A stretch of DNA of 55,311 bases from Anaerolineales bacterium. GTDB taxonomy: Bacteria; Chloroflexota; Anaerolineae; Anaerolineales; Villigracilaceae. The translations under genes were made by a program, and so were the position numbers. This document shows, piece by piece, positions 1-55,311 of this stretch; position 1 is the first letter of the stretch; every line of letters starts with the position of its first letter. Location of the stretch: the NCBI GenBank assembly GCA_016928525.1, contig JAFGKO010000061.1:1-55311 (forward strand). Direction: 5' to 3'. The notes under the pieces were generated by a model. That model made no database searches. It was not told where the DNA came from and saw nothing but the letters and a program-made list of their open reading frames with translations.

Positions 1-840
1 AACAGCGACCTTCTCGCCGAGAAGACGCTGGTAACGGCCTTCTATCAACCGTCCACGCGCACCCGTCTGGCGCACGAAGCCGGCATGCACCGCCTGGGCG
101 GCCATGTGACCGGTTTCGCGGATGCCAAGATGACCCGCGCTGGTGACTTCTACCAGGAGTCGATCAAGGATACGGTCAAAATGTTGGAGTTCTACGGCGA
201 TGTGATCGTCATGCGCCATTTCCAGCAGGGTGCGCCGCATGAAGCGGCCAAATGGGCATCGATCCCCATCATTAACGGTGGCGACGGCTGGGGCGAGCAT
301 CCGACCCAAATCCTGACGGATTTATATACCGTCTTGACCGAAAAAGGCACCATCGATGGCCTGAAATGGCTGGCGGTTGGCGACATGCGCATGCGCACTA
401 TGCACTCGCTTGGGCATGCCCTCACCCAGTTCGACTGCCCGATCACTTTCGTGGCGCCTCCCGGTATGGAAATGCCCGCTGAATACGAGAAGGACTTCAA
501 AGAAATGGCCTTGGATTTCAGTTATGCTGACCATGTTGGTGATGTGATCGGCGAAGCGGATGTGATCCTGGTCGAGCCGACCGTTCAGCCTGACTATACC
601 AAGTCTCGCGATGAGCGTTCCGGCGAGCTTCCCACAACGCCTGACAACTACAAGATCACGCTGGACCTGCTCAAGAACAAGGCCAAATCCGACGCTATCC
701 TGCTGCACTCCTTACCGCGTATGGATGAAGTTCCAACTGATGTGGACATTACCAGGTGGTCGCGCTACTGGCAGGAAGCCTTCAACGGCGTAGTTATGCG
801 TATGGCGCTGTTGGCGTTGGTGTTAGGGAAGATGGAATAA
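1..840 (+). CDS. Aspartate/ornithine carbamoyltransferase family protein, 5' end cut
   Basis: The reading frame is open from base 1, so the start lies outside the window; 279 residues are visible. The carbamoyl-phosphate loop STRTR is at visible residues 18-22, HPTQ near 100 and HSLPR near 236, all hallmarks of the transcarbamylase fold. The C-terminal part (LPRMDEVPTDVD, then a helix with MALLALVLG) resembles aspartate carbamoyltransferase (PyrB) more than ornithine carbamoyltransferase. No pyrimidine synthesis gene is near. The neighbours are a second carbamoyltransferase and a carbamate kinase, so a catabolic role (phosphorolysis of a ureido compound to carbamoyl phosphate) is inferred. 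The amino-acid substrate cannot be read from the sequence. Confidence 0.85.
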   Translation, partial: NSDLLAEKTLVTAFYQPSTRTRLAHEAGMHRLGGHVTGFADAKMTRAGDFYQESIKDTVKMLEFYGDVIVMRHFQQGAPHEAAKWASIPIINGGDGWGEHPTQILTDLYTVLTEKGTIDGLKWLAVGDMRMRTMHSLGHALTQFDCPITFVAPPGMEMPAEYEKDFKEMALDFSYADHVGDVIGEADVILVEPTVQPDYTKSRDERSGELPTTPDNYKITLDLLKNKAKSDAILLHSLPRMDEVPTDVDITRWSRYWQEAFNGVVMRMALLALVLGKME

Positions 841-888
841 ATTAGTTGTGTAGTTAAGTAGTTACCTGGTTGAGTAGTGGTGATCGGG

Positions 889-1263
889 ATGGCAAAGATA
901 GAGTGATTTGAAGATTTGCAGAGTTGGCAAAAAGCCCGCCAATTGACGAATCTTGTTTACGACCTTACCGATCACCCAAATTTCTCAAAAGATTTTCGTC
1001 TGTGTAATCAGATTCGTGACGCGGCCGGCTCAATTATGCACAACATTGCCGAAGGTTTTGATGCAGGTTCAAACCCCGAATTCATCCGCTTCTTGAAAAT
1101 AGCACGACGGTCAGCAAGTGAAGTGCAATCCCAACTTTATCTTGCACTTGATCGTTCGTATATTTCTCATGAAGAATTGATTTCAACATACCAAATGGCA
1201 ACTGAGGCGAAGCGATTTATTAACGGGATGATCGGTTACTTGCGAAGATCTGGCACAAATTGA
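889..1263 (+). pseudogene. Four-helix bundle protein (S23/IVP type) with in-frame TGA at codon 6
   Basis: The body (916-1263) matches the small four-helix bundle family often called S23 or 23S intervening-sequence protein, with SWQKARQL, then IRDAAGSIMHNIAEGF and FLKIARRSASEVQSQL. Family members normally begin with a stretch like xSFEDLxxWQKA. Here an ATG at 889 in the same frame gives MAKIE, then TGA (904-906), then FEDLQSWQKAR. A single C-to-G change (TCA to TGA) would explain the stop. A shortened 115-residue product could still start at TTG 916, but no good ribosome site is seen there. The gene sits between two carbamoyltransferase genes. Its function is unknown and it is probably a passenger. 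Confidence 0.7.
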
Positions 1264-1300
1264 CTACCTAACTATAAAACTAAAAAACTAGGAGACTACT

Positions 1301-2290
1301 ATGCAAACTGATTTACGCAATCGTGATTTGATTGGCGATCTTGACTTCTCGAAGGAAGAAGTCGAAACCGTGTTGGATGTGGCCTGGGATTTGAAGCGCA
1401 AGCGCGCGTTGGGTGAACCGCATGCCTACCTGCGCGATAAAGTGTTGGCGATGCTGTTCTTCTTCAGCAGCACGCGCACGCGCGGCTCGTTCGAGGCCGG
1501 CATTGCCCAGTTGGGTGGCCATGGCGCTTTTATCGACAGCAAGACCACGCAGATCTCCCACGGCGACACCGAGCGCGAAATGGGTGAGATCTTTGGTCGT
1601 TACTTCGACGGCATCGCTATCCGCCACGTGACCTGGGGAACGGGCAATCGCTACCTGAACCTGGTGGCTGAGGCCTCGCGTGTGCCGATGCTCAATATGC
1701 AGTGCGAGATCTACCATCCCTTCCAGTGCCTGGCGGACTTGATGACCATCATGGAAAAGAAAGGCCGCGACCTGCGCAAGAAGAAGATGGTCGTGTCTTG
1801 GGCCTATGCGTCTTCATACTTGAAGCCGATTTCTGTGCCGCAATCGCTGATCCTGCAAATGCCGCGCTTCGGCATGGATGTGGTGCTGGCGCACCCGCCG
1901 GAATTCAAGCTGATGCCTGAAATCATGGACCAGGCGCAGGAGCAGGCTAACAAATATCATGTCGGCTTCGAAGTCATCAGCGATAAGGATGGCATGCAGG
2001 AAGCCGTAGAAGATGCGGATGTAGTCTATGCCAAATCCTGGGGTCCCTTGCTGGTCACGGATGATCCTGATGAGGGCAAGAAGATACAGGATCAGTACAA
2101 GCACTGGATCACGGATGCCAAGCTGATGAGCAAAGCCAAAGACGATGCCGTCTACATGCATCCGTTGCCCGCTGACCGCGATATCGAGGTCACCAGCGAG
2201 GTGATGGATGGTCCGAATTCTGTCGTCTTCGATCAGGCCGAGAACCGCCTGCATGCCCAGAAGGCCGTCATGGCCTTGACGATGAGGTAA
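1301..2290 (+). CDS. ygeW: YgeW-like (knotted) catabolic carbamoyltransferase
   Basis: 329 residues. SSTRTR is at residues 56-61, ISHGDTERE at 85-93, MQCEIYHPFQCLADL at 133-147, SWAYASSYLKPISVPQ at 166-181 and HPLPAD at 287-292. The SWAY...SY.KP.SVPQ block and the HGD/TxRE block are those of E. coli YgeW, a knotted transcarbamylase, and of the UTCase group proposed to act on ureido intermediates of purine breakdown. GGAG precedes the ATG. Carbamate kinase follows 4 bases after the stop, so carbamoyl phosphate made here would be used at once for ATP synthesis. The family assignment is strong; the exact substrate is inference. Confidence 0.85.
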   Translation: MQTDLRNRDLIGDLDFSKEEVETVLDVAWDLKRKRALGEPHAYLRDKVLAMLFFFSSTRTRGSFEAGIAQLGGHGAFIDSKTTQISHGDTEREMGEIFGRYFDGIAIRHVTWGTGNRYLNLVAEASRVPMLNMQCEIYHPFQCLADLMTIMEKKGRDLRKKKMVVSWAYASSYLKPISVPQSLILQMPRFGMDVVLAHPPEFKLMPEIMDQAQEQANKYHVGFEVISDKDGMQEAVEDADVVYAKSWGPLLVTDDPDEGKKIQDQYKHWITDAKLMSKAKDDAVYMHPLPADRDIEVTSEVMDGPNSVVFDQAENRLHAQKAVMALTMR

Positions 2291-2294
2291 ATTC

Positions 2295-3251
2295 ATGGCC
2301 AAACAAAAATTAGCGGTTGTTGCAATTGGTGGTAATTCTCTCATTAAGGACAAAGTGCACCAAACAGTCGAAGACCAATATCAGGCCGCCAAAGAGACCA
2401 CCTTCCATATCGCCGACATGATCGAGCAGGGCTGGGATGTGGCCATCGGTCACGGAAACGGGCCACAGGTCGGCTTCATTTTGCGGCGCTCTGAGATTGC
2501 TGCCAAAGTCGAGGACATGCACGAAGTCCCGCTGGATGTCTGTGGCGCGGATACCCAGGGCGCAATTGGTTACGCGCTCCAGCAAACCCTGCAGAACGAA
2601 CTGTACCAGCGCGGCATTAAGAAAAAAGTGGTGACTGTCATCACGCAGGTGCTGGTGGATAAGGAAGACCCGGCTTTCAAGAACCCCACCAAACCGATTG
2701 GCGGTTTCATGGATGAAGCCGAAGCCAATCGCCGCGAAAAAGAGCAGGATTGGACTGTGGTAGAAGATGCCGGGCGTGGCTGGCGGCGTGTGGTTGCTTC
2801 TCCGTTACCCAAGGAGATCGTTGAATTGGAAACCGTGGAAACTCTCCTAGAAAGAGGCATTATTACGATCACGGTGGGCGGCGGCGGTATCCCGGTCATT
2901 GACCCGGGCGATGGCAACTATAGAGGCATTGCGGCAGTCATTGATAAAGATTTTGCATCCAGCCTGCTGGCACAAAAGGTCAAGGCTGACCTGTTCGTCA
3001 TCTCGACGGCTGTAGAGAAAGTAGCGCTCAACTTCGGCAAGCCCGATGAAAAGTGGCTTGATAAAATGACTCTGGCTGAAGCCAAAGCTTACCTGGCTGA
3101 AGGAACACATTTCGCCAAAGGCTCAATGGCGCCCAAGATCGAGGCCATCATCTGGTTCCTGGAGAACGGCGGCAAGCAAGCCCTCATCACCAATCCCGAA
3201 AATATCGGTCGCGCCCTCAAAGGCGAAACCGGTACGTGGATCGTTCCTTAG
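2295..3251 (+). CDS. arcC: Carbamate kinase
   Basis: 318 residues, the normal length. It begins with the amino-acid-kinase fold strand LAVVAIGGNSLIK and continues with IGHGNGPQVG, PLDVCGADTQGAIGY and the ITVGGGGIPV block, all typical of ArcC/YqeA. It converts carbamoyl phosphate plus ADP to carbamate and ATP in the cytoplasm. The start lies 4 bases after the YgeW-like gene, with GATGAGG upstream as a ribosome site, so the two are almost certainly co-transcribed. With two carbamoyltransferases before it, the set forms an energy-conserving end of a ureido-compound catabolic path. A 15-bp inverted repeat follows the gene. Confidence 0.93.
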   Translation: MAKQKLAVVAIGGNSLIKDKVHQTVEDQYQAAKETTFHIADMIEQGWDVAIGHGNGPQVGFILRRSEIAAKVEDMHEVPLDVCGADTQGAIGYALQQTLQNELYQRGIKKKVVTVITQVLVDKEDPAFKNPTKPIGGFMDEAEANRREKEQDWTVVEDAGRGWRRVVASPLPKEIVELETVETLLERGIITITVGGGGIPVIDPGDGNYRGIAAVIDKDFASSLLAQKVKADLFVISTAVEKVALNFGKPDEKWLDKMTLAEAKAYLAEGTHFAKGSMAPKIEAIIWFLENGGKQALITNPENIGRALKGETGTWIVP

Positions 3252-3278
3252 TGGTCTCACGGGTCTGAATTGTCCCAA

Positions 3279-3323
3279 AAGTCTAACAGGTCATGTCGCA
3301 TAAGAGTTTGACCTGTTAGACTT
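3279..3323. repeat. 15-bp perfect inverted repeat after carbamate kinase
   Basis: AAGTCTAACAGGTCA (3279-3293) is exactly complementary to TGACCTGTTAGACTT (3309-3323), with a 15-base loop. No T-run follows, so it may be a dispersed repeat rather than a true intrinsic terminator. A similar CCTGACAGG hairpin occurs at 14,694. Confidence 0.8.
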
Positions 3324-3353
3324 GCAAGACAGTCGAGACTGGTTAGACAATAG

Positions 3354-5342
3354 ATGAAACGCATCGCGTCATCCCTCACGTCCCCGCCGCTGGTGCTGGC
3401 AATTGTGGCAATTCTTGCCTATGGGTTACTGTTGCCGCAACTCGGCTTTTACTGGGACGATCTGCCCATGTCGTGGATCCGTTATCACTTGGGGTCCGAA
3501 GCGATGGCGCGTTATTTCTCTACCAATCGCCCGGTTTGGGGTCTGCTGTACCAGGTTACCACGCGGCTCTTCCCGCAGGTCCCAATCTACTGGCAGGTCT
3601 TTGCGCTGCTCTGGCGTTGGGTGACCGGCTTGTTGGTATGGGCCATTTTGCGGGAACTCTTCCCGGAGAAAACACGCCTTGCACTTGGGACCGCATTACT
3701 CTTCCTGGTCTATCCTGGTTTCAACCAACAGTGGGGGGCATATCTTTACAGTCATTTTTTCATTGTCATCAGTTTCCTCCTCTTTTCATACTATCTGATG
3801 CTGCGTGCCCCTCGCGGGCGCTATTGGCTCAAGACAGGTTTCGGCATGCTCTTTTCCGCGCTGAACCTGTGGATGCACGAATATTTCTTTGTGCTGGAAT
3901 TGATGCGGCCAGCCGTCATCTGGACATCGTTGCGTGAAGAAGGTTTGGATTTTCGCGCGTGTCTGCGCCGGACCCTAAACCTGTGGGTGCCTTACCTGGC
4001 CGTGTTCGTGGCTGCGGTCTTGTCACGGTTGTTTATCTTCAACAACCAGATTTACGAGATTAGCGCGGATCAGGCAGGTTCCGCTCCTTTTGATTTACTC
4101 ACCACCATTCCGACCAGCCTGTGGACGGTCACTGCGGCGGCTTGGAGCCAGGTTTTTCGGCTGCCTGATCTGGCTGCCGACGGTCCGCGCATCACGTTGA
4201 TTTATGGGGTAGTGACGCTGGTCACGTACGGGGTGCTGATCGCTGCTTCGCTCGGATTGCAGGCACGGGATGGGGAGAGAAGCGACGGAAAAGATGCATA
4301 CTGGGCGATGGGGTTGGGCCTCTTCATCCTGTTAGTAGCGGGTTGGCCATTCTGGTTGACGGGCGTGCCAGTCTCGTTGGGCTATCCAGCCAACCGCGCG
4401 ACCCTGTCGTTCATGCTGGGCGTCAGTCTGCTGTTGGCAGGTTTGTTTTCATTGTTGCCCCGTCAGTTGGATTGGATTCTGCTGGCCGTGTTCGTTGCCC
4501 TGGCGGCAGGGCGACAGTTCCAGTGGTCAAACGATTTTCGCCGTGACTGGAACGCGCAGAAGAATCTGTTCTGGCAGATGACCTGGCGTGTACCGGGCCT
4601 GAAATCGGGCACGATTGTGATGATGAATGAGGAACTGGCTTTTTACGCCGATAATTCGATCGGCGCGGCCCTGAACTGGATCTATGCGCCCGATAATCAC
4701 ACCAACCGTGTGGACTATGTGCTTTTCTATCCTACCAATCGCCTGGGTGGCGCACTGACTGATTTGGAACCTGGTTTACCGGTGCAGTACGATTACCTGG
4801 CCGGACAATTCGAGGGCAACACTTCGCAAGTGATGGCTTTCTATTATGCGCCGCCAGGCTGCCTGCGCTTGCTCGATCCGGAAATCGATCCGTATAACCG
4901 CCTGATCCCTGATGACAGTTTGTTGCGTGATGCTGCGCAGGTATCAACTACGCGATCTGTTTTGGCTGAGCCAGTTGCACGTATGCCGGAGATTTATGGG
5001 CCAGAACCGCCACATAGTTGGTGTTACCACTTTGAACGGGCTGACCTGGCGCGGCAGATGGGCAATTGGGAAAGAGTGGCAGTCTTGGGCGAGACAGCTT
5101 TTAAACTGGATGACTACCCCAACGATCCGCTCGAGCGATTTGTTTTTATTGAAGGTTATGCCCACGTGGGGGAATGGAAGAAAGCGTTGGAATACTCACG
5201 AGTCTCTTATCAGGTATCCAAAAATTTTATTGGGCCGTTGCTATGTAAATTATGGGACCGTATTGACCGGGAAGTACCTGTTTCTCCCGAAAAAACTGAA
5301 TTCGTTCTGAAAGCTAAGACATTATTCGGGTGTAATCCATGA
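3354..5342 (+). CDS. Polytopic membrane protein, GT-C glycosyltransferase-like
   Basis: 662 residues. The first 430 or so hold about ten hydrophobic spans. A WDD motif follows the first span (GFYWDDLPMSW, near residue 35), placed like the acidic loop motif of GT-C lipid-linked glycosyltransferases (GT39/GT83 type). The last 230 residues are soluble; their end (GNWERVAVLGETAF, then GEWKKALEYSRVSY) looks like one or two TPR hairpins. The catalytic assignment rests only on topology and this motif. The gene starts 102 bases after carbamate kinase and does not obviously share its pathway. Function otherwise unknown. Confidence 0.6.
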   Translation: MKRIASSLTSPPLVLAIVAILAYGLLLPQLGFYWDDLPMSWIRYHLGSEAMARYFSTNRPVWGLLYQVTTRLFPQVPIYWQVFALLWRWVTGLLVWAILRELFPEKTRLALGTALLFLVYPGFNQQWGAYLYSHFFIVISFLLFSYYLMLRAPRGRYWLKTGFGMLFSALNLWMHEYFFVLELMRPAVIWTSLREEGLDFRACLRRTLNLWVPYLAVFVAAVLSRLFIFNNQIYEISADQAGSAPFDLLTTIPTSLWTVTAAAWSQVFRLPDLAADGPRITLIYGVVTLVTYGVLIAASLGLQARDGERSDGKDAYWAMGLGLFILLVAGWPFWLTGVPVSLGYPANRATLSFMLGVSLLLAGLFSLLPRQLDWILLAVFVALAAGRQFQWSNDFRRDWNAQKNLFWQMTWRVPGLKSGTIVMMNEELAFYADNSIGAALNWIYAPDNHTNRVDYVLFYPTNRLGGALTDLEPGLPVQYDYLAGQFEGNTSQVMAFYYAPPGCLRLLDPEIDPYNRLIPDDSLLRDAAQVSTTRSVLAEPVARMPEIYGPEPPHSWCYHFERADLARQMGNWERVAVLGETAFKLDDYPNDPLERFVFIEGYAHVGEWKKALEYSRVSYQVSKNFIGPLLCKLWDRIDREVPVSPEKTEFVLKAKTLFGCNP

Positions 5343-5384
5343 GACTTGTGACTTGTGCTAGAGGATATTTTAAGACAAAATAAG

Positions 5385-5413
5385 TTGTCAAAGTCATGCT
5401 TTATGAGTAGAAT
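5385..5413 (+). promoter_or_regulatory. Sigma-70-type promoter of the first BMP importer operon
   Basis: TTGTCA (5385-5390), a 17-base spacer and TAGAAT (5408-5413) form a good promoter 110 bases before the substrate-binding protein. The predicted transcription start, near 5420, falls directly before the palindrome at 5423. Confidence 0.65.
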
Positions 5414-5422
5414 AGCGCCTGT

Positions 5423-5432
5423 TGTCTAGACA
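5423..5432. promoter_or_regulatory. Candidate HutC/GntR-type operator
   Basis: TGTCTAGACA is a perfect 10-bp palindrome with the GTCTAGAC core typical of HutC-subfamily GntR regulators (compare DasR/NagR sites, TGGTCTAGACCA). It lies at the predicted +1 of the importer promoter, where a bound repressor would block transcription. A UTRA-containing GntR regulator is encoded in the same operon (10,612). Confidence 0.55.
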
Positions 5433-5527
5433 TTTTTGGAAAGGAGGCTCATACATAAGAATATAATTGCCTCTAGTGTAAGTTATGCCCTACCCAATCA
5501 TATTACAAAATTTGGAGGAGTAAACGA

Positions 5528-6715
5528 ATGAAACGCCAAACATTAGTAACACTGGCACTGGCACTTGTGCTGATTATTTCAGCTTGTGCCCCGAAGGTTG
5601 AAGAAGTCGGCGGGTTCCAGATTCCTGCCGTCGAGGAAGGCAAGTTCAATATCGCCATGGTCTTGATTGGCCCGCATGACGATGGCGGCTGGTCCCAGGC
5701 GCATTATGAGGGTCTACTCTACGTTGAAGAAAATGTGCCTAATGTGCACGTTGCCTATATCGAGAATGTGCCCGAAGGTGCAGATTCTGAACAGGTTTTC
5801 CGCGCGCTGTCGCGCAAGGGTTTCGACCTGATCTTCGGCACTTCGTTCGGCTTTGGTGATCCGATGCAGGCTGTAGCGGAAGAGTACCCTGATGTGATGT
5901 TCATCCATCTGACCGGCATCAATTCCAACCAGACCAATTTCGGCAATCTGATGGGCGCTATGGAAAATATGAAGTATCTGGCCGGTATGTTAGCCGGTGC
6001 GCGCGCCAAGATGGATGGCAATCCTAAACTGGGTTACATGGCTACCTTCCCGATCCCCGAAGAAATTCGTCTGGGTAATGCTATTGCACTGGGCATGAGG
6101 AAGACCTGCCCTGAGTGCACCATGGACGTGCGCTGGATCAATACCTGGCACGATCCGATCATCGAAAAGGAAGCTGCTGCATCCCTGTTCGACGCTGGCG
6201 CACAAGTGGTCTTCACTGGCGCCGATACCCCGGCTGTAGCCGATGTGGCCCAGGAAAAGGGCAAGTGGGGCGTCACCTATGACTGGTACGGTTCCTGCAA
6301 GGTTGAGCGCTGTCTCACCGCTCCGTATTGGGTGTGGGGTCCCGAGTATGCCCGTATTGCCCAGGGCACGATTGACGGCACCTATGTTCCCGGTTGGGAT
6401 TACTTCGATGCTGAAACCGGCGCACTCGGCCTGTATGGCTTCATGGAAGGTCAGGAATTGCCCTCTGGTGTTGCCGAATTGCCGGAAGAAGTTGTACAGG
6501 AAGTCCGCGATATTTTGGCTCAGATGCTGGCTGGTGAGTTCACCCGCTTCGATGTTTTCTCTGGTCCGATCAATGACAATCAGGGTAACGTGGTCGTGCC
6601 CGATGGTGAAGCGCTCGAGCAAGTTGATCTCGATGCCTTCCCTGAATATGGTTTGGGCTGCAAGTATTGCATGAAATGGTGGGCCGAAGGCATCACCGCT
6701 GAATTGCCTGAGTAA
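5528..6715 (+). CDS. BMP-family ABC substrate-binding lipoprotein
   Basis: 395 residues. A lipoprotein signal peptide ends in the lipobox IISAC (Cys at residue 20), so the mature protein is lipid-anchored outside the membrane. The body is a BMP/Med/PnrA-type binding protein: FNIAMVLIGP, then DDGGWSQAHYEGL (family motif DxGW/F), FGTSFGFGDP and a C-terminal FDVFSGPINDNQG segment typical of the group. Characterised relatives bind purine or other nucleosides. The ribosome site GGAGGAG is strong. ATPase and two permeases follow in order. A hairpin after the gene could raise the binding-protein level over the membrane parts. Confidence 0.92.
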   Translation: MKRQTLVTLALALVLIISACAPKVEEVGGFQIPAVEEGKFNIAMVLIGPHDDGGWSQAHYEGLLYVEENVPNVHVAYIENVPEGADSEQVFRALSRKGFDLIFGTSFGFGDPMQAVAEEYPDVMFIHLTGINSNQTNFGNLMGAMENMKYLAGMLAGARAKMDGNPKLGYMATFPIPEEIRLGNAIALGMRKTCPECTMDVRWINTWHDPIIEKEAAASLFDAGAQVVFTGADTPAVADVAQEKGKWGVTYDWYGSCKVERCLTAPYWVWGPEYARIAQGTIDGTYVPGWDYFDAETGALGLYGFMEGQELPSGVAELPEEVVQEVRDILAQMLAGEFTRFDVFSGPINDNQGNVVVPDGEALEQVDLDAFPEYGLGCKYCMKWWAEGITAELPE

Positions 6716-6730
6716 GATCAGTCTCTTAAT

Positions 6731-6758
6731 GGGCCAGAACTCTTCGGGGTTCTGGCCC
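6731..6758 (+). terminator. Intra-operon hairpin, attenuating terminator
   Basis: GGGCCAGAAC (6731-6740) pairs with GTTCTGGCCC (6749-6758), loop of 8, then TGTTTCTG. The T-run is weak, so partial read-through into the ATPase gene is likely. This is common after binding-protein genes. Confidence 0.6.
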
Positions 6759-6792
6759 TGTTTCTGTAACTAATAACATTGAGGAGCGACCC

Positions 6793-8367
6793 TTGGCTAC
6801 ATCAAACCAAACTACACTCCCTTCCGTAGTCACCATGAGTGGCATTGTCAAACGCTTTCCGGGCGTATTGGCAAACGATCACGTGGATTTCGATTTACGC
6901 AGTGGTGAGATCCACGCTTTGTTGGGGGAAAACGGTGCCGGGAAAAGCACCCTGATGAATGTTCTGGCAGGTTTATACAAACCTGATGCAGGTATTATTC
7001 AAATCAATGGCAAAGCCGTTAATTTTTCATCGCCCCGCGATGCCATCAAGGCTGGGATTGGTATGGTACACCAGCACTTCATGCTGGTCCCATCGCAAAC
7101 TGTGACCGAGAATGTGCTGCTTGGACTGGACGATCCGCGTTTCTTGATGCGCCTGAATGAGTATGACGAAAAGATTGCGGAACTGGGCAAGAAATTTGGT
7201 TTGGATGTGGATCCGCGGGCGAAGATCTGGCAGCTATCAGTAGGAGAGCAGCAGCGCGTCGAACTTTTGAAAATGCTGTATCGTGGCGCCCAGGTCCTCA
7301 TCATGGATGAACCGACGGCGGTCCTCGCACCGACAGAGATCGGCGATTTGTTCGAAACCCTGCGATCGATGACGTCGCAAGGTAAATCTATCATCTTTAT
7401 CAGCCATAAATTGAACGAGGTGGCGGCTATTGCAGACCGTATCACTGTGCTACGACGTGGCATAGTGACCGCTAGTGGTCTGTCCGCCAAAGGCGTTACC
7501 ACGCAGGAGTTGGCACGTCAAATGGTTGGCCGTGAGGTGGTGTTTCGCCTCGAGAAGCAGCCCAGCAAGCCGGGGGAGGTAGTGTTGGATGTGAAAAATA
7601 TCTACGCCGAGAATGACAAGGGTTTACCTGCGTTGCAAGGGCTGTCGCTGTATGTACGCAAGGGCGAGATCGTTGGTGTGGCGGGCGTGGCTGGGAACGG
7701 ACAGCGCGAACTCTCGCAGGTTATTAGTGGTCTGCGGCAATGTACGCGCGGTGAAGTGCGTTTGACCGGCGAAATGGTCAGCAACCGTTCCACATTGTAT
7801 GGTATCCAGCGTGGTATGGCGTACGTGCCGGAAGATCGTACGCACGTTGGCTCATCACCCAATTTGAGCGTGACAGATAATGTCATCATGAAGAAGTATC
7901 GCCAGCCGCCTATCTCGCGGGGTGGGCTATTGGACATGCACGAGGCCAGCCGCTTTGCCAAGGAACTTAAAGAAGCATATGACATCATCGTTCCAACCGT
8001 CGATACGCCCGTGCGCCTGTTATCGGGGGGCAATTTGCAGCGTGTGATCCTGGCGCGCGAGATTTCGGGCGAACCGGCCTTTATGGTGGCCGTCCAGCCC
8101 ACACGCGGCCTGGATGTGGGCGCGATCGAAGGTGTCCACCGACTGTTGCTTGCACAAAGGGATGCAGGCTCCGGGGTCCTACTGGTGTCGGAAGAATTGG
8201 AAGAACTCTTCTCACTCAGTGACCGGATTTATGTCATCTATGAAGGCCGCATTATGGGAGAAATCCAAATGGGTCTTGAAGAACCGACTGATGAAATTGT
8301 GGAGACGATTGGTATGATGATGACCGGCACGCCGCTGGAAAAAAATGGCAAGGGAGCAGCCGCATGA
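6793..8367 (+). CDS. ABC importer ATPase with two nucleotide-binding domains
   Basis: 524 residues in the RbsA/YufO (NupA) layout. The first domain has Walker A GENGAGKST near residue 48, the LSVGEQQRV signature and Walker B VLIMDEPTAVL. The second has the degenerate P-loop GVAGNGQREL and LSGGNLQRV. Such proteins power uptake of sugars or nucleosides with a BMP-type binding protein. The chosen start is TTG at 6793, preceded by GAGGAG and agreeing with family starts. It overlaps the next gene by 4 bases (ATGA), so translation is coupled. Confidence 0.93.
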   Translation: MATSNQTTLPSVVTMSGIVKRFPGVLANDHVDFDLRSGEIHALLGENGAGKSTLMNVLAGLYKPDAGIIQINGKAVNFSSPRDAIKAGIGMVHQHFMLVPSQTVTENVLLGLDDPRFLMRLNEYDEKIAELGKKFGLDVDPRAKIWQLSVGEQQRVELLKMLYRGAQVLIMDEPTAVLAPTEIGDLFETLRSMTSQGKSIIFISHKLNEVAAIADRITVLRRGIVTASGLSAKGVTTQELARQMVGREVVFRLEKQPSKPGEVVLDVKNIYAENDKGLPALQGLSLYVRKGEIVGVAGVAGNGQRELSQVISGLRQCTRGEVRLTGEMVSNRSTLYGIQRGMAYVPEDRTHVGSSPNLSVTDNVIMKKYRQPPISRGGLLDMHEASRFAKELKEAYDIIVPTVDTPVRLLSGGNLQRVILAREISGEPAFMVAVQPTRGLDVGAIEGVHRLLLAQRDAGSGVLLVSEELEELFSLSDRIYVIYEGRIMGEIQMGLEEPTDEIVETIGMMMTGTPLEKNGKGAAA

Positions 8368-9500
8368 CTGAAAACGTATCGCCTCAATCTGGACCTCGAA
8401 CTGGCTCCTTCCGTATCAAGCTGGAACCTCGACTGCAGGAACCTCCGCGCTGGTATCCTGCGGCGGTTTCACTTGGCGCAATAGTGATCGCTTTGATCCT
8501 GGGTGGTATCCTGATTGCCTTTGCTGGTGGTGACCCGTTCCGGTCGTATGCGCACATCGCACGCGCCTCGTTCGGTAACCTCGGTGTGCTCTCGGATACA
8601 TTGGTGAAGGCTACTCCGATCTTAATGACGGCCCTGGCCTGCTCGGTGGCCTTCCGTATGAAATTATGGAATATTGGCGCAGAGGGGCAGTTCATCATGG
8701 GTGCGTTTGGCGCCAGTGCTGTGGTGCTTGCTCCATTGCTGCCTGCCGAAACCCCGACCTGGATTTTTATTCCAGTTATGATGCTGGCGGGCTTATTGAT
8801 GGGTGCCCTTTGGGGCTTTATCCCTGGTTATTTGAAAGGCAAGTTCAACGTGAACGAGATCATCAGTACGCTGATGTTAAACTATATCTCGATTTCCTGG
8901 GTCAACTACTGGGTATTCGGGGTATGGTCCGAGGGGGGCTTCCAGATGAGCTCCAGGTTCCCAGAAAATGCTTGGTTGCCTCGCCTGTTGGACTATGCTG
9001 AAACCCTACCCTTTTTGCGTGGGCTGACGACTCATACAGGCTTATTGATCGGTATCATAGCAGCGATCATTCTGTGGCTTCTAATCTATCGTAGTCGTTG
9101 GGGATATGAAATCCGTTTGATCGGCGACAACCCCAGCGCTGCACGTTACGCGGGCATTAATATTTCGCGCAACACGATTCTGGTCATGATGGTCTCCGGG
9201 GCGCTGGCCGGATTGGGCGGCATGAGCGAGATCACAGGCGTCGTCCATCGTTTGCAGACCTCGCCCATCGCAGCCGGATATGGTTTCACCGGCATCATCG
9301 TAGCCTGGTTGGCCAAGCTGCACCCGGGGGTCATCATCGTTGTTTCCATACTTTTTGGCGCGCTGATCCTGGCCGGACGCGAGATTCAACCCTCCGGCGT
9401 CCCTAAGATGATCCAGGGTATCATCCTGGTCTGTCTGATTGCCAGCGATTTCCTGCTGCGTTATCGTGTCCGCGTCGTTCGTGCCGGGTCGGAGGAATAG
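8364..9500 (+). CDS. ABC importer permease, BMP/nucleoside type, subunit 1
   Basis: 378 residues with about ten hydrophobic spans. The motifs FAFRMKLWNIGAEGQFIMGA-like (FRMKLWNIGAEGQF near residue 96) and FNVNEIISTLMLNYI are characteristic of the NupB/YufP permease group. It would form the channel with the next gene's product. The first 30 residues are polar and proline-rich before the first span. It overlaps the ATPase gene by 4 bases. Confidence 0.92.
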   Translation: MTENVSPQSGPRTGSFRIKLEPRLQEPPRWYPAAVSLGAIVIALILGGILIAFAGGDPFRSYAHIARASFGNLGVLSDTLVKATPILMTALACSVAFRMKLWNIGAEGQFIMGAFGASAVVLAPLLPAETPTWIFIPVMMLAGLLMGALWGFIPGYLKGKFNVNEIISTLMLNYISISWVNYWVFGVWSEGGFQMSSRFPENAWLPRLLDYAETLPFLRGLTTHTGLLIGIIAAIILWLLIYRSRWGYEIRLIGDNPSAARYAGINISRNTILVMMVSGALAGLGGMSEITGVVHRLQTSPIAAGYGFTGIIVAWLAKLHPGVIIVVSILFGALILAGREIQPSGVPKMIQGIILVCLIASDFLLRYRVRVVRAGSEE

Positions 9501-9503
9501 AAC

Positions 9504-10472
9504 ATGGACCTTATCATCATCCTGCAGGCGGGCGTCGCTACCGGGACCGTGTTGCTTTTTGCCACCATTGGCGAGATTTTCTCCGAACGTGCGGGCGTGC
9601 TCAACCTGGGTGTGGAAGGCATGATGCTGATCGGGGCCATGTCTGCCTTCAGCACGACAATTGCTACGGGTAATCCCTGGCTGGGCGTGCTGGTCGCTAT
9701 GCTCGCTGCGGGCTTGATCAGTCAGGTACATGCCTTTATTACCATCACACTTCAGGCCGATCAGGTGGTTAGCGGACTGGCGCTGACTTTCCTCGGCACG
9801 GGGATCAGCCTGGTGTTAGGCGAGGGGTTGAGCAAAGCTGGCACAGTCTCTTTGCTGCCGAACTTTTCTGTTCCGCTCCTATCCCAGATCCCACTGCTTG
9901 GGCCGATATTCTTTGCAAGGCAGAGCATCCTGGTCTATATCGGTTACCTGATGATCCCATTGGCCTGGTATTACATCAATCGCACCCGCCCCGGCCTGCA
10001 CCTGCGCGCGGTGGGAGAATATCCGTCCGCAGCCGATGCGCTTGGGATTAACGTCTTCCGCATGCGCTATGCTTACGTCTTCGTTGGCGGGACGCTGGCC
10101 GGTTTGGCGGGAGCAACCATAAGCCTGGCCGTTGCACCGGGCTGGTTCAGTGAATTGACTACAGCCGGTCAGGGATGGATCGCCATCGGGCTGGTCATCT
10201 TCGCGCAATGGGACCCGGTCCGCGCGGCGGTTGGCTCGTATGCGTTTGGAGCGCTGCGCCGGCTAATCCTCGATATCCAGGGTCCGCTTACACTCTTCGG
10301 TTTTGACAACCCTTTTTATTACAATCCATACTGGGGATTCTTCTTGCAGATGTTACCTTATGCTTTCACCGTCATCGTGCTGGTGATCGGTTCGCGCGAA
10401 GCCATCCGCAAGCGACTGGGCTCTCCGGCTGCACTCGGGAATCCTTACATCCGAGGGGAACGAGGCTTGTAG
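9504..10472 (+). CDS. ABC importer permease, BMP/nucleoside type, subunit 2
   Basis: 322 residues, strongly hydrophobic. ERAGVLNLGVEGMMLIGAM near residue 30 is the hallmark of the NupC/YufQ permease group, and AVGEYPSAADALGINV is the cytoplasmic coupling region. It starts 3 bases after the previous stop, with GGAGG as ribosome site. It completes the first importer (binding protein, ATPase, two permeases). Confidence 0.92.
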   Translation: MDLIIILQAGVATGTVLLFATIGEIFSERAGVLNLGVEGMMLIGAMSAFSTTIATGNPWLGVLVAMLAAGLISQVHAFITITLQADQVVSGLALTFLGTGISLVLGEGLSKAGTVSLLPNFSVPLLSQIPLLGPIFFARQSILVYIGYLMIPLAWYYINRTRPGLHLRAVGEYPSAADALGINVFRMRYAYVFVGGTLAGLAGATISLAVAPGWFSELTTAGQGWIAIGLVIFAQWDPVRAAVGSYAFGALRRLILDIQGPLTLFGFDNPFYYNPYWGFFLQMLPYAFTVIVLVIGSREAIRKRLGSPAALGNPYIRGERGL

Positions 10473-10545
10473 TCATTGGGCGGGATATCAATTCCCGCTC
10501 ATGTTATACTTCCCAACCTTAATATTTCCAGCAGGCACTTGAAAT

Positions 10546-10580
10546 CGTTTGTGATTTATGTTACAAAGTAACTACAAACG
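10546..10580. promoter_or_regulatory. Nested inverted repeat before the GntR gene, possible autoregulatory site
   Basis: CGTTTGT (10,546-10,552) is complementary to ACAAACG (10,574-10,580). Inside it GTTAC-AAA-GTAAC (10,560-10,572) is a perfect 13-base palindrome. If the regulator starts at 10,612 the whole element is in its leader. It differs from the TGTCTAGACA site, so its binding factor is uncertain. Confidence 0.4.
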
Positions 10581-10611
10581 TCAGACGACTGCCCACTACC
10601 AAATACATCGC

Positions 10612-11343
10612 ATGAGTTTAATTCAGACGAAGTCAATCGCAGAACAGGTCGAAGAACTCCTTCGCGGACGAATCCGCGATGGCGCTTATGCCCCCGGAAG
10701 CCGCATGCCATCCGAGAGCGAGTTGTCGGATGAGTTTGGCGTAAGCCGGGCGACTTTGCGGACTGTGCTCGCAAAGCTGGCGGTAAATGGACTTATCCTG
10801 CGTAAACAGGGGGACGGCACGTATGTCAATATCAAGGTTCGAGAGATAAATGCGCATCAGGGATATTTATGGGAATTTGTGCGCATCATCGAGACCAACG
10901 GGTATAAACCAACGATCAGGTCTTTAGCCATAGAGAAGAAAGCGGCGACTGAGGAGCAGGCGAATGCGCTTGCGACCGAGCCGGGTGATGAATTGTTATC
11001 CCTGACCCGTCTATTCTTTGCCGATGACCGGCCTGTTATCCTGGCCAGGAATGTCATTCCGGCTACCTTTCTTCGCGAGCCTTTCGAGCAGATAGACGGG
11101 CAGTTGCATATTAGTGAGATCCTCAGGCGCTATTGTCATCAGAACATTGCGTTCGCAATCACAGATATTCAGTCAGTGTTGGTGGAAGAAGAAATACACA
11201 ATTTGCTGGGGAAAGAACTGGGTCAAGCTGTTCTAGCTTTAAAAGTATCATTTTATAGCAAACAAAACTCACCCTTGGCTTTGGGAGCAAATTATTTTGA
11301 CGACGAGGTCTTGCGACTTAGCTTGGTACAGGCATGGAGCTAA
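10612..11343 (+). CDS. GntR/HutC-family transcriptional regulator
   Basis: 243 residues from the ATG at 10,612. An earlier in-frame ATG at 10,558 would add 18 residues outside the domain. The N-terminal winged helix reads EQVEELLRGRI, then PSESELSDEFGVSRATLRTVL and LILRKQGDGTYV; a UTRA effector domain follows (PGDELLSLTRLFFADDRPV, near residue 125). HutC-type regulators usually repress transport and catabolic genes until a small ligand binds. It sits between two BMP importers, so a purine or nucleoside-derived effector is inferred. The candidate operator is at 5423. Confidence 0.88.
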   Translation: MSLIQTKSIAEQVEELLRGRIRDGAYAPGSRMPSESELSDEFGVSRATLRTVLAKLAVNGLILRKQGDGTYVNIKVREINAHQGYLWEFVRIIETNGYKPTIRSLAIEKKAATEEQANALATEPGDELLSLTRLFFADDRPVILARNVIPATFLREPFEQIDGQLHISEILRRYCHQNIAFAITDIQSVLVEEEIHNLLGKELGQAVLALKVSFYSKQNSPLALGANYFDDEVLRLSLVQAWS

Positions 11344-11455
11344 TGTGCAAAAGTTTTTATTTGAACAAATCGGGGTGTGGGGTTATCTCACTTCTCCCCT
11401 TCTTGAGAAAAGCTACGAACTATTCTCTGTTTCGCCCTGAGGAGGCAGGAAATCG

Positions 11456-12592
11456 ATGCGATCTCGACTCAGCACTTTGTTTGATGCTTTGCTGCCGGTC
11501 ATAGCGACATTGGCCGCGCTTGCTGTGGGCGCGGTGATGTTGCTGTTGCTGGGAGCAAATCCATTGAAGGCTTATGGCGCCCTCTGGGTGGGCGCATTTG
11601 GCAGCACCAATGCCTTTGCGGAGACTCTGGTCAAGGCGACGCCTTTATTGCTGGTTGCCCTGGGCATTTGTATTTCCTTCCGTGGGGATGTGATCAACAT
11701 TGGCGGGGAAGGACAGATGATCATCGGCGCGATCTTTGCTACCTGGGTGGGGCTGACTCTTACAGGCCTGCCGGGCTGGCTGGTGATCGTGTTAGCGATG
11801 CTGGCCGGGTTTATCGGCGGGGGGATCTGGGGAGGCATACCGGGTTTCCTCAAGGCCTATTTCAATGTGAACGAAATTTTGAGCACGGTGATGATGAATG
11901 CCATCGCGGTCCAGTTCATGAACTTCATGTTGCGCGGTCCGATGATCGATCCATCTCAGGCTGAACTGGCTTCGAAGATTCCCCAGACTGCGCGTCTTCT
12001 GGAAGCTTTTCGCCTGCCGCGTTGGACGCCCACCCGTTTGCATCTGGGAGCGCTGATCGCGGTCATTCTGGCAATCCTGGTTTATATTTTGCTATGGCGC
12101 ACCACGCTGGGATACCGCATCCGGGCAGTAGGCCAGAACCCGAACGCTTCGCGTTATGCCGGGATCAACGTAAAACGATATGTGGTGCTGGCCTTGCTCC
12201 TGAGCGGCGCGTTCTCCGGGCTGGCCGGCGCGACGCAGGTGTACGGCGTCAACTACCGCATGATCACGGACGGCTCCGCTTCGGGGTTTACCGGTAGCGC
12301 GGGATTTAACGGCATTGTGGCTGCATTATTTGGACAGTTGCACCCCATCTGGTCGATCCCTGCTTCGATCCTGTTTGGCGCGCTATTGGTCGGAGCCAAT
12401 AGTATGCAGCGCGTGGTGCAGGTACCATCAGCGCTGGTGATTGCCTTGAACGGACTGGTGGTGGTCTTTGTGGTCAGCAGCGAGATTTGGCGCCGCCGCA
12501 GGCAAAGACGCAGGCTTGCTACCGCTAAGGAAGATGACTCGCCGCCCAAACCTGACCCCGATACCCCCGTTCAGACGGAGGTGAGCGCATGA
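11456..12592 (+). CDS. ABC importer permease, second BMP system, subunit 1
   Basis: 378 residues. FRGDVINIGGEGQMIIGA near residue 76 and YFNVNEILSTVMMNAIA match the NupB/YufP group, as in the gene at 8364, but the two are clearly diverged paralogues rather than a recent copy. The C-terminus ends in a basic stretch (RRRRQRRR) and an acidic-proline tail. Ribosome site GAGGAGG. It overlaps the following permease by 4 bases. Confidence 0.92.
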   Translation: MRSRLSTLFDALLPVIATLAALAVGAVMLLLLGANPLKAYGALWVGAFGSTNAFAETLVKATPLLLVALGICISFRGDVINIGGEGQMIIGAIFATWVGLTLTGLPGWLVIVLAMLAGFIGGGIWGGIPGFLKAYFNVNEILSTVMMNAIAVQFMNFMLRGPMIDPSQAELASKIPQTARLLEAFRLPRWTPTRLHLGALIAVILAILVYILLWRTTLGYRIRAVGQNPNASRYAGINVKRYVVLALLLSGAFSGLAGATQVYGVNYRMITDGSASGFTGSAGFNGIVAALFGQLHPIWSIPASILFGALLVGANSMQRVVQVPSALVIALNGLVVVFVVSSEIWRRRRQRRRLATAKEDDSPPKPDPDTPVQTEVSA

Positions 12593-13521
12593 TTTCTGAT
12601 CTCCTCTCTGTCACTGTTCTGGTTGGTATTTTGGCTTCCGGTATCCGGCTGGCCACGCCCTACCTGTACGCTGCCATTGGTGAGGCCTTCGGTCAGCGCA
12701 GCGGCGTGCTCAACCTGGGTGTGGAAGGCCAGATGCTACTGGGCGCTTTTGCGGCTTTCTATGTGGCGCGCACAACCGGCAATTTAGGCCTGGCGGTGCT
12801 GGTTGCCATGCTTGTAGGCGCCATCATGGGTCTGGCGATGGCCTTTGTGACCGTCAACCTGCATGCCCAGCAGGGCATCAGTGGGATCGGGTTTTATCTG
12901 TTCGGACTCGGGATGAGCGATCTACTGTTCCAGAAGATGCTGGGCACAGTCGAGACGGTGAGAGGTTTCCCGAAAATACAGATCCCTGTCTTGAGCGATA
13001 TCCCCGGCCTGGGCGAGATCTTCTTCAGCCAGAACCTGTTGGTCTACGCGGCTTATTTATTGGTCCCCGTTGCCTGGTTTGTTTTGAACAAAACTACACT
13101 GGGTTTGAAGATACACTCGGTGGGTGAGAACCCCGAAGCGGCTGATTCGCTGGGGGTATCGGTAGCAGACGTCCGCTATTTTACGATCGTGCTGGGCGGG
13201 ACCCTGTCCGGGATAGCCGGGGCCTCCCTTTCCATCGCTTTATTGAACGTCTTCCAGCAAAATATGACCAGCGGGCTGGGTTTCATTGCCGTCGCGCTGG
13301 TCTATTTTGGTGGCTGGCGTCCCTGGGGCATTTTGGGAGGCGCGTTGTTGTTCAGCATGGTCAACTCACTGCAATTATGGATCCAGGTGCTGGGCATACC
13401 CATCCCGTCTGACATCGCGGTGATGATGCCCTATGTATTGACAATCCTGGTGTTGGTCGCGTCGGTTTCGAGAGTACGCGGCCCGTCTGCTTTGACAAAA
13501 CCATTCGAACGGGAAGATTGA
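12589..13521 (+). CDS. ABC importer permease, second BMP system, subunit 2
   Basis: 310 residues. QRSGVLNLGVEGQMLLGA near residue 36 is the NupC/YufQ signature, and SVGENPEAADSLGVSV the coupling loop. It is translationally coupled to the preceding permease (ATGA overlap). The binding protein and ATPase follow, so this importer has the order permease-permease-binding protein-ATPase, unlike the first system. Confidence 0.92.
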   Translation: MISDLLSVTVLVGILASGIRLATPYLYAAIGEAFGQRSGVLNLGVEGQMLLGAFAAFYVARTTGNLGLAVLVAMLVGAIMGLAMAFVTVNLHAQQGISGIGFYLFGLGMSDLLFQKMLGTVETVRGFPKIQIPVLSDIPGLGEIFFSQNLLVYAAYLLVPVAWFVLNKTTLGLKIHSVGENPEAADSLGVSVADVRYFTIVLGGTLSGIAGASLSIALLNVFQQNMTSGLGFIAVALVYFGGWRPWGILGGALLFSMVNSLQLWIQVLGIPIPSDIAVMMPYVLTILVLVASVSRVRGPSALTKPFERED

Positions 13522-13611
13522 GCTTCCCTTAAATCAGGAGGTGCCTCTGCAAAAATAAACGGCATGCTACGAAACCGATTGATGTATCTGATTATTGAAA
13601 AGGAGAAGAAA

Positions 13612-14676
13612 ATGAAGAACACTGTACGCCTGTTTGTTTTGTTTGTCCTGCTGGCTCTGGTAGTGGGCGCGTGCGGCGCCCCCGCTACGGAAGCCCCGGC
13701 GCCTGCAGAACCTGTTGCTACCGAGGAGCCCGCTGCTACCGAAGAGCCAGTCGCGACCGAAGAACCTGTCATGGAAGAACCCTTCCGCGTGGCGGTCGTC
13801 ATGCCCAGCGCCATCAATGATCTGGCCTTCAGCCAGAGCATGTACGACGCGTTGCTGCGCATCCAGGAAGACATGGGTGGCTCGGAAAATTTTGAGATCG
13901 TCTACTCTGAGAATATGTTCGTGGTAGATGATGCCGCAGCTGCTCTGCGTGACTACGCTTCCCAGGGCTTTGACCTGGTTATCGGGCACGGCTCGCAATA
14001 CGGCTCTTCCCTGCAGGAAATTGCTCCCGATTTCCCCGAGACCAGCTTTGCCTGGGGCACCACCGTGGATACCTTCGGCCTGCCGAACGTATTTGCTTAC
14101 GAGGCTGCCTCTGACCAGGGCGGCTACGTCAATGGCGTGATCGCAGCCAGTCTTTCCACCAGTAATGTGATGGGTGTGGTTGGACCGATCGAAACCGGCG
14201 ATGCCAAATTGTATGTGGATGGCTTCATAGCCGGTGCCGAGGCGACCAAGCCCGATATGCAGGTCAATGTCAACTACATCGGTTCCTTCTCAGACGTGGC
14301 GTTGGCTTCCGAAGCCGCCAATACCCATGTCTCTGCTGGCGCGGATGTACTGACCGGAACAGCGCAGATGGTTGTCGGCGCGATTGGCGTGGCTGAAGAG
14401 AACAATGTGCTCTGGTTCGGCACGCAGTCCAACCAGACTACCCTGGCCCCCTCCGTTGTGGTTGCCAGCCAGGTGTACCACTGGGAAGTGGTGCTCGCTG
14501 AGATGATTGGCATGATTAAAGGCGGTACACTCGGCGGCCAATCCTTTATCATCGATCTTGCCAATGGTGGCGAAGTGATCGAATACAACCCGGATTACAC
14601 AGTTCCTGCGGAAGTCCAGGCTTTGGCCGATACGACCATCCAAGGGATCATCGACGGCTCCGTCACAACTAGGTAG
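13612..14676 (+). CDS. BMP-family ABC substrate-binding lipoprotein, second system
   Basis: 354 residues from the ATG at 13,612, which follows AAGGAG; an upstream in-frame ATG at 13,564 would place 16 charged residues before the signal peptide and is unlikely. The lipobox is VVGAC. A low-complexity linker of repeated TEEPVA/TEEPAA units (about residues 26-50) tethers the binding domain. That domain begins FRVAVVMPSAINDLAFSQSM and has the BMP layout, but lacks the DxGW motif seen in the first binding protein (here INDLAFSQ). This suggests a different ligand. Confidence 0.9.
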   Translation: MKNTVRLFVLFVLLALVVGACGAPATEAPAPAEPVATEEPAATEEPVATEEPVMEEPFRVAVVMPSAINDLAFSQSMYDALLRIQEDMGGSENFEIVYSENMFVVDDAAAALRDYASQGFDLVIGHGSQYGSSLQEIAPDFPETSFAWGTTVDTFGLPNVFAYEAASDQGGYVNGVIAASLSTSNVMGVVGPIETGDAKLYVDGFIAGAEATKPDMQVNVNYIGSFSDVALASEAANTHVSAGADVLTGTAQMVVGAIGVAEENNVLWFGTQSNQTTLAPSVVVASQVYHWEVVLAEMIGMIKGGTLGGQSFIIDLANGGEVIEYNPDYTVPAEVQALADTTIQGIIDGSVTTR

Positions 14677-14693
14677 GAAGCAAGTCACTAAAA

Positions 14694-14727
14694 ACCTGAC
14701 AGGTTTCTTCATAGAAGCCTGTCAGGT
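14694..14727 (+). terminator. Hairpin after the second binding protein
   Basis: ACCTGACAGG (14,694-14,703) pairs with CCTGTCAGGT (14,718-14,727), with CTTC/GAAG extending the stem inside. No strong T-run follows, so it may slow rather than stop transcription. The ACCTGACAGG unit also resembles a dispersed repeat. Confidence 0.5.
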
Positions 14728-14737
14728 AAGAATGTAA

Positions 14738-14755
14738 CGCGACATTAATGTCGCG
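14738..14755. repeat. 18-bp perfect palindrome CGCGACATTAATGTCGCG
   Basis: It lies 38 bases before the second ATPase gene. A related palindrome (CGACTTAAGTCG core) ends the same gene at 16,338. The pair brackets the ATPase gene and looks like one family of short palindromic repeats. Confidence 0.75.
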
Positions 14756-14792
14756 GTACGATTTATAAGACCATAGAGCAAAGGCAAACAAT

Positions 14793-16352
14793 ATGGCAGA
14801 AACAGCGAATATACTCCCCTCTGGCCGGGCGCGGGTTGATAGCCTAGAGATGCGCAGCATCACCAAGCGTTTCCCCGGTGTACTTGCCAATGACCGAGTC
14901 GATTTCGATGTGAAGTCTGGGGAAGTCCATGCCTTGCTGGGGGAGAATGGGGCTGGCAAAAGCACGTTGATGAAGATTCTCTATGGCCTGTATCATCCTG
15001 ATGAAGGGGAAATCCTGCTCAATGGCAAGCTGGTTACGATTTCGTCGCCAAACGATTCGATCAATTTGGGGATTGGGATGATCCACCAGCACTTTATGCT
15101 GGTCCAGACGCTGACCGTGGCCGAGAACGTAGCGCTGGGGTTGCCCTCTTCGCGCGGCCTGATCACCGATCTCGACCGTGTCTCCAAACGCATTATCGAA
15201 CTGGCCGGAATCTACGGCCTGAAAATCGACCCGTCTGCTTACATCTGGCAGCTTTCAGTGGGACAGCAGCAGCGCGTTGAAATTATCAAAGCCCTGTATC
15301 GCGGTGCAGCTCTGCTCATTCTCGACGAACCGACCGCCGTGCTGACGCCCCAGGAAGTGGACGAATTATTCACCATCATGCGCCAGATGGTCAAAGACGG
15401 CCATGCACTTATCTTTATTTCTCATAAACTGCACGAAGTGGTCGAGATCAGCGATCGGGTGAGCGTGCTGCGCGATGGACGCAAGATCGGCACGCGCCCC
15501 ACGTCTGAGACAACCAAGCAGGACCTGGCCAACTGGATGGTCGGCCGTGAAGTTGGCTTCGCACCCAACCGTGGCGAAGTGGAGCGCGGCGAAGTCCGTT
15601 TGAAACTTGAAAATGTCTCCTGTGGCAGTGACCGCGGCACGCCCGGACTGCGCGGCGTAAGCCTGGAAGTCCAATCGGGCGAAATTCTGGGAATTGCCGG
15701 TGTTTCGGGCAACGGTCAACGTGAACTGGCGGAGACAATTACCGGCTTGCGCAAGGTCACGGGTGGTCATATCCGCCTGGAGGATGAAGTTGTCACCAAC
15801 CTGCTGCCTGCCGAACTGACTGAGCGCATGCTGTCCTATATCCCTGAAGAACGTATGCGGGATGGTATGATCAAGGATTTCACTGTCGCAGAGAATATGA
15901 TCCTGCGCGAACATCACAAAATGCCGTACTCACGCTATGGTTTTCTCAACCTGGGCGAGATCTCCCGCCGCAGCGCAGAGTTGATTACCAAATTCCAGGT
16001 CAAAACGCCCTCGCAGGAGACGCTCGCCAAGAACCTGTCGGGCGGCAACATCCAGAAGGTGGTCATCGCGCGCGAACTCTCACGCAACCCGCGGGTTATC
16101 GTTGCCGCCCAGCCCACCCGTGGCCTCGATATCGGCGCCACCGAATACGTCCGCCAGCAGTTGATCGAGCAGCGCAATGCAGGCACGGCTATCCTGCTCA
16201 TTTCCGAGGACCTGGATGAAATCCTATCGCTCTCCGACCGCATCGCCGTTATCTATGAAGGCCGCATCATGGACATCCTCCCGCGCGAGGAAGCCACGCC
16301 TGAAAAACTCGGCCTGCTCATGGCCGGCGTGAAAGACGTAGCAACGACTTAA
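14793..16352 (+). CDS. ABC importer ATPase, second BMP system
   Basis: 519 residues with two nucleotide-binding domains: MRSITKRFPGVLANDRVDF, then Walker A GENGAGKST near residue 53, LSVGQQQRV, LLILDEPTAVL, the degenerate GVSGNGQREL and LSGGNIQKV. It is a paralogue of the protein at 6793. Its stop codon lies inside the near-palindrome 16,338-16,363. No strong Shine-Dalgarno is visible before the ATG. The dehydrogenase genes begin 136 bases later. Confidence 0.92.
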   Translation: MAETANILPSGRARVDSLEMRSITKRFPGVLANDRVDFDVKSGEVHALLGENGAGKSTLMKILYGLYHPDEGEILLNGKLVTISSPNDSINLGIGMIHQHFMLVQTLTVAENVALGLPSSRGLITDLDRVSKRIIELAGIYGLKIDPSAYIWQLSVGQQQRVEIIKALYRGAALLILDEPTAVLTPQEVDELFTIMRQMVKDGHALIFISHKLHEVVEISDRVSVLRDGRKIGTRPTSETTKQDLANWMVGREVGFAPNRGEVERGEVRLKLENVSCGSDRGTPGLRGVSLEVQSGEILGIAGVSGNGQRELAETITGLRKVTGGHIRLEDEVVTNLLPAELTERMLSYIPEERMRDGMIKDFTVAENMILREHHKMPYSRYGFLNLGEISRRSAELITKFQVKTPSQETLAKNLSGGNIQKVVIARELSRNPRVIVAAQPTRGLDIGATEYVRQQLIEQRNAGTAILLISEDLDEILSLSDRIAVIYEGRIMDILPREEATPEKLGLLMAGVKDVATT

Positions 16353-16363
16353 GTCGTTACTAC
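16338..16363. repeat. 26-bp near-palindrome over the ATPase stop codon
   Basis: AACGACTTAAGTCGTT (16,343-16,358) is a perfect palindrome, extended outward by GTAG/CTAC with one mismatch. The TAA stop is at its centre. It is related in layout to the palindrome at 14,738. Confidence 0.7.
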
Positions 16364-16488
16364 AAATTAATGCTACAATTCAATCACCATTGGTTCGGTG
16401 GTCGCTGCGGATGAAACCCCCTCAGCGGCGTGGGGTGTAGTGCCCCTCGAAAAGTGCCGCCGTCCTTAAGAAGGAGGTCGTTCCACCT
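16364..16488 (+). promoter_or_regulatory. Possibly structured leader before the dehydrogenase operon
   Basis: The 125-base gap has several short complementary blocks: CACC/GGTG around 16,387-16,401, CGCTG/CAGCG across 16,403-16,430, and GGGG/CCCC across 16,432-16,446. The ribosome site AAGGAGG follows. A molybdenum-cofactor-responsive or purine-responsive riboswitch would make sense before a molybdoenzyme gene, but I do not recognise the consensus of either. Treat as a folded leader of unknown nature. Confidence 0.3.
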
Positions 16489-17358
16489 ATGAACCTTTGG
16501 CAACAATACGTCCGCCCCACATCCGTTGCAGAAGCTGTTACTGCCCTCACGTCCGCTCCTGGCCCGGCGCTTCCCCTTGCCGGCGGGACGGACATTCTGC
16601 TCGACCTGCAACAAGGGCGCCATTCCCCCGTCCACACAATCGTAGATCTGACCGAGATTCCGGATTTGAAGCGCCTCGAAATCCGAGACGAGCGTCTCTT
16701 CATCGGCGCAGGTGTGCCGCTCTCCCGTATCGCGCGGGACCCGCTGGTTGCCAGCCATGCCCAAGCCTTAGTCGAAGCCTGTGACTTGGTCGGCGGACCG
16801 CAGGTGCGCAACGTGGCCACGTTGGGCGGTAATGTCGCGCACGCCCTGCCCGCCGCAGACGGCACCATCGGCCTGATGTGCCTGGACGCCGAAGCCGAGA
16901 TAGCTGGCCCGGGTGGCAACCGGCGCAATCTCATGCCTGAACTGTTCCTCGGCCCGGGTAAATCTGCGCTACAAAGCGGCGAGATCATCGTCGGCTTCTA
17001 CGTGGATCAAACCAAACCGGGACAGGCCTCCTGCTTCAAGCGCATCATGCGCCCGCAGGGTGTAGCCCTGCCGATAATAAATAACTCTGTCTGGCTGGAG
17101 CGTGAGGGTGAAACGATTAGGCAAATCCGTATCGCAGTAGGACCCGGCGGAGCGGTGCCGTTCCGCGCCCGCAAAGCGGAAGCCTTCCTGGCGGATAAGC
17201 CTTACTCTGACGAAACATTCAAGTCTGCGTTGGAAGCCCTGGTTGGGGAAGTCAAATTCCGCACCAGCGCTATGCGTGCTACTTCGGAGTATCGTTATCA
17301 CCTGGCAGGTACGTTGTTGAAAGACACGCTCGAGACTGCCTGGAGGCGGGCTGGATAA
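16489..17358 (+). CDS. Molybdenum hydroxylase FAD-binding subunit
   Basis: 289 residues, like YgfM/XdhB and CoxM-type subunits. The FAD motifs are PLAGGTDILLDLQQG near residue 28 and the VRNVATLGGNVAHALPAADG segment near residue 105. It passes electrons from the [2Fe-2S] centres of the partner to FAD and then to an acceptor. AAGGAGG precedes the ATG. The large subunit follows after a repeat-filled 107-base gap. Substrate class (xanthine, hypoxanthine or another purine) is inferred from neighbours only. Confidence 0.9.
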   Translation: MNLWQQYVRPTSVAEAVTALTSAPGPALPLAGGTDILLDLQQGRHSPVHTIVDLTEIPDLKRLEIRDERLFIGAGVPLSRIARDPLVASHAQALVEACDLVGGPQVRNVATLGGNVAHALPAADGTIGLMCLDAEAEIAGPGGNRRNLMPELFLGPGKSALQSGEIIVGFYVDQTKPGQASCFKRIMRPQGVALPIINNSVWLEREGETIRQIRIAVGPGGAVPFRARKAEAFLADKPYSDETFKSALEALVGEVKFRTSAMRATSEYRYHLAGTLLKDTLETAWRRAG

Positions 17359-17370
17359 AGACTGTATACC

Positions 17371-17445
17371 ACCAAGGCACTAAGACACGAGGTCACAAAG
17401 AAATTTAAATTTTAGTGCCTTGGTGTCTCCGTGACTTTGTGGTAA
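17371..17445. repeat. Dispersed inverted repeat between the dehydrogenase genes
   Basis: ACCAAGGCACTAA (17,371-17,383) is exactly complementary to TTAGTGCCTTGGT (17,412-17,424), and the TGACTTTGTGG that follows echoes GGTCACAAAG on the other arm. A degenerate single copy (CTTTGTGTATCGGTGCCTTC) is at 20,998. The type is common between genes of environmental Chloroflexota. Confidence 0.7.
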
Positions 17446-17465
17446 TGACCTTAGAAGGAAAAATT

Positions 17466-20264
17466 ATGGAAAATCAAATCACCCTTACCGTTAACGGACA
17501 ACCCCACACCCTTACCGTCACCCCCACCGAAACCCTGGCGGATACCCTGCGCAAACGCCTGAAACTGACCGGCACCAAGATCGGTTGCGAGGAGGCCGAA
17601 TGTGGTGTCTGCACCGTGCTGGTGAATGGCGAACCGACGCTTTCCTGCGTTTACCCTGCTGCGCGCGCAGATGGCAAGGACATCCTGACCATCGAAGGGT
17701 TAGCCAGGTCAGAAGATGGCAATCTGGTCCTGCACCCCTTGCAGGAAGCCTTTGTCCAGCATGGCGCGGTGCAGTGCGGGTTCTGTATCCCCGGTCAGAT
17801 CATGACTTCCTACGCGCTACTCAAGCGCAACCCCGACCCCTCGGCGGATGAGCTGCGTCACGCGCTGAAGGACACGCTCTGCCGCTGTGCAGGTTATCCT
17901 ACCATCGAGAACGCCATCCTGGATGCGGCCCGCGCCTTGCGGACCGGTGAACCCGTCCACCCGCCGCACATCCCGGATTCAGTCAATGCCAGGGGCGTGA
18001 TCGGCAAGAGCCGTATCCGCCCGGATGCGGTTGAAAAAGTTACTGGTGATGCCCTCTACACTGACGACCTTGTTTTTGACGACATGGTGTTTGCACATGT
18101 CCGCCGGGCGGGCGTGCCGCATGCTATCTTAAAGAGTCTTGATATCAGCAAAGCCAAAGCCTTGCCCGGCGTAGTAGCGGTTTTAACCGCTGACGACATC
18201 CCCGCTGAACGCACTCACGGACTGGTCGTTTACGATTGGCCAGTACTGGTCGGGGTTGGGGAACGGGTCCGCTACGTGGGGGATGCGCTTGCGCTCGTCG
18301 CGGCGGAAACGCAGGAGATCGCCGAACAGGCCGCAGCGTTGGTCGACGCGGAGTTCGAGCCCCAGACCGTGGTCAGGGATGCCGTCCAGTCCTACCAGCC
18401 GAACGCGCCCAAGCTGCACGAATCCGGCAACCTGCTCAAACACATTAAAGTCCGCAAGGGCGACATGGACGCAGGTTTTGCCAGGGCGGATGTCATTCTG
18501 GAACACACCTTTCACACCGCCATCACCGACCACGCTTTCCTCGAGCCGGAGTGCAGCATCGCCGTGCCGCTCGAAGACGGGCGCATGGAGGTCTACGTTG
18601 GCTCGCAGATCCCCTACCAGGATCGCACGCAGGTTGCACGGGTGATGGGCTGGCCGGAAGAGCGAGTGCGCATCGTCGGCCAGTTGATGGGCGGCGGCTT
18701 CGGCGGCAAGGAAGACGTGATGGGGCAGATCCACTCGGCCATGCTGGCGAACGCCACCGGACGCCCGGTCAAGCTGCTTTTCGACCGCCACGAGAGCCTG
18801 CTGGTGCATCCCAAGCGCCACGCCACGCAGATCAAGGTGAAGATCGGCGCGATGAAAGACGGCCGCATCGTGGCCGCCGAGACCGAGTTGTATGGCGATA
18901 CCGGCGCGTATGCCTCGCTGGGCGAAAAAGTGATGACGCGCGCCACCACACACTCGGCTGGCCCATACGACATCGAGCATGTGCGCGCAGACTGCTATGC
19001 CATGTACACAAACAACCCGCCCGCCGGGGCCTTTCGCGGTTTCGGTGTCACCCAGTCGGCCTTCGCGGTCGAGAGCATGATGGACAAACTGGCCGAAACG
19101 CTGGAGATGGACCCGGTCGAGTTGCGTCGCATGAACGCCCTGCACGTGGGCAGCATCACCAACACCGGGCAGGAACTGCGCGACAGCGTGGGGCTGGTGG
19201 AATGTATCGATAAAGTGGCAAGTGCCATGTGCCAGGTGTCAGGTCTGCCGCGGGATGAATTATTCAAACCGCACGTGGCACCTGATGCCCCGCACCTGGT
19301 ACGTTCGTGGGGCTTTGCCGCGGCCTACAAAAACACCGGCCTGGGCGGCGGCGCGCCCGACAAATCCGGCGCGGAACTCGAGCTCTACGACAACGGAACT
19401 TTCGAGGTCCGCAGCTCAGCCGCCGAACTTGGCCAGGGACTGGTCTCGGTCATGCAGTTGACCGTGGCCGAAGAGATGGCTGTCCCGCCGGAGCAGGTCA
19501 AAGTGCTGGTGATGGACACCGACCTGACCCCCAACGGCGGTCCGACCACGGCCTCGCGCCAGACCTACGTGACCGGCAACGCTTCGCGCTATGCCGCCAT
19601 CACGTTACGCGAAGCCATTTCGCGCTCGATGGCCGAAAAATATGACGTGCCGCCGGAGCAAATCCGCTTCGAGAATGGGAACGTGCGTGTCAATGGGAGG
19701 ACGTTGAGCTATGCGGACGTGGCCCGCGAAATGAAGGCCATGGGACAGCAGCCGCGCGCCCTGTACGAATACGAAGCCCCCAAAACCCAGCCGCTCGGCA
19801 CGGGCGGCGACATGCACTTCGCCTTCTCGTTCGCGGCGCAGGCCGCCGAAGTGGAAGTCAACACGCTGACCGGCGAGGTGCGCGTGCTGCGCGTTATCGC
19901 CGCCAACGACGTGGGCATGGCCGTCAACCCGCTCGGCTTGCAGGGACAGGTCGAGGGCGGCGTGATGATGGGCCTGGGCAACGCCCTGACTGAGAACTTC
20001 ATCGTCGAGGACGGTTACCCGGTTACCGACCGGCTGGCGCGTTACCGTATCCCGTCTATTGTGCACACGCCGGAGATCATCTCGATCGTGGTCGAGCATC
20101 CCACCGCGGATGGGCCTTACGGCGCCAAGGGCGTCGGTGAGATCGTCAGCATCCCGACCACGCCTGCTATCACGAATGCGATCTATAACGCGGTCGGTGT
20201 GCGGGTGGATACGCTGCCGGTGGACCAGGAGCAGATTGCGATGGAGTTGAGGAAACGGATCTAA
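17466..20264 (+). CDS. Xanthine-dehydrogenase-like fused [2Fe-2S]/molybdopterin subunit
   Basis: 932 residues from the ATG at 17,466, which follows AGAAGGA; the in-frame ATG at 17,415 lies in repeat DNA and is rejected. The N-terminal ferredoxin domain has Cys at 41, 46, 49 and 61 (CX4CX2CX11C), then CGFC and CRCAGYP of the second cluster. From about residue 180 the molybdopterin domain follows, with GGGFGGKE, AFRGFG, GQGLVSVMQ and the C-terminal KGVGE holding the catalytic Glu. A fused Fe-S and Mo subunit with a separate FAD subunit is the layout of E. coli XdhD/YgfM and of the Se-dependent purine hydroxylases. The terminator at 20,282 ends the operon. Confidence 0.9.
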   Translation: MENQITLTVNGQPHTLTVTPTETLADTLRKRLKLTGTKIGCEEAECGVCTVLVNGEPTLSCVYPAARADGKDILTIEGLARSEDGNLVLHPLQEAFVQHGAVQCGFCIPGQIMTSYALLKRNPDPSADELRHALKDTLCRCAGYPTIENAILDAARALRTGEPVHPPHIPDSVNARGVIGKSRIRPDAVEKVTGDALYTDDLVFDDMVFAHVRRAGVPHAILKSLDISKAKALPGVVAVLTADDIPAERTHGLVVYDWPVLVGVGERVRYVGDALALVAAETQEIAEQAAALVDAEFEPQTVVRDAVQSYQPNAPKLHESGNLLKHIKVRKGDMDAGFARADVILEHTFHTAITDHAFLEPECSIAVPLEDGRMEVYVGSQIPYQDRTQVARVMGWPEERVRIVGQLMGGGFGGKEDVMGQIHSAMLANATGRPVKLLFDRHESLLVHPKRHATQIKVKIGAMKDGRIVAAETELYGDTGAYASLGEKVMTRATTHSAGPYDIEHVRADCYAMYTNNPPAGAFRGFGVTQSAFAVESMMDKLAETLEMDPVELRRMNALHVGSITNTGQELRDSVGLVECIDKVASAMCQVSGLPRDELFKPHVAPDAPHLVRSWGFAAAYKNTGLGGGAPDKSGAELELYDNGTFEVRSSAAELGQGLVSVMQLTVAEEMAVPPEQVKVLVMDTDLTPNGGPTTASRQTYVTGNASRYAAITLREAISRSMAEKYDVPPEQIRFENGNVRVNGRTLSYADVAREMKAMGQQPRALYEYEAPKTQPLGTGGDMHFAFSFAAQAAEVEVNTLTGEVRVLRVIAANDVGMAVNPLGLQGQVEGGVMMGLGNALTENFIVEDGYPVTDRLARYRIPSIVHTPEIISIVVEHPTADGPYGAKGVGEIVSIPTTPAITNAIYNAVGVRVDTLPVDQEQIAMELRKRI

Positions 20265-20281
20265 ATGTAACTCATATTCAA

Positions 20282-20313
20282 AAACGGCTCCTGAATTTAT
20301 CAAGGAGCCGTTT
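20282..20313 (+). terminator. Intrinsic terminator of the dehydrogenase operon
   Basis: AAACGGCTCCT (20,282-20,292) pairs perfectly with AGGAGCCGTTT (20,303-20,313), loop of 10, followed by a T-rich CACTTTT stretch. Confidence 0.85.
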
Positions 20314-20349
20314 CACTTTTCTACAATTTTATCTCACGATGTCAGTATT

Positions 20350-20601
20350 CTAATGCCTTTCCTCTTCGCCTGCGTCAATTTTCCGGGATGCAAGCCAATC
20401 TGTGGTCTGTTGTCTGGTGTTTGCATCTAGCTCAAGGATTTTCACCCACTGTGGCGGTTTCCATCCTTGTGCATTGGACTCAAACTCGCTTGCTGCCATG
20501 GAGGGAATAATGACCTCACCAGCCAATGGAAGCAAGTGTATTGCCCCCGCTTCGCTTAAATGCAAAAGCGGGCCAGTGTCACAAACGATGACACGGGTCA
20601 C
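20350..20601 (-). pseudogene. PIN-domain (VapC/DUF3368-type) toxin, C-terminally truncated
   Basis: 83 residues; complete DUF3368-type PIN toxins are about 150. VIVCDTGPLLHLSEAG carries the first catalytic Asp, IIPSMAASEFE the second acidic residue, and IDAGEEE the third region, after which a TAG stop follows at once. The last acidic residue and the final strands are missing, so nuclease activity is doubtful. It overlaps the antitoxin gene by 23 bases. The break point is only 36 bases from the end of the dehydrogenase terminator, and a decayed copy of that gene's 3' end lies on the other side of the pair. Confidence 0.75.
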
Positions 20602-20818
20602 TCTTGTTTACCTTTTGTTTTGCTGCCCACTCAATGTCTGTAAGTTGGTATTGCTCTGCCAATGTGCGGTCTATCGCAACTTTTGGGACAAGGCGAATAG
20701 AGCCATCATCTTCGACAATCACTTCGAGCAAATCACCTTCTTTTACCTTTGCTTTGCGGCGGGTAGGGGCAGGCAGGGTAATCTGTCCATTGCTGCGGAT
20801 TTGGAGATACTCGGACAT
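20579..20818 (-). CDS. AbrB/VapB-type antitoxin
   Basis: 79 residues. The first 45 form an AbrB/SpoVT swapped-hairpin DNA-binding domain (LQIRSNGQITLPAPTRRKAKVKEGDLLEVIV). The tail would bind the PIN toxin. Such antitoxins repress their own operon. The palindrome CCTGAGTTCTCAGG (20,847-20,860), 29 bases upstream, is a candidate site. It may persist as a solitary antitoxin, since its partner is truncated. Confidence 0.8.
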   Translation of the reverse strand: MSEYLQIRSNGQITLPAPTRRKAKVKEGDLLEVIVEDDGSIRLVPKVAIDRTLAEQYQLTDIEWAAKQKVNKSDPCHRL

Positions 20819-20846
20819 GGCCTCTCGCTTTCTGGAAATTTGACTT

Positions 20847-20860
20847 CCTGAGTTCTCAGG
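20847..20860. promoter_or_regulatory. Palindrome CCTGAGTTCTCAGG, candidate antitoxin operator
   Basis: The arms CCTGAG/CTCAGG are perfect with a 2-base centre. It lies just upstream of the antitoxin gene on the minus strand, where AbrB-type antitoxins usually bind. No clear promoter hexamers were found with it. Confidence 0.4.
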
Positions 20861-20888
20861 TATTTTACTGTTGAAGTTATCACCAACT

Positions 20889-20954
20889 GGTATATGCGTG
20901 GATACACTGCCGGTGGACCAAGAGAAGATTGCGATGGAGCTTGCTCCCCGATAA
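20889..20954 (+). pseudogene. Remnant copy of the dehydrogenase gene's 3' end
   Basis: Bases 20,898-20,939 match 20,205-20,246 (the end of the molybdopterin-subunit gene) at 39 of 42 positions. Translated, the remnant gives CVDTLPVDQEKIAMELAPR and a stop; the intact gene ends VRVDTLPVDQEQIAMELRKRI. Nothing recognisable of the gene remains upstream of it. The toxin-antitoxin pair lies exactly between the two copies, so a second dehydrogenase gene or a duplicated end was once here. Confidence 0.8.
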
Positions 20955-20997
20955 AGTTTATCTTTAATCTTTCACCACACTGCAACAGAAAAAAATT

Positions 20998-21026
20998 CTT
21001 TGTGTATCGGTGCCTTCGTGGTTTGT
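20998..21026. repeat. Dispersed repeat, single arm
   Basis: CTTTGTGTATCGGTGCCTTC and the bases after it resemble the repeat in 17,371-17,445. It lies in the gap before threonine synthase. Confidence 0.45.
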
Positions 21027-21081
21027 CTTTTAAAATGCCATTAACATCAGGGTAAAATAGAGCGAACTAAGAGAGGAACTC

Positions 21082-22317
21082 ATGAGCAAATTCACCGGCT
21101 ATTGTTGTTCGATCTGCAAGACGGAATACCTTCCGGGGCAGGTCAACTATACCTGCCCGCAGGATGGCGGCAACCTGGATGTTGTTCTCGATTATGAAGG
21201 CATTCGAGAGAAATACGAGCCCGAAGACATTACCAGCCGGACGGACACCTCGCTGTGGCGCTATGCGCCGCTGCTGCCCGTCCCCGAAGTGGAAGGCGAC
21301 GGCACGCCGCTGCACGCCGCGGGTTGGACGCCCGTCTTCAAGATGCCTGCCCTGGCCGGGAAGTTGGGCTTGCAAAACTTATGGCTCAAGGATGAATCCC
21401 GCAACCCGACCGCTTCCTTCAAGGACCGTGCCAGCGCCATTGTAGTGGCACGCGCCCGGGAGATCAAGGCCGATGTAGTGGTAACCGCCTCCACGGGGAA
21501 CGCAGGCGCGGCGCTGGCGGGCATGTCGGCGGCGGTGGGGCAGCAGGCGGTCATCTTTGCGCCCAAGTCTGCTCCCCCGGCTAAGGTCGCGCAGTTGCTG
21601 GTTTTTGGCGCCAAGGTCATGCTGGTAGACGGCACCTACGACGATGCCTTCGACCTGACCGTCAAGGCCGCGCAAGAGTTCGGCTGGTACTGTCGCAACA
21701 CGGGCTACAATCCCTTCACCGCCGAGGGCAAGAAAACGGCCGCCTTCGAGATTTGGGAGTATATGCAGGAAGCCGTCGGTACCGCGCCTTATACAGTCTT
21801 TGTCTCGGTTGGCGACGGTAACATCATCTCCGGCATCCACAAGGGTTTCAAGGATTTGCTGGAACTGGGCTGGATCGAGCAGATTCCGCGCCTCATTGGC
21901 GTGCAGGCGGAGGGCTCCGCGGCGGTGGCCAATGCGTTTCGCGCGGGGACCGAGGAAATTGTTCCCGTTTCGGCGGCCACCCTGGCCGACAGCATCTCCG
22001 TCGACCTGCCGCGCGACGGCGTGCGCGCGGTGCGTGCGGCGCGCGATACCGGCGGGACATACATCACCGTTTCGGACGAAGAAATCCTGTCTGCGATTGC
22101 GGAACTCGGCAAGGTGGGCGTCTTCGCGGAACCGGCCGGGGCCGCGTCCTATGCCGGGTTGGTCAAGGCGGCCGGCGAGGGTATAGTGGGAGGCGATGAT
22201 CCCATCCTGGTGTTAAATACAGGTAGCGGGCTGAAAGACGTCAAGGCGGCCATGCAGGCTGTTGTCGAAGCGCCCGTCATCGAACCTACGCTGGAGGCCG
22301 TCAAGAAGCTGTTATGA
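21082..22317 (+). CDS. thrC: Threonine synthase
   Basis: 411 residues. An N-terminal zinc-ribbon-like segment (CCSICKTEY, then YTCPQDGG) is found in many archaeal-type threonine synthases. PLP Lys lies in NPTASFKDRAS near residue 116, the phosphate loop is ASTGNAGAALAG near 140, and a GSGLKD segment is close to the end. It converts O-phosphohomoserine to threonine and phosphate. Ribosome site GAGAGGA. It overlaps the next gene by 4 bases. No other threonine gene is near, so the linkage looks local rather than pathway-based. Confidence 0.92.
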   Translation: MSKFTGYCCSICKTEYLPGQVNYTCPQDGGNLDVVLDYEGIREKYEPEDITSRTDTSLWRYAPLLPVPEVEGDGTPLHAAGWTPVFKMPALAGKLGLQNLWLKDESRNPTASFKDRASAIVVARAREIKADVVVTASTGNAGAALAGMSAAVGQQAVIFAPKSAPPAKVAQLLVFGAKVMLVDGTYDDAFDLTVKAAQEFGWYCRNTGYNPFTAEGKKTAAFEIWEYMQEAVGTAPYTVFVSVGDGNIISGIHKGFKDLLELGWIEQIPRLIGVQAEGSAAVANAFRAGTEEIVPVSAATLADSISVDLPRDGVRAVRAARDTGGTYITVSDEEILSAIAELGKVGVFAEPAGAASYAGLVKAAGEGIVGGDDPILVLNTGSGLKDVKAAMQAVVEAPVIEPTLEAVKKLL

Positions 22318-23471
22318 AACCCGATTGGAGTTTACCGTTTCGTTACGTAATTGGAACGCTGGCATTCGTTGCCTTTGTCGCCTTTTTATTCTACGCGCAT
22401 GAAGCGGTGAGCGCCCTGGTGATCGCTGCGTTTTCAGCTTATTTGATTAGCCCGGTGGTGTCGTTCTTGCTCGAACGGACGCGGCTTTCGCGGGCCTGGG
22501 CGGTCAACATCGTCTATTTCTCGGCTTTAATCCTGCTGGTAGGCTTGCCCGCTTCATTGACCCCCGTCTTTTTCAACGAGGCGCAACTGGTTGTGCAAGA
22601 CTTGATGGATTTGACGACTGAAGCGAATGCAGCGCTATCGCAACCGGTGTTGCTTGGCCCTTACGAGTTTCATTTCGAGGAATTGGGGCGCAGTCTGACA
22701 GAACTGCAAAATACGGTGCTGTCGCCGCTGCCGGAAGAATTGCTGCAATTACTGGAATCCACATCCATAGGGGTGTTGTGGTTTCTGGTCATCATGGTCG
22801 CTGTGCACCTGTTCCTTTCGCATTGGCCCAAAATGCGCGACTGGCTGCTGGGGTTGGCGCCGGTCGCCTACCAGGACGAAGCGCGTGAGCTTTACCGACG
22901 CATTCGTCAGGTGTGGATGGCTTACTTGCGTGGACAGATCGTGCTGATGTTGATCGTTGGCGTGGTCTTTACGATTGCCTGGGCAATCATCGGCATTCCC
23001 GGCGCGCTGGTGCTAGGTGTGGTCGCTGGCTTCTTTACGCTGGTGCCGGATGTCGGTCCGTTCCTGGCGGCTGCGCTGGCGGTCGGCGTGGCCTTGCTGG
23101 AAGGCTCCAGTTGGATCCCGCTTCCGAACTTCTGGGTGGCAGGCATCACGCTGGCCACGTACCTGGTTTTGATCAACCTGAAGAACTTCTGGCTGCGCCC
23201 GTATGTGATGGGCCGTAGCGTGCACATGAACGAAGGTCTGGTGTTTATTGCCATCATGGCGGCCACCATCCTGGCAGGTATCATGGGCGCACTGTTGGTT
23301 GTGCCTGTGCTGGCGACAGTGGCGGTGATCGGTGAATATATCCGCAGACGTGTGCTTGGCCTGCCGGCCTTTGACGAGGGTAGTGAGGTCCAGTTTGTCA
23401 GGCCAACCGAAGAGCCCAAATCGATCCGCCGCAGGCGCAAGAAAGCTGCGGACAAGGAAGAACAGAAATAA
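22314..23471 (+). CDS. AI-2E/PerM-family transporter
   Basis: 385 residues with about eight hydrophobic spans in the AI-2E exporter (TqsA/PerM/YhhT) layout: an N-terminal pair of spans, a central loop (about 90-145), then [21 protein letters not shown] and the LGLPAFDEG end. The C-terminus is a basic [12 protein letters not shown] tail. Characterised members export AI-2 or exchange sodium and protons, so the substrate is open. It overlaps threonine synthase by 4 bases and touches the glycosyltransferase start (TAATG). Confidence 0.88.
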
Positions 23472-24403
23472 TGAAAATCGTTTATTCCATCGTCGCCCCC
23501 ATCTATAACGAAATCGATAACTTATCCGAACTCTACCGCCGGGTCAGGGAAGTAATGGAATCGTCTGGGGATACCTGGGAACTCATCCTGGTAGACGATG
23601 GTTCCACGGACGGCTCCACGGATAAGATCCGTGAACTGGTCGAGGCCGACAAGCGTGTGCGCCCGGTCATTTTTGCGCGCAATTTTGGGCATCAGATTGC
23701 TATCACTGCCGGTTGGGATTATGCCCGTGGCGATGCAGTGATAATCATCGATGCGGACTTACAAGACCCGCCCGAAGTCATCCTTGATCTGGCAGAGAAG
23801 TGGAAAGAAGGCTATGAAGTTGTCTATGCCGTACGTATTGAGCGTGAAGGGGAATCTTGGTTCAAGAAGTTTACTGCCTCCCTGTTCTATCGCATTATCT
23901 ATCGCATCACGGATGTAAAAATTCCGCTCGATACGGGGGATTTTCGGCTGATGGATCGCAAAGTTGTGGATGTGATGAAAACCATGCGCGAACGGCATCG
24001 CTTCCCTCGCGGGATGTCTGCCTGGGTGGGATTCAAACAGATTGGTGTGGAGTACAAACGCGCTGCCCGCCATTCAGGCGAAACCAAGTATCCATTCAAG
24101 AAAATGTTGCGGTTGGCTTTGAATGCAGTCACCAGTTTTTCTTACTTTCCATTGCAAGTTGCAACGTATATCGGATTTGTCGCGGCAGGCATTGCCATTC
24201 TCGCTATCCCGGTTGTCATTTACATGCGTATGACTGGCTCACAGGCTTTTTTTGGTCAGGCCACTACCTTGATTTCGGTGCTCTTCCTTGGCGGTGTGCA
24301 GTTGATTTCTTTAGGCATTCTGGGTGAGTACATTGGCCGCCTATATGACGAAGCCAAAGGCAGGCCGTTGTATATCGTCCGCGAAGCGCCGGAAGATCAG
24401 TAA
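23471..24403 (+). CDS. Family 2 glycosyltransferase, DPM1/GtrB-like
   Basis: 310 residues. The GT-A domain starts [14 protein letters not shown], with DDGSTDGS near residue 51 and the DADLQDPPE metal-binding motif near residue 95. Two C-terminal spans (about 225-290) anchor it. Relatives (ArnC, GtrB, DPM1) move a sugar from a nucleotide to undecaprenyl or dolichyl phosphate on the inner face of the membrane. The start overlaps the previous stop by one base. A terminator follows. Confidence 0.92.
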
Positions 24404-24480
24404 TCAGTTATCAATAAACTGTTGTCAGCGGTTCGCTGGTTGAATTATCCTGAGCTAGGCACAAGTGAGCCTCTCGAAGT

Positions 24481-24521
24481 GGTTCCTGGCGAAGGGTGTA
24501 TCGAGACCAGGAACCGCGTTT
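24481..24521 (+). terminator. Intrinsic terminator after the glycosyltransferase
   Basis: GGTTCCTGG (24,481-24,489) pairs with CCAGGAACC (24,507-24,515), followed by GCGTTTTTT. The surrounding CTCGAAG/TTCGCTGG text looks like a dispersed repeat serving as terminator. Confidence 0.75.
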
Positions 24522-24532
24522 TTTGAACAAAT

Positions 24533-25903
24533 ATGGACTTTTCTTTTCTCCGCGATAAATCCTTCATGGGTTCCATGCTGTCCCTGGCGATCCCGGTGGC
24601 GTTCCAGCAGTTCATTACTGCCAGTCTGAATATGGTGGATGTGATCATGGTCGGCCAGTTGGGTGAAGCCTCCATTGCCGCCCTGGGACTTGCCAACCAG
24701 ATCTTTTTTCTGTTGATCCTGTTCCTGTTTGGCGTCACCAGTGGCATGGCGATTTTTACAGCTCAGTTCTGGGGCAAAGGGGATGAAGAGAACATCCGCA
24801 AGGTATTAGGTATTTGTTTGACGGTTGCTTTGTCCGTCGGTTTGTTGTTTACGCTCGCGGCTACGCTTATCCCCGAAACGGTGCTGGGCTTCTACACCGA
24901 AGATCCGGAAGTCATTGCCCTCGGCAGCAGTTACCTGCGCATTGTCGGGTTTTCCTACATGTTCATGGCAGTCACCACCTCCTATTTTGCTGTCTTACGC
25001 AGTATCACACTCGTCAAGATGACGGTTTTTGTCAGTGTAATAGCTATCATTCTAAAAACGACTCTGGGCTACCTGTTGATCTTCGGCATCGGGCCATTTC
25101 CCGCGCTGGGTGTGCGCGGCGCGGCCATTGGCACCACCTTTGGCTGGGTGTTTGAGTGTGTTTTGATTATCATCTCGGTCTACGCGCTCAAAACCCCTCT
25201 GGCAGCCAACCCCATCACGTTTTTTCGCTTCGACCGCCCTTTCCTAGGTAAAGTATTAAAAACGGCGCTGCCTGCCGCTGCAAACGAAGTCTTCTGGTCG
25301 GTGGGCATCACCATCTACAACGCGGTCTATGCACGCATTGGCACGGACGCCATCGCGTCTGTGCAGATCAGCGCGACGCTCGAAGAAATTGCCTTTGTGT
25401 TCTTCATTGGATTGGGGAATGCCTGCGCGATCATGGTGGGCAACAAGATTGGGGCAAATGAACAGGAGGTTGCTTTCGAGTATGGCCGCCGCTTTACTAT
25501 TCTCACGGTATTGGTGGCTTTGTTCGCTGGTTTAATTATCCTGCTCTTACGTGGACCGGTGGTCAGTCTCTACGAAATTTCGCCACTTGCCGCCGACAAC
25601 GCCCGCAGGCTGATGCTGATCTTTGCTGCTTCGGCCTGGTTGCGTTCCATTAACTTCATTCTATTTGTAGGTGTGTTGCGCGCGGGTGGAGATACACGCT
25701 TTGCCATGTTCATGGAGCTCTTTTCCATCTGGGCGATTGGTGTGCCTGCTGCGTTGATCGGCGGCTTCGTTTTGCGTCTCCCTGTCTATGGCGTCTATAT
25801 GCTGGTATTACTCGAAGAGCTGGTCAAGGTTTTCATCATCACGCGCCGTTATCTCTCACGGAAGTGGATCCACGACCTCGTAAACGTTCCAGAAGCGATT
25901 TGA
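24533..25903 (+). CDS. MATE-family efflux transporter
   Basis: 456 residues, twelve hydrophobic spans. MLSLAIPVAFQQF near the start and MVDVIMVGQLGEASIAALGLANQ are typical of NorM/DinF-like cation-driven exporters. The substrate cannot be told. No clear ribosome site precedes the ATG at 24,533, 18 bases after the terminator stem. The last 65 bases overlap the convergent lycopene cyclase gene. Confidence 0.92.
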   Translation: MDFSFLRDKSFMGSMLSLAIPVAFQQFITASLNMVDVIMVGQLGEASIAALGLANQIFFLLILFLFGVTSGMAIFTAQFWGKGDEENIRKVLGICLTVALSVGLLFTLAATLIPETVLGFYTEDPEVIALGSSYLRIVGFSYMFMAVTTSYFAVLRSITLVKMTVFVSVIAIILKTTLGYLLIFGIGPFPALGVRGAAIGTTFGWVFECVLIIISVYALKTPLAANPITFFRFDRPFLGKVLKTALPAAANEVFWSVGITIYNAVYARIGTDAIASVQISATLEEIAFVFFIGLGNACAIMVGNKIGANEQEVAFEYGRRFTILTVLVALFAGLIILLLRGPVVSLYEISPLAADNARRLMLIFAASAWLRSINFILFVGVLRAGGDTRFAMFMELFSIWAIGVPAALIGGFVLRLPVYGVYMLVLLEELVKVFIITRRYLSRKWIHDLVNVPEAI

Positions 25904-26657
25904 GTTCACCTAGCCGTTCTTGGCTGACATCTGCCAGTAACAGTGTCATCCCAAACGAAACCAAGACGACGGTGATAACGAAGAAGACTGCCTCCTCGAT
26001 GGGTAGAACCCCGATAAAAATTCCGGTGGACTGAGAAGGATCGATCGTCCACATCCCCGCATCGATAGCCAGCGCATCCATCGCGGACAAATAACCTGCT
26101 CCCGTTAAAATGACCGTTCCCAACAGTCGGCGGAAGTGCCATAAGATGTCCGCGCCGAAGGCCAATTGCGGGGCGATGGCGGGCAGCGCCCACGTCAATG
26201 TGATGGTGAGATACGTGCCCGGTTCCCAGTCCGAGAGCAGCACGGAAAGCGAAACTACCCATAAAACGGCTAGCAGGCCCAAGGACCATGCTCGAAGCGA
26301 TTTGTTGGGCGTTAAGGGATGATCTGGAATGGATGCTTTCCTTCTTGCCAGTGTCCACCACCACAATCCGATCATCAGCGTTTCCAGCACGAAGAAAGTG
26401 TATTCCTCCAGCGGTACGTAGCCGAACACGATCCCAGTGACCAGGTCTGGGTCGTAATACCAGACGCCCGTTGCGACCAGGTAGTTGTCCCAGGGGGTGG
26501 TGTAGATTACCGCCAGAACGATATGGATCAGGATGCCACGCCATATTTTGGCGTCGTTAAATCCGGACGTTGGTTTATCTTTCTCGCGCCAATTGACGAA
26601 AAGCAGGAACAGGATGGGGATAACCAGAAAACGAAGTAAAAAGCCGAAGTAAGTCAT
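25839..26657 (-). CDS. crtY: Lycopene cyclase, fused CrtYc/CrtYd type
   Basis: 272 residues, seven or so spans and two tandem lycopene-cyclase domains. The first has PWDNYLVATGVWYYDP and YVPLEEYTFFVLET; the second has IDAGMWTIDPSQSTG and LPIEEAVFFV. The PxEE motif in each half is that of CrtYc and CrtYd, here fused as in CarR/CrtYB-type proteins. It closes the ends of lycopene to beta or gamma rings. It ends the long minus-strand photoprotection gene chain, 57 bases after the P450 gene. Its 3' end overlaps the convergent MATE gene. Confidence 0.88.
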   Translation of the reverse strand: MTYFGFLLRFLVIPILFLLFVNWREKDKPTSGFNDAKIWRGILIHIVLAVIYTTPWDNYLVATGVWYYDPDLVTGIVFGYVPLEEYTFFVLETLMIGLWWWTLARRKASIPDHPLTPNKSLRAWSLGLLAVLWVVSLSVLLSDWEPGTYLTITLTWALPAIAPQLAFGADILWHFRRLLGTVILTGAGYLSAMDALAIDAGMWTIDPSQSTGIFIGVLPIEEAVFFVITVVLVSFGMTLLLADVSQERLGELKSLLERLRGRGSTSVRDNGA

Positions 26658-26685
26658 AGTTGGGGAGAATAGTTGAATAGGGAGT

Positions 26686-26744
26686 AGAGAACAGTAGATA
26701 TATGGAGAAGTTGACTACTCTCTGGTTTCCGTTCTCTGTTCTCT
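26686..26744. repeat. Inverted repeat between P450 and lycopene cyclase, running into P450 codons
   Basis: AGAGAACAG (26,686-26,694) is complementary to CTGTTCTCT (26,736-26,744). The text is purine-rich on one arm and pyrimidine-rich on the other. The repeat supplies the last codons of the P450 gene (REQRTETRE). Confidence 0.6.
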
Positions 26745-28034
26745 GCGTGTAACGCTCATCATTACCCCAGGTCGCGGTTCAAGAGTCGCGCCCATGTGGG
26801 GACGGATTTGACCGGAGTTCAAAGTTTGAAAGGTGAAGGTTTTGAGTAAGTAAGCAAGCACCAGCCGCGCCTCGGCCTGACCAAAGGCCGCGCCGATGCA
26901 TGCCCGCGGCCCACCGCCGAAAGGGACGTAGGAAAAGGACGGCGTTTTCCGTCCGCGTTCGAAGCGCGCTGGGCAGAACCCGTCTGCATTTTCCCAGATG
27001 GATGGATCGCGGTGGGTCAGGTAGATCGAGTAGAACATGCGCGCTCCCGCCGGAACAACGCCGCCTTCGAATTCCATATTTTCCGCCACCATGCGGTTGC
27101 CGATATGGATGGGCGGGTACAGCCGTAGCGTTTCTTTGATGACTTGGTCGAGCAATGGCGGCCTGTTATCGAGTTCCAACTCGGCTACGAGTTGTTGGTG
27201 AATGTCAGGGTGTTGCCCAAGCAAGGCGAAGGTCCACGCCAGCAGGGCGGTGGAGGTATCGTGCCCGGCGATCAGCATGGTCAGTATCTGGTCGCGGATG
27301 ATGCCGTCGTCGAGGCCGGCGTCGATCAAATGCTGGAGTAAATCGCTTGGACCGTTGACTGTGGACGATGGACCGTTGGTCGTATTGGACAAACAACCGT
27401 CTGCTGTCCGTTGTCTACGGTCCTTGATTATTCCGTACAGATATTCATCCAAAACCCGCAAATGCTTTTTATATCCTGGCCTGGGTATTTTGCGCCATAG
27501 AATCCATGCTCCCGGCGAGATGTATTCGATGGTTTTCAGGATGGGAGTCCAAAGGCGCGGGATATCATCCCAGACGTCCACGCTGAATAGGGCTTGCATG
27601 ATGATCAGCAGGGCAATCTTGCGGCTTTCGACCAGCATATCTATGCTCTGACCATCACCCCATGTAGCAGCAACCCGCTCGGTCTGCGCCAACATCATTT
27701 GCGCATAACCATCAAGTTGTGATGGATGCAGAGCTGGTTCCATCAGTTTGCGGTAATGGTCGTGCTCTTCGCCATCTGTGACCAGCACGCCACGCCGAAG
27801 CAGGTCGGTAACCGGGTCGTGGTTGCGCCAGAGCACCTTGTCACGCTCGGTGACCAGTACCTTGCGGTTGGCCTCCGGGCTAGCCACTACAAACGGTTTA
27901 AAGCCGGGTAGTGGAATCTGGAAAAAACCGCCCACGCGCTCGAAGAGTACGCGCAGCGGCCCGAGCGGGTTTTTGTGCTCCAGGAAGGATTGCAAGGCCA
28001 GGTGGCCGGTTTGAGGGTCAAATTGTTGTTTCAT
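26715..28034 (-). CDS. Cytochrome P450, probable carotenoid-modifying enzyme
   Basis: 439 residues. The I-helix is AGHDTSTALLAWTF, the K-helix IKETLRLYPP, and the heme loop FGGGPRACIGAAFG with the thiolate Cys; all three are intact. The linkage to lycopene cyclase, crtI and crtB suggests a carotenoid-ring hydroxylase like CYP175A1 of Thermus, but this is inference. An in-frame stretch with two NGPS units (encoded near 27,349-27,424) looks like a dispersed repeat inserted in a surface loop before DLLQHLIDAG. It overlaps the photolyase gene by 17 bases. Confidence 0.9.
   Translation of the reverse strand: MKQQFDPQTGHLALQSFLEHKNPLGPLRVLFERVGGFFQIPLPGFKPFVVASPEANRKVLVTERDKVLWRNHDPVTDLLRRGVLVTDGEEHDHYRKLMEPALHPSQLDGYAQMMLAQTERVAATWGDGQSIDMLVESRKIALLIIMQALFSVDVWDDIPRLWTPILKTIEYISPGAWILWRKIPRPGYKKHLRVLDEYLYGIIKDRRQRTADGCLSNTTNGPSSTVNGPSDLLQHLIDAGLDDGIIRDQILTMLIAGHDTSTALLAWTFALLGQHPDIHQQLVAELELDNRPPLLDQVIKETLRLYPPIHIGNRMVAENMEFEGGVVPAGARMFYSIYLTHRDPSIWENADGFCPARFERGRKTPSFSYVPFGGGPRACIGAAFGQAEARLVLAYLLKTFTFQTLNSGQIRPHMGATLEPRPGVMMSVTRREQRTETRE
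27349..27424. repeat. Repeat-like insertion inside the P450 coding sequence
   Basis: GGACCGTTG occurs at 27,349-27,357 and again at 27,370-27,378, followed by GTCCGTTG and ACGGTCC variants. The segment encodes a low-complexity loop (Asn-Gly-Pro-Ser units) without breaking the frame. Confidence 0.55.
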
Positions 28035-29436
28035 ATGCTAACTTTGATAACTTGTATGCTTCCAGCGCGCGTTCACGCGCCTCGCGGTGATCTATGATGG
28101 GGGCCGGGTAACCTGGTACGTTAGTATTTTTCTCCCACGGGGCATGAATGACATCCGTGGATAAGTGTGCCAGTTCGGGCACCCACTTGCGGATGTAATC
28201 ACCGTGCGGGTCGAATTTGCGCGCTTGCAGCACTGGATTGAAGATGCGGAAGTAGGGTGCGGCATCGGTGCCGGTGCTCGCCGTCCATTGCCAGCCGCCG
28301 TTGTTGGCTGCCGGGTCGCCGTCCAGCAGGTTCTGCATGAACCACCACTCACCCCAACGCCAGTTGATCAGCAGGTCTTTCACCAGAAACGAAGCCGCGA
28401 TCATGCGCGCCCGGTTGTGCATCCAGCCAGTCTCACCTAGTTGGCGCATAGCGGCGTCCACGATGGGAAAGCCAGTCCGGCCTTCCGTCCATGCCTTGAA
28501 TTCCGTCTCATCGTTGCGCCAGGAAATGTTTGCCAGCGTAGCATTGAAGGCGGTTTTTGCCACATATGGAAAATGATACATGATCTGGATGTAGAATTCG
28601 CGCCAGATTAGTTCGTTCAGCCAGGCTTCCGCGCCTTTACGACTCTCCGCATCATTTGCGGCGTTCTTCGACTGCGGGCCGCTACTCGGCCCTCCGCTCA
28701 GGGTCCTGCTTATGGCCTGCTGGGCGCTATGGACGACTTGTTTCAGCCCAAGCATCCCAAAGCGGATGTAGGGTGATAGTGCGGAGGTGCCGTCCAGGTC
28801 CATGCGATTGCGATTTTCTGCATAGTCGAATATTTTTTCAGTAACAAATACATCTAAACGCAGTTGCGCTTCTTGCCCTCCTGTCGGGAACAAATCGCTG
28901 GTAGGAGCCTCGGGGATGGATTCAGTCTGGATATTTCTTGGTGTGGGAATATGTTCAGGCGCTGGTGTGATGCTGATGCCGTCTGGCAACAGGGACTTCC
29001 ATGCCTTCGCGTAGGGTGTGTAAACTGTGTAGGGCGCGCCATCCGCTTTTTTGACGAATTCAGGATGCTGGACGACTTGCCCCAGCACCAGTTGCAATGG
29101 CAGTTTGTGGGCGACTTCTGCTTCACGTTTACGGGCGTAGGGCGTGTAATCTTCTTCAGCAAAGATTGCGTCCGCGCTGGCTTCGGCCAGCAGAGAATGC
29201 AGGATTTCAACGGGTTTCCCACTGCGGATCACCAGATAGCTGCCGCGTTTTCGCAGGTCAGCATCCAGTGCGCGCAGGCCGTTGAACAGGAAGTTCTGTC
29301 GCCGCAAGGGGGTGCGCTGAAGCAGGTGTGGGTCGAGGATGAAGACCGGGAGTACAGGCGCAGCATTGAGCGCGGCTTGAAGCGTGGGGTTGTCCGTCAG
29401 ACGCAAGTCCCGGCGAATCCACCAGATGGCTGTCAT
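28018..29436 (-). CDS. phr: Deoxyribodipyrimidine photolyase
   Basis: 472 residues, the usual length. The N-terminal Rossmann domain begins [19 protein letters not shown]. The FAD-binding half has [41 protein letters not shown] and [13 protein letters not shown], including the Trp residues of the electron path. It repairs UV pyrimidine dimers using light, or is a close cryptochrome-like relative. It overlaps the upstream hypothetical gene by 4 bases and the P450 by 17, so it is part of the same transcript. The CarH-like regulator upstream would link it to light. Confidence 0.93.
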
Positions 29437-30077
29437 GCAGATTCCGGGGCTGCGAGTTCGCTCAAGGAATACCGGGTTACCTTTTCGTTGATGGTGATGT
29501 TCAGGGTCCCGTCACGGTTCAATTCCAGTCGACCTGCATTGCCGAGGTTGTCTTTGAAATTCAACGAGCCATAGGCGCGGATGCGTGTGCGACTGAGTAA
29601 TGAAAGCGCCAGCTCGCTGGTGATGATCCCGGTCAGTTCAGCCATATATTCGCCGGACATGAAGGTGAAACGGGATGGCGCGGGCATACCCAATCCACGC
29701 AAACCGACGGTGGTGCCTGTGATTTCTTCCTTGCCCTGGAAAGCGTCGCCGTTGGACATGCCGACATTGTAGGAGATGTGATAATGCGGCGAACGGCTGT
29801 CAAGACGGGCGGTGACATTTGCACCGGTAGCAGGATCAGGTTCACTGACAATGTCGCCTGTGGCGTTGAAGTTGGGCTGGTAATAAGCGCGTCCGTAAGA
29901 AGTCGAAGATGTGGCGGTGTATATCGCAATATTTTCAAGAGCTTTGGCGCTGTGTCCCCGTGCAAGTAGTTCGGGAACCGGGGTCAGCCAGACGGTCTTG
30001 TGCATGCGGCGGACGATGTAACCCAGTAAGGTGATGCCTTCAGGTGGGAGTTCGTAACGGACGGTGTCAAGTAACAT
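29433..30077 (-). CDS. Conserved hypothetical protein, 214 residues
   Basis: I do not recognise this family. No signal peptide or membrane span is apparent. The middle has a beta-rich pattern (SPHYHISYNVGMSNG, then GTTVGLRGLGMPAPSRF and ARLELNRDG-like strands near the end), suggesting a beta-sandwich or lipocalin-like soluble fold. The stop overlaps the photolyase start (ATGA). The gene follows the peroxiredoxin-like gene by 39 bases. It is probably part of the light/oxidative stress operon. Confidence 0.65.
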   Translation of the reverse strand: MLLDTVRYELPPEGITLLGYIVRRMHKTVWLTPVPELLARGHSAKALENIAIYTATSSTSYGRAYYQPNFNATGDIVSEPDPATGANVTARLDSRSPHYHISYNVGMSNGDAFQGKEEITGTTVGLRGLGMPAPSRFTFMSGEYMAELTGIITSELALSLLSRTRIRAYGSLNFKDNLGNAGRLELNRDGTLNITINEKVTRYSLSELAAPESA

Positions 30078-30116
30078 GCAACTTCCTCATATTTCTAAAA
30101 TGAACGGATTTTGGAC

Positions 30117-30605
30117 TCATTTAGACATTGCTGCTTCGTCAACGAATGTTTCCAGGATTTGTAATACTTCATTGTTTTCGGGAATATCGCTCATAGCGTG
30201 CCCGTAATGAACATAGCGAGCAATGCCCTGTTTGTCGATAATGACCTGGGCTGGCATGCGCCCCAGCTTGAACAGGTTGACCTCCTGCCCGTAGCGTTTC
30301 AAAACGCTATGGGTTGGGTCGGGCAAACCGATGAAGGGTAGTTTGTGCGACTTCCAATACAACCTGAAATTATCTGCGTCTTCAGGCCCTACCACGATGA
30401 TCTCGGTTTCCAGTGCCTGGAATTTCGAATAGTCTCGGCGCAACTGCGCCATGTGCCGTTGGCAGAATGGTCATATAAAGCCACGATTGAACACCAGTAG
30501 CGCGTTACGTTTGTTTTTGAAATCTGATAGGCTGATTTGCTGCCCGTTAGCATCCGTAAGTGAAAAATCAGGCGCAGGTTGGTCGATTTGAACTCGTTTA
30601 GCCAT
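30117..30605 (-). CDS. Peroxiredoxin-like (AhpC/TSA) selenoprotein with UxxC, TGA read as Sec
   Basis: The frame from ATG 30,605 runs 44 codons (QPAPDFSLTDANGQQISLSDF, then LLVFNRGFI), meets TGA at 30,473-30,471, and continues in the same frame as PFCQRHMAQLRRDYSKF to a stop at 30,117. The total is 162 residues, normal for the family. Relatives have CPFC at this spot, so the TGA replaces exactly the first Cys (residue 45); the second is Cys 48. A hairpin with stem GGCGC/GCGCC and loop AGTT (30,450-30,437) begins 20 bases after the TGA, as in bacterial SECIS elements. The start shares a base with the previous stop (TAATG). A nonsense mutation is the alternative. Confidence 0.8.
30434..30453 (-). 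promoter_or_regulatory. Candidate bacterial SECIS hairpin
   Basis: On the minus strand GGCGC (30,450-30,446), loop AGTT and GCGCC (30,441-30,437) form a GC-rich stem. It is extended by a T-G pair and, past one mismatch, a C-G pair. The loop starts 25 bases after the TGA and contains G, as known bacterial SECIS loops do. It lies within the coding sequence. Confidence 0.6.
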
Positions 30606-31303
30606 TAAAAACCTCTTTTTTGCCCCTCCCAGGGCGGGGATGCCTGTGCGCGGAATTCTTCCACGCTTGGTCCCTTTAGATTTCCCAATCGCCAGGTACC
30701 GTACAGGTAACTGAGCACCAGCAGGATAATTAGAGCAGGCCAGCCCAGCAGAACATTGACGAATGCCAGTTGGTTTGCAGCCTGAGCTTGGAAAAGCGAA
30801 ACCTGCCAGAGCAAGCGGGCGGCGAAGAATATTGTCCATGCAATCGTAACTTCGCTGTATGCCGGGCGTACGTGCGGATGCCAGTACCATTCCAACGGCC
30901 AGCGGCGGGCGAGGAAACTCGTCCAGGCGACAAACGGTCGGCGGATAAGCAGGCTGATCAGCGCCAAGGCAAAGGTCATGCCGCCGCTGACCAGATTGGG
31001 GAGGAAGTAACCTTCCGTCCGCCCCAAGAGCCAGACGATAAGAATGGCCAGACCCACACTGCCGATCCCAGCCAGGGCATACAGCAGGGATTGTCCGCGC
31101 CACAGACGCAGGGCGGCGATCAGTGTTGCCGGGCCCAGGGAGGCCCACATGGCGGCCTGGAACCCGAACATGCCGTTTACCAGCAGGAAGATAACCGGCG
31201 GGATGATGGTATCTAGCAGATTGCCTTTGCCCAGAACAAGGCGAAACTCATCCAGGAGTTCGCGCCATTTATTGTTCCGGGCGGGCGTCCAATTTTCAGG
31301 CAT
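30605..31303 (-). CDS. DUF3159-like membrane protein
   Basis: 232 residues from ATG 31,303 (MPENW); the longer frame from 31,378 adds residues that overlap the previous gene. Six or so hydrophobic spans: LLDTIIPPVIFLLVNGMFG, then AALRLWRG and RPFVAWTSFLARRWPLEWYW typical of the DUF3159 group of unknown function. It overlaps the previous gene by 8 bases, and its stop shares a base with the selenoprotein start, so all are translated together. The role is unknown; the context suggests membrane or redox stress. Confidence 0.7.
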   Translation of the reverse strand: MPENWTPARNNKWRELLDEFRLVLGKGNLLDTIIPPVIFLLVNGMFGFQAAMWASLGPATLIAALRLWRGQSLLYALAGIGSVGLAILIVWLLGRTEGYFLPNLVSGGMTFALALISLLIRRPFVAWTSFLARRWPLEWYWHPHVRPAYSEVTIAWTIFFAARLLWQVSLFQAQAANQLAFVNVLLGWPALIILLVLSYLYGTWRLGNLKGPSVEEFRAQASPPWEGQKRGF

Positions 31304-31622
31304 GCTTCCCCATCCAGAACTTCTTCCAATCGCCCCGACTGGTGTACAGGTTGATGAGCGCATACAGGCTGCCGGCAAAGAAGCCTAGTACCAGCATGGC
31401 GACTGTCCAGAGCAGGGCCACAGGCAGGGATTTCTCGCGGTAAATGATCCAGGCTGAGAACAGCGTGAAGCCGACATACAGGTCTACCAGCGAGACGATA
31501 CCCCAGGGCATGGATGCCAATTGGCTGCCTTCGCCGAAGAAATCACCGACGGTAAAGCCGTAGATCAAGACGGCGGTCATGGCAAGTACGCCGAGAAATG
31601 TAATAAATTTTGCGAGTTTCAT
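31296..31622 (-). CDS. Small membrane protein, DUF1475-like
   Basis: 108 residues, three hydrophobic spans (about 5-22, 40-60 and 68-90). MPWGIVSLVDLYVGFTLFSAW and the GSLYALINLYTSRG end resemble DUF1475 proteins of unknown function. One-base overlap with the upstream gene (stop and start share a base) and 8-base overlap downstream show tight translational coupling. Confidence 0.65.
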   Translation of the reverse strand: MKLAKFITFLGVLAMTAVLIYGFTVGDFFGEGSQLASMPWGIVSLVDLYVGFTLFSAWIIYREKSLPVALLWTVAMLVLGFFAGSLYALINLYTSRGDWKKFWMGKHA

Positions 31623-31966
31623 CAGAGCACCAAAATGATCCCGAAGATGATTTCGACTACAAGGCTGATGATGTTGGACTGTTCGATGGATCTGTCTGTT
31701 ACCATCGAGACAGCGCGTACCGCGCCGATGGCCAGGTACATAATGCCGAGCATCTGATAGGTTTCGCGTGTTCCCAACAGGAACACAGCGATGCCCAGCC
31801 CGATGAACAGGCCACCGAGAATGGAACGTATTTCCGTGATGCCGCGTGCGCCCGGGGCTGTCAAGCCGGTAAAGCCTTCCGCCATTTTGGGCCAGAACAG
31901 GGAGAGCACGCCGGTCAGGATGGTGCCGATCACGGCGATGATTTGAAGGATTTTGAGGATGTTCAT
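31622..31966 (-). CDS. Small membrane protein, DUF4345-like
   Basis: 114 residues, four hydrophobic spans. LTAPGARGITEIRSILGGLFIGLG near residue 35 is typical of DUF4345-like proteins, with unknown function. Start and stop each share a base with the neighbouring genes. It is one of four consecutive small membrane proteins in the photoprotection operon. Confidence 0.65.
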   Translation of the reverse strand: MNILKILQIIAVIGTILTGVLSLFWPKMAEGFTGLTAPGARGITEIRSILGGLFIGLGIAVFLLGTRETYQMLGIMYLAIGAVRAVSMVTDRSIEQSNIISLVVEIIFGIILVL

Positions 31967-32856
31967 TATTTGCCTACCTTTGTCAAACGCGGAATCAATA
32001 CGGGCGTGTTCTTTTTATAGGCCTCATAATCTTCCTGCCCGCCCCATTTTTTATCTGCCTTTTTCTCTAGCAAGGGAATGCCACTGACGCGGGTAAGCAG
32101 CAGGGTGACAAATAGGGGCGAGATCATGGCAACCCACTGCCAGCCTTGTAGAACGGGGATAACAGTGATGGCAATGCCGACCCACAGAACGATTTCGCCA
32201 AAATAATTGGGATGGCGCGAACGCGACCACAAGCCCGTTTGGATGAACTTGCCCTTGTTCGCTGGATCTGCATTGAAGCGGCTTTTCTGGGAGTCGGCAA
32301 CCACTTCAAAGGCGAAGCCGAAAGCCCAGACGAGAAAACCGAGGATGGCAAATACATCTATATCTTTCCGTGTGACGGTGGTGATTCCAACCAGCGCGGC
32401 GGCTGCGGTAAAGGTGATCCACAAGCCCTGTATGGTCCAAACGTTCAGGAAGCGGATGAACGAAGGCTTGATCTCATCAAAGCGATCATCCTTGCCAGCC
32501 TTTTGTATCCGTCCGAACAAGAACGTCCCCAAACGCAGCGCCCAAATAATGACCAGCGCCGCGAGCAGGATGGATCGTGCATCTAAGACGGTGCTATACC
32601 TGCTGTAGCAGACTGCGACGCCGACTACGGAGATGTATGTGATGCTGCCAGTCAGGTCGAAGAATTTTTCGGTCTGGAATAAATACGAGGGGATGAAGAC
32701 CAGCCACTGGATTAGAAAGGCCAGTCCGACCGAAATGGCGAATATCGGAACGCCGCCGAGCATAGCGCCGCCCTGGCTGCCTGCCAGGGCAACCAGGAAG
32801 CCGATGATTATCAGGATGGGAAAAGCGATGAGAGCGTTGCGGTCGGTTGTTTTCAT
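31966..32856 (-). CDS. DUF1295 family membrane protein (steroid 5-alpha-reductase-like)
   Basis: 296 residues, about seven spans. The C-terminal part has the DUF1295/ICMT-like motif LWSRSRHPNYFGEIVLW and a GIPLLEKKADKKWG end. Relatives act on isoprenoid or steroid-like lipids or are uncharacterised. In a carotenoid operon an isoprenoid-lipid reductase or methyl-transfer role is thinkable but not shown. Overlaps degV by 4 bases. Confidence 0.8.
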   Translation of the reverse strand: MKTTDRNALIAFPILIIIGFLVALAGSQGGAMLGGVPIFAISVGLAFLIQWLVFIPSYLFQTEKFFDLTGSITYISVVGVAVCYSRYSTVLDARSILLAALVIIWALRLGTFLFGRIQKAGKDDRFDEIKPSFIRFLNVWTIQGLWITFTAAAALVGITTVTRKDIDVFAILGFLVWAFGFAFEVVADSQKSRFNADPANKGKFIQTGLWSRSRHPNYFGEIVLWVGIAITVIPVLQGWQWVAMISPLFVTLLLTRVSGIPLLEKKADKKWGGQEDYEAYKKNTPVLIPRLTKVGK

Positions 32857-33701
32857 GAGTTATCCTCCTTTATGGATACACAGGCAAAACCGAGTGCGCC
32901 AACGCCAAGATGTGTGCCAAGCACAGGCGTGATCTGGACAATGGGTATCTCACTGTTCGGCAGGTAGTGTTTGATGCGTTGTAACATTTCCTCGGCTTCG
33001 TATTGCACGCCCGCGTGGACAATGGCGAGTTTTTCGAAAGGTGCATACTCTGTCAGCCATTCGAGCATGCGGGCGGTGGCTTTGCCTTGCGTGCGGACGC
33101 GATGGGCAACGGGGTTGCCCTGGTTCATGTGGAGTAGGGGTTTGATTTGCAAGAGTTCCCCGAAGCGTGCCAGCGCAAAGTTCATCCGTCCGCTGCGACG
33201 GAGATATTCGAGCGTCTTGAGCGAGGCGAAGACGTAGGTGCGCTTCATCATGTCGGCCAGGCTGGCGAGGATATCTTCCATCTTATTGCCGAGTTCAGCC
33301 AATTGGGCCGCCTTCTCAACAATAAAGCCTAGTCCCAGGCTGAGTTGTGTTGAATCCAGCACTGTGACAGGGATGCGGGTGAATTGTTCGGCCGCCACGC
33401 GTGCTGCGTTGATGGTGGCACTTAGTTTCTCCGAGATGTGGATGGACAGGATGGCTTGAGCGCCCGCTTCTTCCAGTTTGTTCCAAGCATTTATAAAAAT
33501 CTCGGTGCTGGGAGTGGCAGTGGTGGGCGCTGGGCGAAAGGTGGGCAGCCTGCGGTAGAACTCCTCGCGGGTCAGGTTCACGCCATCCAGGTAGGAATCG
33601 TTTCCCTGATTGATGTACAGGGGGACAACAGTGATGCCGTGTTTTTCGATGACGGCTTCAGGCAGGTCGCAGGTACTATCGGTAACAATACGTATGTTCA
33701 T
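32853..33701 (-). CDS. DegV family fatty-acid-binding protein
   Basis: 282 residues. MNIRIVTDSTCDLP at the start and the TSxATPS-like segment TATPSTEIF are the DegV signature. DegV/FakB proteins hold a fatty acid for phosphorylation by FakA. No fakA is in the window. It follows the carH-like gene by 39 bases and is coupled by ATGA overlap to the DUF1295 gene, so it is probably co-expressed with carotenoid genes. This would link exogenous or recycled fatty acids to membrane changes under light. Confidence 0.9.
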   Translation of the reverse strand: MNIRIVTDSTCDLPEAVIEKHGITVVPLYINQGNDSYLDGVNLTREEFYRRLPTFRPAPTTATPSTEIFINAWNKLEEAGAQAILSIHISEKLSATINAARVAAEQFTRIPVTVLDSTQLSLGLGFIVEKAAQLAELGNKMEDILASLADMMKRTYVFASLKTLEYLRRSGRMNFALARFGELLQIKPLLHMNQGNPVAHRVRTQGKATARMLEWLTEYAPFEKLAIVHAGVQYEAEEMLQRIKHYLPNSEIPIVQITPVLGTHLGVGALGFACVSIKEDNS

Positions 33702-33740
33702 TTTTCCTCCACCAGGTTATATGAGTACGGCTTGATAAGC

Positions 33741-35036
33741 CTAATTCTTTCCGTTGATTTGTGTTCTCAGCCAGGACGAAATGGGCTGGCCCTCTTTGCC
33801 CATGGCCGAATCGATGGATTTTGCATAAGCTGCAAAAAAGACATCCAGGCTTTCAATATTTTGATCGTGTTCACGTAGCAGACCTTCGATCCATGCCATC
33901 TCTCCTTCCAGGGCCTCGATATTGCCCAAAGATAAAGCGGATACCAGGTTATTCCCAAGTTGCTGAATGGCAATAGTTGAAAATTCAATCGGGATGCCGA
34001 TTTTGGTGCTTTCTGTCAAGGTATACATATCAATCATGGGCTGGTTATGAATGAACGACCTGCTTAATTGCTTATCTTTTTCATCGACTGGCACAATGCC
34101 TTCCAGGGGTATGTCTGAAGTTAGTAAAGTTTCCACTGCCTGAACTGCTTCTTGAATCGATTCGCCCAGGAAGTGAGCCGGGATGCGGTTACGCAGTTGG
34201 GGGATTTGATTGAAAATGCGACCACCGTAAGCGACACGCCCTCCGTTGGCGTTGAGGTATGCTGCTGTTTCTCGTAAGTCATTAGCGGTTTGTAGCAATT
34301 GTGCCGACAGAATAACGAGATGTGGCTTGATAGATTGAAGAGTTTCATTGTAACGCTGAATCGGCACATTAGCGCCCAGGTAGACAACTTTCAGTCCACG
34401 GCGGCGAAGCAAAAGGGTCAGTAACAATGGTACAAATACATGCTGTTCACCCGTAGTGCAACCGATCAAGATCGTGTAAGGACGAGTGGGCGGCGGGGCC
34501 GCGGCGATAAGCGCATCCAGCCGGCGTTGTACGAGGGCAGATGTGAAATGCTCTTGCTGGGCGTTGATCTGGTTGTGGTACCACATCTCACCGATTTGCT
34601 GCAGGCCGCGCTGCATTACTTCTATGCAGACTGTTTCCAGCGGGTGCGTGGCAAAAGCCTGGTTGAGCAGTTGTTCGGCGCTGTTTTCGTCATATACCAG
34701 GCAGGCATCCAGCCAAGTCTGGCGGATAGCGTCCAGGTTGGCGCTGGGGATAGTTGTAATTTTTGTGGCGGGAGCAGGCAACGGGTCCTGGCCTGATCCG
34801 GTCAGTTCATTCCACATGTCCACCGCGCGAGAAATACTCAGTCCTTCGCGTTGTTTTGCCATCAGCCATTTTATGATCTCGATGTCGCGTTGGGAATACA
34901 GGCGGTGACCGCCGGGCGTACGTTCAGGCATGGGCAGGCCATAGCGGCGTTCCCAGGCGCGCAGGGTGTCGGCAGCGATGCTGGTCTCTTTGATAACGGC
35001 TTTCAAGTTAAACGTAGGCGTGGTGCTGATAGACAT
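33741..35036 (-). CDS. carH: CarH/LitR-like B12-dependent light-sensing MerR regulator
   Basis: 431 residues from ATG 35,036 (GGAG just upstream); the ATG at 35,081 would overlap crtI. The MerR winged helix is at 7-75 (LRAWERRYGLPMPERTPGGHRLY). The helical cap carries the photoreceptor motif Wx9EH (W152, E162, H163). The B12 Rossmann domain has GEQH with the likely lower ligand H199, then YLGANVP. These residues match CarH, which binds adenosylcobalamin, represses in the dark and releases DNA in light. A C-terminal helical extension of about 120 residues (311-431) is absent from characterised CarH. Targets are probably the crtI/crtB promoters. Confidence 0.88.
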   Translation of the reverse strand: MSISTTPTFNLKAVIKETSIAADTLRAWERRYGLPMPERTPGGHRLYSQRDIEIIKWLMAKQREGLSISRAVDMWNELTGSGQDPLPAPATKITTIPSANLDAIRQTWLDACLVYDENSAEQLLNQAFATHPLETVCIEVMQRGLQQIGEMWYHNQINAQQEHFTSALVQRRLDALIAAAPPPTRPYTILIGCTTGEQHVFVPLLLTLLLRRRGLKVVYLGANVPIQRYNETLQSIKPHLVILSAQLLQTANDLRETAAYLNANGGRVAYGGRIFNQIPQLRNRIPAHFLGESIQEAVQAVETLLTSDIPLEGIVPVDEKDKQLSRSFIHNQPMIDMYTLTESTKIGIPIEFSTIAIQQLGNNLVSALSLGNIEALEGEMAWIEGLLREHDQNIESLDVFFAAYAKSIDSAMGKEGQPISSWLRTQINGKN

Positions 35037-35055
35037 CTTTTCTCCAGAAAAGGGA

Positions 35056-36591
35056 TTAATCGGTTGCAGCGGCGACTGCATTGACCATATTTTGTACAGA
35101 TATTGTACCCTTTTCTAGCAGAATTCGCTCTGTCGTTAATCTGGCAGATAGCAGCACAATGGGCAAACCGGTGCCAGGGTGCGTGGACGCACCGGCGAAG
35201 TACAAATTCTTATATTTCTTGTGACGGTTATGTGGACGCAGGTAGCCGACCTGCCAGAAATTGTGACTCAAGCCAAACGCAGCGCCCTTTTCAAGGTTGA
35301 AGCGTTCTTTCCAGACTTCAGGCTGGTACACGATTTCGAACTTGATGTGACTCTCCAGATCTGTGATGCCCATCTCTTTGGACAGTCGTTCGAAGACGGT
35401 TTGACGCGCCCGGTTGACGCGCTCATCCCAATCCTGCTTTGAAGCTGCATCCAGATGACCGACCGGAACCAGCACGTAGAGCGTATCCTGGTCTTTGGGC
35501 GCGGCGGCGGGGTCGGTCCGGGTGGGTGCGTGCACGTAGAAGCTGGGTTCGTCGGGCAGGTCATGGTCCTTGAAGATCTGATCGAAGGAGGCCTTGTAGT
35601 CGCCACCCAGGAACACGTTGTGATGCGCGATCTGCGGGTATTGCTTGTCCACGCCCCAAAAGAACATGATGGTGGAGCAGGTATAGAGCTTTTCATCCAG
35701 TTTCTTAGCTTCGACCGGATCGGGCAGTAATTCCTTGTAGATGTAGGGCAGATCAGCGTTGCCGACGAAGATGTCTGCTTCCAGCGTTTGCCCGTTTTCC
35801 AGTTCGACCGCTGTGACTTTTGAACCTTCAACTTTCAACTCTTTGACGGGTGCATTGTAGATAAACTTCACGCCTAGTTTTTCGGCAACTTTTACAAGCG
35901 CCTGGATGCCGGCGTACATCCCGCCCATGGGATACCAGACGCCTTCAGCCAGTTCGGTGTATTGCAGCAGGGAGTATGTGGCCGGGGCATCGTATGGGCT
36001 AAGTCCCAGGTACATATTCTGGAAGGTGAAAGCGGCCTTCAGGCGTTCGTCTTTGAAGAAGCGACCTGTGTTGCGGTGGTGTTTGTCCAGCGCTTTGAGT
36101 TTGAAGATCAGCGGCAGGTTTTTCAGGCTGAAATACTCAAAAATGTTGAAGAAATTACGGCCAACGAATTTTTCCAGTGAGATTTTGTAATGTTTTGCGC
36201 CCTCAGCGATGTAGTTCAGGAAACCGGTAAAAGCAGTCTTTTCCACAGATTCGAGCTGGGTTTGCATATCACCGATGTTGGAAGTCAACTCCAGTTGTAA
36301 GCCATCCTCGAAATGGACTTTGTAGGTCGGGTCGATGCGGCGCAGGTCAAAATGGTCGCTCATCCTTTCATCCAGGGATGCGAAGGTTTCCTCCCAGACT
36401 TCGGGCATCAGGAACAGGGTCGGGCCGATGTCGAAGCGATGGCCATCCTTCACGATCTGGTTGCAACGCCCACCCGGGGTCTCGTTCTTTTCGAGCACGG
36501 TGACACTATATCCATTTTTTGCCAGACGAGCAGCGGTTGCGATCCCGCCGATGCCAGCGCCGATCACAATTGCTGTTGGTTTTTGAGTCAT
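35056..36591 (-). CDS. crtI: Phytoene desaturase
   Basis: 511 residues. The N-terminal FAD motif is IVIGAGIGGIATAARLAKNGYSV-like (GAGIGGIATAARLA at 12-25), then EKNETPGGRCNQI. The C-terminal FAD motif ends NLYFAGASTHPGTGLPIVLLSA. It desaturates phytoene to lycopene or a related product at the membrane. It has a strong promoter and GAAGGAG before the ATG. It heads the minus-strand photoprotection gene chain, with the carH-like gene 19 bases after its stop. Confidence 0.94.
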   Translation of the reverse strand: MTQKPTAIVIGAGIGGIATAARLAKNGYSVTVLEKNETPGGRCNQIVKDGHRFDIGPTLFLMPEVWEETFASLDERMSDHFDLRRIDPTYKVHFEDGLQLELTSNIGDMQTQLESVEKTAFTGFLNYIAEGAKHYKISLEKFVGRNFFNIFEYFSLKNLPLIFKLKALDKHHRNTGRFFKDERLKAAFTFQNMYLGLSPYDAPATYSLLQYTELAEGVWYPMGGMYAGIQALVKVAEKLGVKFIYNAPVKELKVEGSKVTAVELENGQTLEADIFVGNADLPYIYKELLPDPVEAKKLDEKLYTCSTIMFFWGVDKQYPQIAHHNVFLGGDYKASFDQIFKDHDLPDEPSFYVHAPTRTDPAAAPKDQDTLYVLVPVGHLDAASKQDWDERVNRARQTVFERLSKEMGITDLESHIKFEIVYQPEVWKERFNLEKGAAFGLSHNFWQVGYLRPHNRHKKYKNLYFAGASTHPGTGLPIVLLSARLTTERILLEKGTISVQNMVNAVAAATD

Positions 36592-36608
36592 AGTTCTCCT
36601 TCAATGCC

Positions 36609-36625
36609 CTCTCCTTCTAGGAGAG
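36609..36625. repeat. Short inverted repeat in the crtI leader
   Basis: CTCTCCTTCTAGGAGAG is a perfect hairpin (7-bp arms, TCT loop) followed by GAGTAGGGGGTGGGGG. It resembles a dispersed repeat and lies between the crtI promoter and its ribosome site. Confidence 0.6.
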
Positions 36626-36656
36626 GAGTAGGGGGTGGGGGCCAGAATAAGTTGCC

Positions 36657-36667
36657 TGTATTATACA
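36657..36667. promoter_or_regulatory. Palindrome TGTATTATACA over the crtI -10 box
   Basis: It is a perfect 11-base palindrome that contains the crtI -10 hexamer. A related half site, TGTATAAT, overlaps the crtB -10. MerR-type regulators of the CarH/LitR group bind TGTA-type sites at crt promoters, so this is the best operator candidate for the adjacent regulator. Confidence 0.5.
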
Positions 36668-36687
36668 TATTGTCTAGTTTTTGTCAA
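36660..36687 (-). promoter_or_regulatory. Promoter of crtI and the photoprotection operon
   Basis: On the minus strand TTGACA (36,687-36,682), 16 bases, TATAAT (36,665-36,660). Both hexamers are perfect consensus. Predicted start near 36,653, leader about 60 bases. Confidence 0.8.
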
Positions 36688-36706
36688 GATATAATTAAAC
36701 AAAATA

Positions 36707-36734
36707 TTGACAAATTAGATAATACCTGTATAAT
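36707..36734 (+). promoter_or_regulatory. Promoter of crtB
   Basis: TTGACA (36,707-36,712), 16 bases, TATAAT (36,729-36,734): perfect consensus hexamers. It is divergent from the crtI promoter, with only 19 bases between the two -35 boxes, so one bound regulator could control both. Confidence 0.8.
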
Positions 36735-36762
36735 TTAGCTACCAAATCTTTGGAGGTAGCTC

Positions 36763-37704
36763 ATGGAAATGCAGGCTCGCTGGGAAAATCAATTACGCGC
36801 ACTGGCTGGTAATGTTCCCCATCCGTCTACTCGCCCGCTTTTTTCGTACTGGGCTGGGGATGCCGTTCTTCGCAAAGCCTATGCCCGCACCGAAGAAATC
36901 ACCAGCGAGCATAGCAAGTCCTTCTACCTGGCATCGCAATTGCTGCCCGAAGAAAAGCGCTCTGCTGTGCGCGCCCTGTATGCGTTTTGCCGTACCGTCA
37001 ATGATATTGTGGATGAAGACACTGTGGACCAACGGGACGCACATCTCGATTACTGGCGGGGAGTGGTGCAGAACGCATCTTTCTCGGATGATGACCTGGT
37101 CGCCGCTGCATGGAGCGATACCCTGGCCCGTTACCACATCCCGCGTCACTACGCCCTGCAACTGATCGACGGCGTCAACCGCGACATGACCCAGACCCGC
37201 TACCAGAACTTCGATGAGCTGGCAACATATTGTTACGGGGTTGCCTCCACGGTGGGACTGATGAGCATGTATATTGTCGGGTTTACTTCAAATGACGCTG
37301 TACCCTACGCCATCAAACTGGGCGTTGCCCTGCAAATGACCAACATCCTGCGCGATGTGGGCGAAGACTACCGCAACGGACGGCTTTATCTCCCCCGGGA
37401 AGAACTGGCGCTCTACGGCATCCGTGAAGCGGACATCGCCGCGGGCAACGTGACGGACGCCTGGCGCTTGTTCATGAAATTCCAGATCGAGCGCACGCGC
37501 AAGTTGTACGAAGAGGCCTGGCCGGGCGTAAAAACACTTGAGCGCGAAGGTCAATTGGCAATCGGTGCGGCCGCCGTCTTTTATCAAGGTATCCTGGATG
37601 CCATTGAAGCCAATGGTTTTGATGTTTTCCATAAGCGTGCAAGCCTGAGCGCCTGGGAGAAGCTTGCCCGTATCCCTGCTCTGTGGTGGAAGGTAAAGGC
37701 CTAA
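36763..37704 (+). CDS. crtB: Phytoene synthase
   Basis: 313 residues. The two Asp-rich motifs are present: NDIVDED near residue 80-86 and ILRDVGEDYRNGRLYLP near 198-214. It joins two geranylgeranyl diphosphates to phytoene, the first step of the pathway continued by crtI and the cyclase. It is divergent from crtI, with its own consensus promoter and the ribosome site TGGAGG. A strong bidirectional terminator follows. Confidence 0.95.
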   Translation: MEMQARWENQLRALAGNVPHPSTRPLFSYWAGDAVLRKAYARTEEITSEHSKSFYLASQLLPEEKRSAVRALYAFCRTVNDIVDEDTVDQRDAHLDYWRGVVQNASFSDDDLVAAAWSDTLARYHIPRHYALQLIDGVNRDMTQTRYQNFDELATYCYGVASTVGLMSMYIVGFTSNDAVPYAIKLGVALQMTNILRDVGEDYRNGRLYLPREELALYGIREADIAAGNVTDAWRLFMKFQIERTRKLYEEAWPGVKTLEREGQLAIGAAAVFYQGILDAIEANGFDVFHKRASLSAWEKLARIPALWWKVKA

Positions 37705-37728
37705 TAACAATAATCCCCTGATTTCGGA

Positions 37729-37760
37729 AACAATCTCCCGCCATTTGACGGGAGATTGTT
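37729..37760. terminator. Bidirectional terminator after crtB
   Basis: AACAATCTCCCG (37,729-37,740) pairs with CGGGAGATTGTT (37,749-37,760), loop of 8, then CTTT on the + strand. It lies between convergent genes. Confidence 0.75.
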
Positions 37761-37771
37761 CTTTACTCAGC

Positions 37772-38191
37772 CTATCCCTTCTTTAGAACTCTGGCAATCA
37801 ACGCACCTGCGGGCGCAGCCAGGAAAAAAGCCAGAACAGCAGATAGGATCAGGCCGATCCCGCCCAGGATACCCATCCAGATAAAAGCGTAGGTTGGGCC
37901 AAGGTCCTTAACAATGTTCCCGCTAGCGTCCACACAGCGCATTTCATAGGCGGTGGATGGGGTTTCGAACCCGTTTTCATCTATGGTCGTGGTTTCATAC
38001 GTAAATATCTCTGCCGTACTGCCGGTAGGGCACAATCTGGGACCCAGGATACGCGCTACAGAATCGCCTGTCACAGTGGAGGTGATACTGCCGACCACCA
38101 TTGTCACTGGCAACAGGCACATACACAGGATGCTAAACACCAGCACCCAGAGGATGCAACCTGAGACTGCCCCTGTCTTTGCTGATTTCAT
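37772..38191 (-). CDS. Membrane protein of unknown function, 139 residues
   Basis: There is one hydrophobic span near 10-35 (with CILWVLVFSILCMCLLP) and a long one near 103-130. The polar middle has two Cys (LCPTGST, MRCVDASG) that could form a disulfide outside. Glycine-rich spans. The family is not recognised. It stands alone, convergent with crtB. Confidence 0.6.
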   Translation of the reverse strand: MKSAKTGAVSGCILWVLVFSILCMCLLPVTMVVGSITSTVTGDSVARILGPRLCPTGSTAEIFTYETTTIDENGFETPSTAYEMRCVDASGNIVKDLGPTYAFIWMGILGGIGLILSAVLAFFLAAPAGALIARVLKKG

Positions 38192-38306
38192 AAGATAATC
38201 TCCATGATGGGAAGAGTAATGTTACGATACAATAAAACACTCCTGGCTGGAAAAGGTGCTGCGCTTTGTTTGTAAAAAACAACTCTTGGGCAGGGAAGTC
38301 AATATA

Positions 38307-39488
38307 ATGAAATACAACTTTGATACCATTATTGATCGTCGCTCCACAAATTCCATTAAGTGGACCAAATATCCTGAAAATGTCATCCCGCTCTGGGTGG
38401 CGGACATGGATTTTTTGACCCCACAGCCAATTTTGGACGCGCTTCGAACTACGCTTGAGCGTGGGGTGCTGGGCTATGAGATTCCGTCCCGCTCTTTGTT
38501 TGAAACCGTTGTCGCCCGTATGGAAGGATTGTATGGCTGGAAAATTGACCCGGGGATGGTAGTCGCCACCCCCGGCATTGTCAGTGGATTCAATGCCGCC
38601 GCGCGGACGGTATGCGTTCCAGGCGATGGTATTTTGATGCAGCCGCCGGTTTATTTCCCGTTTTTAGTTATGCATGAGAACCTGGGACTGGCACGTCAGT
38701 TTGCGCCGCTCGTCAAGGTGACGGACGGGAACATCCTCCGGTATGAGACCGATTTCGATGCTTTTGAAGCAGCTATGGGGGCGAATGATGCGCCAACACG
38801 TATGTTCCTGTTTTGCAATCCCCATAATCCGATCGGCACTGTGTTTACAAAGGAGCAACTGTCCTGTCTGGCTGAAATCTGTCTACGGCATGGTGTGGTC
38901 ATCTGCTCTGACGAAATCCACAGCGAACTGTTACTTGGTGGAACGCAGCATATCCCGCTTGCCACGCTGTCCCCGGAAATCGCCGACCGAACCATAACGC
39001 TCCTCGCGCCCAGCAAAACCTTCAATACCGCCGGTCTGTTCTGCGGCTTTGCGATCATTCCCAACTCGGAGCTGCGCGAGCGCTACCAGAAAGCCGTTGG
39101 CGGGATGACCTTGCACGTCAATAGCTTGGGCCAAATTGCGGCACAGACCGCCTTTTCCGGAGCCTGTGACGACTGGCTCAAAGAAGTCCTTGTCTATCTG
39201 ACTGCCAACCGGGATTTTCTAGCTAACTATATGCAGGAAAATATGCCGGAAATTCACCTGACGATACCCGACGCTACCTACATGTCCTGGCTGGATTGCA
39301 ATCCCCTGCTTGGATCTGGCAGGATCTCAGGTTCTCCATTCGAATTTTTCCTGAACGAAGCAAAAGTGGCTTTGAATGACGGTTATGAGTTTGGTCCTGG
39401 TGGAAAGGGGTTTGTGCGTTTGAATTTTGCCTGTCCACGAAGTATGCTGGAGGGCGCTTTAGACCGTATCCGTGATTCGCTATTTTAG
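38307..39488 (+). CDS. MalY/PatB-type PLP-dependent C-S lyase or aminotransferase
   Basis: 393 residues from ATG 38,307, which follows GGGAAG; the ATG at 38,256 would add 17 residues that do not fit the family. NFDTIIDRRSTNSIKW at the start, WVADMDF, FCNPHNPIGTVF and the PLP Lys in LLAPSKTFNTAGL are those of the MalY/PatB group of cystathionine beta-lyases. It splits C-S bonds of cysteine conjugates or transfers amino groups. No sulfur genes are adjacent. Confidence 0.9.
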   Translation: MKYNFDTIIDRRSTNSIKWTKYPENVIPLWVADMDFLTPQPILDALRTTLERGVLGYEIPSRSLFETVVARMEGLYGWKIDPGMVVATPGIVSGFNAAARTVCVPGDGILMQPPVYFPFLVMHENLGLARQFAPLVKVTDGNILRYETDFDAFEAAMGANDAPTRMFLFCNPHNPIGTVFTKEQLSCLAEICLRHGVVICSDEIHSELLLGGTQHIPLATLSPEIADRTITLLAPSKTFNTAGLFCGFAIIPNSELRERYQKAVGGMTLHVNSLGQIAAQTAFSGACDDWLKEVLVYLTANRDFLANYMQENMPEIHLTIPDATYMSWLDCNPLLGSGRISGSPFEFFLNEAKVALNDGYEFGPGGKGFVRLNFACPRSMLEGALDRIRDSLF

Positions 39489-39600
39489 GGGTATCGCTGA
39501 CTTACAAATTGACTTATCTTGCCGTCAGGACTTCTTGACTTCGCTTGTCCCTGCGCGAAGCGGAAATGTAGGCATATAAAAGTACACTGATGAGCAGCAA

Positions 39601-40938
39601 TTAGAACTGCGCGTTTGGGCAGAGCGGATCGAAAGGCGCTTCCTCGTCCAATGGGTAAAACCAGCGAATATACCTGTACAGACTATCGTAACTGAGTGCG
39701 CTCCCAATCGGATTCCCCTCTTTGTCGACCCCACTCTGCTGCATCAAAGTGACACGCCAGTTGAACACAGCACAATTCGGCTGGTGATAAAGCGCCTCCG
39801 GGAGCGTGAATTGGGTCTCGCGAGTAGCATACCTGACCTTGATATTGTCCTCGCCGTAGTTGAAATCCACTTTTACCTGGTAGTATTCGTCATCTGCCAA
39901 TTCCTTGAGCGGTTCCCAGGTCAGCACGATAGGTTGTCCCAGTCCTGAAAAACGTGCGCCCATCTCTGGGTTGATCAAGATAGGTTGAGGTAAGAGTGGT
40001 ATGAGCGGTTCGGGCGATACGCCATTGACCTGCGCTTTGGAATCAATATCAAAATTTTCCAATAAAACTGTATGCGCATCGATATTGCTCGGTGGATAAA
40101 TGACGGTGGTTGCAATGGCGTAAGTTTTGTCGACTTCCGGGGCATAGAAAACTGTCCATTTCATCTCGTAGTAAGAATACTGGCCGCGCGCCGGAGCTTC
40201 CCAGGCACCCCAGCGCTTGAACGTTGTGCGCTCGAAGGCGCCAATCTCACGCACGGGTGTAAAGCCCAGATCGCCGATATCGGCCAGCATAAAGCTGCGC
40301 ACTGCTTCCGGGCTGTCGAGCTTGAAATCTCCCTTTCGCCATTGGACTTCTACCCAGTTTTCCGGAAAGACGTGTTGTGAGGGGATGATCCCGCCCCAAC
40401 GCAGCAGACCATTCTCGGCATCGCCGCGTTCCGCTGCCAGCATAGGTTGGATACCGCGCAGGGTTGGTGCATCCAACCAGAATCCGTATTTGTGATAAAG
40501 CTCTTCACTGGTCGAGAAAATCACCCTAAGCTGATTGAGGCTTTGACCGTGGCCTTCGTTTGTGTCTGCCTCTACTTTGATTGCCCAGAGTCCCTCTTGC
40601 ATGCGATGCGGAACCGTCCAGGAATCACTGCGGTATACATCGCCATCACCGAACACGGCAGGAATTGTCCCAATCACCTGCCCATCTGGGTTGCTGAAAG
40701 ACACGGTCACGCTGGCATCTTGTACGGGGCGTTCCTGTTCGTCCGTTACCCGCACGATAGCTTTGATGGTTTGTCCCATCTTGATCTCTGAACTTTCCTT
40801 TGGATAGAGCAGGCTGATGTTCAATGTTCCCGCTTGCACAGGCGCGTGTGTCGGTTCCTGGATCGGGGCGCTACAACTTGTCAGTAGCAAAGTTCCGAAA
40901 AACAACCAGAGAAGAAGTTTTTTCTTTTTTAGGGGCAT
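39601..40938 (-). CDS. Lipoprotein of unknown function with immunoglobulin-like N-terminal domain
   Basis: 445 residues from ATG 40,938. The signal peptide ends in the lipobox LLTSC near residue 20. Residues 35-135 (GTLNISLLYP, then KAIVRVTDEQERPVQDASVTV) look like a macroglobulin or Ig-like beta-sandwich. The rest is unrecognised, with a fibronectin-like stretch near 330-400 (PIVLTWEPLKELADDEYYQVKV). Likely an extracellular envelope protein. A 112-base gap downstream holds only a weak CTTCGC/GCGAAG hairpin. Confidence 0.65.
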   Translation of the reverse strand: MPLKKKKLLLWLFFGTLLLTSCSAPIQEPTHAPVQAGTLNISLLYPKESSEIKMGQTIKAIVRVTDEQERPVQDASVTVSFSNPDGQVIGTIPAVFGDGDVYRSDSWTVPHRMQEGLWAIKVEADTNEGHGQSLNQLRVIFSTSEELYHKYGFWLDAPTLRGIQPMLAAERGDAENGLLRWGGIIPSQHVFPENWVEVQWRKGDFKLDSPEAVRSFMLADIGDLGFTPVREIGAFERTTFKRWGAWEAPARGQYSYYEMKWTVFYAPEVDKTYAIATTVIYPPSNIDAHTVLLENFDIDSKAQVNGVSPEPLIPLLPQPILINPEMGARFSGLGQPIVLTWEPLKELADDEYYQVKVDFNYGEDNIKVRYATRETQFTLPEALYHQPNCAVFNWRVTLMQQSGVDKEGNPIGSALSYDSLYRYIRWFYPLDEEAPFDPLCPNAQF

Positions 40939-41055
40939 ACCAATGATATTCCTTTTCGATGTCTTTTTCCTGTGGGCCACCAGCGAGCGGGGAGTATATC
41001 ACTGTGGCGACATTTTGTGGATGTTGTTTTGACTTTTCTTGGTTACAATGTATAC

Positions 41056-41904
41056 ATGGACAAAATCGCATTGATAGACTTGGTTCGCCGCGAAATGGCC
41101 CCAAAACCCTGGGTGGAGGGCGAAAAGATCCCTTGGAACGACCCGGATTTCAGCCGGCGCATGCTCAAAGAGCATCTCTCACAGAAGCATGATGCCGCCA
41201 GCCGTCGTACGCCGATCATCAAAAAACATGTGAATTGGATCCATAGCTCTGTTCTGGGCGGGATACCCTCGCGCATCCTCGACCTGGGATGTGGCCCCGG
41301 CCTGTACTCTGCGCGTCTCGCCAAGCTCGGGCATGCTTGTCGCGGAATTGACTTTTCTCCAGCATCCGTCGAGTACGCTGTTAAACGTGCGCCTGATAGT
41401 TGCAGCTATACCCTCGGCGATATCCGCCTTACGGATTTTGGTTCTGGTTACGACCTGGTCATGCTCATCTTCGGTGAATTCAATGTTTTCAAACCTGATG
41501 ATGCGGGCTTGATTCTGCGAAAGGCACGAGCGGCTCTAAATCCGGGTGGAAAATTGCTTCTCGAAGTAACTACCTTCGATACCGTTTATGAGATCGGCAA
41601 CCAACCTGCTATCTGGTATTCTGCCGAAAACGAGCTTTTTGCTGATGAACCCCATCTATGCCTGATGGAGTCCTTTTGGGATAATGATGGTTCTGTTGCT
41701 ATTGAGCGTTACTACATTGTGGATGCTGCCAGTGGGGAGGTAACCCGCTACTCTGCCAGCACACAGGCATATGAGGAAGAGCAATTTAAAGGGATGCTAA
41801 GCACGGTCGGTTTTTCTGAAGTCGATATCTATCCATCGCTCCTGGGAAAAGAAAACCCTTCCCAACGGGAACTATTCGTGCTGGTTGCAAGAAAAGACTC
41901 ATAG
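41056..41904 (+). CDS. Class I SAM-dependent methyltransferase
   Basis: 282 residues from ATG 41,056; the longer frame from 40,972 runs back over the lipoprotein promoter region. The SAM motif is ILDLGCGPGLYSARLA near residue 75, with GIDFSPASVEYA and LGDIRL after it. The substrate is unknown. The -10-like TACAAT ends 6 bases before the ATG and no ribosome site is seen, so the mRNA may be leaderless. The last 20 bases run into a longer reading of the next gene, whose chosen start lies after this stop. Confidence 0.85.
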   Translation: MDKIALIDLVRREMAPKPWVEGEKIPWNDPDFSRRMLKEHLSQKHDAASRRTPIIKKHVNWIHSSVLGGIPSRILDLGCGPGLYSARLAKLGHACRGIDFSPASVEYAVKRAPDSCSYTLGDIRLTDFGSGYDLVMLIFGEFNVFKPDDAGLILRKARAALNPGGKLLLEVTTFDTVYEIGNQPAIWYSAENELFADEPHLCLMESFWDNDGSVAIERYYIVDAASGEVTRYSASTQAYEEEQFKGMLSTVGFSEVDIYPSLLGKENPSQRELFVLVARKDS

Positions 41905-41947
41905 GTCGGGCTTGCAATCCGATGAAACTGCCTCGAAAGGAATCCCT

Positions 41948-42961
41948 ATGAAAATCTTATTTATCGGCGGCACTGGCCTGATCAGCTCGGCCTGTTCCGA
42001 ACTGGCCATCCAGCGCGGGATCGAACTTTATATTCTCAATCGCGGAGTAACTACAAAATATCCTGTGCCCGAAGGCGCGCACCTTCTATTGGGCGACATA
42101 CACCAGGATGAGAGCGGCATATCCGCATTGTTTGAGGGTCATCATTTCGATGCAGTTGTGGATTGGATCGCGTTCACCCTCGAAGACATCGAGCGGGATA
42201 TTCGTCTCTTCAGCGGAAAGACGGACCAATTTGTCTTCATCAGCTCTGCTAGTGCTTACCAGAAACCGCCCGCCCACTATCTGGTCACGGAAGAAACGCC
42301 GCTTGAAAACCCCTTCTGGCAATACTCGCGGGATAAGATCGCCTGTGAGGAACGGCTGATGCAGGCCTGGCGTCAGGATGGATTCCCGGTCACTATTGTG
42401 CGCCCCTCGCTGACCTATGGCTCGTCACAAATCCCACTTTGCATGGGCAGTTGGCGGCATCCCTACACTGCGCTCGAGCGGATGAAACAGGGCAAAAAAA
42501 TCATTGTCCCCGGCGATGGCACTTCGCTATGGGTCTTCACCTGGAATACGGACTTTGCCAAAGGCTTCCTCGGTCTGTTGGGAAATAAAGATGCGCTTGG
42601 CGAGGCCTTCCACATCACTTCCGATGAGGTGTTGACCTGGAATCAGGCTTACGAAGAAGTCGGACGCGCGCTGGGAGTGGACTTGGATATAGTGCATATC
42701 CCCTCTGAGTTGATTGCCAAATACGATCAACATGCCCTCGGCAGCCTGATCGGCGATAAGGCCAACAGTGTAGTGTTCGACAACAGCAAAATCAAACGCT
42801 TTGTGCCTGATTTCGAGTGCAAAGTGCCCTGGGCCGAAGGCGTACGCCGGTCGGTTGCCTGGTTCGAAGCCGATCCTTCCCGCCAGACGGTTGATGATGA
42901 AGCCAACCAACTCTGGGATACTATCATTTCTGCTTATGAGGCGGCCTTTCCAAAAGCCTGA
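41948..42961 (+). CDS. NAD-dependent epimerase/dehydratase (extended SDR)
   Basis: 337 residues from ATG 41,948 (AAGGAA upstream), 43 bases after the methyltransferase. KILFIGGTGLISSACSELA gives the GGTGxI nucleotide motif near residue 7. The usual catalytic YxxxK appears as YSRDK in FWQYSRDKIACEE, with FISSASAY before it. Atypical extended SDRs of this kind act on nucleotide sugars or bind RNA (CSP41-like). The substrate is open. Confidence 0.85.
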   Translation: MKILFIGGTGLISSACSELAIQRGIELYILNRGVTTKYPVPEGAHLLLGDIHQDESGISALFEGHHFDAVVDWIAFTLEDIERDIRLFSGKTDQFVFISSASAYQKPPAHYLVTEETPLENPFWQYSRDKIACEERLMQAWRQDGFPVTIVRPSLTYGSSQIPLCMGSWRHPYTALERMKQGKKIIVPGDGTSLWVFTWNTDFAKGFLGLLGNKDALGEAFHITSDEVLTWNQAYEEVGRALGVDLDIVHIPSELIAKYDQHALGSLIGDKANSVVFDNSKIKRFVPDFECKVPWAEGVRRSVAWFEADPSRQTVDDEANQLWDTIISAYEAAFPKA

Positions 42962-42970
42962 AAATCGCTA

Positions 42971-43190
42971 AACAAAAAGGCGGATGGGGGTTACCCATCC
43001 GCCAACTTGCATTTCGTGCTTATGTGGAGGAAAGAGAGGAACCAAACGCTTATCGTCGCTAGGGACTTTCGGCTCGAAAGCTAAGTGCTCTTCGCCGGTT
43101 TAAGGGGTCCCAGTCTTTCCTCGGTTGTAGCTTTCAATCAATGTTTCGATGAGCACCTCCTTCTGATAGGGAAGCGACTATCTGTAATTA
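42971..43190 (-). ncRNA. Candidate structured minus-strand RNA with own terminator
   Basis: No coding frame of note. On the minus strand GAGGAAAG (43,122-43,115) pairs with CTTTCCTC (43,034-43,027), then GGGACC (43,111-43,106) with GGTTCC (43,043-43,038), enclosing the hairpin CTTTCG-AGC-CGAAAG (43,080-43,066). Downstream is a 10-bp terminator stem followed by TTTTTGTTT on this strand. Upstream, TTGACG and a TATACT/TATGAT-rich stretch could be a promoter. It is not RNase P, SRP or tmRNA as far as I can judge. An AAGGAGGT without a good start codon lies at its 5' part. Confidence 0.5.
42979..43003 (-). terminator. Intrinsic terminator, minus strand
   Basis: GGCGGATGGG (42,979-42,988) pairs with CCCATCCGCC (42,994-43,003), loop of 5. 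The T-run TTTTTGTTT is on the minus strand, so it ends minus-strand transcription, although it also follows the epimerase gene. Confidence 0.75.
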
Positions 43191-43315
43191 TCATACACTA
43201 AAAGTATAAAATTTACATTAAAAATTACCGTCAAATTTGTAAACGATTCCCCTACGTTTGTGCGATCCATTGCAAACAAACAATAGAACTTTATGTAATT
43301 TTCTTGATTGTGCGA

Positions 43316-43340
43316 TATAATGCAAGTTGTCAGACAACTT
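43316..43340 (+). promoter_or_regulatory. Promoter -10 and 17-base palindromic operator before the PLP enzyme
   Basis: TATAAT at 43,316-43,321 is followed by AAGTTGTCAGACAACTT (43,324-43,340), a perfect odd palindrome at the predicted transcription start. Its TTGTCAGACAA core fits the TnGTnnnACnA pattern of FadR-subfamily GntR operators. The -35 region is poor. No FadR-type gene is in the window. Confidence 0.5.
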
Positions 43341-43367
43341 CCTCCGTTTTACAAGGAGCTTCCCTAA

Positions 43368-44834
43368 ATGACTACAATCGATCTTACCATCCATAAAGAA
43401 CGTCGCGCCCGTGCCATCCGGCGTGCCCGCGAGCGCAATATCGTCATCCCAACCTATGCCCAGATGAAAGATCCGTCCAAAATTCCGGCCAAAGTCAAAG
43501 AAGAACTCAAAAACATTGGCTTATGGGACGTACATCCGCGTAACCTGTTCCGCATTACCTGGAAGAACGAACCGGTCGCTTCGGGCGGGACCTTTGGCGG
43601 CGTTAACTACCTTGAGCTGCCCTCCTCGCTGACGGGCGTCCCGGCGCGCATTATCGTGCTGGTGGGCAAGTGGTTCCCGACCGGCGCGCACAAGGTTGGG
43701 GCGGCCTTCGGTTGCCTCGTGCCGCGGCTGGTGACAGGCCAGTTCGACCCAACCACCCAAAAGGCAGTTTGGCCGTCTACCGGAAATTATTGCCGTGGTG
43801 GCGCCTATGACTCGGCCCTGCTTGCCTGCGAATCGATTGCCATCCTACCTGAAGAAATGAGCCAGGAACGCTTTGAGTGGCTGGCGAATATCGCCGGCGA
43901 GACCATCAAGACGCCCGGTTCCGAATCGAACGTCAAAGAAATTTTTGACAAGTGCTGGGAGTTGCGCAACTCTGGCGAAGACTTGATGATCTTCAATCAA
44001 TTTGACGAGTTTGGAAATTATATGTGGCACTACGAAGTGACTGGCCACGCCATGGAAGAAGTGCTTCAGCAGGTCATGGGTCCCAATGACCGTTATCGCG
44101 GCCTGGCCTCTGCCACTGGTTCGGCCGGGACGATTGCCAGCGGCGATTACATGAAGCAACTTTTCCCGGATAGCAAGATCGTTGCCAGCGAAGCCCTGCA
44201 ATGCCCGACCCTGCTCGAAAACGGGTTCGGCGCGCACCGTATCGAGGGGATTGGCGACAAGCACGTGCCCTGGATTCATAACTCCAAGAACACCGACATG
44301 GTTGTAGCGATTGATGACCAGGCTGTGGTCAATCTTAGCCGTCTGTTCAACGAAGAGAGCGGGCGCGCCTTCCTGGTCGAGCAGGGCGTGCCGGAAGGGA
44401 TCGTCGGTCAACTTGATTTGCTCGGATTCTCTAGTATCTCCAACGTACTGTCAGCGATCAAAGCTGCCAAGTACTACGAGATGGGCGAGAACGACATCAT
44501 GCTGACCGTGCTGACCGACTCGATGGAACTGTACCGCTCGCGCCTGCTTGAGATGCACCAGGAAATTGGCGAATACACCGAGAAAGCTGCCGCCGCCGAC
44601 TTCGCGCGTTACCTGCACGGCCAGAGCACCGACAACCTGGAAGAGCTGCGCTACACGGACCGCCGCCGCATCCACAATCTGAAATACTTCACCTGGGTCG
44701 AGCAACAGGGCAAGACTTACAATGAGATCCAGGAAATGTGGTACCAGCCGAACTACTGGGAAGGCGTCCAGAAGCAGGCTGATGAGATCGACGAGTTGAT
44801 CGTGGAATTCAACAAAGAAGTTGGGTTGATGTAG
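43368..44834 (+). CDS. Fold-type-II PLP enzyme of unassigned reaction, 488 residues
   Basis: PLP-binding Lys 109 sits in FPTGAHKVGAA (compare tryptophan synthase beta, TGAHK). The substrate loop is PSTGNYCRGG (136-145), and the glycine-rich phosphate cup is ATGSAGTIASG near 250. It is longer than cysteine synthase (about 310) and has an N-terminal basic helix (KERRARAIRRARERN) and a 100-residue C-terminal helical tail. Databases may call it a cysteine-synthase-like or beta subunit protein. It is clearly not the threonine synthase at 21,082. Diaminopropionate ammonia-lyase (YgeX), expected in yge-type clusters, has a different Lys motif. Strong ribosome site CAAGGAG. Confidence 0.8.
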   Translation: MTTIDLTIHKERRARAIRRARERNIVIPTYAQMKDPSKIPAKVKEELKNIGLWDVHPRNLFRITWKNEPVASGGTFGGVNYLELPSSLTGVPARIIVLVGKWFPTGAHKVGAAFGCLVPRLVTGQFDPTTQKAVWPSTGNYCRGGAYDSALLACESIAILPEEMSQERFEWLANIAGETIKTPGSESNVKEIFDKCWELRNSGEDLMIFNQFDEFGNYMWHYEVTGHAMEEVLQQVMGPNDRYRGLASATGSAGTIASGDYMKQLFPDSKIVASEALQCPTLLENGFGAHRIEGIGDKHVPWIHNSKNTDMVVAIDDQAVVNLSRLFNEESGRAFLVEQGVPEGIVGQLDLLGFSSISNVLSAIKAAKYYEMGENDIMLTVLTDSMELYRSRLLEMHQEIGEYTEKAAAADFARYLHGQSTDNLEELRYTDRRRIHNLKYFTWVEQQGKTYNEIQEMWYQPNYWEGVQKQADEIDELIVEFNKEVGLM

Positions 44835-44891
44835 GACGTAGATGCTTCGAGCGGGTCTTAGACCTGCCCGGGGCCTACTGGTAAATTTGCC

Positions 44892-44920
44892 TTGACAATT
44901 CCTGTCTCTCATTCTATAAA
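44892..44920 (+). promoter_or_regulatory. Strong promoter of the 54-residue basic protein
   Basis: TTGACA (44,892-44,897), 17 bases, TATAAA (44,915-44,920). The predicted start near 44,927 gives a 26-base leader with TAGGAGG. Confidence 0.75.
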
Positions 44921-44952
44921 GAGGATGACAAAATAAACTTTAGGAGGTAAAA

Positions 44953-45117
44953 ATGGCAGGTGAACGAAAGAGTGAGATTAATCGCCGCCGGCACCGCAAG
45001 GCCAAGCTCAAGAAGCTACGTGCCCGCCTGGCGGAGACGAGTAACAAAGCCGAGAAGGAAAAGATCATCGCGAAGATCCGGAAAATAAGCCCGGCAGCGT
45101 CTGTCGAGGTGAAATAG
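44953..45117 (+). CDS. Small basic conserved protein, 54 residues
   Basis: The reading starts MAGERKSEINRRRHRKAKLK, and about 40 percent of the residues are Lys or Arg. It forms one or two amphipathic helices and ends with AASVEVK. It has its own near-consensus promoter, a strong ribosome site (TAGGAGG, 7 bases before ATG) and an excellent terminator, so it is a highly expressed single gene. Similar short Arg/Lys-rich proteins (DUF6800-like, from memory) occur in several phyla with unknown function. RNA or ribosome binding is a reasonable guess. Confidence 0.75.
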   Translation: MAGERKSEINRRRHRKAKLKKLRARLAETSNKAEKEKIIAKIRKISPAASVEVK

Positions 45118-45125
45118 CAAGCTTG

Positions 45126-45151
45126 AAACGGGAGCACCTGCTCCCGTTTTT
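45126..45151 (+). terminator. Intrinsic terminator of the small basic protein gene
   Basis: AAACGGGAGC (45,126-45,135), loop ACCT, GCTCCCGTTT (45,140-45,149), then TTC. Ten perfect base pairs. Confidence 0.85.
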
Positions 45152-45206
45152 CGAATAAACTTCCAAGCTGGAGTGGGACAAAGCGAAACATCAGAACGCT
45201 TGCGGC

Positions 45207-45212
45207 TATAAT
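45207..45212 (+). promoter_or_regulatory. TATAAT -10 box placed for a leaderless transcript
   Basis: TATAAT ends 6 bases before the ATG at 45,219, and there is no ribosome site between. Transcription would begin at or next to the start codon. Confidence 0.4.
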
Positions 45213-45218
45213 ATAGTC

Positions 45219-45788
45219 ATGCTTTCAAAAACAGACCTAGTTCTTGTCTGCTTGTTGCCATCGCCGCGGGATATGGAAATCGCGCGGTTGCTGGGCTGGT
45301 ATCGTATCCCGCTGCGCACCGCGCCCAAGGTTGTGGCTGTGGACTATCTGGCTTTTTATCAACCCGGGAGTTTTGGCGAACGCGCCGGCAGGGTCGAGTT
45401 CGTCGCTCCAGTTCAGGGTCATGAGTTGGTTAACCGCGCCGAGTTGCTCAAAGACGAGGCAGACCATCCGCGTGCAAATGAGGAATACTTCAAAGTGCAG
45501 ATCGGCCCGCTGGAACGCCTCAGCAGGCCCATCGTTGCGGAAAAGTGGCGACGGCTCACCTTTTTGTATACAACAGGGGAGTATTTGCTCAAGGCGCAGA
45601 CCTTGAATGACCTGGTCGTCCAATCCGATGAGCGGGCTTTATTGTGGCAATCCCTGCGCGAGCGGGCGGAGCAGCATCAGCAATACAAAGTGGACATGCC
45701 GGATGATATCGATCCGGCCGTTTTGATCGCGCTGTTGGGAATAAAAGAATTGCAGGCAGATTATGGAACAAAGGAGGATGAATGGTAG
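45219..45788 (+). CDS. Conserved hypothetical protein, 189 residues
   Basis: Not a recognised family. It starts LVLVCLLPSPRDMEIARLLGWYRIPLRTAP and has an alpha/beta pattern with no membrane span. The end is helical (RERAEQHQQYK). It overlaps the DUF2270 gene by 7 bases, and that gene overlaps the hydantoinase gene by 4, so the three form one operon. This may hint at a role in hydantoin or purine metabolism. The start may be leaderless. Confidence 0.65.
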   Translation: MLSKTDLVLVCLLPSPRDMEIARLLGWYRIPLRTAPKVVAVDYLAFYQPGSFGERAGRVEFVAPVQGHELVNRAELLKDEADHPRANEEYFKVQIGPLERLSRPIVAEKWRRLTFLYTTGEYLLKAQTLNDLVVQSDERALLWQSLRERAEQHQQYKVDMPDDIDPAVLIALLGIKELQADYGTKEDEW

Positions 45789-46834
45789 CAGAAAGACGAG
45801 ATGAAAGTTCGCAACCTCCTCCAGAACCCGTCTGGACCTACCGCGGCTACCAGCTCAAAGCCAGCGAGTTCACCACGGCGATGGTGCACTTCTTCCGCGC
45901 TGAAGTGTCGCGCGCCAATGTCTGGCGACAGCGGTTGGATGCGACCACTAACTGGGCAGTCGTGACAACTGGGGCAGTCATATCATTTGCCTTCACACAG
46001 GCGCAATATGGGCACGTTGTCATCTTACTTGACCTGATCCTGGTAACCATGTTCCTGGTGATCGAGGCGCGTCGTTATCGTTATTACGAACTTTGGTCTT
46101 ATCGTGTGCGGCTGATGGAAACGGACTTCTTTTCATCCATGCTCGTTCCGCCGTTTCGGCCATCGGGGGATTGGGCCGAATCGCTGGCTGAGAGTTTGTT
46201 ACATCCCCAATTCCCGATTTCTGAGCTAGAAGCATTTGGGCGTCGTTTGCGACGTAACTACCTTTGGATCTACACCACCATAACGCTGGCCTGGATTGCC
46301 AAGATAGCGCTATTTCCCGTTCCAGCTTATTCCTTATCAGAGTATGCGCCTCGTGCCGCAATCGGCCCTATTCGCGGAGAATGGGTGATCATGTTTGTGA
46401 TAGTAATGCTAATTGGGGCTATCGCCATCGGTATTCTTACTGTTGGTTTGCAGCATTCCTCAGGTGAAGTCTTGCCCCGTTATGGCCTTCCTGAAGGCAT
46501 TTTTGGCGGCTCCCCCCGATCTTTTATTGAAGGCGCTCCCTGGTATCGTTTGACGCGCAAACGCCAGCAAATTCTGACATTGATTATCACCGATAAACCT
46601 GAAAAAGTCTCCAGTTGTATTCTGCAGGAAATGAGCCGTGGCGCGACAATGATCTCTGGCAAGGGCGCTTATACCGGCCAGGAACATTCTGTGATGATGT
46701 GTGCGCTTACGGTTACAGAAATCCCGCAATTAAAGGCTTTGGTTTCCGAGGCTGACCCCAATGCCTTTGTGGTGGTCATCCCGGCGCGGGGCGTATTTGG
46801 GAAGGGCTTCATGCCGTTGGAGAAGGAAGAATGA
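45782..46834 (+). CDS. Membrane protein, DUF2270 fused to DUF2179-like domain
   Basis: 350 residues. The first half (EFTTAMVHFFRAEVSRANVWRQR-like, with RANVWRQRLDATTNWAV near 45-61, two spans near 60-95, then RRYRYYELWSYRVRLME) is DUF2270-like. Two further spans lie near 160-180 and 198-222. The last 95 residues (RQQILTLIITDKPEKVSS, then KGAYTGQEHSVMMCAL) are a DUF2179 cytosolic domain as found on YitT proteins. The fusion of the two is unusual. The function is unknown; the DUF2179 part probably binds a small ligand. Confidence 0.75.
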   Translation: MVAERRDESSQPPPEPVWTYRGYQLKASEFTTAMVHFFRAEVSRANVWRQRLDATTNWAVVTTGAVISFAFTQAQYGHVVILLDLILVTMFLVIEARRYRYYELWSYRVRLMETDFFSSMLVPPFRPSGDWAESLAESLLHPQFPISELEAFGRRLRRNYLWIYTTITLAWIAKIALFPVPAYSLSEYAPRAAIGPIRGEWVIMFVIVMLIGAIAIGILTVGLQHSSGEVLPRYGLPEGIFGGSPRSFIEGAPWYRLTRKRQQILTLIITDKPEKVSSCILQEMSRGATMISGKGAYTGQEHSVMMCALTVTEIPQLKALVSEADPNAFVVVIPARGVFGKGFMPLEKEE

Positions 46835-48243
46835 AAAAGCTCATTAAAAATGGAACGCTCATCACCGCCTCCGACACATTCCAGGCGGACATACTTGTCG
46901 ATGGCGAGAAGATTGTGGAGATCGGCCAATCGCTTCATGTCCCGGACGCCGGGCCTGTGGACGCTGCGAACAAGCTGGTCCTACCCGGCGGCGTGGACCC
47001 GCACACGCACTTCGACCTGGAGATGTTCGACACGGTTTCATCCGACGACCACTACACCGGCCATAAAGCGGCAGCCTTTGGCGGCACGACCACGGTGATC
47101 GATTTCGTGGTACAGGAGCCGCAAGGCTTCAAGCATTCTGTGGATTTATGGTTCCAAAAGGCCGAGAAAGCCGCTATCGACTACTCTTTCCACATGAATC
47201 TGACGCATTTCGACGAAAATGTAGCCAGGGACATCCCATCCCTGGTGGAGATGGGTATTACAACCCTCAAAGTTTTCACCGCCTACAACGGACGTCTGCG
47301 CCTGGATGATGGCAGCATCTTTACAGCCTTGCGGATAGCCAAAGAAAACGGTATGCTGGTCATGCTGCATGCAGAAAACGGGGATGTGATCGAGCAACTG
47401 GTTACTGACGCACTGAACGCTGGTCACTGGCAACCGGAGTGGCACGCGCTAACGAGACCGGCTTGGGGCGCAGCCGAGGCCGGTTTGCGGGTGGCAGGCA
47501 TGGCGTCTGTGGCGGATGCGCCGCTCTACATTGTCCACATGAATGCGGCCGGCGAGGTCGATATGCTTAAGTACGCGCGCGAGCATGGCGTCAAAGTGAT
47601 GGGCGAGACTTGCCCGCAGTACCTGTTCTTCACCATCGACCATTTGCGCCGTCCTGATGGCGCCAAGTGGATTTGCTCGCCGCCCATGCGCACGGCAGAC
47701 GACAATACGCGTTTGTGGGAAGGCCTGGCGGATGGTACTATCCAAACCATAGGCACGGATCATTGCCCGTTTTTCTTCGACGGGATGAAGCCAATTATGT
47801 ACGAAGGGAGAGAGATCGCCATCCCCGGTAAGGAACTGGGCGCGGACGATTTCACCAAGATCCCCAACGGGCTGCCCGGCGTGGGCGACCGCCTGCCGGT
47901 GCTGTGGACCTATGGCGTGCGCGCCGGGAAGATGACAGCCAACCAGTTCGTGGCGTTGAACGCGACCAACCCGGCCAAGATTTTCGGCCTGTACCCTCGC
48001 AAGGGTGCGCTGCTCCCCGGTTCGGATGCGGACATCCTCATCTGGGACCCGGAAAAAAAGGTGAAATACGGCGTGGCACATGCGCAGCACCGCACCGACT
48101 ATAACCTGTACGAAGGCTGGGAATTGGTCGGCTACCTGGAAAAGGTGTTCCTGCGCGGCGAGTTGATTGTGGATGGGGAGCAATGGCTGGGGAAGCGGGG
48201 TGGAGGTCAGTTTTTGAAGCGCGGAGAGGGTATGGTTTTGTGA
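46831..48243 (+). CDS. hyuA: Dihydropyrimidinase / D-hydantoinase
   Basis: 470 residues, usual length. The metal ligands are HTH (His 58 and His 60, in GGVDPHTHFDLEM), the carboxylated Lys is 147 in TTLKVFTAY, and the Asp of GTDHCPF lies near residue 308. It opens hydantoin or dihydropyrimidine rings by hydrolysis in the cytoplasm. E. coli HyuA in the yge cluster is a close functional parallel. Together with the YgeW-like enzyme and carbamate kinase earlier in the window, it could act in purine ring breakdown. It overlaps the DUF2270 gene by 4 bases. Confidence 0.93.
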   Translation: MKKLIKNGTLITASDTFQADILVDGEKIVEIGQSLHVPDAGPVDAANKLVLPGGVDPHTHFDLEMFDTVSSDDHYTGHKAAAFGGTTTVIDFVVQEPQGFKHSVDLWFQKAEKAAIDYSFHMNLTHFDENVARDIPSLVEMGITTLKVFTAYNGRLRLDDGSIFTALRIAKENGMLVMLHAENGDVIEQLVTDALNAGHWQPEWHALTRPAWGAAEAGLRVAGMASVADAPLYIVHMNAAGEVDMLKYAREHGVKVMGETCPQYLFFTIDHLRRPDGAKWICSPPMRTADDNTRLWEGLADGTIQTIGTDHCPFFFDGMKPIMYEGREIAIPGKELGADDFTKIPNGLPGVGDRLPVLWTYGVRAGKMTANQFVALNATNPAKIFGLYPRKGALLPGSDADILIWDPEKKVKYGVAHAQHRTDYNLYEGWELVGYLEKVFLRGELIVDGEQWLGKRGGGQFLKRGEGMVL

Positions 48244-48278
48244 TGGTATAGCGGCAAAGTTGTAGGTGGTAGTGAAAA

Positions 48279-48377
48279 AATCCCGAAGGGATGACATGAT
48301 TCACATCTTGTGACACCCCTTTGGGGTTGCAAGAAATACCAATCTTTGTTCCAAAATTGTTCCATCCCTTCGGGATT
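48279..48377. repeat. Inverted pair of CCCTTCGGG-type dispersed repeats
   Basis: AATCCCGAAGGGATG (48,279-48,293) and CATCCCTTCGGGATT (48,363-48,377) are exact reverse complements, each itself nearly palindromic, with ACCCCTTTGGGGT between them. The right copy touches the stop of the GNAT gene. It probably doubles as a bidirectional terminator between convergent genes. Confidence 0.75.
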
Positions 48378-48894
48378 AGTGGGTCTTGGATAAATTCACG
48401 TTTACAAGAATTTGAGGCGCGTCTTCCTTTGCCATTGACAGGCGCGCTACCACTTCGTCATCCTCCCATTCACCCGTTTCTGTGAAGCCCAGTTTGTGAT
48501 AGAGATGTTTTGCGGGGTTATCTGGTGAATAAGAAAGCGCAAAGCTTTGGTAGTCGTTTTGTTCTCCCAGCATCCTAATTGCTGCTTGCACTGCCTGCCG
48601 TCCATAGCCTCGACGCTGATGTTTTTGGTCGATCAGGATGCCTCCCAACCAGCAACTTCCATCCGCCTCATCTACAGCCCACATCATGAAGCCAATGACC
48701 TGCTCGCCTAAATAAATTGCGAGCGGTTGCCAAAGCCCGCCGTAACTGCACAGTGCCAGGTAATAGCTCGGCTCGGCGACAAATTCCCGTTGCGGCTCGG
48801 CCACTTGGAGCTTTGCCACCTCGCGCCAGTTGTCGCGGGTTATCGGACGCAATGTCACTTTGTTTTTGTAACTTTTCAATCTGCTTGAACCCAT
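48376..48894 (-). CDS. GNAT-family N-acetyltransferase
   Basis: 172 residues. VTLRPITRDNWREV at the start, then GGILIDQKHQRRGYGRQAV as the acetyl-CoA loop (Q/RxxGxG/A) near residue 94, and AKHLYHKLGFTETGEW at the end of the fold. It is similar in layout to spermine/spermidine acetyltransferases (BltD type). The substrate is not determined. Confidence 0.88.
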   Translation of the reverse strand: MGSSRLKSYKNKVTLRPITRDNWREVAKLQVAEPQREFVAEPSYYLALCSYGGLWQPLAIYLGEQVIGFMMWAVDEADGSCWLGGILIDQKHQRRGYGRQAVQAAIRMLGEQNDYQSFALSYSPDNPAKHLYHKLGFTETGEWEDDEVVARLSMAKEDAPQILVNVNLSKTH

Positions 48895-48952
48895 AATGTA
48901 TATCCTCTCTTATTTAGAAGTAGCAGCGGATGGGTGCACGCAGACCCGCTGC

Positions 48953-49426
48953 CTATGGTTTAATCAGCCCACCGTGGTAAAGGAGTTCATACACCCTGAC
49001 GTGATCTTGGGTGATCCATTCCAGCCCCGTAAATGATTCCAGATTACCCTGGCTTGTATCTGTGTACGTGCCGTTCCCGGTCTCATGTTCGAACCCGCCT
49101 AGAAAACGTCCATTCTGATACATCAGCGACAGGCTCTCTTTGATAATCTGTCCTGCTTCTGCCGCGCTGATCTTCTCCGGCTCGATGATTCTTCCGTAAT
49201 AATTCATAGCCCAGACTGGCTCGTTCTCGTAATAGACAACTTCCTGTCCGATGAAATCGGTGCCCCCGAAATAACTGTCCAGGTAGGAAAATGGGCCTTC
49301 CTGGAACTTCAAATCGTGTGATCCAGGTCTGCATGATGCCGTTTTCTCGCCATCACCGACATAGGTTGCAGCCTTGGCCTGGACGATGAATTGCTCGAGC
49401 TGTTGCAAGGAAAATTTTGATTCCAT
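48953..49426 (-). CDS. DUF5680-like protein
   Basis: 157 residues from ATG 49,426; a TTG at 49,441 or an ATG at 49,432 are alternative starts. Residues LEQFIVQAKAATYVGDGE, then YLDSYFGGTDFIGQEVVY and WAMNYYGRI are typical of DUF5680, a domain often found next to or fused with XRE regulators. Function unknown. Soluble, no signal peptide. Confidence 0.75.
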   Translation of the reverse strand: MESKFSLQQLEQFIVQAKAATYVGDGEKTASCRPGSHDLKFQEGPFSYLDSYFGGTDFIGQEVVYYENEPVWAMNYYGRIIEPEKISAAEAGQIIKESLSLMYQNGRFLGGFEHETGNGTYTDTSQGNLESFTGLEWITQDHVRVYELLYHGGLIKP

Positions 49427-49458
49427 AGTCATTCTTCTCAATTTATGTGCTGTATTAT

Positions 49459-49518
49459 GACCGTCCCGAAGGTTCCCATAATTCAGGCATATACTGTACT
49501 CAAACCTTCGGGACGGTC
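49459..49518. repeat. 16-bp inverted repeat between DUF5680-like and PlsC genes
   Basis: GACCGTCCCGAAGGTT (49,459-49,474) and AACCTTCGGGACGGTC (49,503-49,518) are perfect reverse complements around a 28-base loop. It may terminate the minus-strand acyltransferase transcript. Confidence 0.75.
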
Positions 49519-49531
49519 TGTATAAGGTGCA

Positions 49532-50194
49532 TTATGAGTTCAACAGTTCTTTCAGTCTTGGGTGATCTTTGTATACGCCCCAGTGTTTCTCTGGCAGCAA
49601 AGCGGCAATGCGGCACATGATCTCGTCGGTATACTGTTTCAAAACCTCGTCTCGGTTTTCCCTTGTCAGGGGCGGCAGGGTGAAGGCCGGACCTGCCTTG
49701 AGCACAATGTGACTGCGCCGCAGACGTTTGAGATTGCCGAAGATGACCTTGTCTTCCGTCCCCGCAATCGCTACCGGGATGATCGGCTGCCCCAGGCGTG
49801 TTGCCAGGTAACTGACGCCCGGCTTGCCCTCGATCAATGCGCCGGTCCGGCTGCGGGTCCCTTCTGGTGCGATGACCAGATTTTTTCCCTCGTCCATCAA
49901 CGCCATGACTTTGCGCAGGGCTTTGATGTCCGGGTTGAAGCGGTCGATGAAAATGAAATTGAAGTATTTGCCCAGCCACCTGAAGAAAAGCTTCTTCTTC
50001 CACTTTTCGCCCACCAGGACGAACAGGTCCCAGCGGTCGAGGGCATAAAAGGCCAGCGGCGCGTCCACAATTCCCAGGTGGTTGGTGGCGATGACGAAAT
50101 TGCCTTCGGTGGGCAGGTGCTCATACCCGCTTACGTCTACGCGGGCGACCAGGTTGAAAATCAGGCGGATGAGGGTGCGAAGGATGTAGCGCAT
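49532..50194 (-). CDS. plsC: 1-acyl-glycerol-3-phosphate acyltransferase
   Basis: 220 residues. NHxxxxD motif in ATNHLGIVDAPLAFY near residue 37, the phosphate-binding FIDRFNPD, then the APEGTRS motif near residue 107, and PIIPVAIAGTED. It adds the second acyl chain to make phosphatidic acid at the membrane. It lies 18 bases after a paralogous gene on the same strand. The pair shares the C-terminal pattern EIMCRI, LLPEK, GVY, HPRLKELL, pointing to tandem duplication. Confidence 0.9.
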   Translation of the reverse strand: MRYILRTLIRLIFNLVARVDVSGYEHLPTEGNFVIATNHLGIVDAPLAFYALDRWDLFVLVGEKWKKKLFFRWLGKYFNFIFIDRFNPDIKALRKVMALMDEGKNLVIAPEGTRSRTGALIEGKPGVSYLATRLGQPIIPVAIAGTEDKVIFGNLKRLRRSHIVLKAGPAFTLPPLTRENRDEVLKQYTDEIMCRIAALLPEKHWGVYKDHPRLKELLNS

Positions 50195-50212
50195 AATGGT
50201 TTTGTCGGTGGG

Positions 50213-50869
50213 TCAGGTCAGGAGTTCTTTCAGTCGTGGATGTTCCGCATACACGCCGCGGTATTTTTCCGGCAGCAAAATACCGATACGGCACATGATT
50301 TCGTCGGTGTATTGCTTCAAGGCTGCGTCGCGGTCCCTGCCTTTAACTGGTGGGAGTCTGAAGGAGGGCCCGACAACTATTTTGATCTCTGATTTTTTGA
50401 GATGTCTCAACCGGTCAACCACCAGCCGGTCTTCGGTTCCCGCCAGCGCAATCGGTACAATAGGCACCTCTGCTTTCATCGCCAGGTAGGCTACGCCCGG
50501 TTTTCCCTCGGCCATGGCTTCGCTTTTTGAGCGCGTCCCTTCCGGTGCAATGACCAGGATGCCGCCCGCCTTCATCCGCGCCAGGATTTCCCGGATCGAG
50601 CCGACATCCGCGTTGAAACGGTCCAGCCAGATGCCACCCATCGCATTACCAATCGGGCCAAAAAGCCAGTGGTGCTCGTATTTCTCGGCCACGGGCAAAA
50701 TAAAGTCACCTTCCAGCGTATAAAAGAGCAGGGCAACATCCAGGCGACCAAGATGGTTCGTAGCAATTACAAAGCCGCCCTCTTTTGGGATGTTCTCGAA
50801 GCCTTGTATCTCCACGCGGGCGATCAGGTCGATGACGAAGCGAATAAGCCAACGTAGGAAAGCTCGCAT
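50213..50869 (-). CDS. plsC: 1-acyl-glycerol-3-phosphate acyltransferase, paralogue
   Basis: 218 residues. ATNHLGRLDVALLFY near residue 34 supplies NHxxxxD, WLDRFNADVGSIREI the substrate loop, APEGTRSKSEAMAEG the third motif and VPIVPIALAGTED the fourth. It is clearly homologous to the downstream gene along its whole length, but many positions differ, so the duplication is old. The two may differ in acyl-chain or acceptor preference. Confidence 0.9.
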   Translation of the reverse strand: MRAFLRWLIRFVIDLIARVEIQGFENIPKEGGFVIATNHLGRLDVALLFYTLEGDFILPVAEKYEHHWLFGPIGNAMGGIWLDRFNADVGSIREILARMKAGGILVIAPEGTRSKSEAMAEGKPGVAYLAMKAEVPIVPIALAGTEDRLVVDRLRHLKKSEIKIVVGPSFRLPPVKGRDRDAALKQYTDEIMCRIGILLPEKYRGVYAEHPRLKELLT

Positions 50870-50941
50870 CCTGTAATTTTATGTCAATTGTTGCAATGTT
50901 GCAACGCGAATCAGATTAGAATAGGAAAAAGGAGATAAATA

Positions 50942-51289
50942 ATGTCTGAAAACGCTGAAAACCCCAAATCGCGCAAGACTTTAGTGATCTGGTTGATTCT
51001 TTCCCAGTTGCTTGCGGTAGCATCCCTGCTCATCTGGACTTTGGTCGCTGGCCTGTCTGTCATGGCATTCGACTCTGGCGTGACGAAGGAAGCCTGGACC
51101 TTTGTAATTGTTGTCTGGTCTTATCCCATTTTCCCTCTGCTCATGGTGATTGGGGCCTGGATTGCTTTTGCGCGCCGTAAAAATACGCTCTCTGCCATTT
51201 TTTCTGGCCTTTCCTTTGCGCCTCCCATCCTTTTGTATCTTTTTCTCTTGATTACCAGTTTGACCTATCCGCTCTGGTCGGGTAATTGA
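50942..51289 (+). CDS. Small membrane protein, 115 residues
   Basis: Three hydrophobic spans: about 15-45 (LVIWLILSQLLAVASLLIWT), 58-77, and 87-110. The N-terminus is polar (SENAENPKSRK). Ribosome site AAGGAG. The family is not recognised and no functional residue stands out. Confidence 0.6.
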   Translation: MSENAENPKSRKTLVIWLILSQLLAVASLLIWTLVAGLSVMAFDSGVTKEAWTFVIVVWSYPIFPLLMVIGAWIAFARRKNTLSAIFSGLSFAPPILLYLFLLITSLTYPLWSGN

Positions 51290-51349
51290 CAACCTCCACT
51301 CTCTGGCTGTAGCGTTCAGATCGGGTGTTTGGCATACTCAGCAATCAAT

Positions 51350-51381
51350 AAGGCTCCCAGTGGTTAGAACATGGGAGCCTT
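51350..51381. terminator. Bidirectional terminator before the PilZ gene end
   Basis: AAGGCTCCCA (51,350-51,359) pairs with TGGGAGCCTT (51,372-51,381), loop of 12, followed by TATCATTTTT on the + strand. It lies between convergent genes. Confidence 0.75.
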
Positions 51382-51402
51382 TATCATTTTTGTAGATGGG
51401 AA

Positions 51403-51789
51403 CTACCAGCGATTGGTACGGCGTGGGTCGACCCGCTTATCATCGGGCTTTGTTCCGTATTTTTCCATCATCCGGTTGAATATTGCCAGATCACTGGGAG
51501 CAATACTGATGAGTTGGAAACCAACGTTATATGTGAAAGGGTCAAGTGGATCGACTTCACACCACTTACTGCGCGCCAAAAAAACCATCGACGGCTTATT
51601 GGCTACCTCGCTGGTCAAGTCCATGCGAAATCTGAAGTCTTTGTTGATTGGAATAAGCTTCTGGCTGTCCATCTTGAAACCACCCGTGCTTATATCAGTC
51701 AGATGCCCAACAAGCTCTTGCGTTTCACTATCGATAAGCCGCATGTAGTAGGAAAATTCCTTCCGGTCCCGTTGTCTGCGCTCGTCCAT
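51403..51789 (-). CDS. PilZ domain protein (c-di-GMP-binding type)
   Basis: 128 residues. The N-terminal RxxxR-like stretch ERRQRDRKEF is followed by DISTGGFKM (DxSxxG) near residue 32, the two halves of the c-di-GMP site. YNVGFQLISIAPSDLAIF closes the barrel. It probably acts as a single-domain effector for c-di-GMP. No partner protein is nearby. Confidence 0.85.
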   Translation of the reverse strand: MDERRQRDRKEFSYYMRLIDSETQELVGHLTDISTGGFKMDSQKLIPINKDFRFRMDLTSEVANKPSMVFLARSKWCEVDPLDPFTYNVGFQLISIAPSDLAIFNRMMEKYGTKPDDKRVDPRRTNRW

Positions 51790-51911
51790 ATCAGTTCCTT
51801 TCCTCTAAAAAGCTCCTCCAATTCAACTTAATTATAGAACAGTTTTTGCCTAATTGTATTATTTTTCCATTATACAGGACATGGGTAATCTGTAAGGGGT
51901 ATTTTACCTAC

Positions 51912-53069
51912 TTACCCGGTTTTTAGGATGTGGGTGATCACCGTTGCGCCGCTGCCTCCTATGTTTTGCGCCATGCCAATCTTGGCTCCATCTACCTGGG
52001 TTGGGCCGCATTCGCCGCGTAGTTGCTGCACGACTTCCACGATCTGGTACATCCCTGTTGCGCCGACCGGGTGACCCCGGGCCTTTAATCCGCCACGCGT
52101 GCAGACGGGCAAGCGGCCCTCCGGCCTGATCTCGTTATCCAAGCCGAGGCGCGGCCCCTGGCCGCGTTCGGCAAAGCCGCAGGCCTCCAGCGAGAGCGCC
52201 GACATGATCGAGAAGGCGTCGTGTAACTCGAACAGGTCGATATCCTGTGGCGTGACGCCGGCCATGTCGTAGGCGCGTTTGGCAGAGATGTGGGCCGCAG
52301 ACAGGAAGAGCGGATCCTTTCGTGAGTGAACGGCGATGGTATCGGTGGCAGCTCCGGAACCGGAAAGAACGACGCGCGGACGCCCGGGGACGGATGTCAC
52401 TTTTTCGACCGGGACAAGGATTACAGCCGCGGCCCCGTCCCCAATCGGTGAAGCGTCCAGTAAGTTGATAGGGGTGGCGACCATGCTCGACCTTTCGAAT
52501 TGCTCCAGACTGATCTTCATATGCAGGCGCGCGTTCGGGTTGTGCAGGGCGTTGGCGTGGGCATTGATAGAAAAGGGTGCAAAATCAGCGTGTTTCCAGC
52601 CATGCTCGTGCATGTAGCGCCGCATGACCAGCGCGTTGATGCCTACGAAAGAAACGCCTTGCTCGACTTCATAATCGGCGTCGGCCGCGGTCGCCAGCGC
52701 TGCGGTGACATCGTGCCCGGCTTTGTCGGTCATCTTCTCGACACCGACCACCAGCGCGGACTCGATCTCGCCCGAAGCGACCGCCATCACACCGGCCCGG
52801 AACGCAGCCGCCCCAGACCCGCAGGCTGCTTCCACCTTGACAGCTTCGTGGCCCCACAGGCCGATCCAGTCGGAAAAGAGTGCGCCAAGCTGGTTTTGCC
52901 CGTTGATCAGCGGGGAGAGCATGTTGCCGACAAAAAGCGCGTCGACTTTGTTCATGCCCGCATCTTGCAGGGCGGCAAAGCAGGCCTCGCCGCCCAGTTC
53001 CTTCAGGGATTTATCCCAGTGTTCGTCTACTTTTGTCTGTCCGATGCCTAAAATAGCGACTTGTCGCAT
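51912..53069 (-). CDS. Thiolase family protein (acetyl-CoA acetyltransferase-like)
   Basis: 385 residues. The nucleophile Cys 83 is in EAACGSGAAAF; FELHDAFSIM, then KARGHPVGATG carries the catalytic His, and NIGGSGATVITHIL ends the protein. It is of the archaeal/SCP2-type thiolase group that works with a DUF35 zinc/OB protein, which is not seen here. The C-terminal Cys of classical thiolases (CGGGxG) is replaced by Ser (IGGSGA), typical of this subgroup. It may join or split acyl-CoA. Confidence 0.88.
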   Translation of the reverse strand: MRQVAILGIGQTKVDEHWDKSLKELGGEACFAALQDAGMNKVDALFVGNMLSPLINGQNQLGALFSDWIGLWGHEAVKVEAACGSGAAAFRAGVMAVASGEIESALVVGVEKMTDKAGHDVTAALATAADADYEVEQGVSFVGINALVMRRYMHEHGWKHADFAPFSINAHANALHNPNARLHMKISLEQFERSSMVATPINLLDASPIGDGAAAVILVPVEKVTSVPGRPRVVLSGSGAATDTIAVHSRKDPLFLSAAHISAKRAYDMAGVTPQDIDLFELHDAFSIMSALSLEACGFAERGQGPRLGLDNEIRPEGRLPVCTRGGLKARGHPVGATGMYQIVEVVQQLRGECGPTQVDGAKIGMAQNIGGSGATVITHILKTG

Positions 53070-53238
53070 ATTGCCTCTATGAGTTTTTCGGTATCCTTTC
53101 GCGAATTGCGTAAGTCCTAAGTTTATAAGATTCTACCCGATTGTGCTATCAGGGACTATCGAAAACTATCGTAGCTTTTCTCAGCAAGTGTGTTATAAAG
53201 GTTACTGAGCTTACTTATTGGTAGAATTTGAGGTAGCA

Positions 53239-53781
53239 ATGGAACATTCAATCTGGTTGAATTTATTGTTTGAGAACCTCGAGAAATATGGGGATGAAGG
53301 GCGAGCCGCGGTTGCATATTTGCGCAGTCGCCGTACCAGAGTTGCATTCAAACGGACCAAACCGAGCGTCAGCGCCTGGTGGACGATTGCTAAAAATATC
53401 AATCTGAATTCCCACCATTATCCTTCTTATGAGATAGCGCTTAACGACACACGGGTATTCACACTGATCATTCACGAAGTCCGACACTTGCAACAGGGTT
53501 TTTTGACTGCATTGTCGGTGTATGGTGAATTGGATGCCTGGCAACTGGAATGGAATGTCTATTACAGGTTGCAAGGCCGCTACCCGCACCCCGCGATCGA
53601 GGAGCTGATGAGCCTGCCGCTGGGATGGGACCGGGATGTGTTGCGTCGAGCGGTGCAATGTATGCAAGGCTATTCGGGCAAGGGCTATCGCGCCGATTTG
53701 CTGCCGTTATATCCATTGGGAAAAGAAATCGCCTATCGGTTACTCAGGAAGGTTCCCGATACTGTGATGCAATCCGTGTGA
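53239..53781 (+). CDS. HExxH-motif protein of unknown function
   Basis: 180 residues from ATG 53,239, which follows TGAGGT; the TTG at 53,218 is a weaker alternative. HEVRHLQQG near residue 82 is an HExxH zinc-site motif, followed by GELDAWQLEWNVY whose Glu and Trp lie where a third ligand might be. No signal peptide or span. It may be a small metal-dependent hydrolase or have lost activity. Family not recognised. Confidence 0.65.
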   Translation: MEHSIWLNLLFENLEKYGDEGRAAVAYLRSRRTRVAFKRTKPSVSAWWTIAKNINLNSHHYPSYEIALNDTRVFTLIIHEVRHLQQGFLTALSVYGELDAWQLEWNVYYRLQGRYPHPAIEELMSLPLGWDRDVLRRAVQCMQGYSGKGYRADLLPLYPLGKEIAYRLLRKVPDTVMQSV

Positions 53782-53837
53782 AGGGATTATCTGTAATCTT
53801 TCGTATAGCAATTTGTTCCATTACAATCCCTTTGACA

Positions 53838-53925
53838 AGTTTAGTCGAAGGGTCTCTCACACAGTATTTGAGATGCTTCGTGGAGTTCATCCTGAGCGAA
53901 GCCGATGGGCTCAGCATGACATCTC
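53838..53925. repeat. Dispersed repeat in the gap before the GyrI-like gene
   Basis: The stretch holds AGTCGAAGGGTCTC, GAGATGCTTCGTGG, TCATCCTGAGCGAAGCCG and CTCAGCATGAC, the text of a repeat very common in environmental bacterial genomes. The rest of the 53,782-54,052 gap holds only the promoter at 53,989. Confidence 0.65.
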
Positions 53926-53988
53926 TTGAGTGCTTTGATTGAAAAGCGGGGACTTTAAGAACGCCTGTTTGAATTTCCCCCAATAACC

Positions 53989-54017
53989 TTGTCGTTTGGA
54001 TGAACCTCGTTTATAAT
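53989..54017 (+). promoter_or_regulatory. Promoter of the GyrI-like gene
   Basis: TTGTCG (53,989-53,994), 17 bases, TATAAT (54,012-54,017). It is followed by GAGGAGG before the ATG at 54,053. Confidence 0.7.
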
Positions 54018-54052
54018 AGAACAAATATTCTATATTTGTTGAGGAGGATATC

Positions 54053-54511
54053 ATGGACTTTCAATGTGAGATCAAGGAACAGGACCCCCAACCTACCTTG
54101 TCAATTCGTGCACGCACACCCGTGGACGGATTGCCGCAATTACTGGGCGAATCATACGGCAAGATTGCCGGGTACCTGGCCGAATTGGGTGAAGGACCAG
54201 CCGGGGCGCCCTTCGCGGCTTACTACAACATGGACATGCAAGATTTGGATGTGGAGATCGGTTTCCCTGTGTCGAAAGCGCTACCTGGAAAAGATGATAT
54301 CCAGGCGGGCCAGGTCCCAGGCGGGAAGCTGGGCTATGCGCTGCACACAGGCCCTTATGGCGCGATTGCCCCGGCGTATGAATACCTGACGGAATATGTG
54401 AAAGAGCAAGGTTACGAGCCGACCGGCGTCGCATACGAGTTCTACCTGAACGATCCTGGGGAGACGCCACAGGAGAAATTACAGACACAGATTATTTTCC
54501 CGCTGAAATAA
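54053..54511 (+). CDS. GyrI-like small-molecule-binding protein
   Basis: 152 residues. It is a stand-alone GyrI-like (SOUL/AraC effector-binding) domain: PTLSIRARTPVDGLPQLLG, YYNMDMQDLDVEIGFPV and GYALHTGPYGAIAPAYEYL, with the conserved EFYLNDPGETP end. Such domains bind aromatic or amphipathic small molecules, and some hydrolyse them. It has no DNA-binding domain. It has its own promoter and terminator, hence is a single gene. Confidence 0.88.
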   Translation: MDFQCEIKEQDPQPTLSIRARTPVDGLPQLLGESYGKIAGYLAELGEGPAGAPFAAYYNMDMQDLDVEIGFPVSKALPGKDDIQAGQVPGGKLGYALHTGPYGAIAPAYEYLTEYVKEQGYEPTGVAYEFYLNDPGETPQEKLQTQIIFPLK

Positions 54512-54550
54512 AGGAAGTGCCACGCTGTTTCTAGAGCGTGGCACTTCCTT
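54511..54550. terminator. Bidirectional terminator, 16-bp perfect stem
   Basis: AAGGAAGTGCCACGCT (54,511-54,526) pairs with AGCGTGGCACTTCCTT (54,535-54,550), loop of 8. It separates the GyrI-like gene from the convergent decarboxylase-subunit gene. Confidence 0.85.
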
Positions 54551-54568
54551 AAATTTCGATCCGTAATA

Positions 54569-55311
54569 CTAAATCAATTTGCTCACTATCGCCAGCAGAA
54601 TCCCTCCTGCCATCACCGAGCCCAGCTGACCGGCCGTGTTTGCACCCATGGCGTGCATCAGGATGAAATTGTCGAAGTCTTCGTCCTGGGCGACGCGCGC
54701 CGCCAGACGTCCCGCCATCGGGAAGGCGGAGATACCCGCCGCGCCGATCAGCGGGTTGATCTTGCCGCCGCTCAAGAAGGACATCAGTTTGCCAAACAGC
54801 AACCCGGCGACCGTATCCAGCGCAAAGGCCAGCAGGCCGAGCAGCATGATCTTGCCGGTGTCCCAGTTCAGGAACGCATCGGCGGTCATGGTTGCGCCAA
54901 CCACCAGTCCCAGGAAGAGGGTGGCAATGTTGATGATTTCGTTCTCGGCGGCCTTACTCAAACGCTCCACCACGCCCGAGACTTTGAGCAGGTTGCCGAG
55001 CATGAGCATCGAGATGAGCGGCGTGGCTTCCGGCACCAGCAGACCCACCACCACCGTGAGCGCGATCGGGAAGATGACCAGTGTGCGCTGCGAGATCGGT
55101 TTTGGCGTATAGTCCATACGGATCATACGCTCCTTTTTGGTGGTCAACAATCGCATCAGCGGCGGCTGGATGATGGGGATCAGGCTCATATACGAGTAAG
55201 CTGCTACCGCAATTGGGGCCAGCAACTCGGGCGCAAGCTTGGTTGCCACGAAAATGGAGGTCGGCCCATCGATCGCACCGATTACGCCAATGGAGGCAGC
55301 CTGGTTGAGCG
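54569..55311 (-). CDS. Sodium-pumping decarboxylase beta subunit, N-terminal part outside window
   Basis: The frame is open to the window edge; 247 residues are visible. ASIGVIGAIDGPTSIFVATK at the start of the visible part corresponds to the conserved GxxDGPT membrane-embedded Na-binding region of OadB/GcdB/MmdB. AAYSYMSLIPIIQPP, PMAGRLAARVAQDEDFDNFILMHAMG and GANTAGQLGSVMAGG follow as in that family. It couples decarboxylation of a biotin-bound carboxyl group to Na+ export. Alpha and gamma/biotin subunits must lie upstream, past the edge. Confidence 0.9.
   Translation of the reverse strand, partial: LNQAASIGVIGAIDGPTSIFVATKLAPELLAPIAVAAYSYMSLIPIIQPPLMRLLTTKKERMIRMDYTPKPISQRTLVIFPIALTVVVGLLVPEATPLISMLMLGNLLKVSGVVERLSKAAENEIINIATLFLGLVVGATMTADAFLNWDTGKIMLLGLLAFALDTVAGLLFGKLMSFLSGGKINPLIGAAGISAFPMAGRLAARVAQDEDFDNFILMHAMGANTAGQLGSVMAGGILLAIVSKLI

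Follow-up and report, generated by a model that had tools for sequence, protein, structure and literature searches.

Does the TGA codon that interrupts a peroxiredoxin-like (Prx-like) gene of an Anaerolineales genome specify selenocysteine (Sec), or does it betray a pseudogene, a true stop or a reassigned codon? The gene lies on the minus strand of the window, i.e., the whole stretch of 55,311 nucleotides that was analyzed, and a sequence-only reading of this stretch had proposed that it encodes a selenoprotein with a UxxC motif. The present analysis supports Sec insertion because (i) the TGA is conserved among relatives, (ii) the hairpin located downstream is constrained at the level of synonymous codons, (iii) this hairpin shows compensatory changes and (iv) the genome of the closest relative encodes the Sec machinery. 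Judging from these comparisons of sequences, we consider it very probable that the product of this gene is a Prx-like selenoprotein with a UxxC motif.

A single reading frame and its TGA codon

The gene consists of a single AhpC/TSA-family frame whose sole interruption is the TGA, and the coordinates proposed for it were exact (Table 1). Its start and its length had been described as normal; an ATG preceded by GAGG opens a frame of 162 residues whose read-through product carries the motif U45-P-F-C48. When Cys is put at the TGA, the Pfam AhpC-TSA domain matches residues 7-131 (2.3e-23) and spans both halves of the protein, while the Redoxin domain matches residues 8-139. The N-terminal half is kept in relatives, so that both halves are conserved as had been claimed. 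Furthermore, the TAA stop of the upstream DUF3159 ORF (30607-30605) overlaps the ATG of the Prx-like gene as TAATG, which suggests that the two genes may be translationally coupled.

Table 1. Features of the Prx-like gene and of its surroundings in the window
Feature	Position	Strand	Details or evidence
Prx-like gene, very probably encoding a UxxC selenoprotein	30117..30605	-	ATG 30605-30603, Sec codon, stop TGA 30119-30117; 162 aa
In-frame TGA at codon 45, interpreted as selenocysteine (U-P-F-C)	30471..30473	-	TGA conserved in 80/80 closest loci and 137/139 distinct sequences
SECIS-type hairpin GGCGC-AGUU-GCGCC	30437..30450	-	Loop AGUU 30445-30442, 25 nt past the TGA
GAGG, likely ribosome-binding site	30612..30615	-	Sequence
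Upstream DUF3159 gene	30605..31378	-	Stop overlaps the Prx-like ATG
Downstream gene, 214 aa, next to the photolyase gene	29433..30077	-	Conserved in 9/80 related loci
DNA photolyase family, recurrent neighbour	28018..29436	-	Profile match and related loci
CarH-like MerR/B12-binding regulator	33741..35081	-	NCBIfam CarH model, 148.5 of 400 bits, below cut-off
CrtI-family phytoene desaturase	35056..36591	-	Profile match and related loci

A DNA scan detected 356 relatives, and TGA was found at the Sec position in all of the best 80 of them (80/80 closest loci). To judge by their record titles, these 80 relatives originate mostly from Chloroflexota (Anaerolineae above all), and also from Deltaproteobacteria (Smithella, Syntrophaceae), some Actinobacteria and single other taxa; the relatives carried by Smithella/Syntrophaceae MAGs share 62-69% identity with the window protein. 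The 80 loci and added loci from the family and phylum samples amount to 162 sequences, of which 139 are distinct (window included). The codon at the Sec position of these 139 sequences is TGA in 137, TGC in two and TGG in none, part of the added regions having been hand-picked from the family and phylum lists, with the two stop-free ones included deliberately. The sequence-only reading had placed the TGA precisely at the position occupied in relatives by the first Cys of their motif. This holds for the two TGC sequences, but most relatives have TGA there; as judged from this set, TGA is the common state among relatives and Cys the rare one. Of the matches listed for the family sample, all except one have an in-frame TGA, and in three of them there is a TAA or TAG as well. 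At one of the loci (L012), a second, unrelated redoxin match (26% identity) has TGT. In a FastTree tree, one of the two Cys homologues (L121) is located inside a UGA clade (support of 0.94 with L148), a position that fits a loss of Sec, and the other (L124) is weakly placed (0.49).

The protein search retrieved 6948 homologues; among the 120 listed, many are fragments of 109-113 residues that correspond to the post-TGA part and share 79-92% identity with it. The 30 aligned rows include 13 of these fragments (109-113 residues), all starting at Met52, the window protein and 16 other full-length database proteins, which have Trp (n = 13), Cys (n = 2) or Leu (n = 1, P0019) at the Sec position. Since there is no TGG among the 139 DNA sequences, this Trp is most likely a TGA translated with another genetic code, probably code 4. 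Many of the Trp-bearing full-length relatives (e.g., P0003, P0004 and P0009) come from short contigs. Automatic annotation had been predicted to miss or split the gene, and the database entries examined are indeed cut at the UGA or show Trp; therefore, this redox enzyme is easily missed or misread. Homologues, paralogues included, were found in 108 of the 150 sampled genomes from the taxonomic family of the closest relative's genome (G001). Passages of a single-cell study published in 2016 (PMC4959059) report that Anaerolinea thermophila UNI-1 encodes a Sec elongation factor and no Sec-annotated dehydrogenase. A MAG labelled A. thermophila, from a different isolate than UNI-1, has this UGA gene (locus L015), which bears on the loose end left in those passages for UNI-1.

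The hairpin downstream of the TGA

A hairpin with a G in its loop had been noticed 20 bases after the TGA; it begins exactly 20 nt after this codon (30450-30437) and exposes the loop AGUU. According to the model given in the Figure 2 legend of a review of 2026 (PMC13188914), a bacterial SECIS has (i) an apical loop of 3-9 nt and an upper stem of 4-16 bp, (ii) a G at the first or second position of the loop, most often with a G or U after it, (iii) a spacing of 16-37 nt from the UGA to the apical loop and (iv) a minimum free energy of at most -7.5 kcal/mol. A SECIS prediction had been recommended as a check, and the hairpin agrees with all four of these published constraints, with a 4-nt loop on a stem of 5-6 bp, a G in second position (A-G-U-U), a spacing of 25 nt and an energy of -8.4 kcal/mol (14-nt hairpin) or -12.5 kcal/mol (stretch of 49 nt). 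This energy is ordinary for the composition of the sequence (49 nt, z = -0.73; equalled or surpassed by 38 of 200 shuffles). Stability alone being weak evidence, the case for the hairpin therefore rests on its conservation and not on its energy.

Several codons following the UGA are almost frozen in the window and the 80 loci: +3 is TGC in 81/81 sequences, +8 is GCG in 77 of 79 Ala codons, +9 is CAG in 80/80 Gln codons, +10 is TTG in 81/81 Leu codons and +11 is CGC or CGT in 79 of 80 Arg codons, whereas Ala and Leu codons vary elsewhere in the same genes. The loci of the family sample, found by a six-frame protein search that uses no DNA pattern, show the same codon stretch. The full 5-bp stem is present in 117 of the 137 TGA sequences, compared to 9.5 expected and a maximum of 18 over 400 synonymous redraws (amino acids fixed, codons drawn from the genes' own usage), and 111 of these 117 sequences have the loop AGUU. 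Stem cells are paired in 93.9% of cases (137 rows, 134 distinct), compared to 18-59% with slid partners. Both sides have changed at three of the five stem pairs, in 13 cells compared to 1.8 in shuffles; however, 10 double-change cells also arise in a control slid by +3, in which no more than 28.8% of the cells are paired, and three double-change pairs are reached by 11 of 500 shuffles, in addition to which relatedness inflates such counts. Even distant UGA homologues (34-40% identity) keep the full stem (8/8) and, in seven cases out of eight, the AGUU loop. Taken as a whole, these comparisons show that this hairpin is under constraint at the RNA level.

The full stem is absent at this place in 20 of the 137 TGA sequences, 18 of which are of a paralogue type. 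The paralogue group (about 40-55% identity) also carries a UGA, and 14 of its sequences have their AGUU apex 9 nt nearer the UGA, on a GCGC-AGUU(G/A)-GCGC stem of 4-6 bp. Among all 137 TGA sequences, an AGUU hairpin with a stem of 4 bp or more is located at +25 in 111, at +16 in 14 and at +36 in one, and none was found in 11. The AGUU apex itself, wherever it lies, would then be the conserved feature, as would be expected of an apex recognized by SelB, and the two hairpin positions around one apex could be considered as a natural experiment on the movement of a SECIS within a coding sequence. The sequences with the shifted apex are L133, L137, L139, L140, L143, L144 and L146-L153, and their apex is encoded by other codons. 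In at least 20 sampled genomes, a UGA paralogue is located at most about 35 kb from selB on the same contig (for example G002:C34, G008:C137, G017:C13, G076:C61, G105:C1 and G142:C1).

Both Cys homologues (L121 and L124) are devoid of the GGCGC/GCGCC stem. The TGC-containing L121 keeps AGUU at the place that it occupies in the paralogues, in a sequence readable as GUUCC-CAGUUAA-GGAAC. This altered hairpin is perhaps a decaying remnant of a SECIS after a Sec-to-Cys change. As AGUU persists in L121, we do not claim that the hairpin was cleanly lost in both Cys homologues.

Selenocysteine machinery and rival readings of the codon

The sequence-only reading had been made dependent on the presence of selB and of the tRNA-Sec gene. 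This reading was not refuted when both were looked for in relatives, in a set of 49 genomes from which 50 of the 80 loci (L001-L050) derive: SelB is over its cut-off in 45 of these genomes, SelA in 44, and a tRNA-Sec scores above 60 bits in 43, this threshold being used because the own cut-off of RF01852 is unspecific (passed by 5 of 14 controls). The closest relative's genome (G001) encodes tRNA-Sec, SelB, SelA and SelD, the SelA and SelD genes being partial and located at contig ends. Its SelD contains a UGA, and its FdhA has a TGA in two copies, the context of which was read for one. ARAGORN assigns the anticodon TCA to the tRNA-SeC of G001, and this anticodon was found in 9/9 tRNA-Sec loci scanned in relatives. 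Within the window, ARAGORN detected no tRNA and there was no Rfam match at gathering scores.

In the family sample, SelB is over its cut-off in 137 of 150 genomes; since it is nearly universal there, co-occurrence was tested in the phylum sample. The gene is present in 32 of the 301 genomes of the latter, with TGA in 31 and TGC in one (G399), and SelB was detected at E 1e-62 in 32/32 gene-bearing genomes compared to 236 of the 301 genomes as a whole (P = 2.5e-4 when kinship is not taken into account). In the family sample, SelB over its cut-off is missing from 7 of the 108 gene-bearing genomes, likely due to draft gaps. SelD is a verified selenoprotein family according to Table 1 of PMC13188914; of the 61 genomes sampled for it, 54 have a SelD over its cut-off, with TGA in every listed match. 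The SelD Sec context could be read in 23 of 30 fetched loci, all from the same bacterial family; the apex is CAGGT in 22 of these 23 and differs in one. The minimum-energy fold uses other pairs at SelD loci L184 and L202. The hairpin of the Prx-like gene resembles that of SelD in its stem letters but has a shorter apex.

These data bear on three other readings of the TGA. The window is known from a single contig, so that a TGC or TGT mutated or misread as TGA, i.e., a pseudogene or a sequencing error, had to be considered; it is very improbable since the same TGA recurs in 80/80 closest loci and 137/139 distinct sequences and the remaining frame is intact and conserved. We attribute a similarly slight probability to a true stop followed by a shorter protein of 111 residues starting at Met52. 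Gene callers do yield this ORF, and 13 of the 29 aligned database relatives are fragments of 109-113 residues starting there, but the conserved N-terminal half completes the Pfam domain, and the short form would, according to the structural model, be deprived of the first strands and of the active site. Moreover, Pro46 (137/139) and Cys48 (139/139) are kept between the TGA and Met52, and residue 52 is Leu instead of Met in seven of eight distant UGA homologues. As for a genome-wide reassignment by which UGA would stand for Trp or Cys, both standard amino acids, it could be evoked by the Trp found here in 13 of the 16 full-length aligned database relatives, which is also what code-4 gene calling would give. 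However, TGG occurs in 0/139 DNA sequences, the terminal stop of the gene itself is TGA and all nine scanned tRNA-Sec loci of relatives carry the anticodon TCA, making this reading the most improbable of all. We thus retain Sec insertion: in this organism, SelB carrying Sec-tRNA(Sec) would bind the AGUU hairpin 25 nt past the UGA, and selenocysteine 45 would be inserted, giving the whole 162-residue protein.

Active site, gene neighbourhood and known families

The AlphaFold model, built with Cys for Sec, has a pLDDT of 88.6 and a pTM of 0.86, residues 111-113 being poorly modelled, and places residue 45 directly before helix 46-57. In this thioredoxin/peroxiredoxin fold, Sec45 immediately precedes the helix of the active site and would be the likely nucleophile; Cys48 would then resolve it as a selenenyl-sulfide, and a thioredoxin-type donor would re-reduce the Sec45-Cys48 bond. 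Such a selenenyl-sulfide cycle is probably the simplest reading of this site. The selenoprotein could nevertheless be a true peroxiredoxin that reduces hydroperoxides and not a thiol:disulfide oxidoreductase. Its closest relatives in the PDB, by sequence and by fold, are Bcp/PrxQ-type and other peroxiredoxins (best match of the model: Bcp1, 3drn, TM of 0.87), and its gene sits among light and oxidative stress genes. The active-site signature of classical peroxiredoxins is PxxxTxxC. The window protein does not keep it but shows RxxxUxxC, since its alignment to 3drn puts Arg41 at the place of Pro, Sec45 at that of Thr and Cys48 at the place of the peroxidatic Cys, a residue that is Ser in the 3drn chain; ResA-type oxidoreductases match the model too. 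A true peroxiredoxin is therefore a plausible alternative, although not the one that we favour.

The claim that the gene is part of a chain of light and oxidative stress genes was borne out, its surroundings being a CarH-like/carotenoid/photolyase cluster (Table 1). At the closest locus (L001), the genes that flank it in the window, DUF3159, DUF4345, DUF1295, DegV, CarH-like, CrtI, CrtB and PatB, are all present with 71-89% identity, a likeness that helps to place the window near Anaerolineales. Among the 80 loci, the neighbours include a photolyase in 23, a CarH-like regulator in 20 and CrtI in 12; one or more of these three genes were found at 27 loci and none at the other 53, all neighbour counts being lower bounds, with many loci short; the photolyase gene (21/23) and the CarH-like gene (17/20) are mostly on the same strand as the Prx-like gene. 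At E 0.001, neither Pfam nor NCBIfam matches the product of the gene at 29433-30077, which is also a recurrent neighbour. It is possible, if rather unlikely, that this cluster is under the control of the B12-dependent photoreceptor-repressor CarH in Anaerolineae and that its Sec-containing Prx-like protein would act together with the photolyase and carotenoids against photo-oxidative damage. If so, selenium would become part of a light response. Among the titles and abstract starts listed for open-access PMC, in part only the top of longer lists, none reports this gene from Anaerolineae or as part of a CarH cluster. No relative was confirmed on viral contigs, where 19 stretches matched the pattern and none encodes one.

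Compared to known systems, the window protein resembles the Bcp/PrxQ peroxiredoxin 3drn in fold (TM of 0.87) and active-site position, but it has Sec for the Thr and Arg for the Pro of the signature, with only 28% identity. SelL carries UxxU, whereas the window protein has one Sec, in a UxxC motif. NF040769 (SelL-related redox protein) is the best NCBIfam match and is matched at <=1e-10 by 51 of 56 aligned relatives; however, the window protein scores 76.6 bits, below the cut-off of 120, only its residues 9-106 align, and no NCBIfam model covers it above its cut-off.

The existence of Prx-like UxxC proteins, assumed by the sequence-only reading, has been known since about 2004-2006: passages of PMC1088965 list 22 Prx-like sequences from the Sargasso Sea in which UxxC replaces TxxU, and passages of PMC1794560 (2006) a Prx-like UxxC protein in Syntrophus aciditrophicus and Geobacter, among others. 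Table 1 of PMC13188914 lists a Prx-like thiol:disulfide oxidoreductase with UxxC under PF00578, and the window protein likewise has a PF00578 domain with UxxC. Since Prx-like UxxC selenoproteins have been published for so long, the window gene adds to an already known kind. According to these passages and this table, it shares with the published family (representative WP_010940744.1) the PF00578 domain, the UxxC motif and a SECIS-type hairpin directly downstream, a likeness drawn from the description of that family. Compared to the family as described there, the branch of the window gene is found mainly in Chloroflexota and often near light-response genes.
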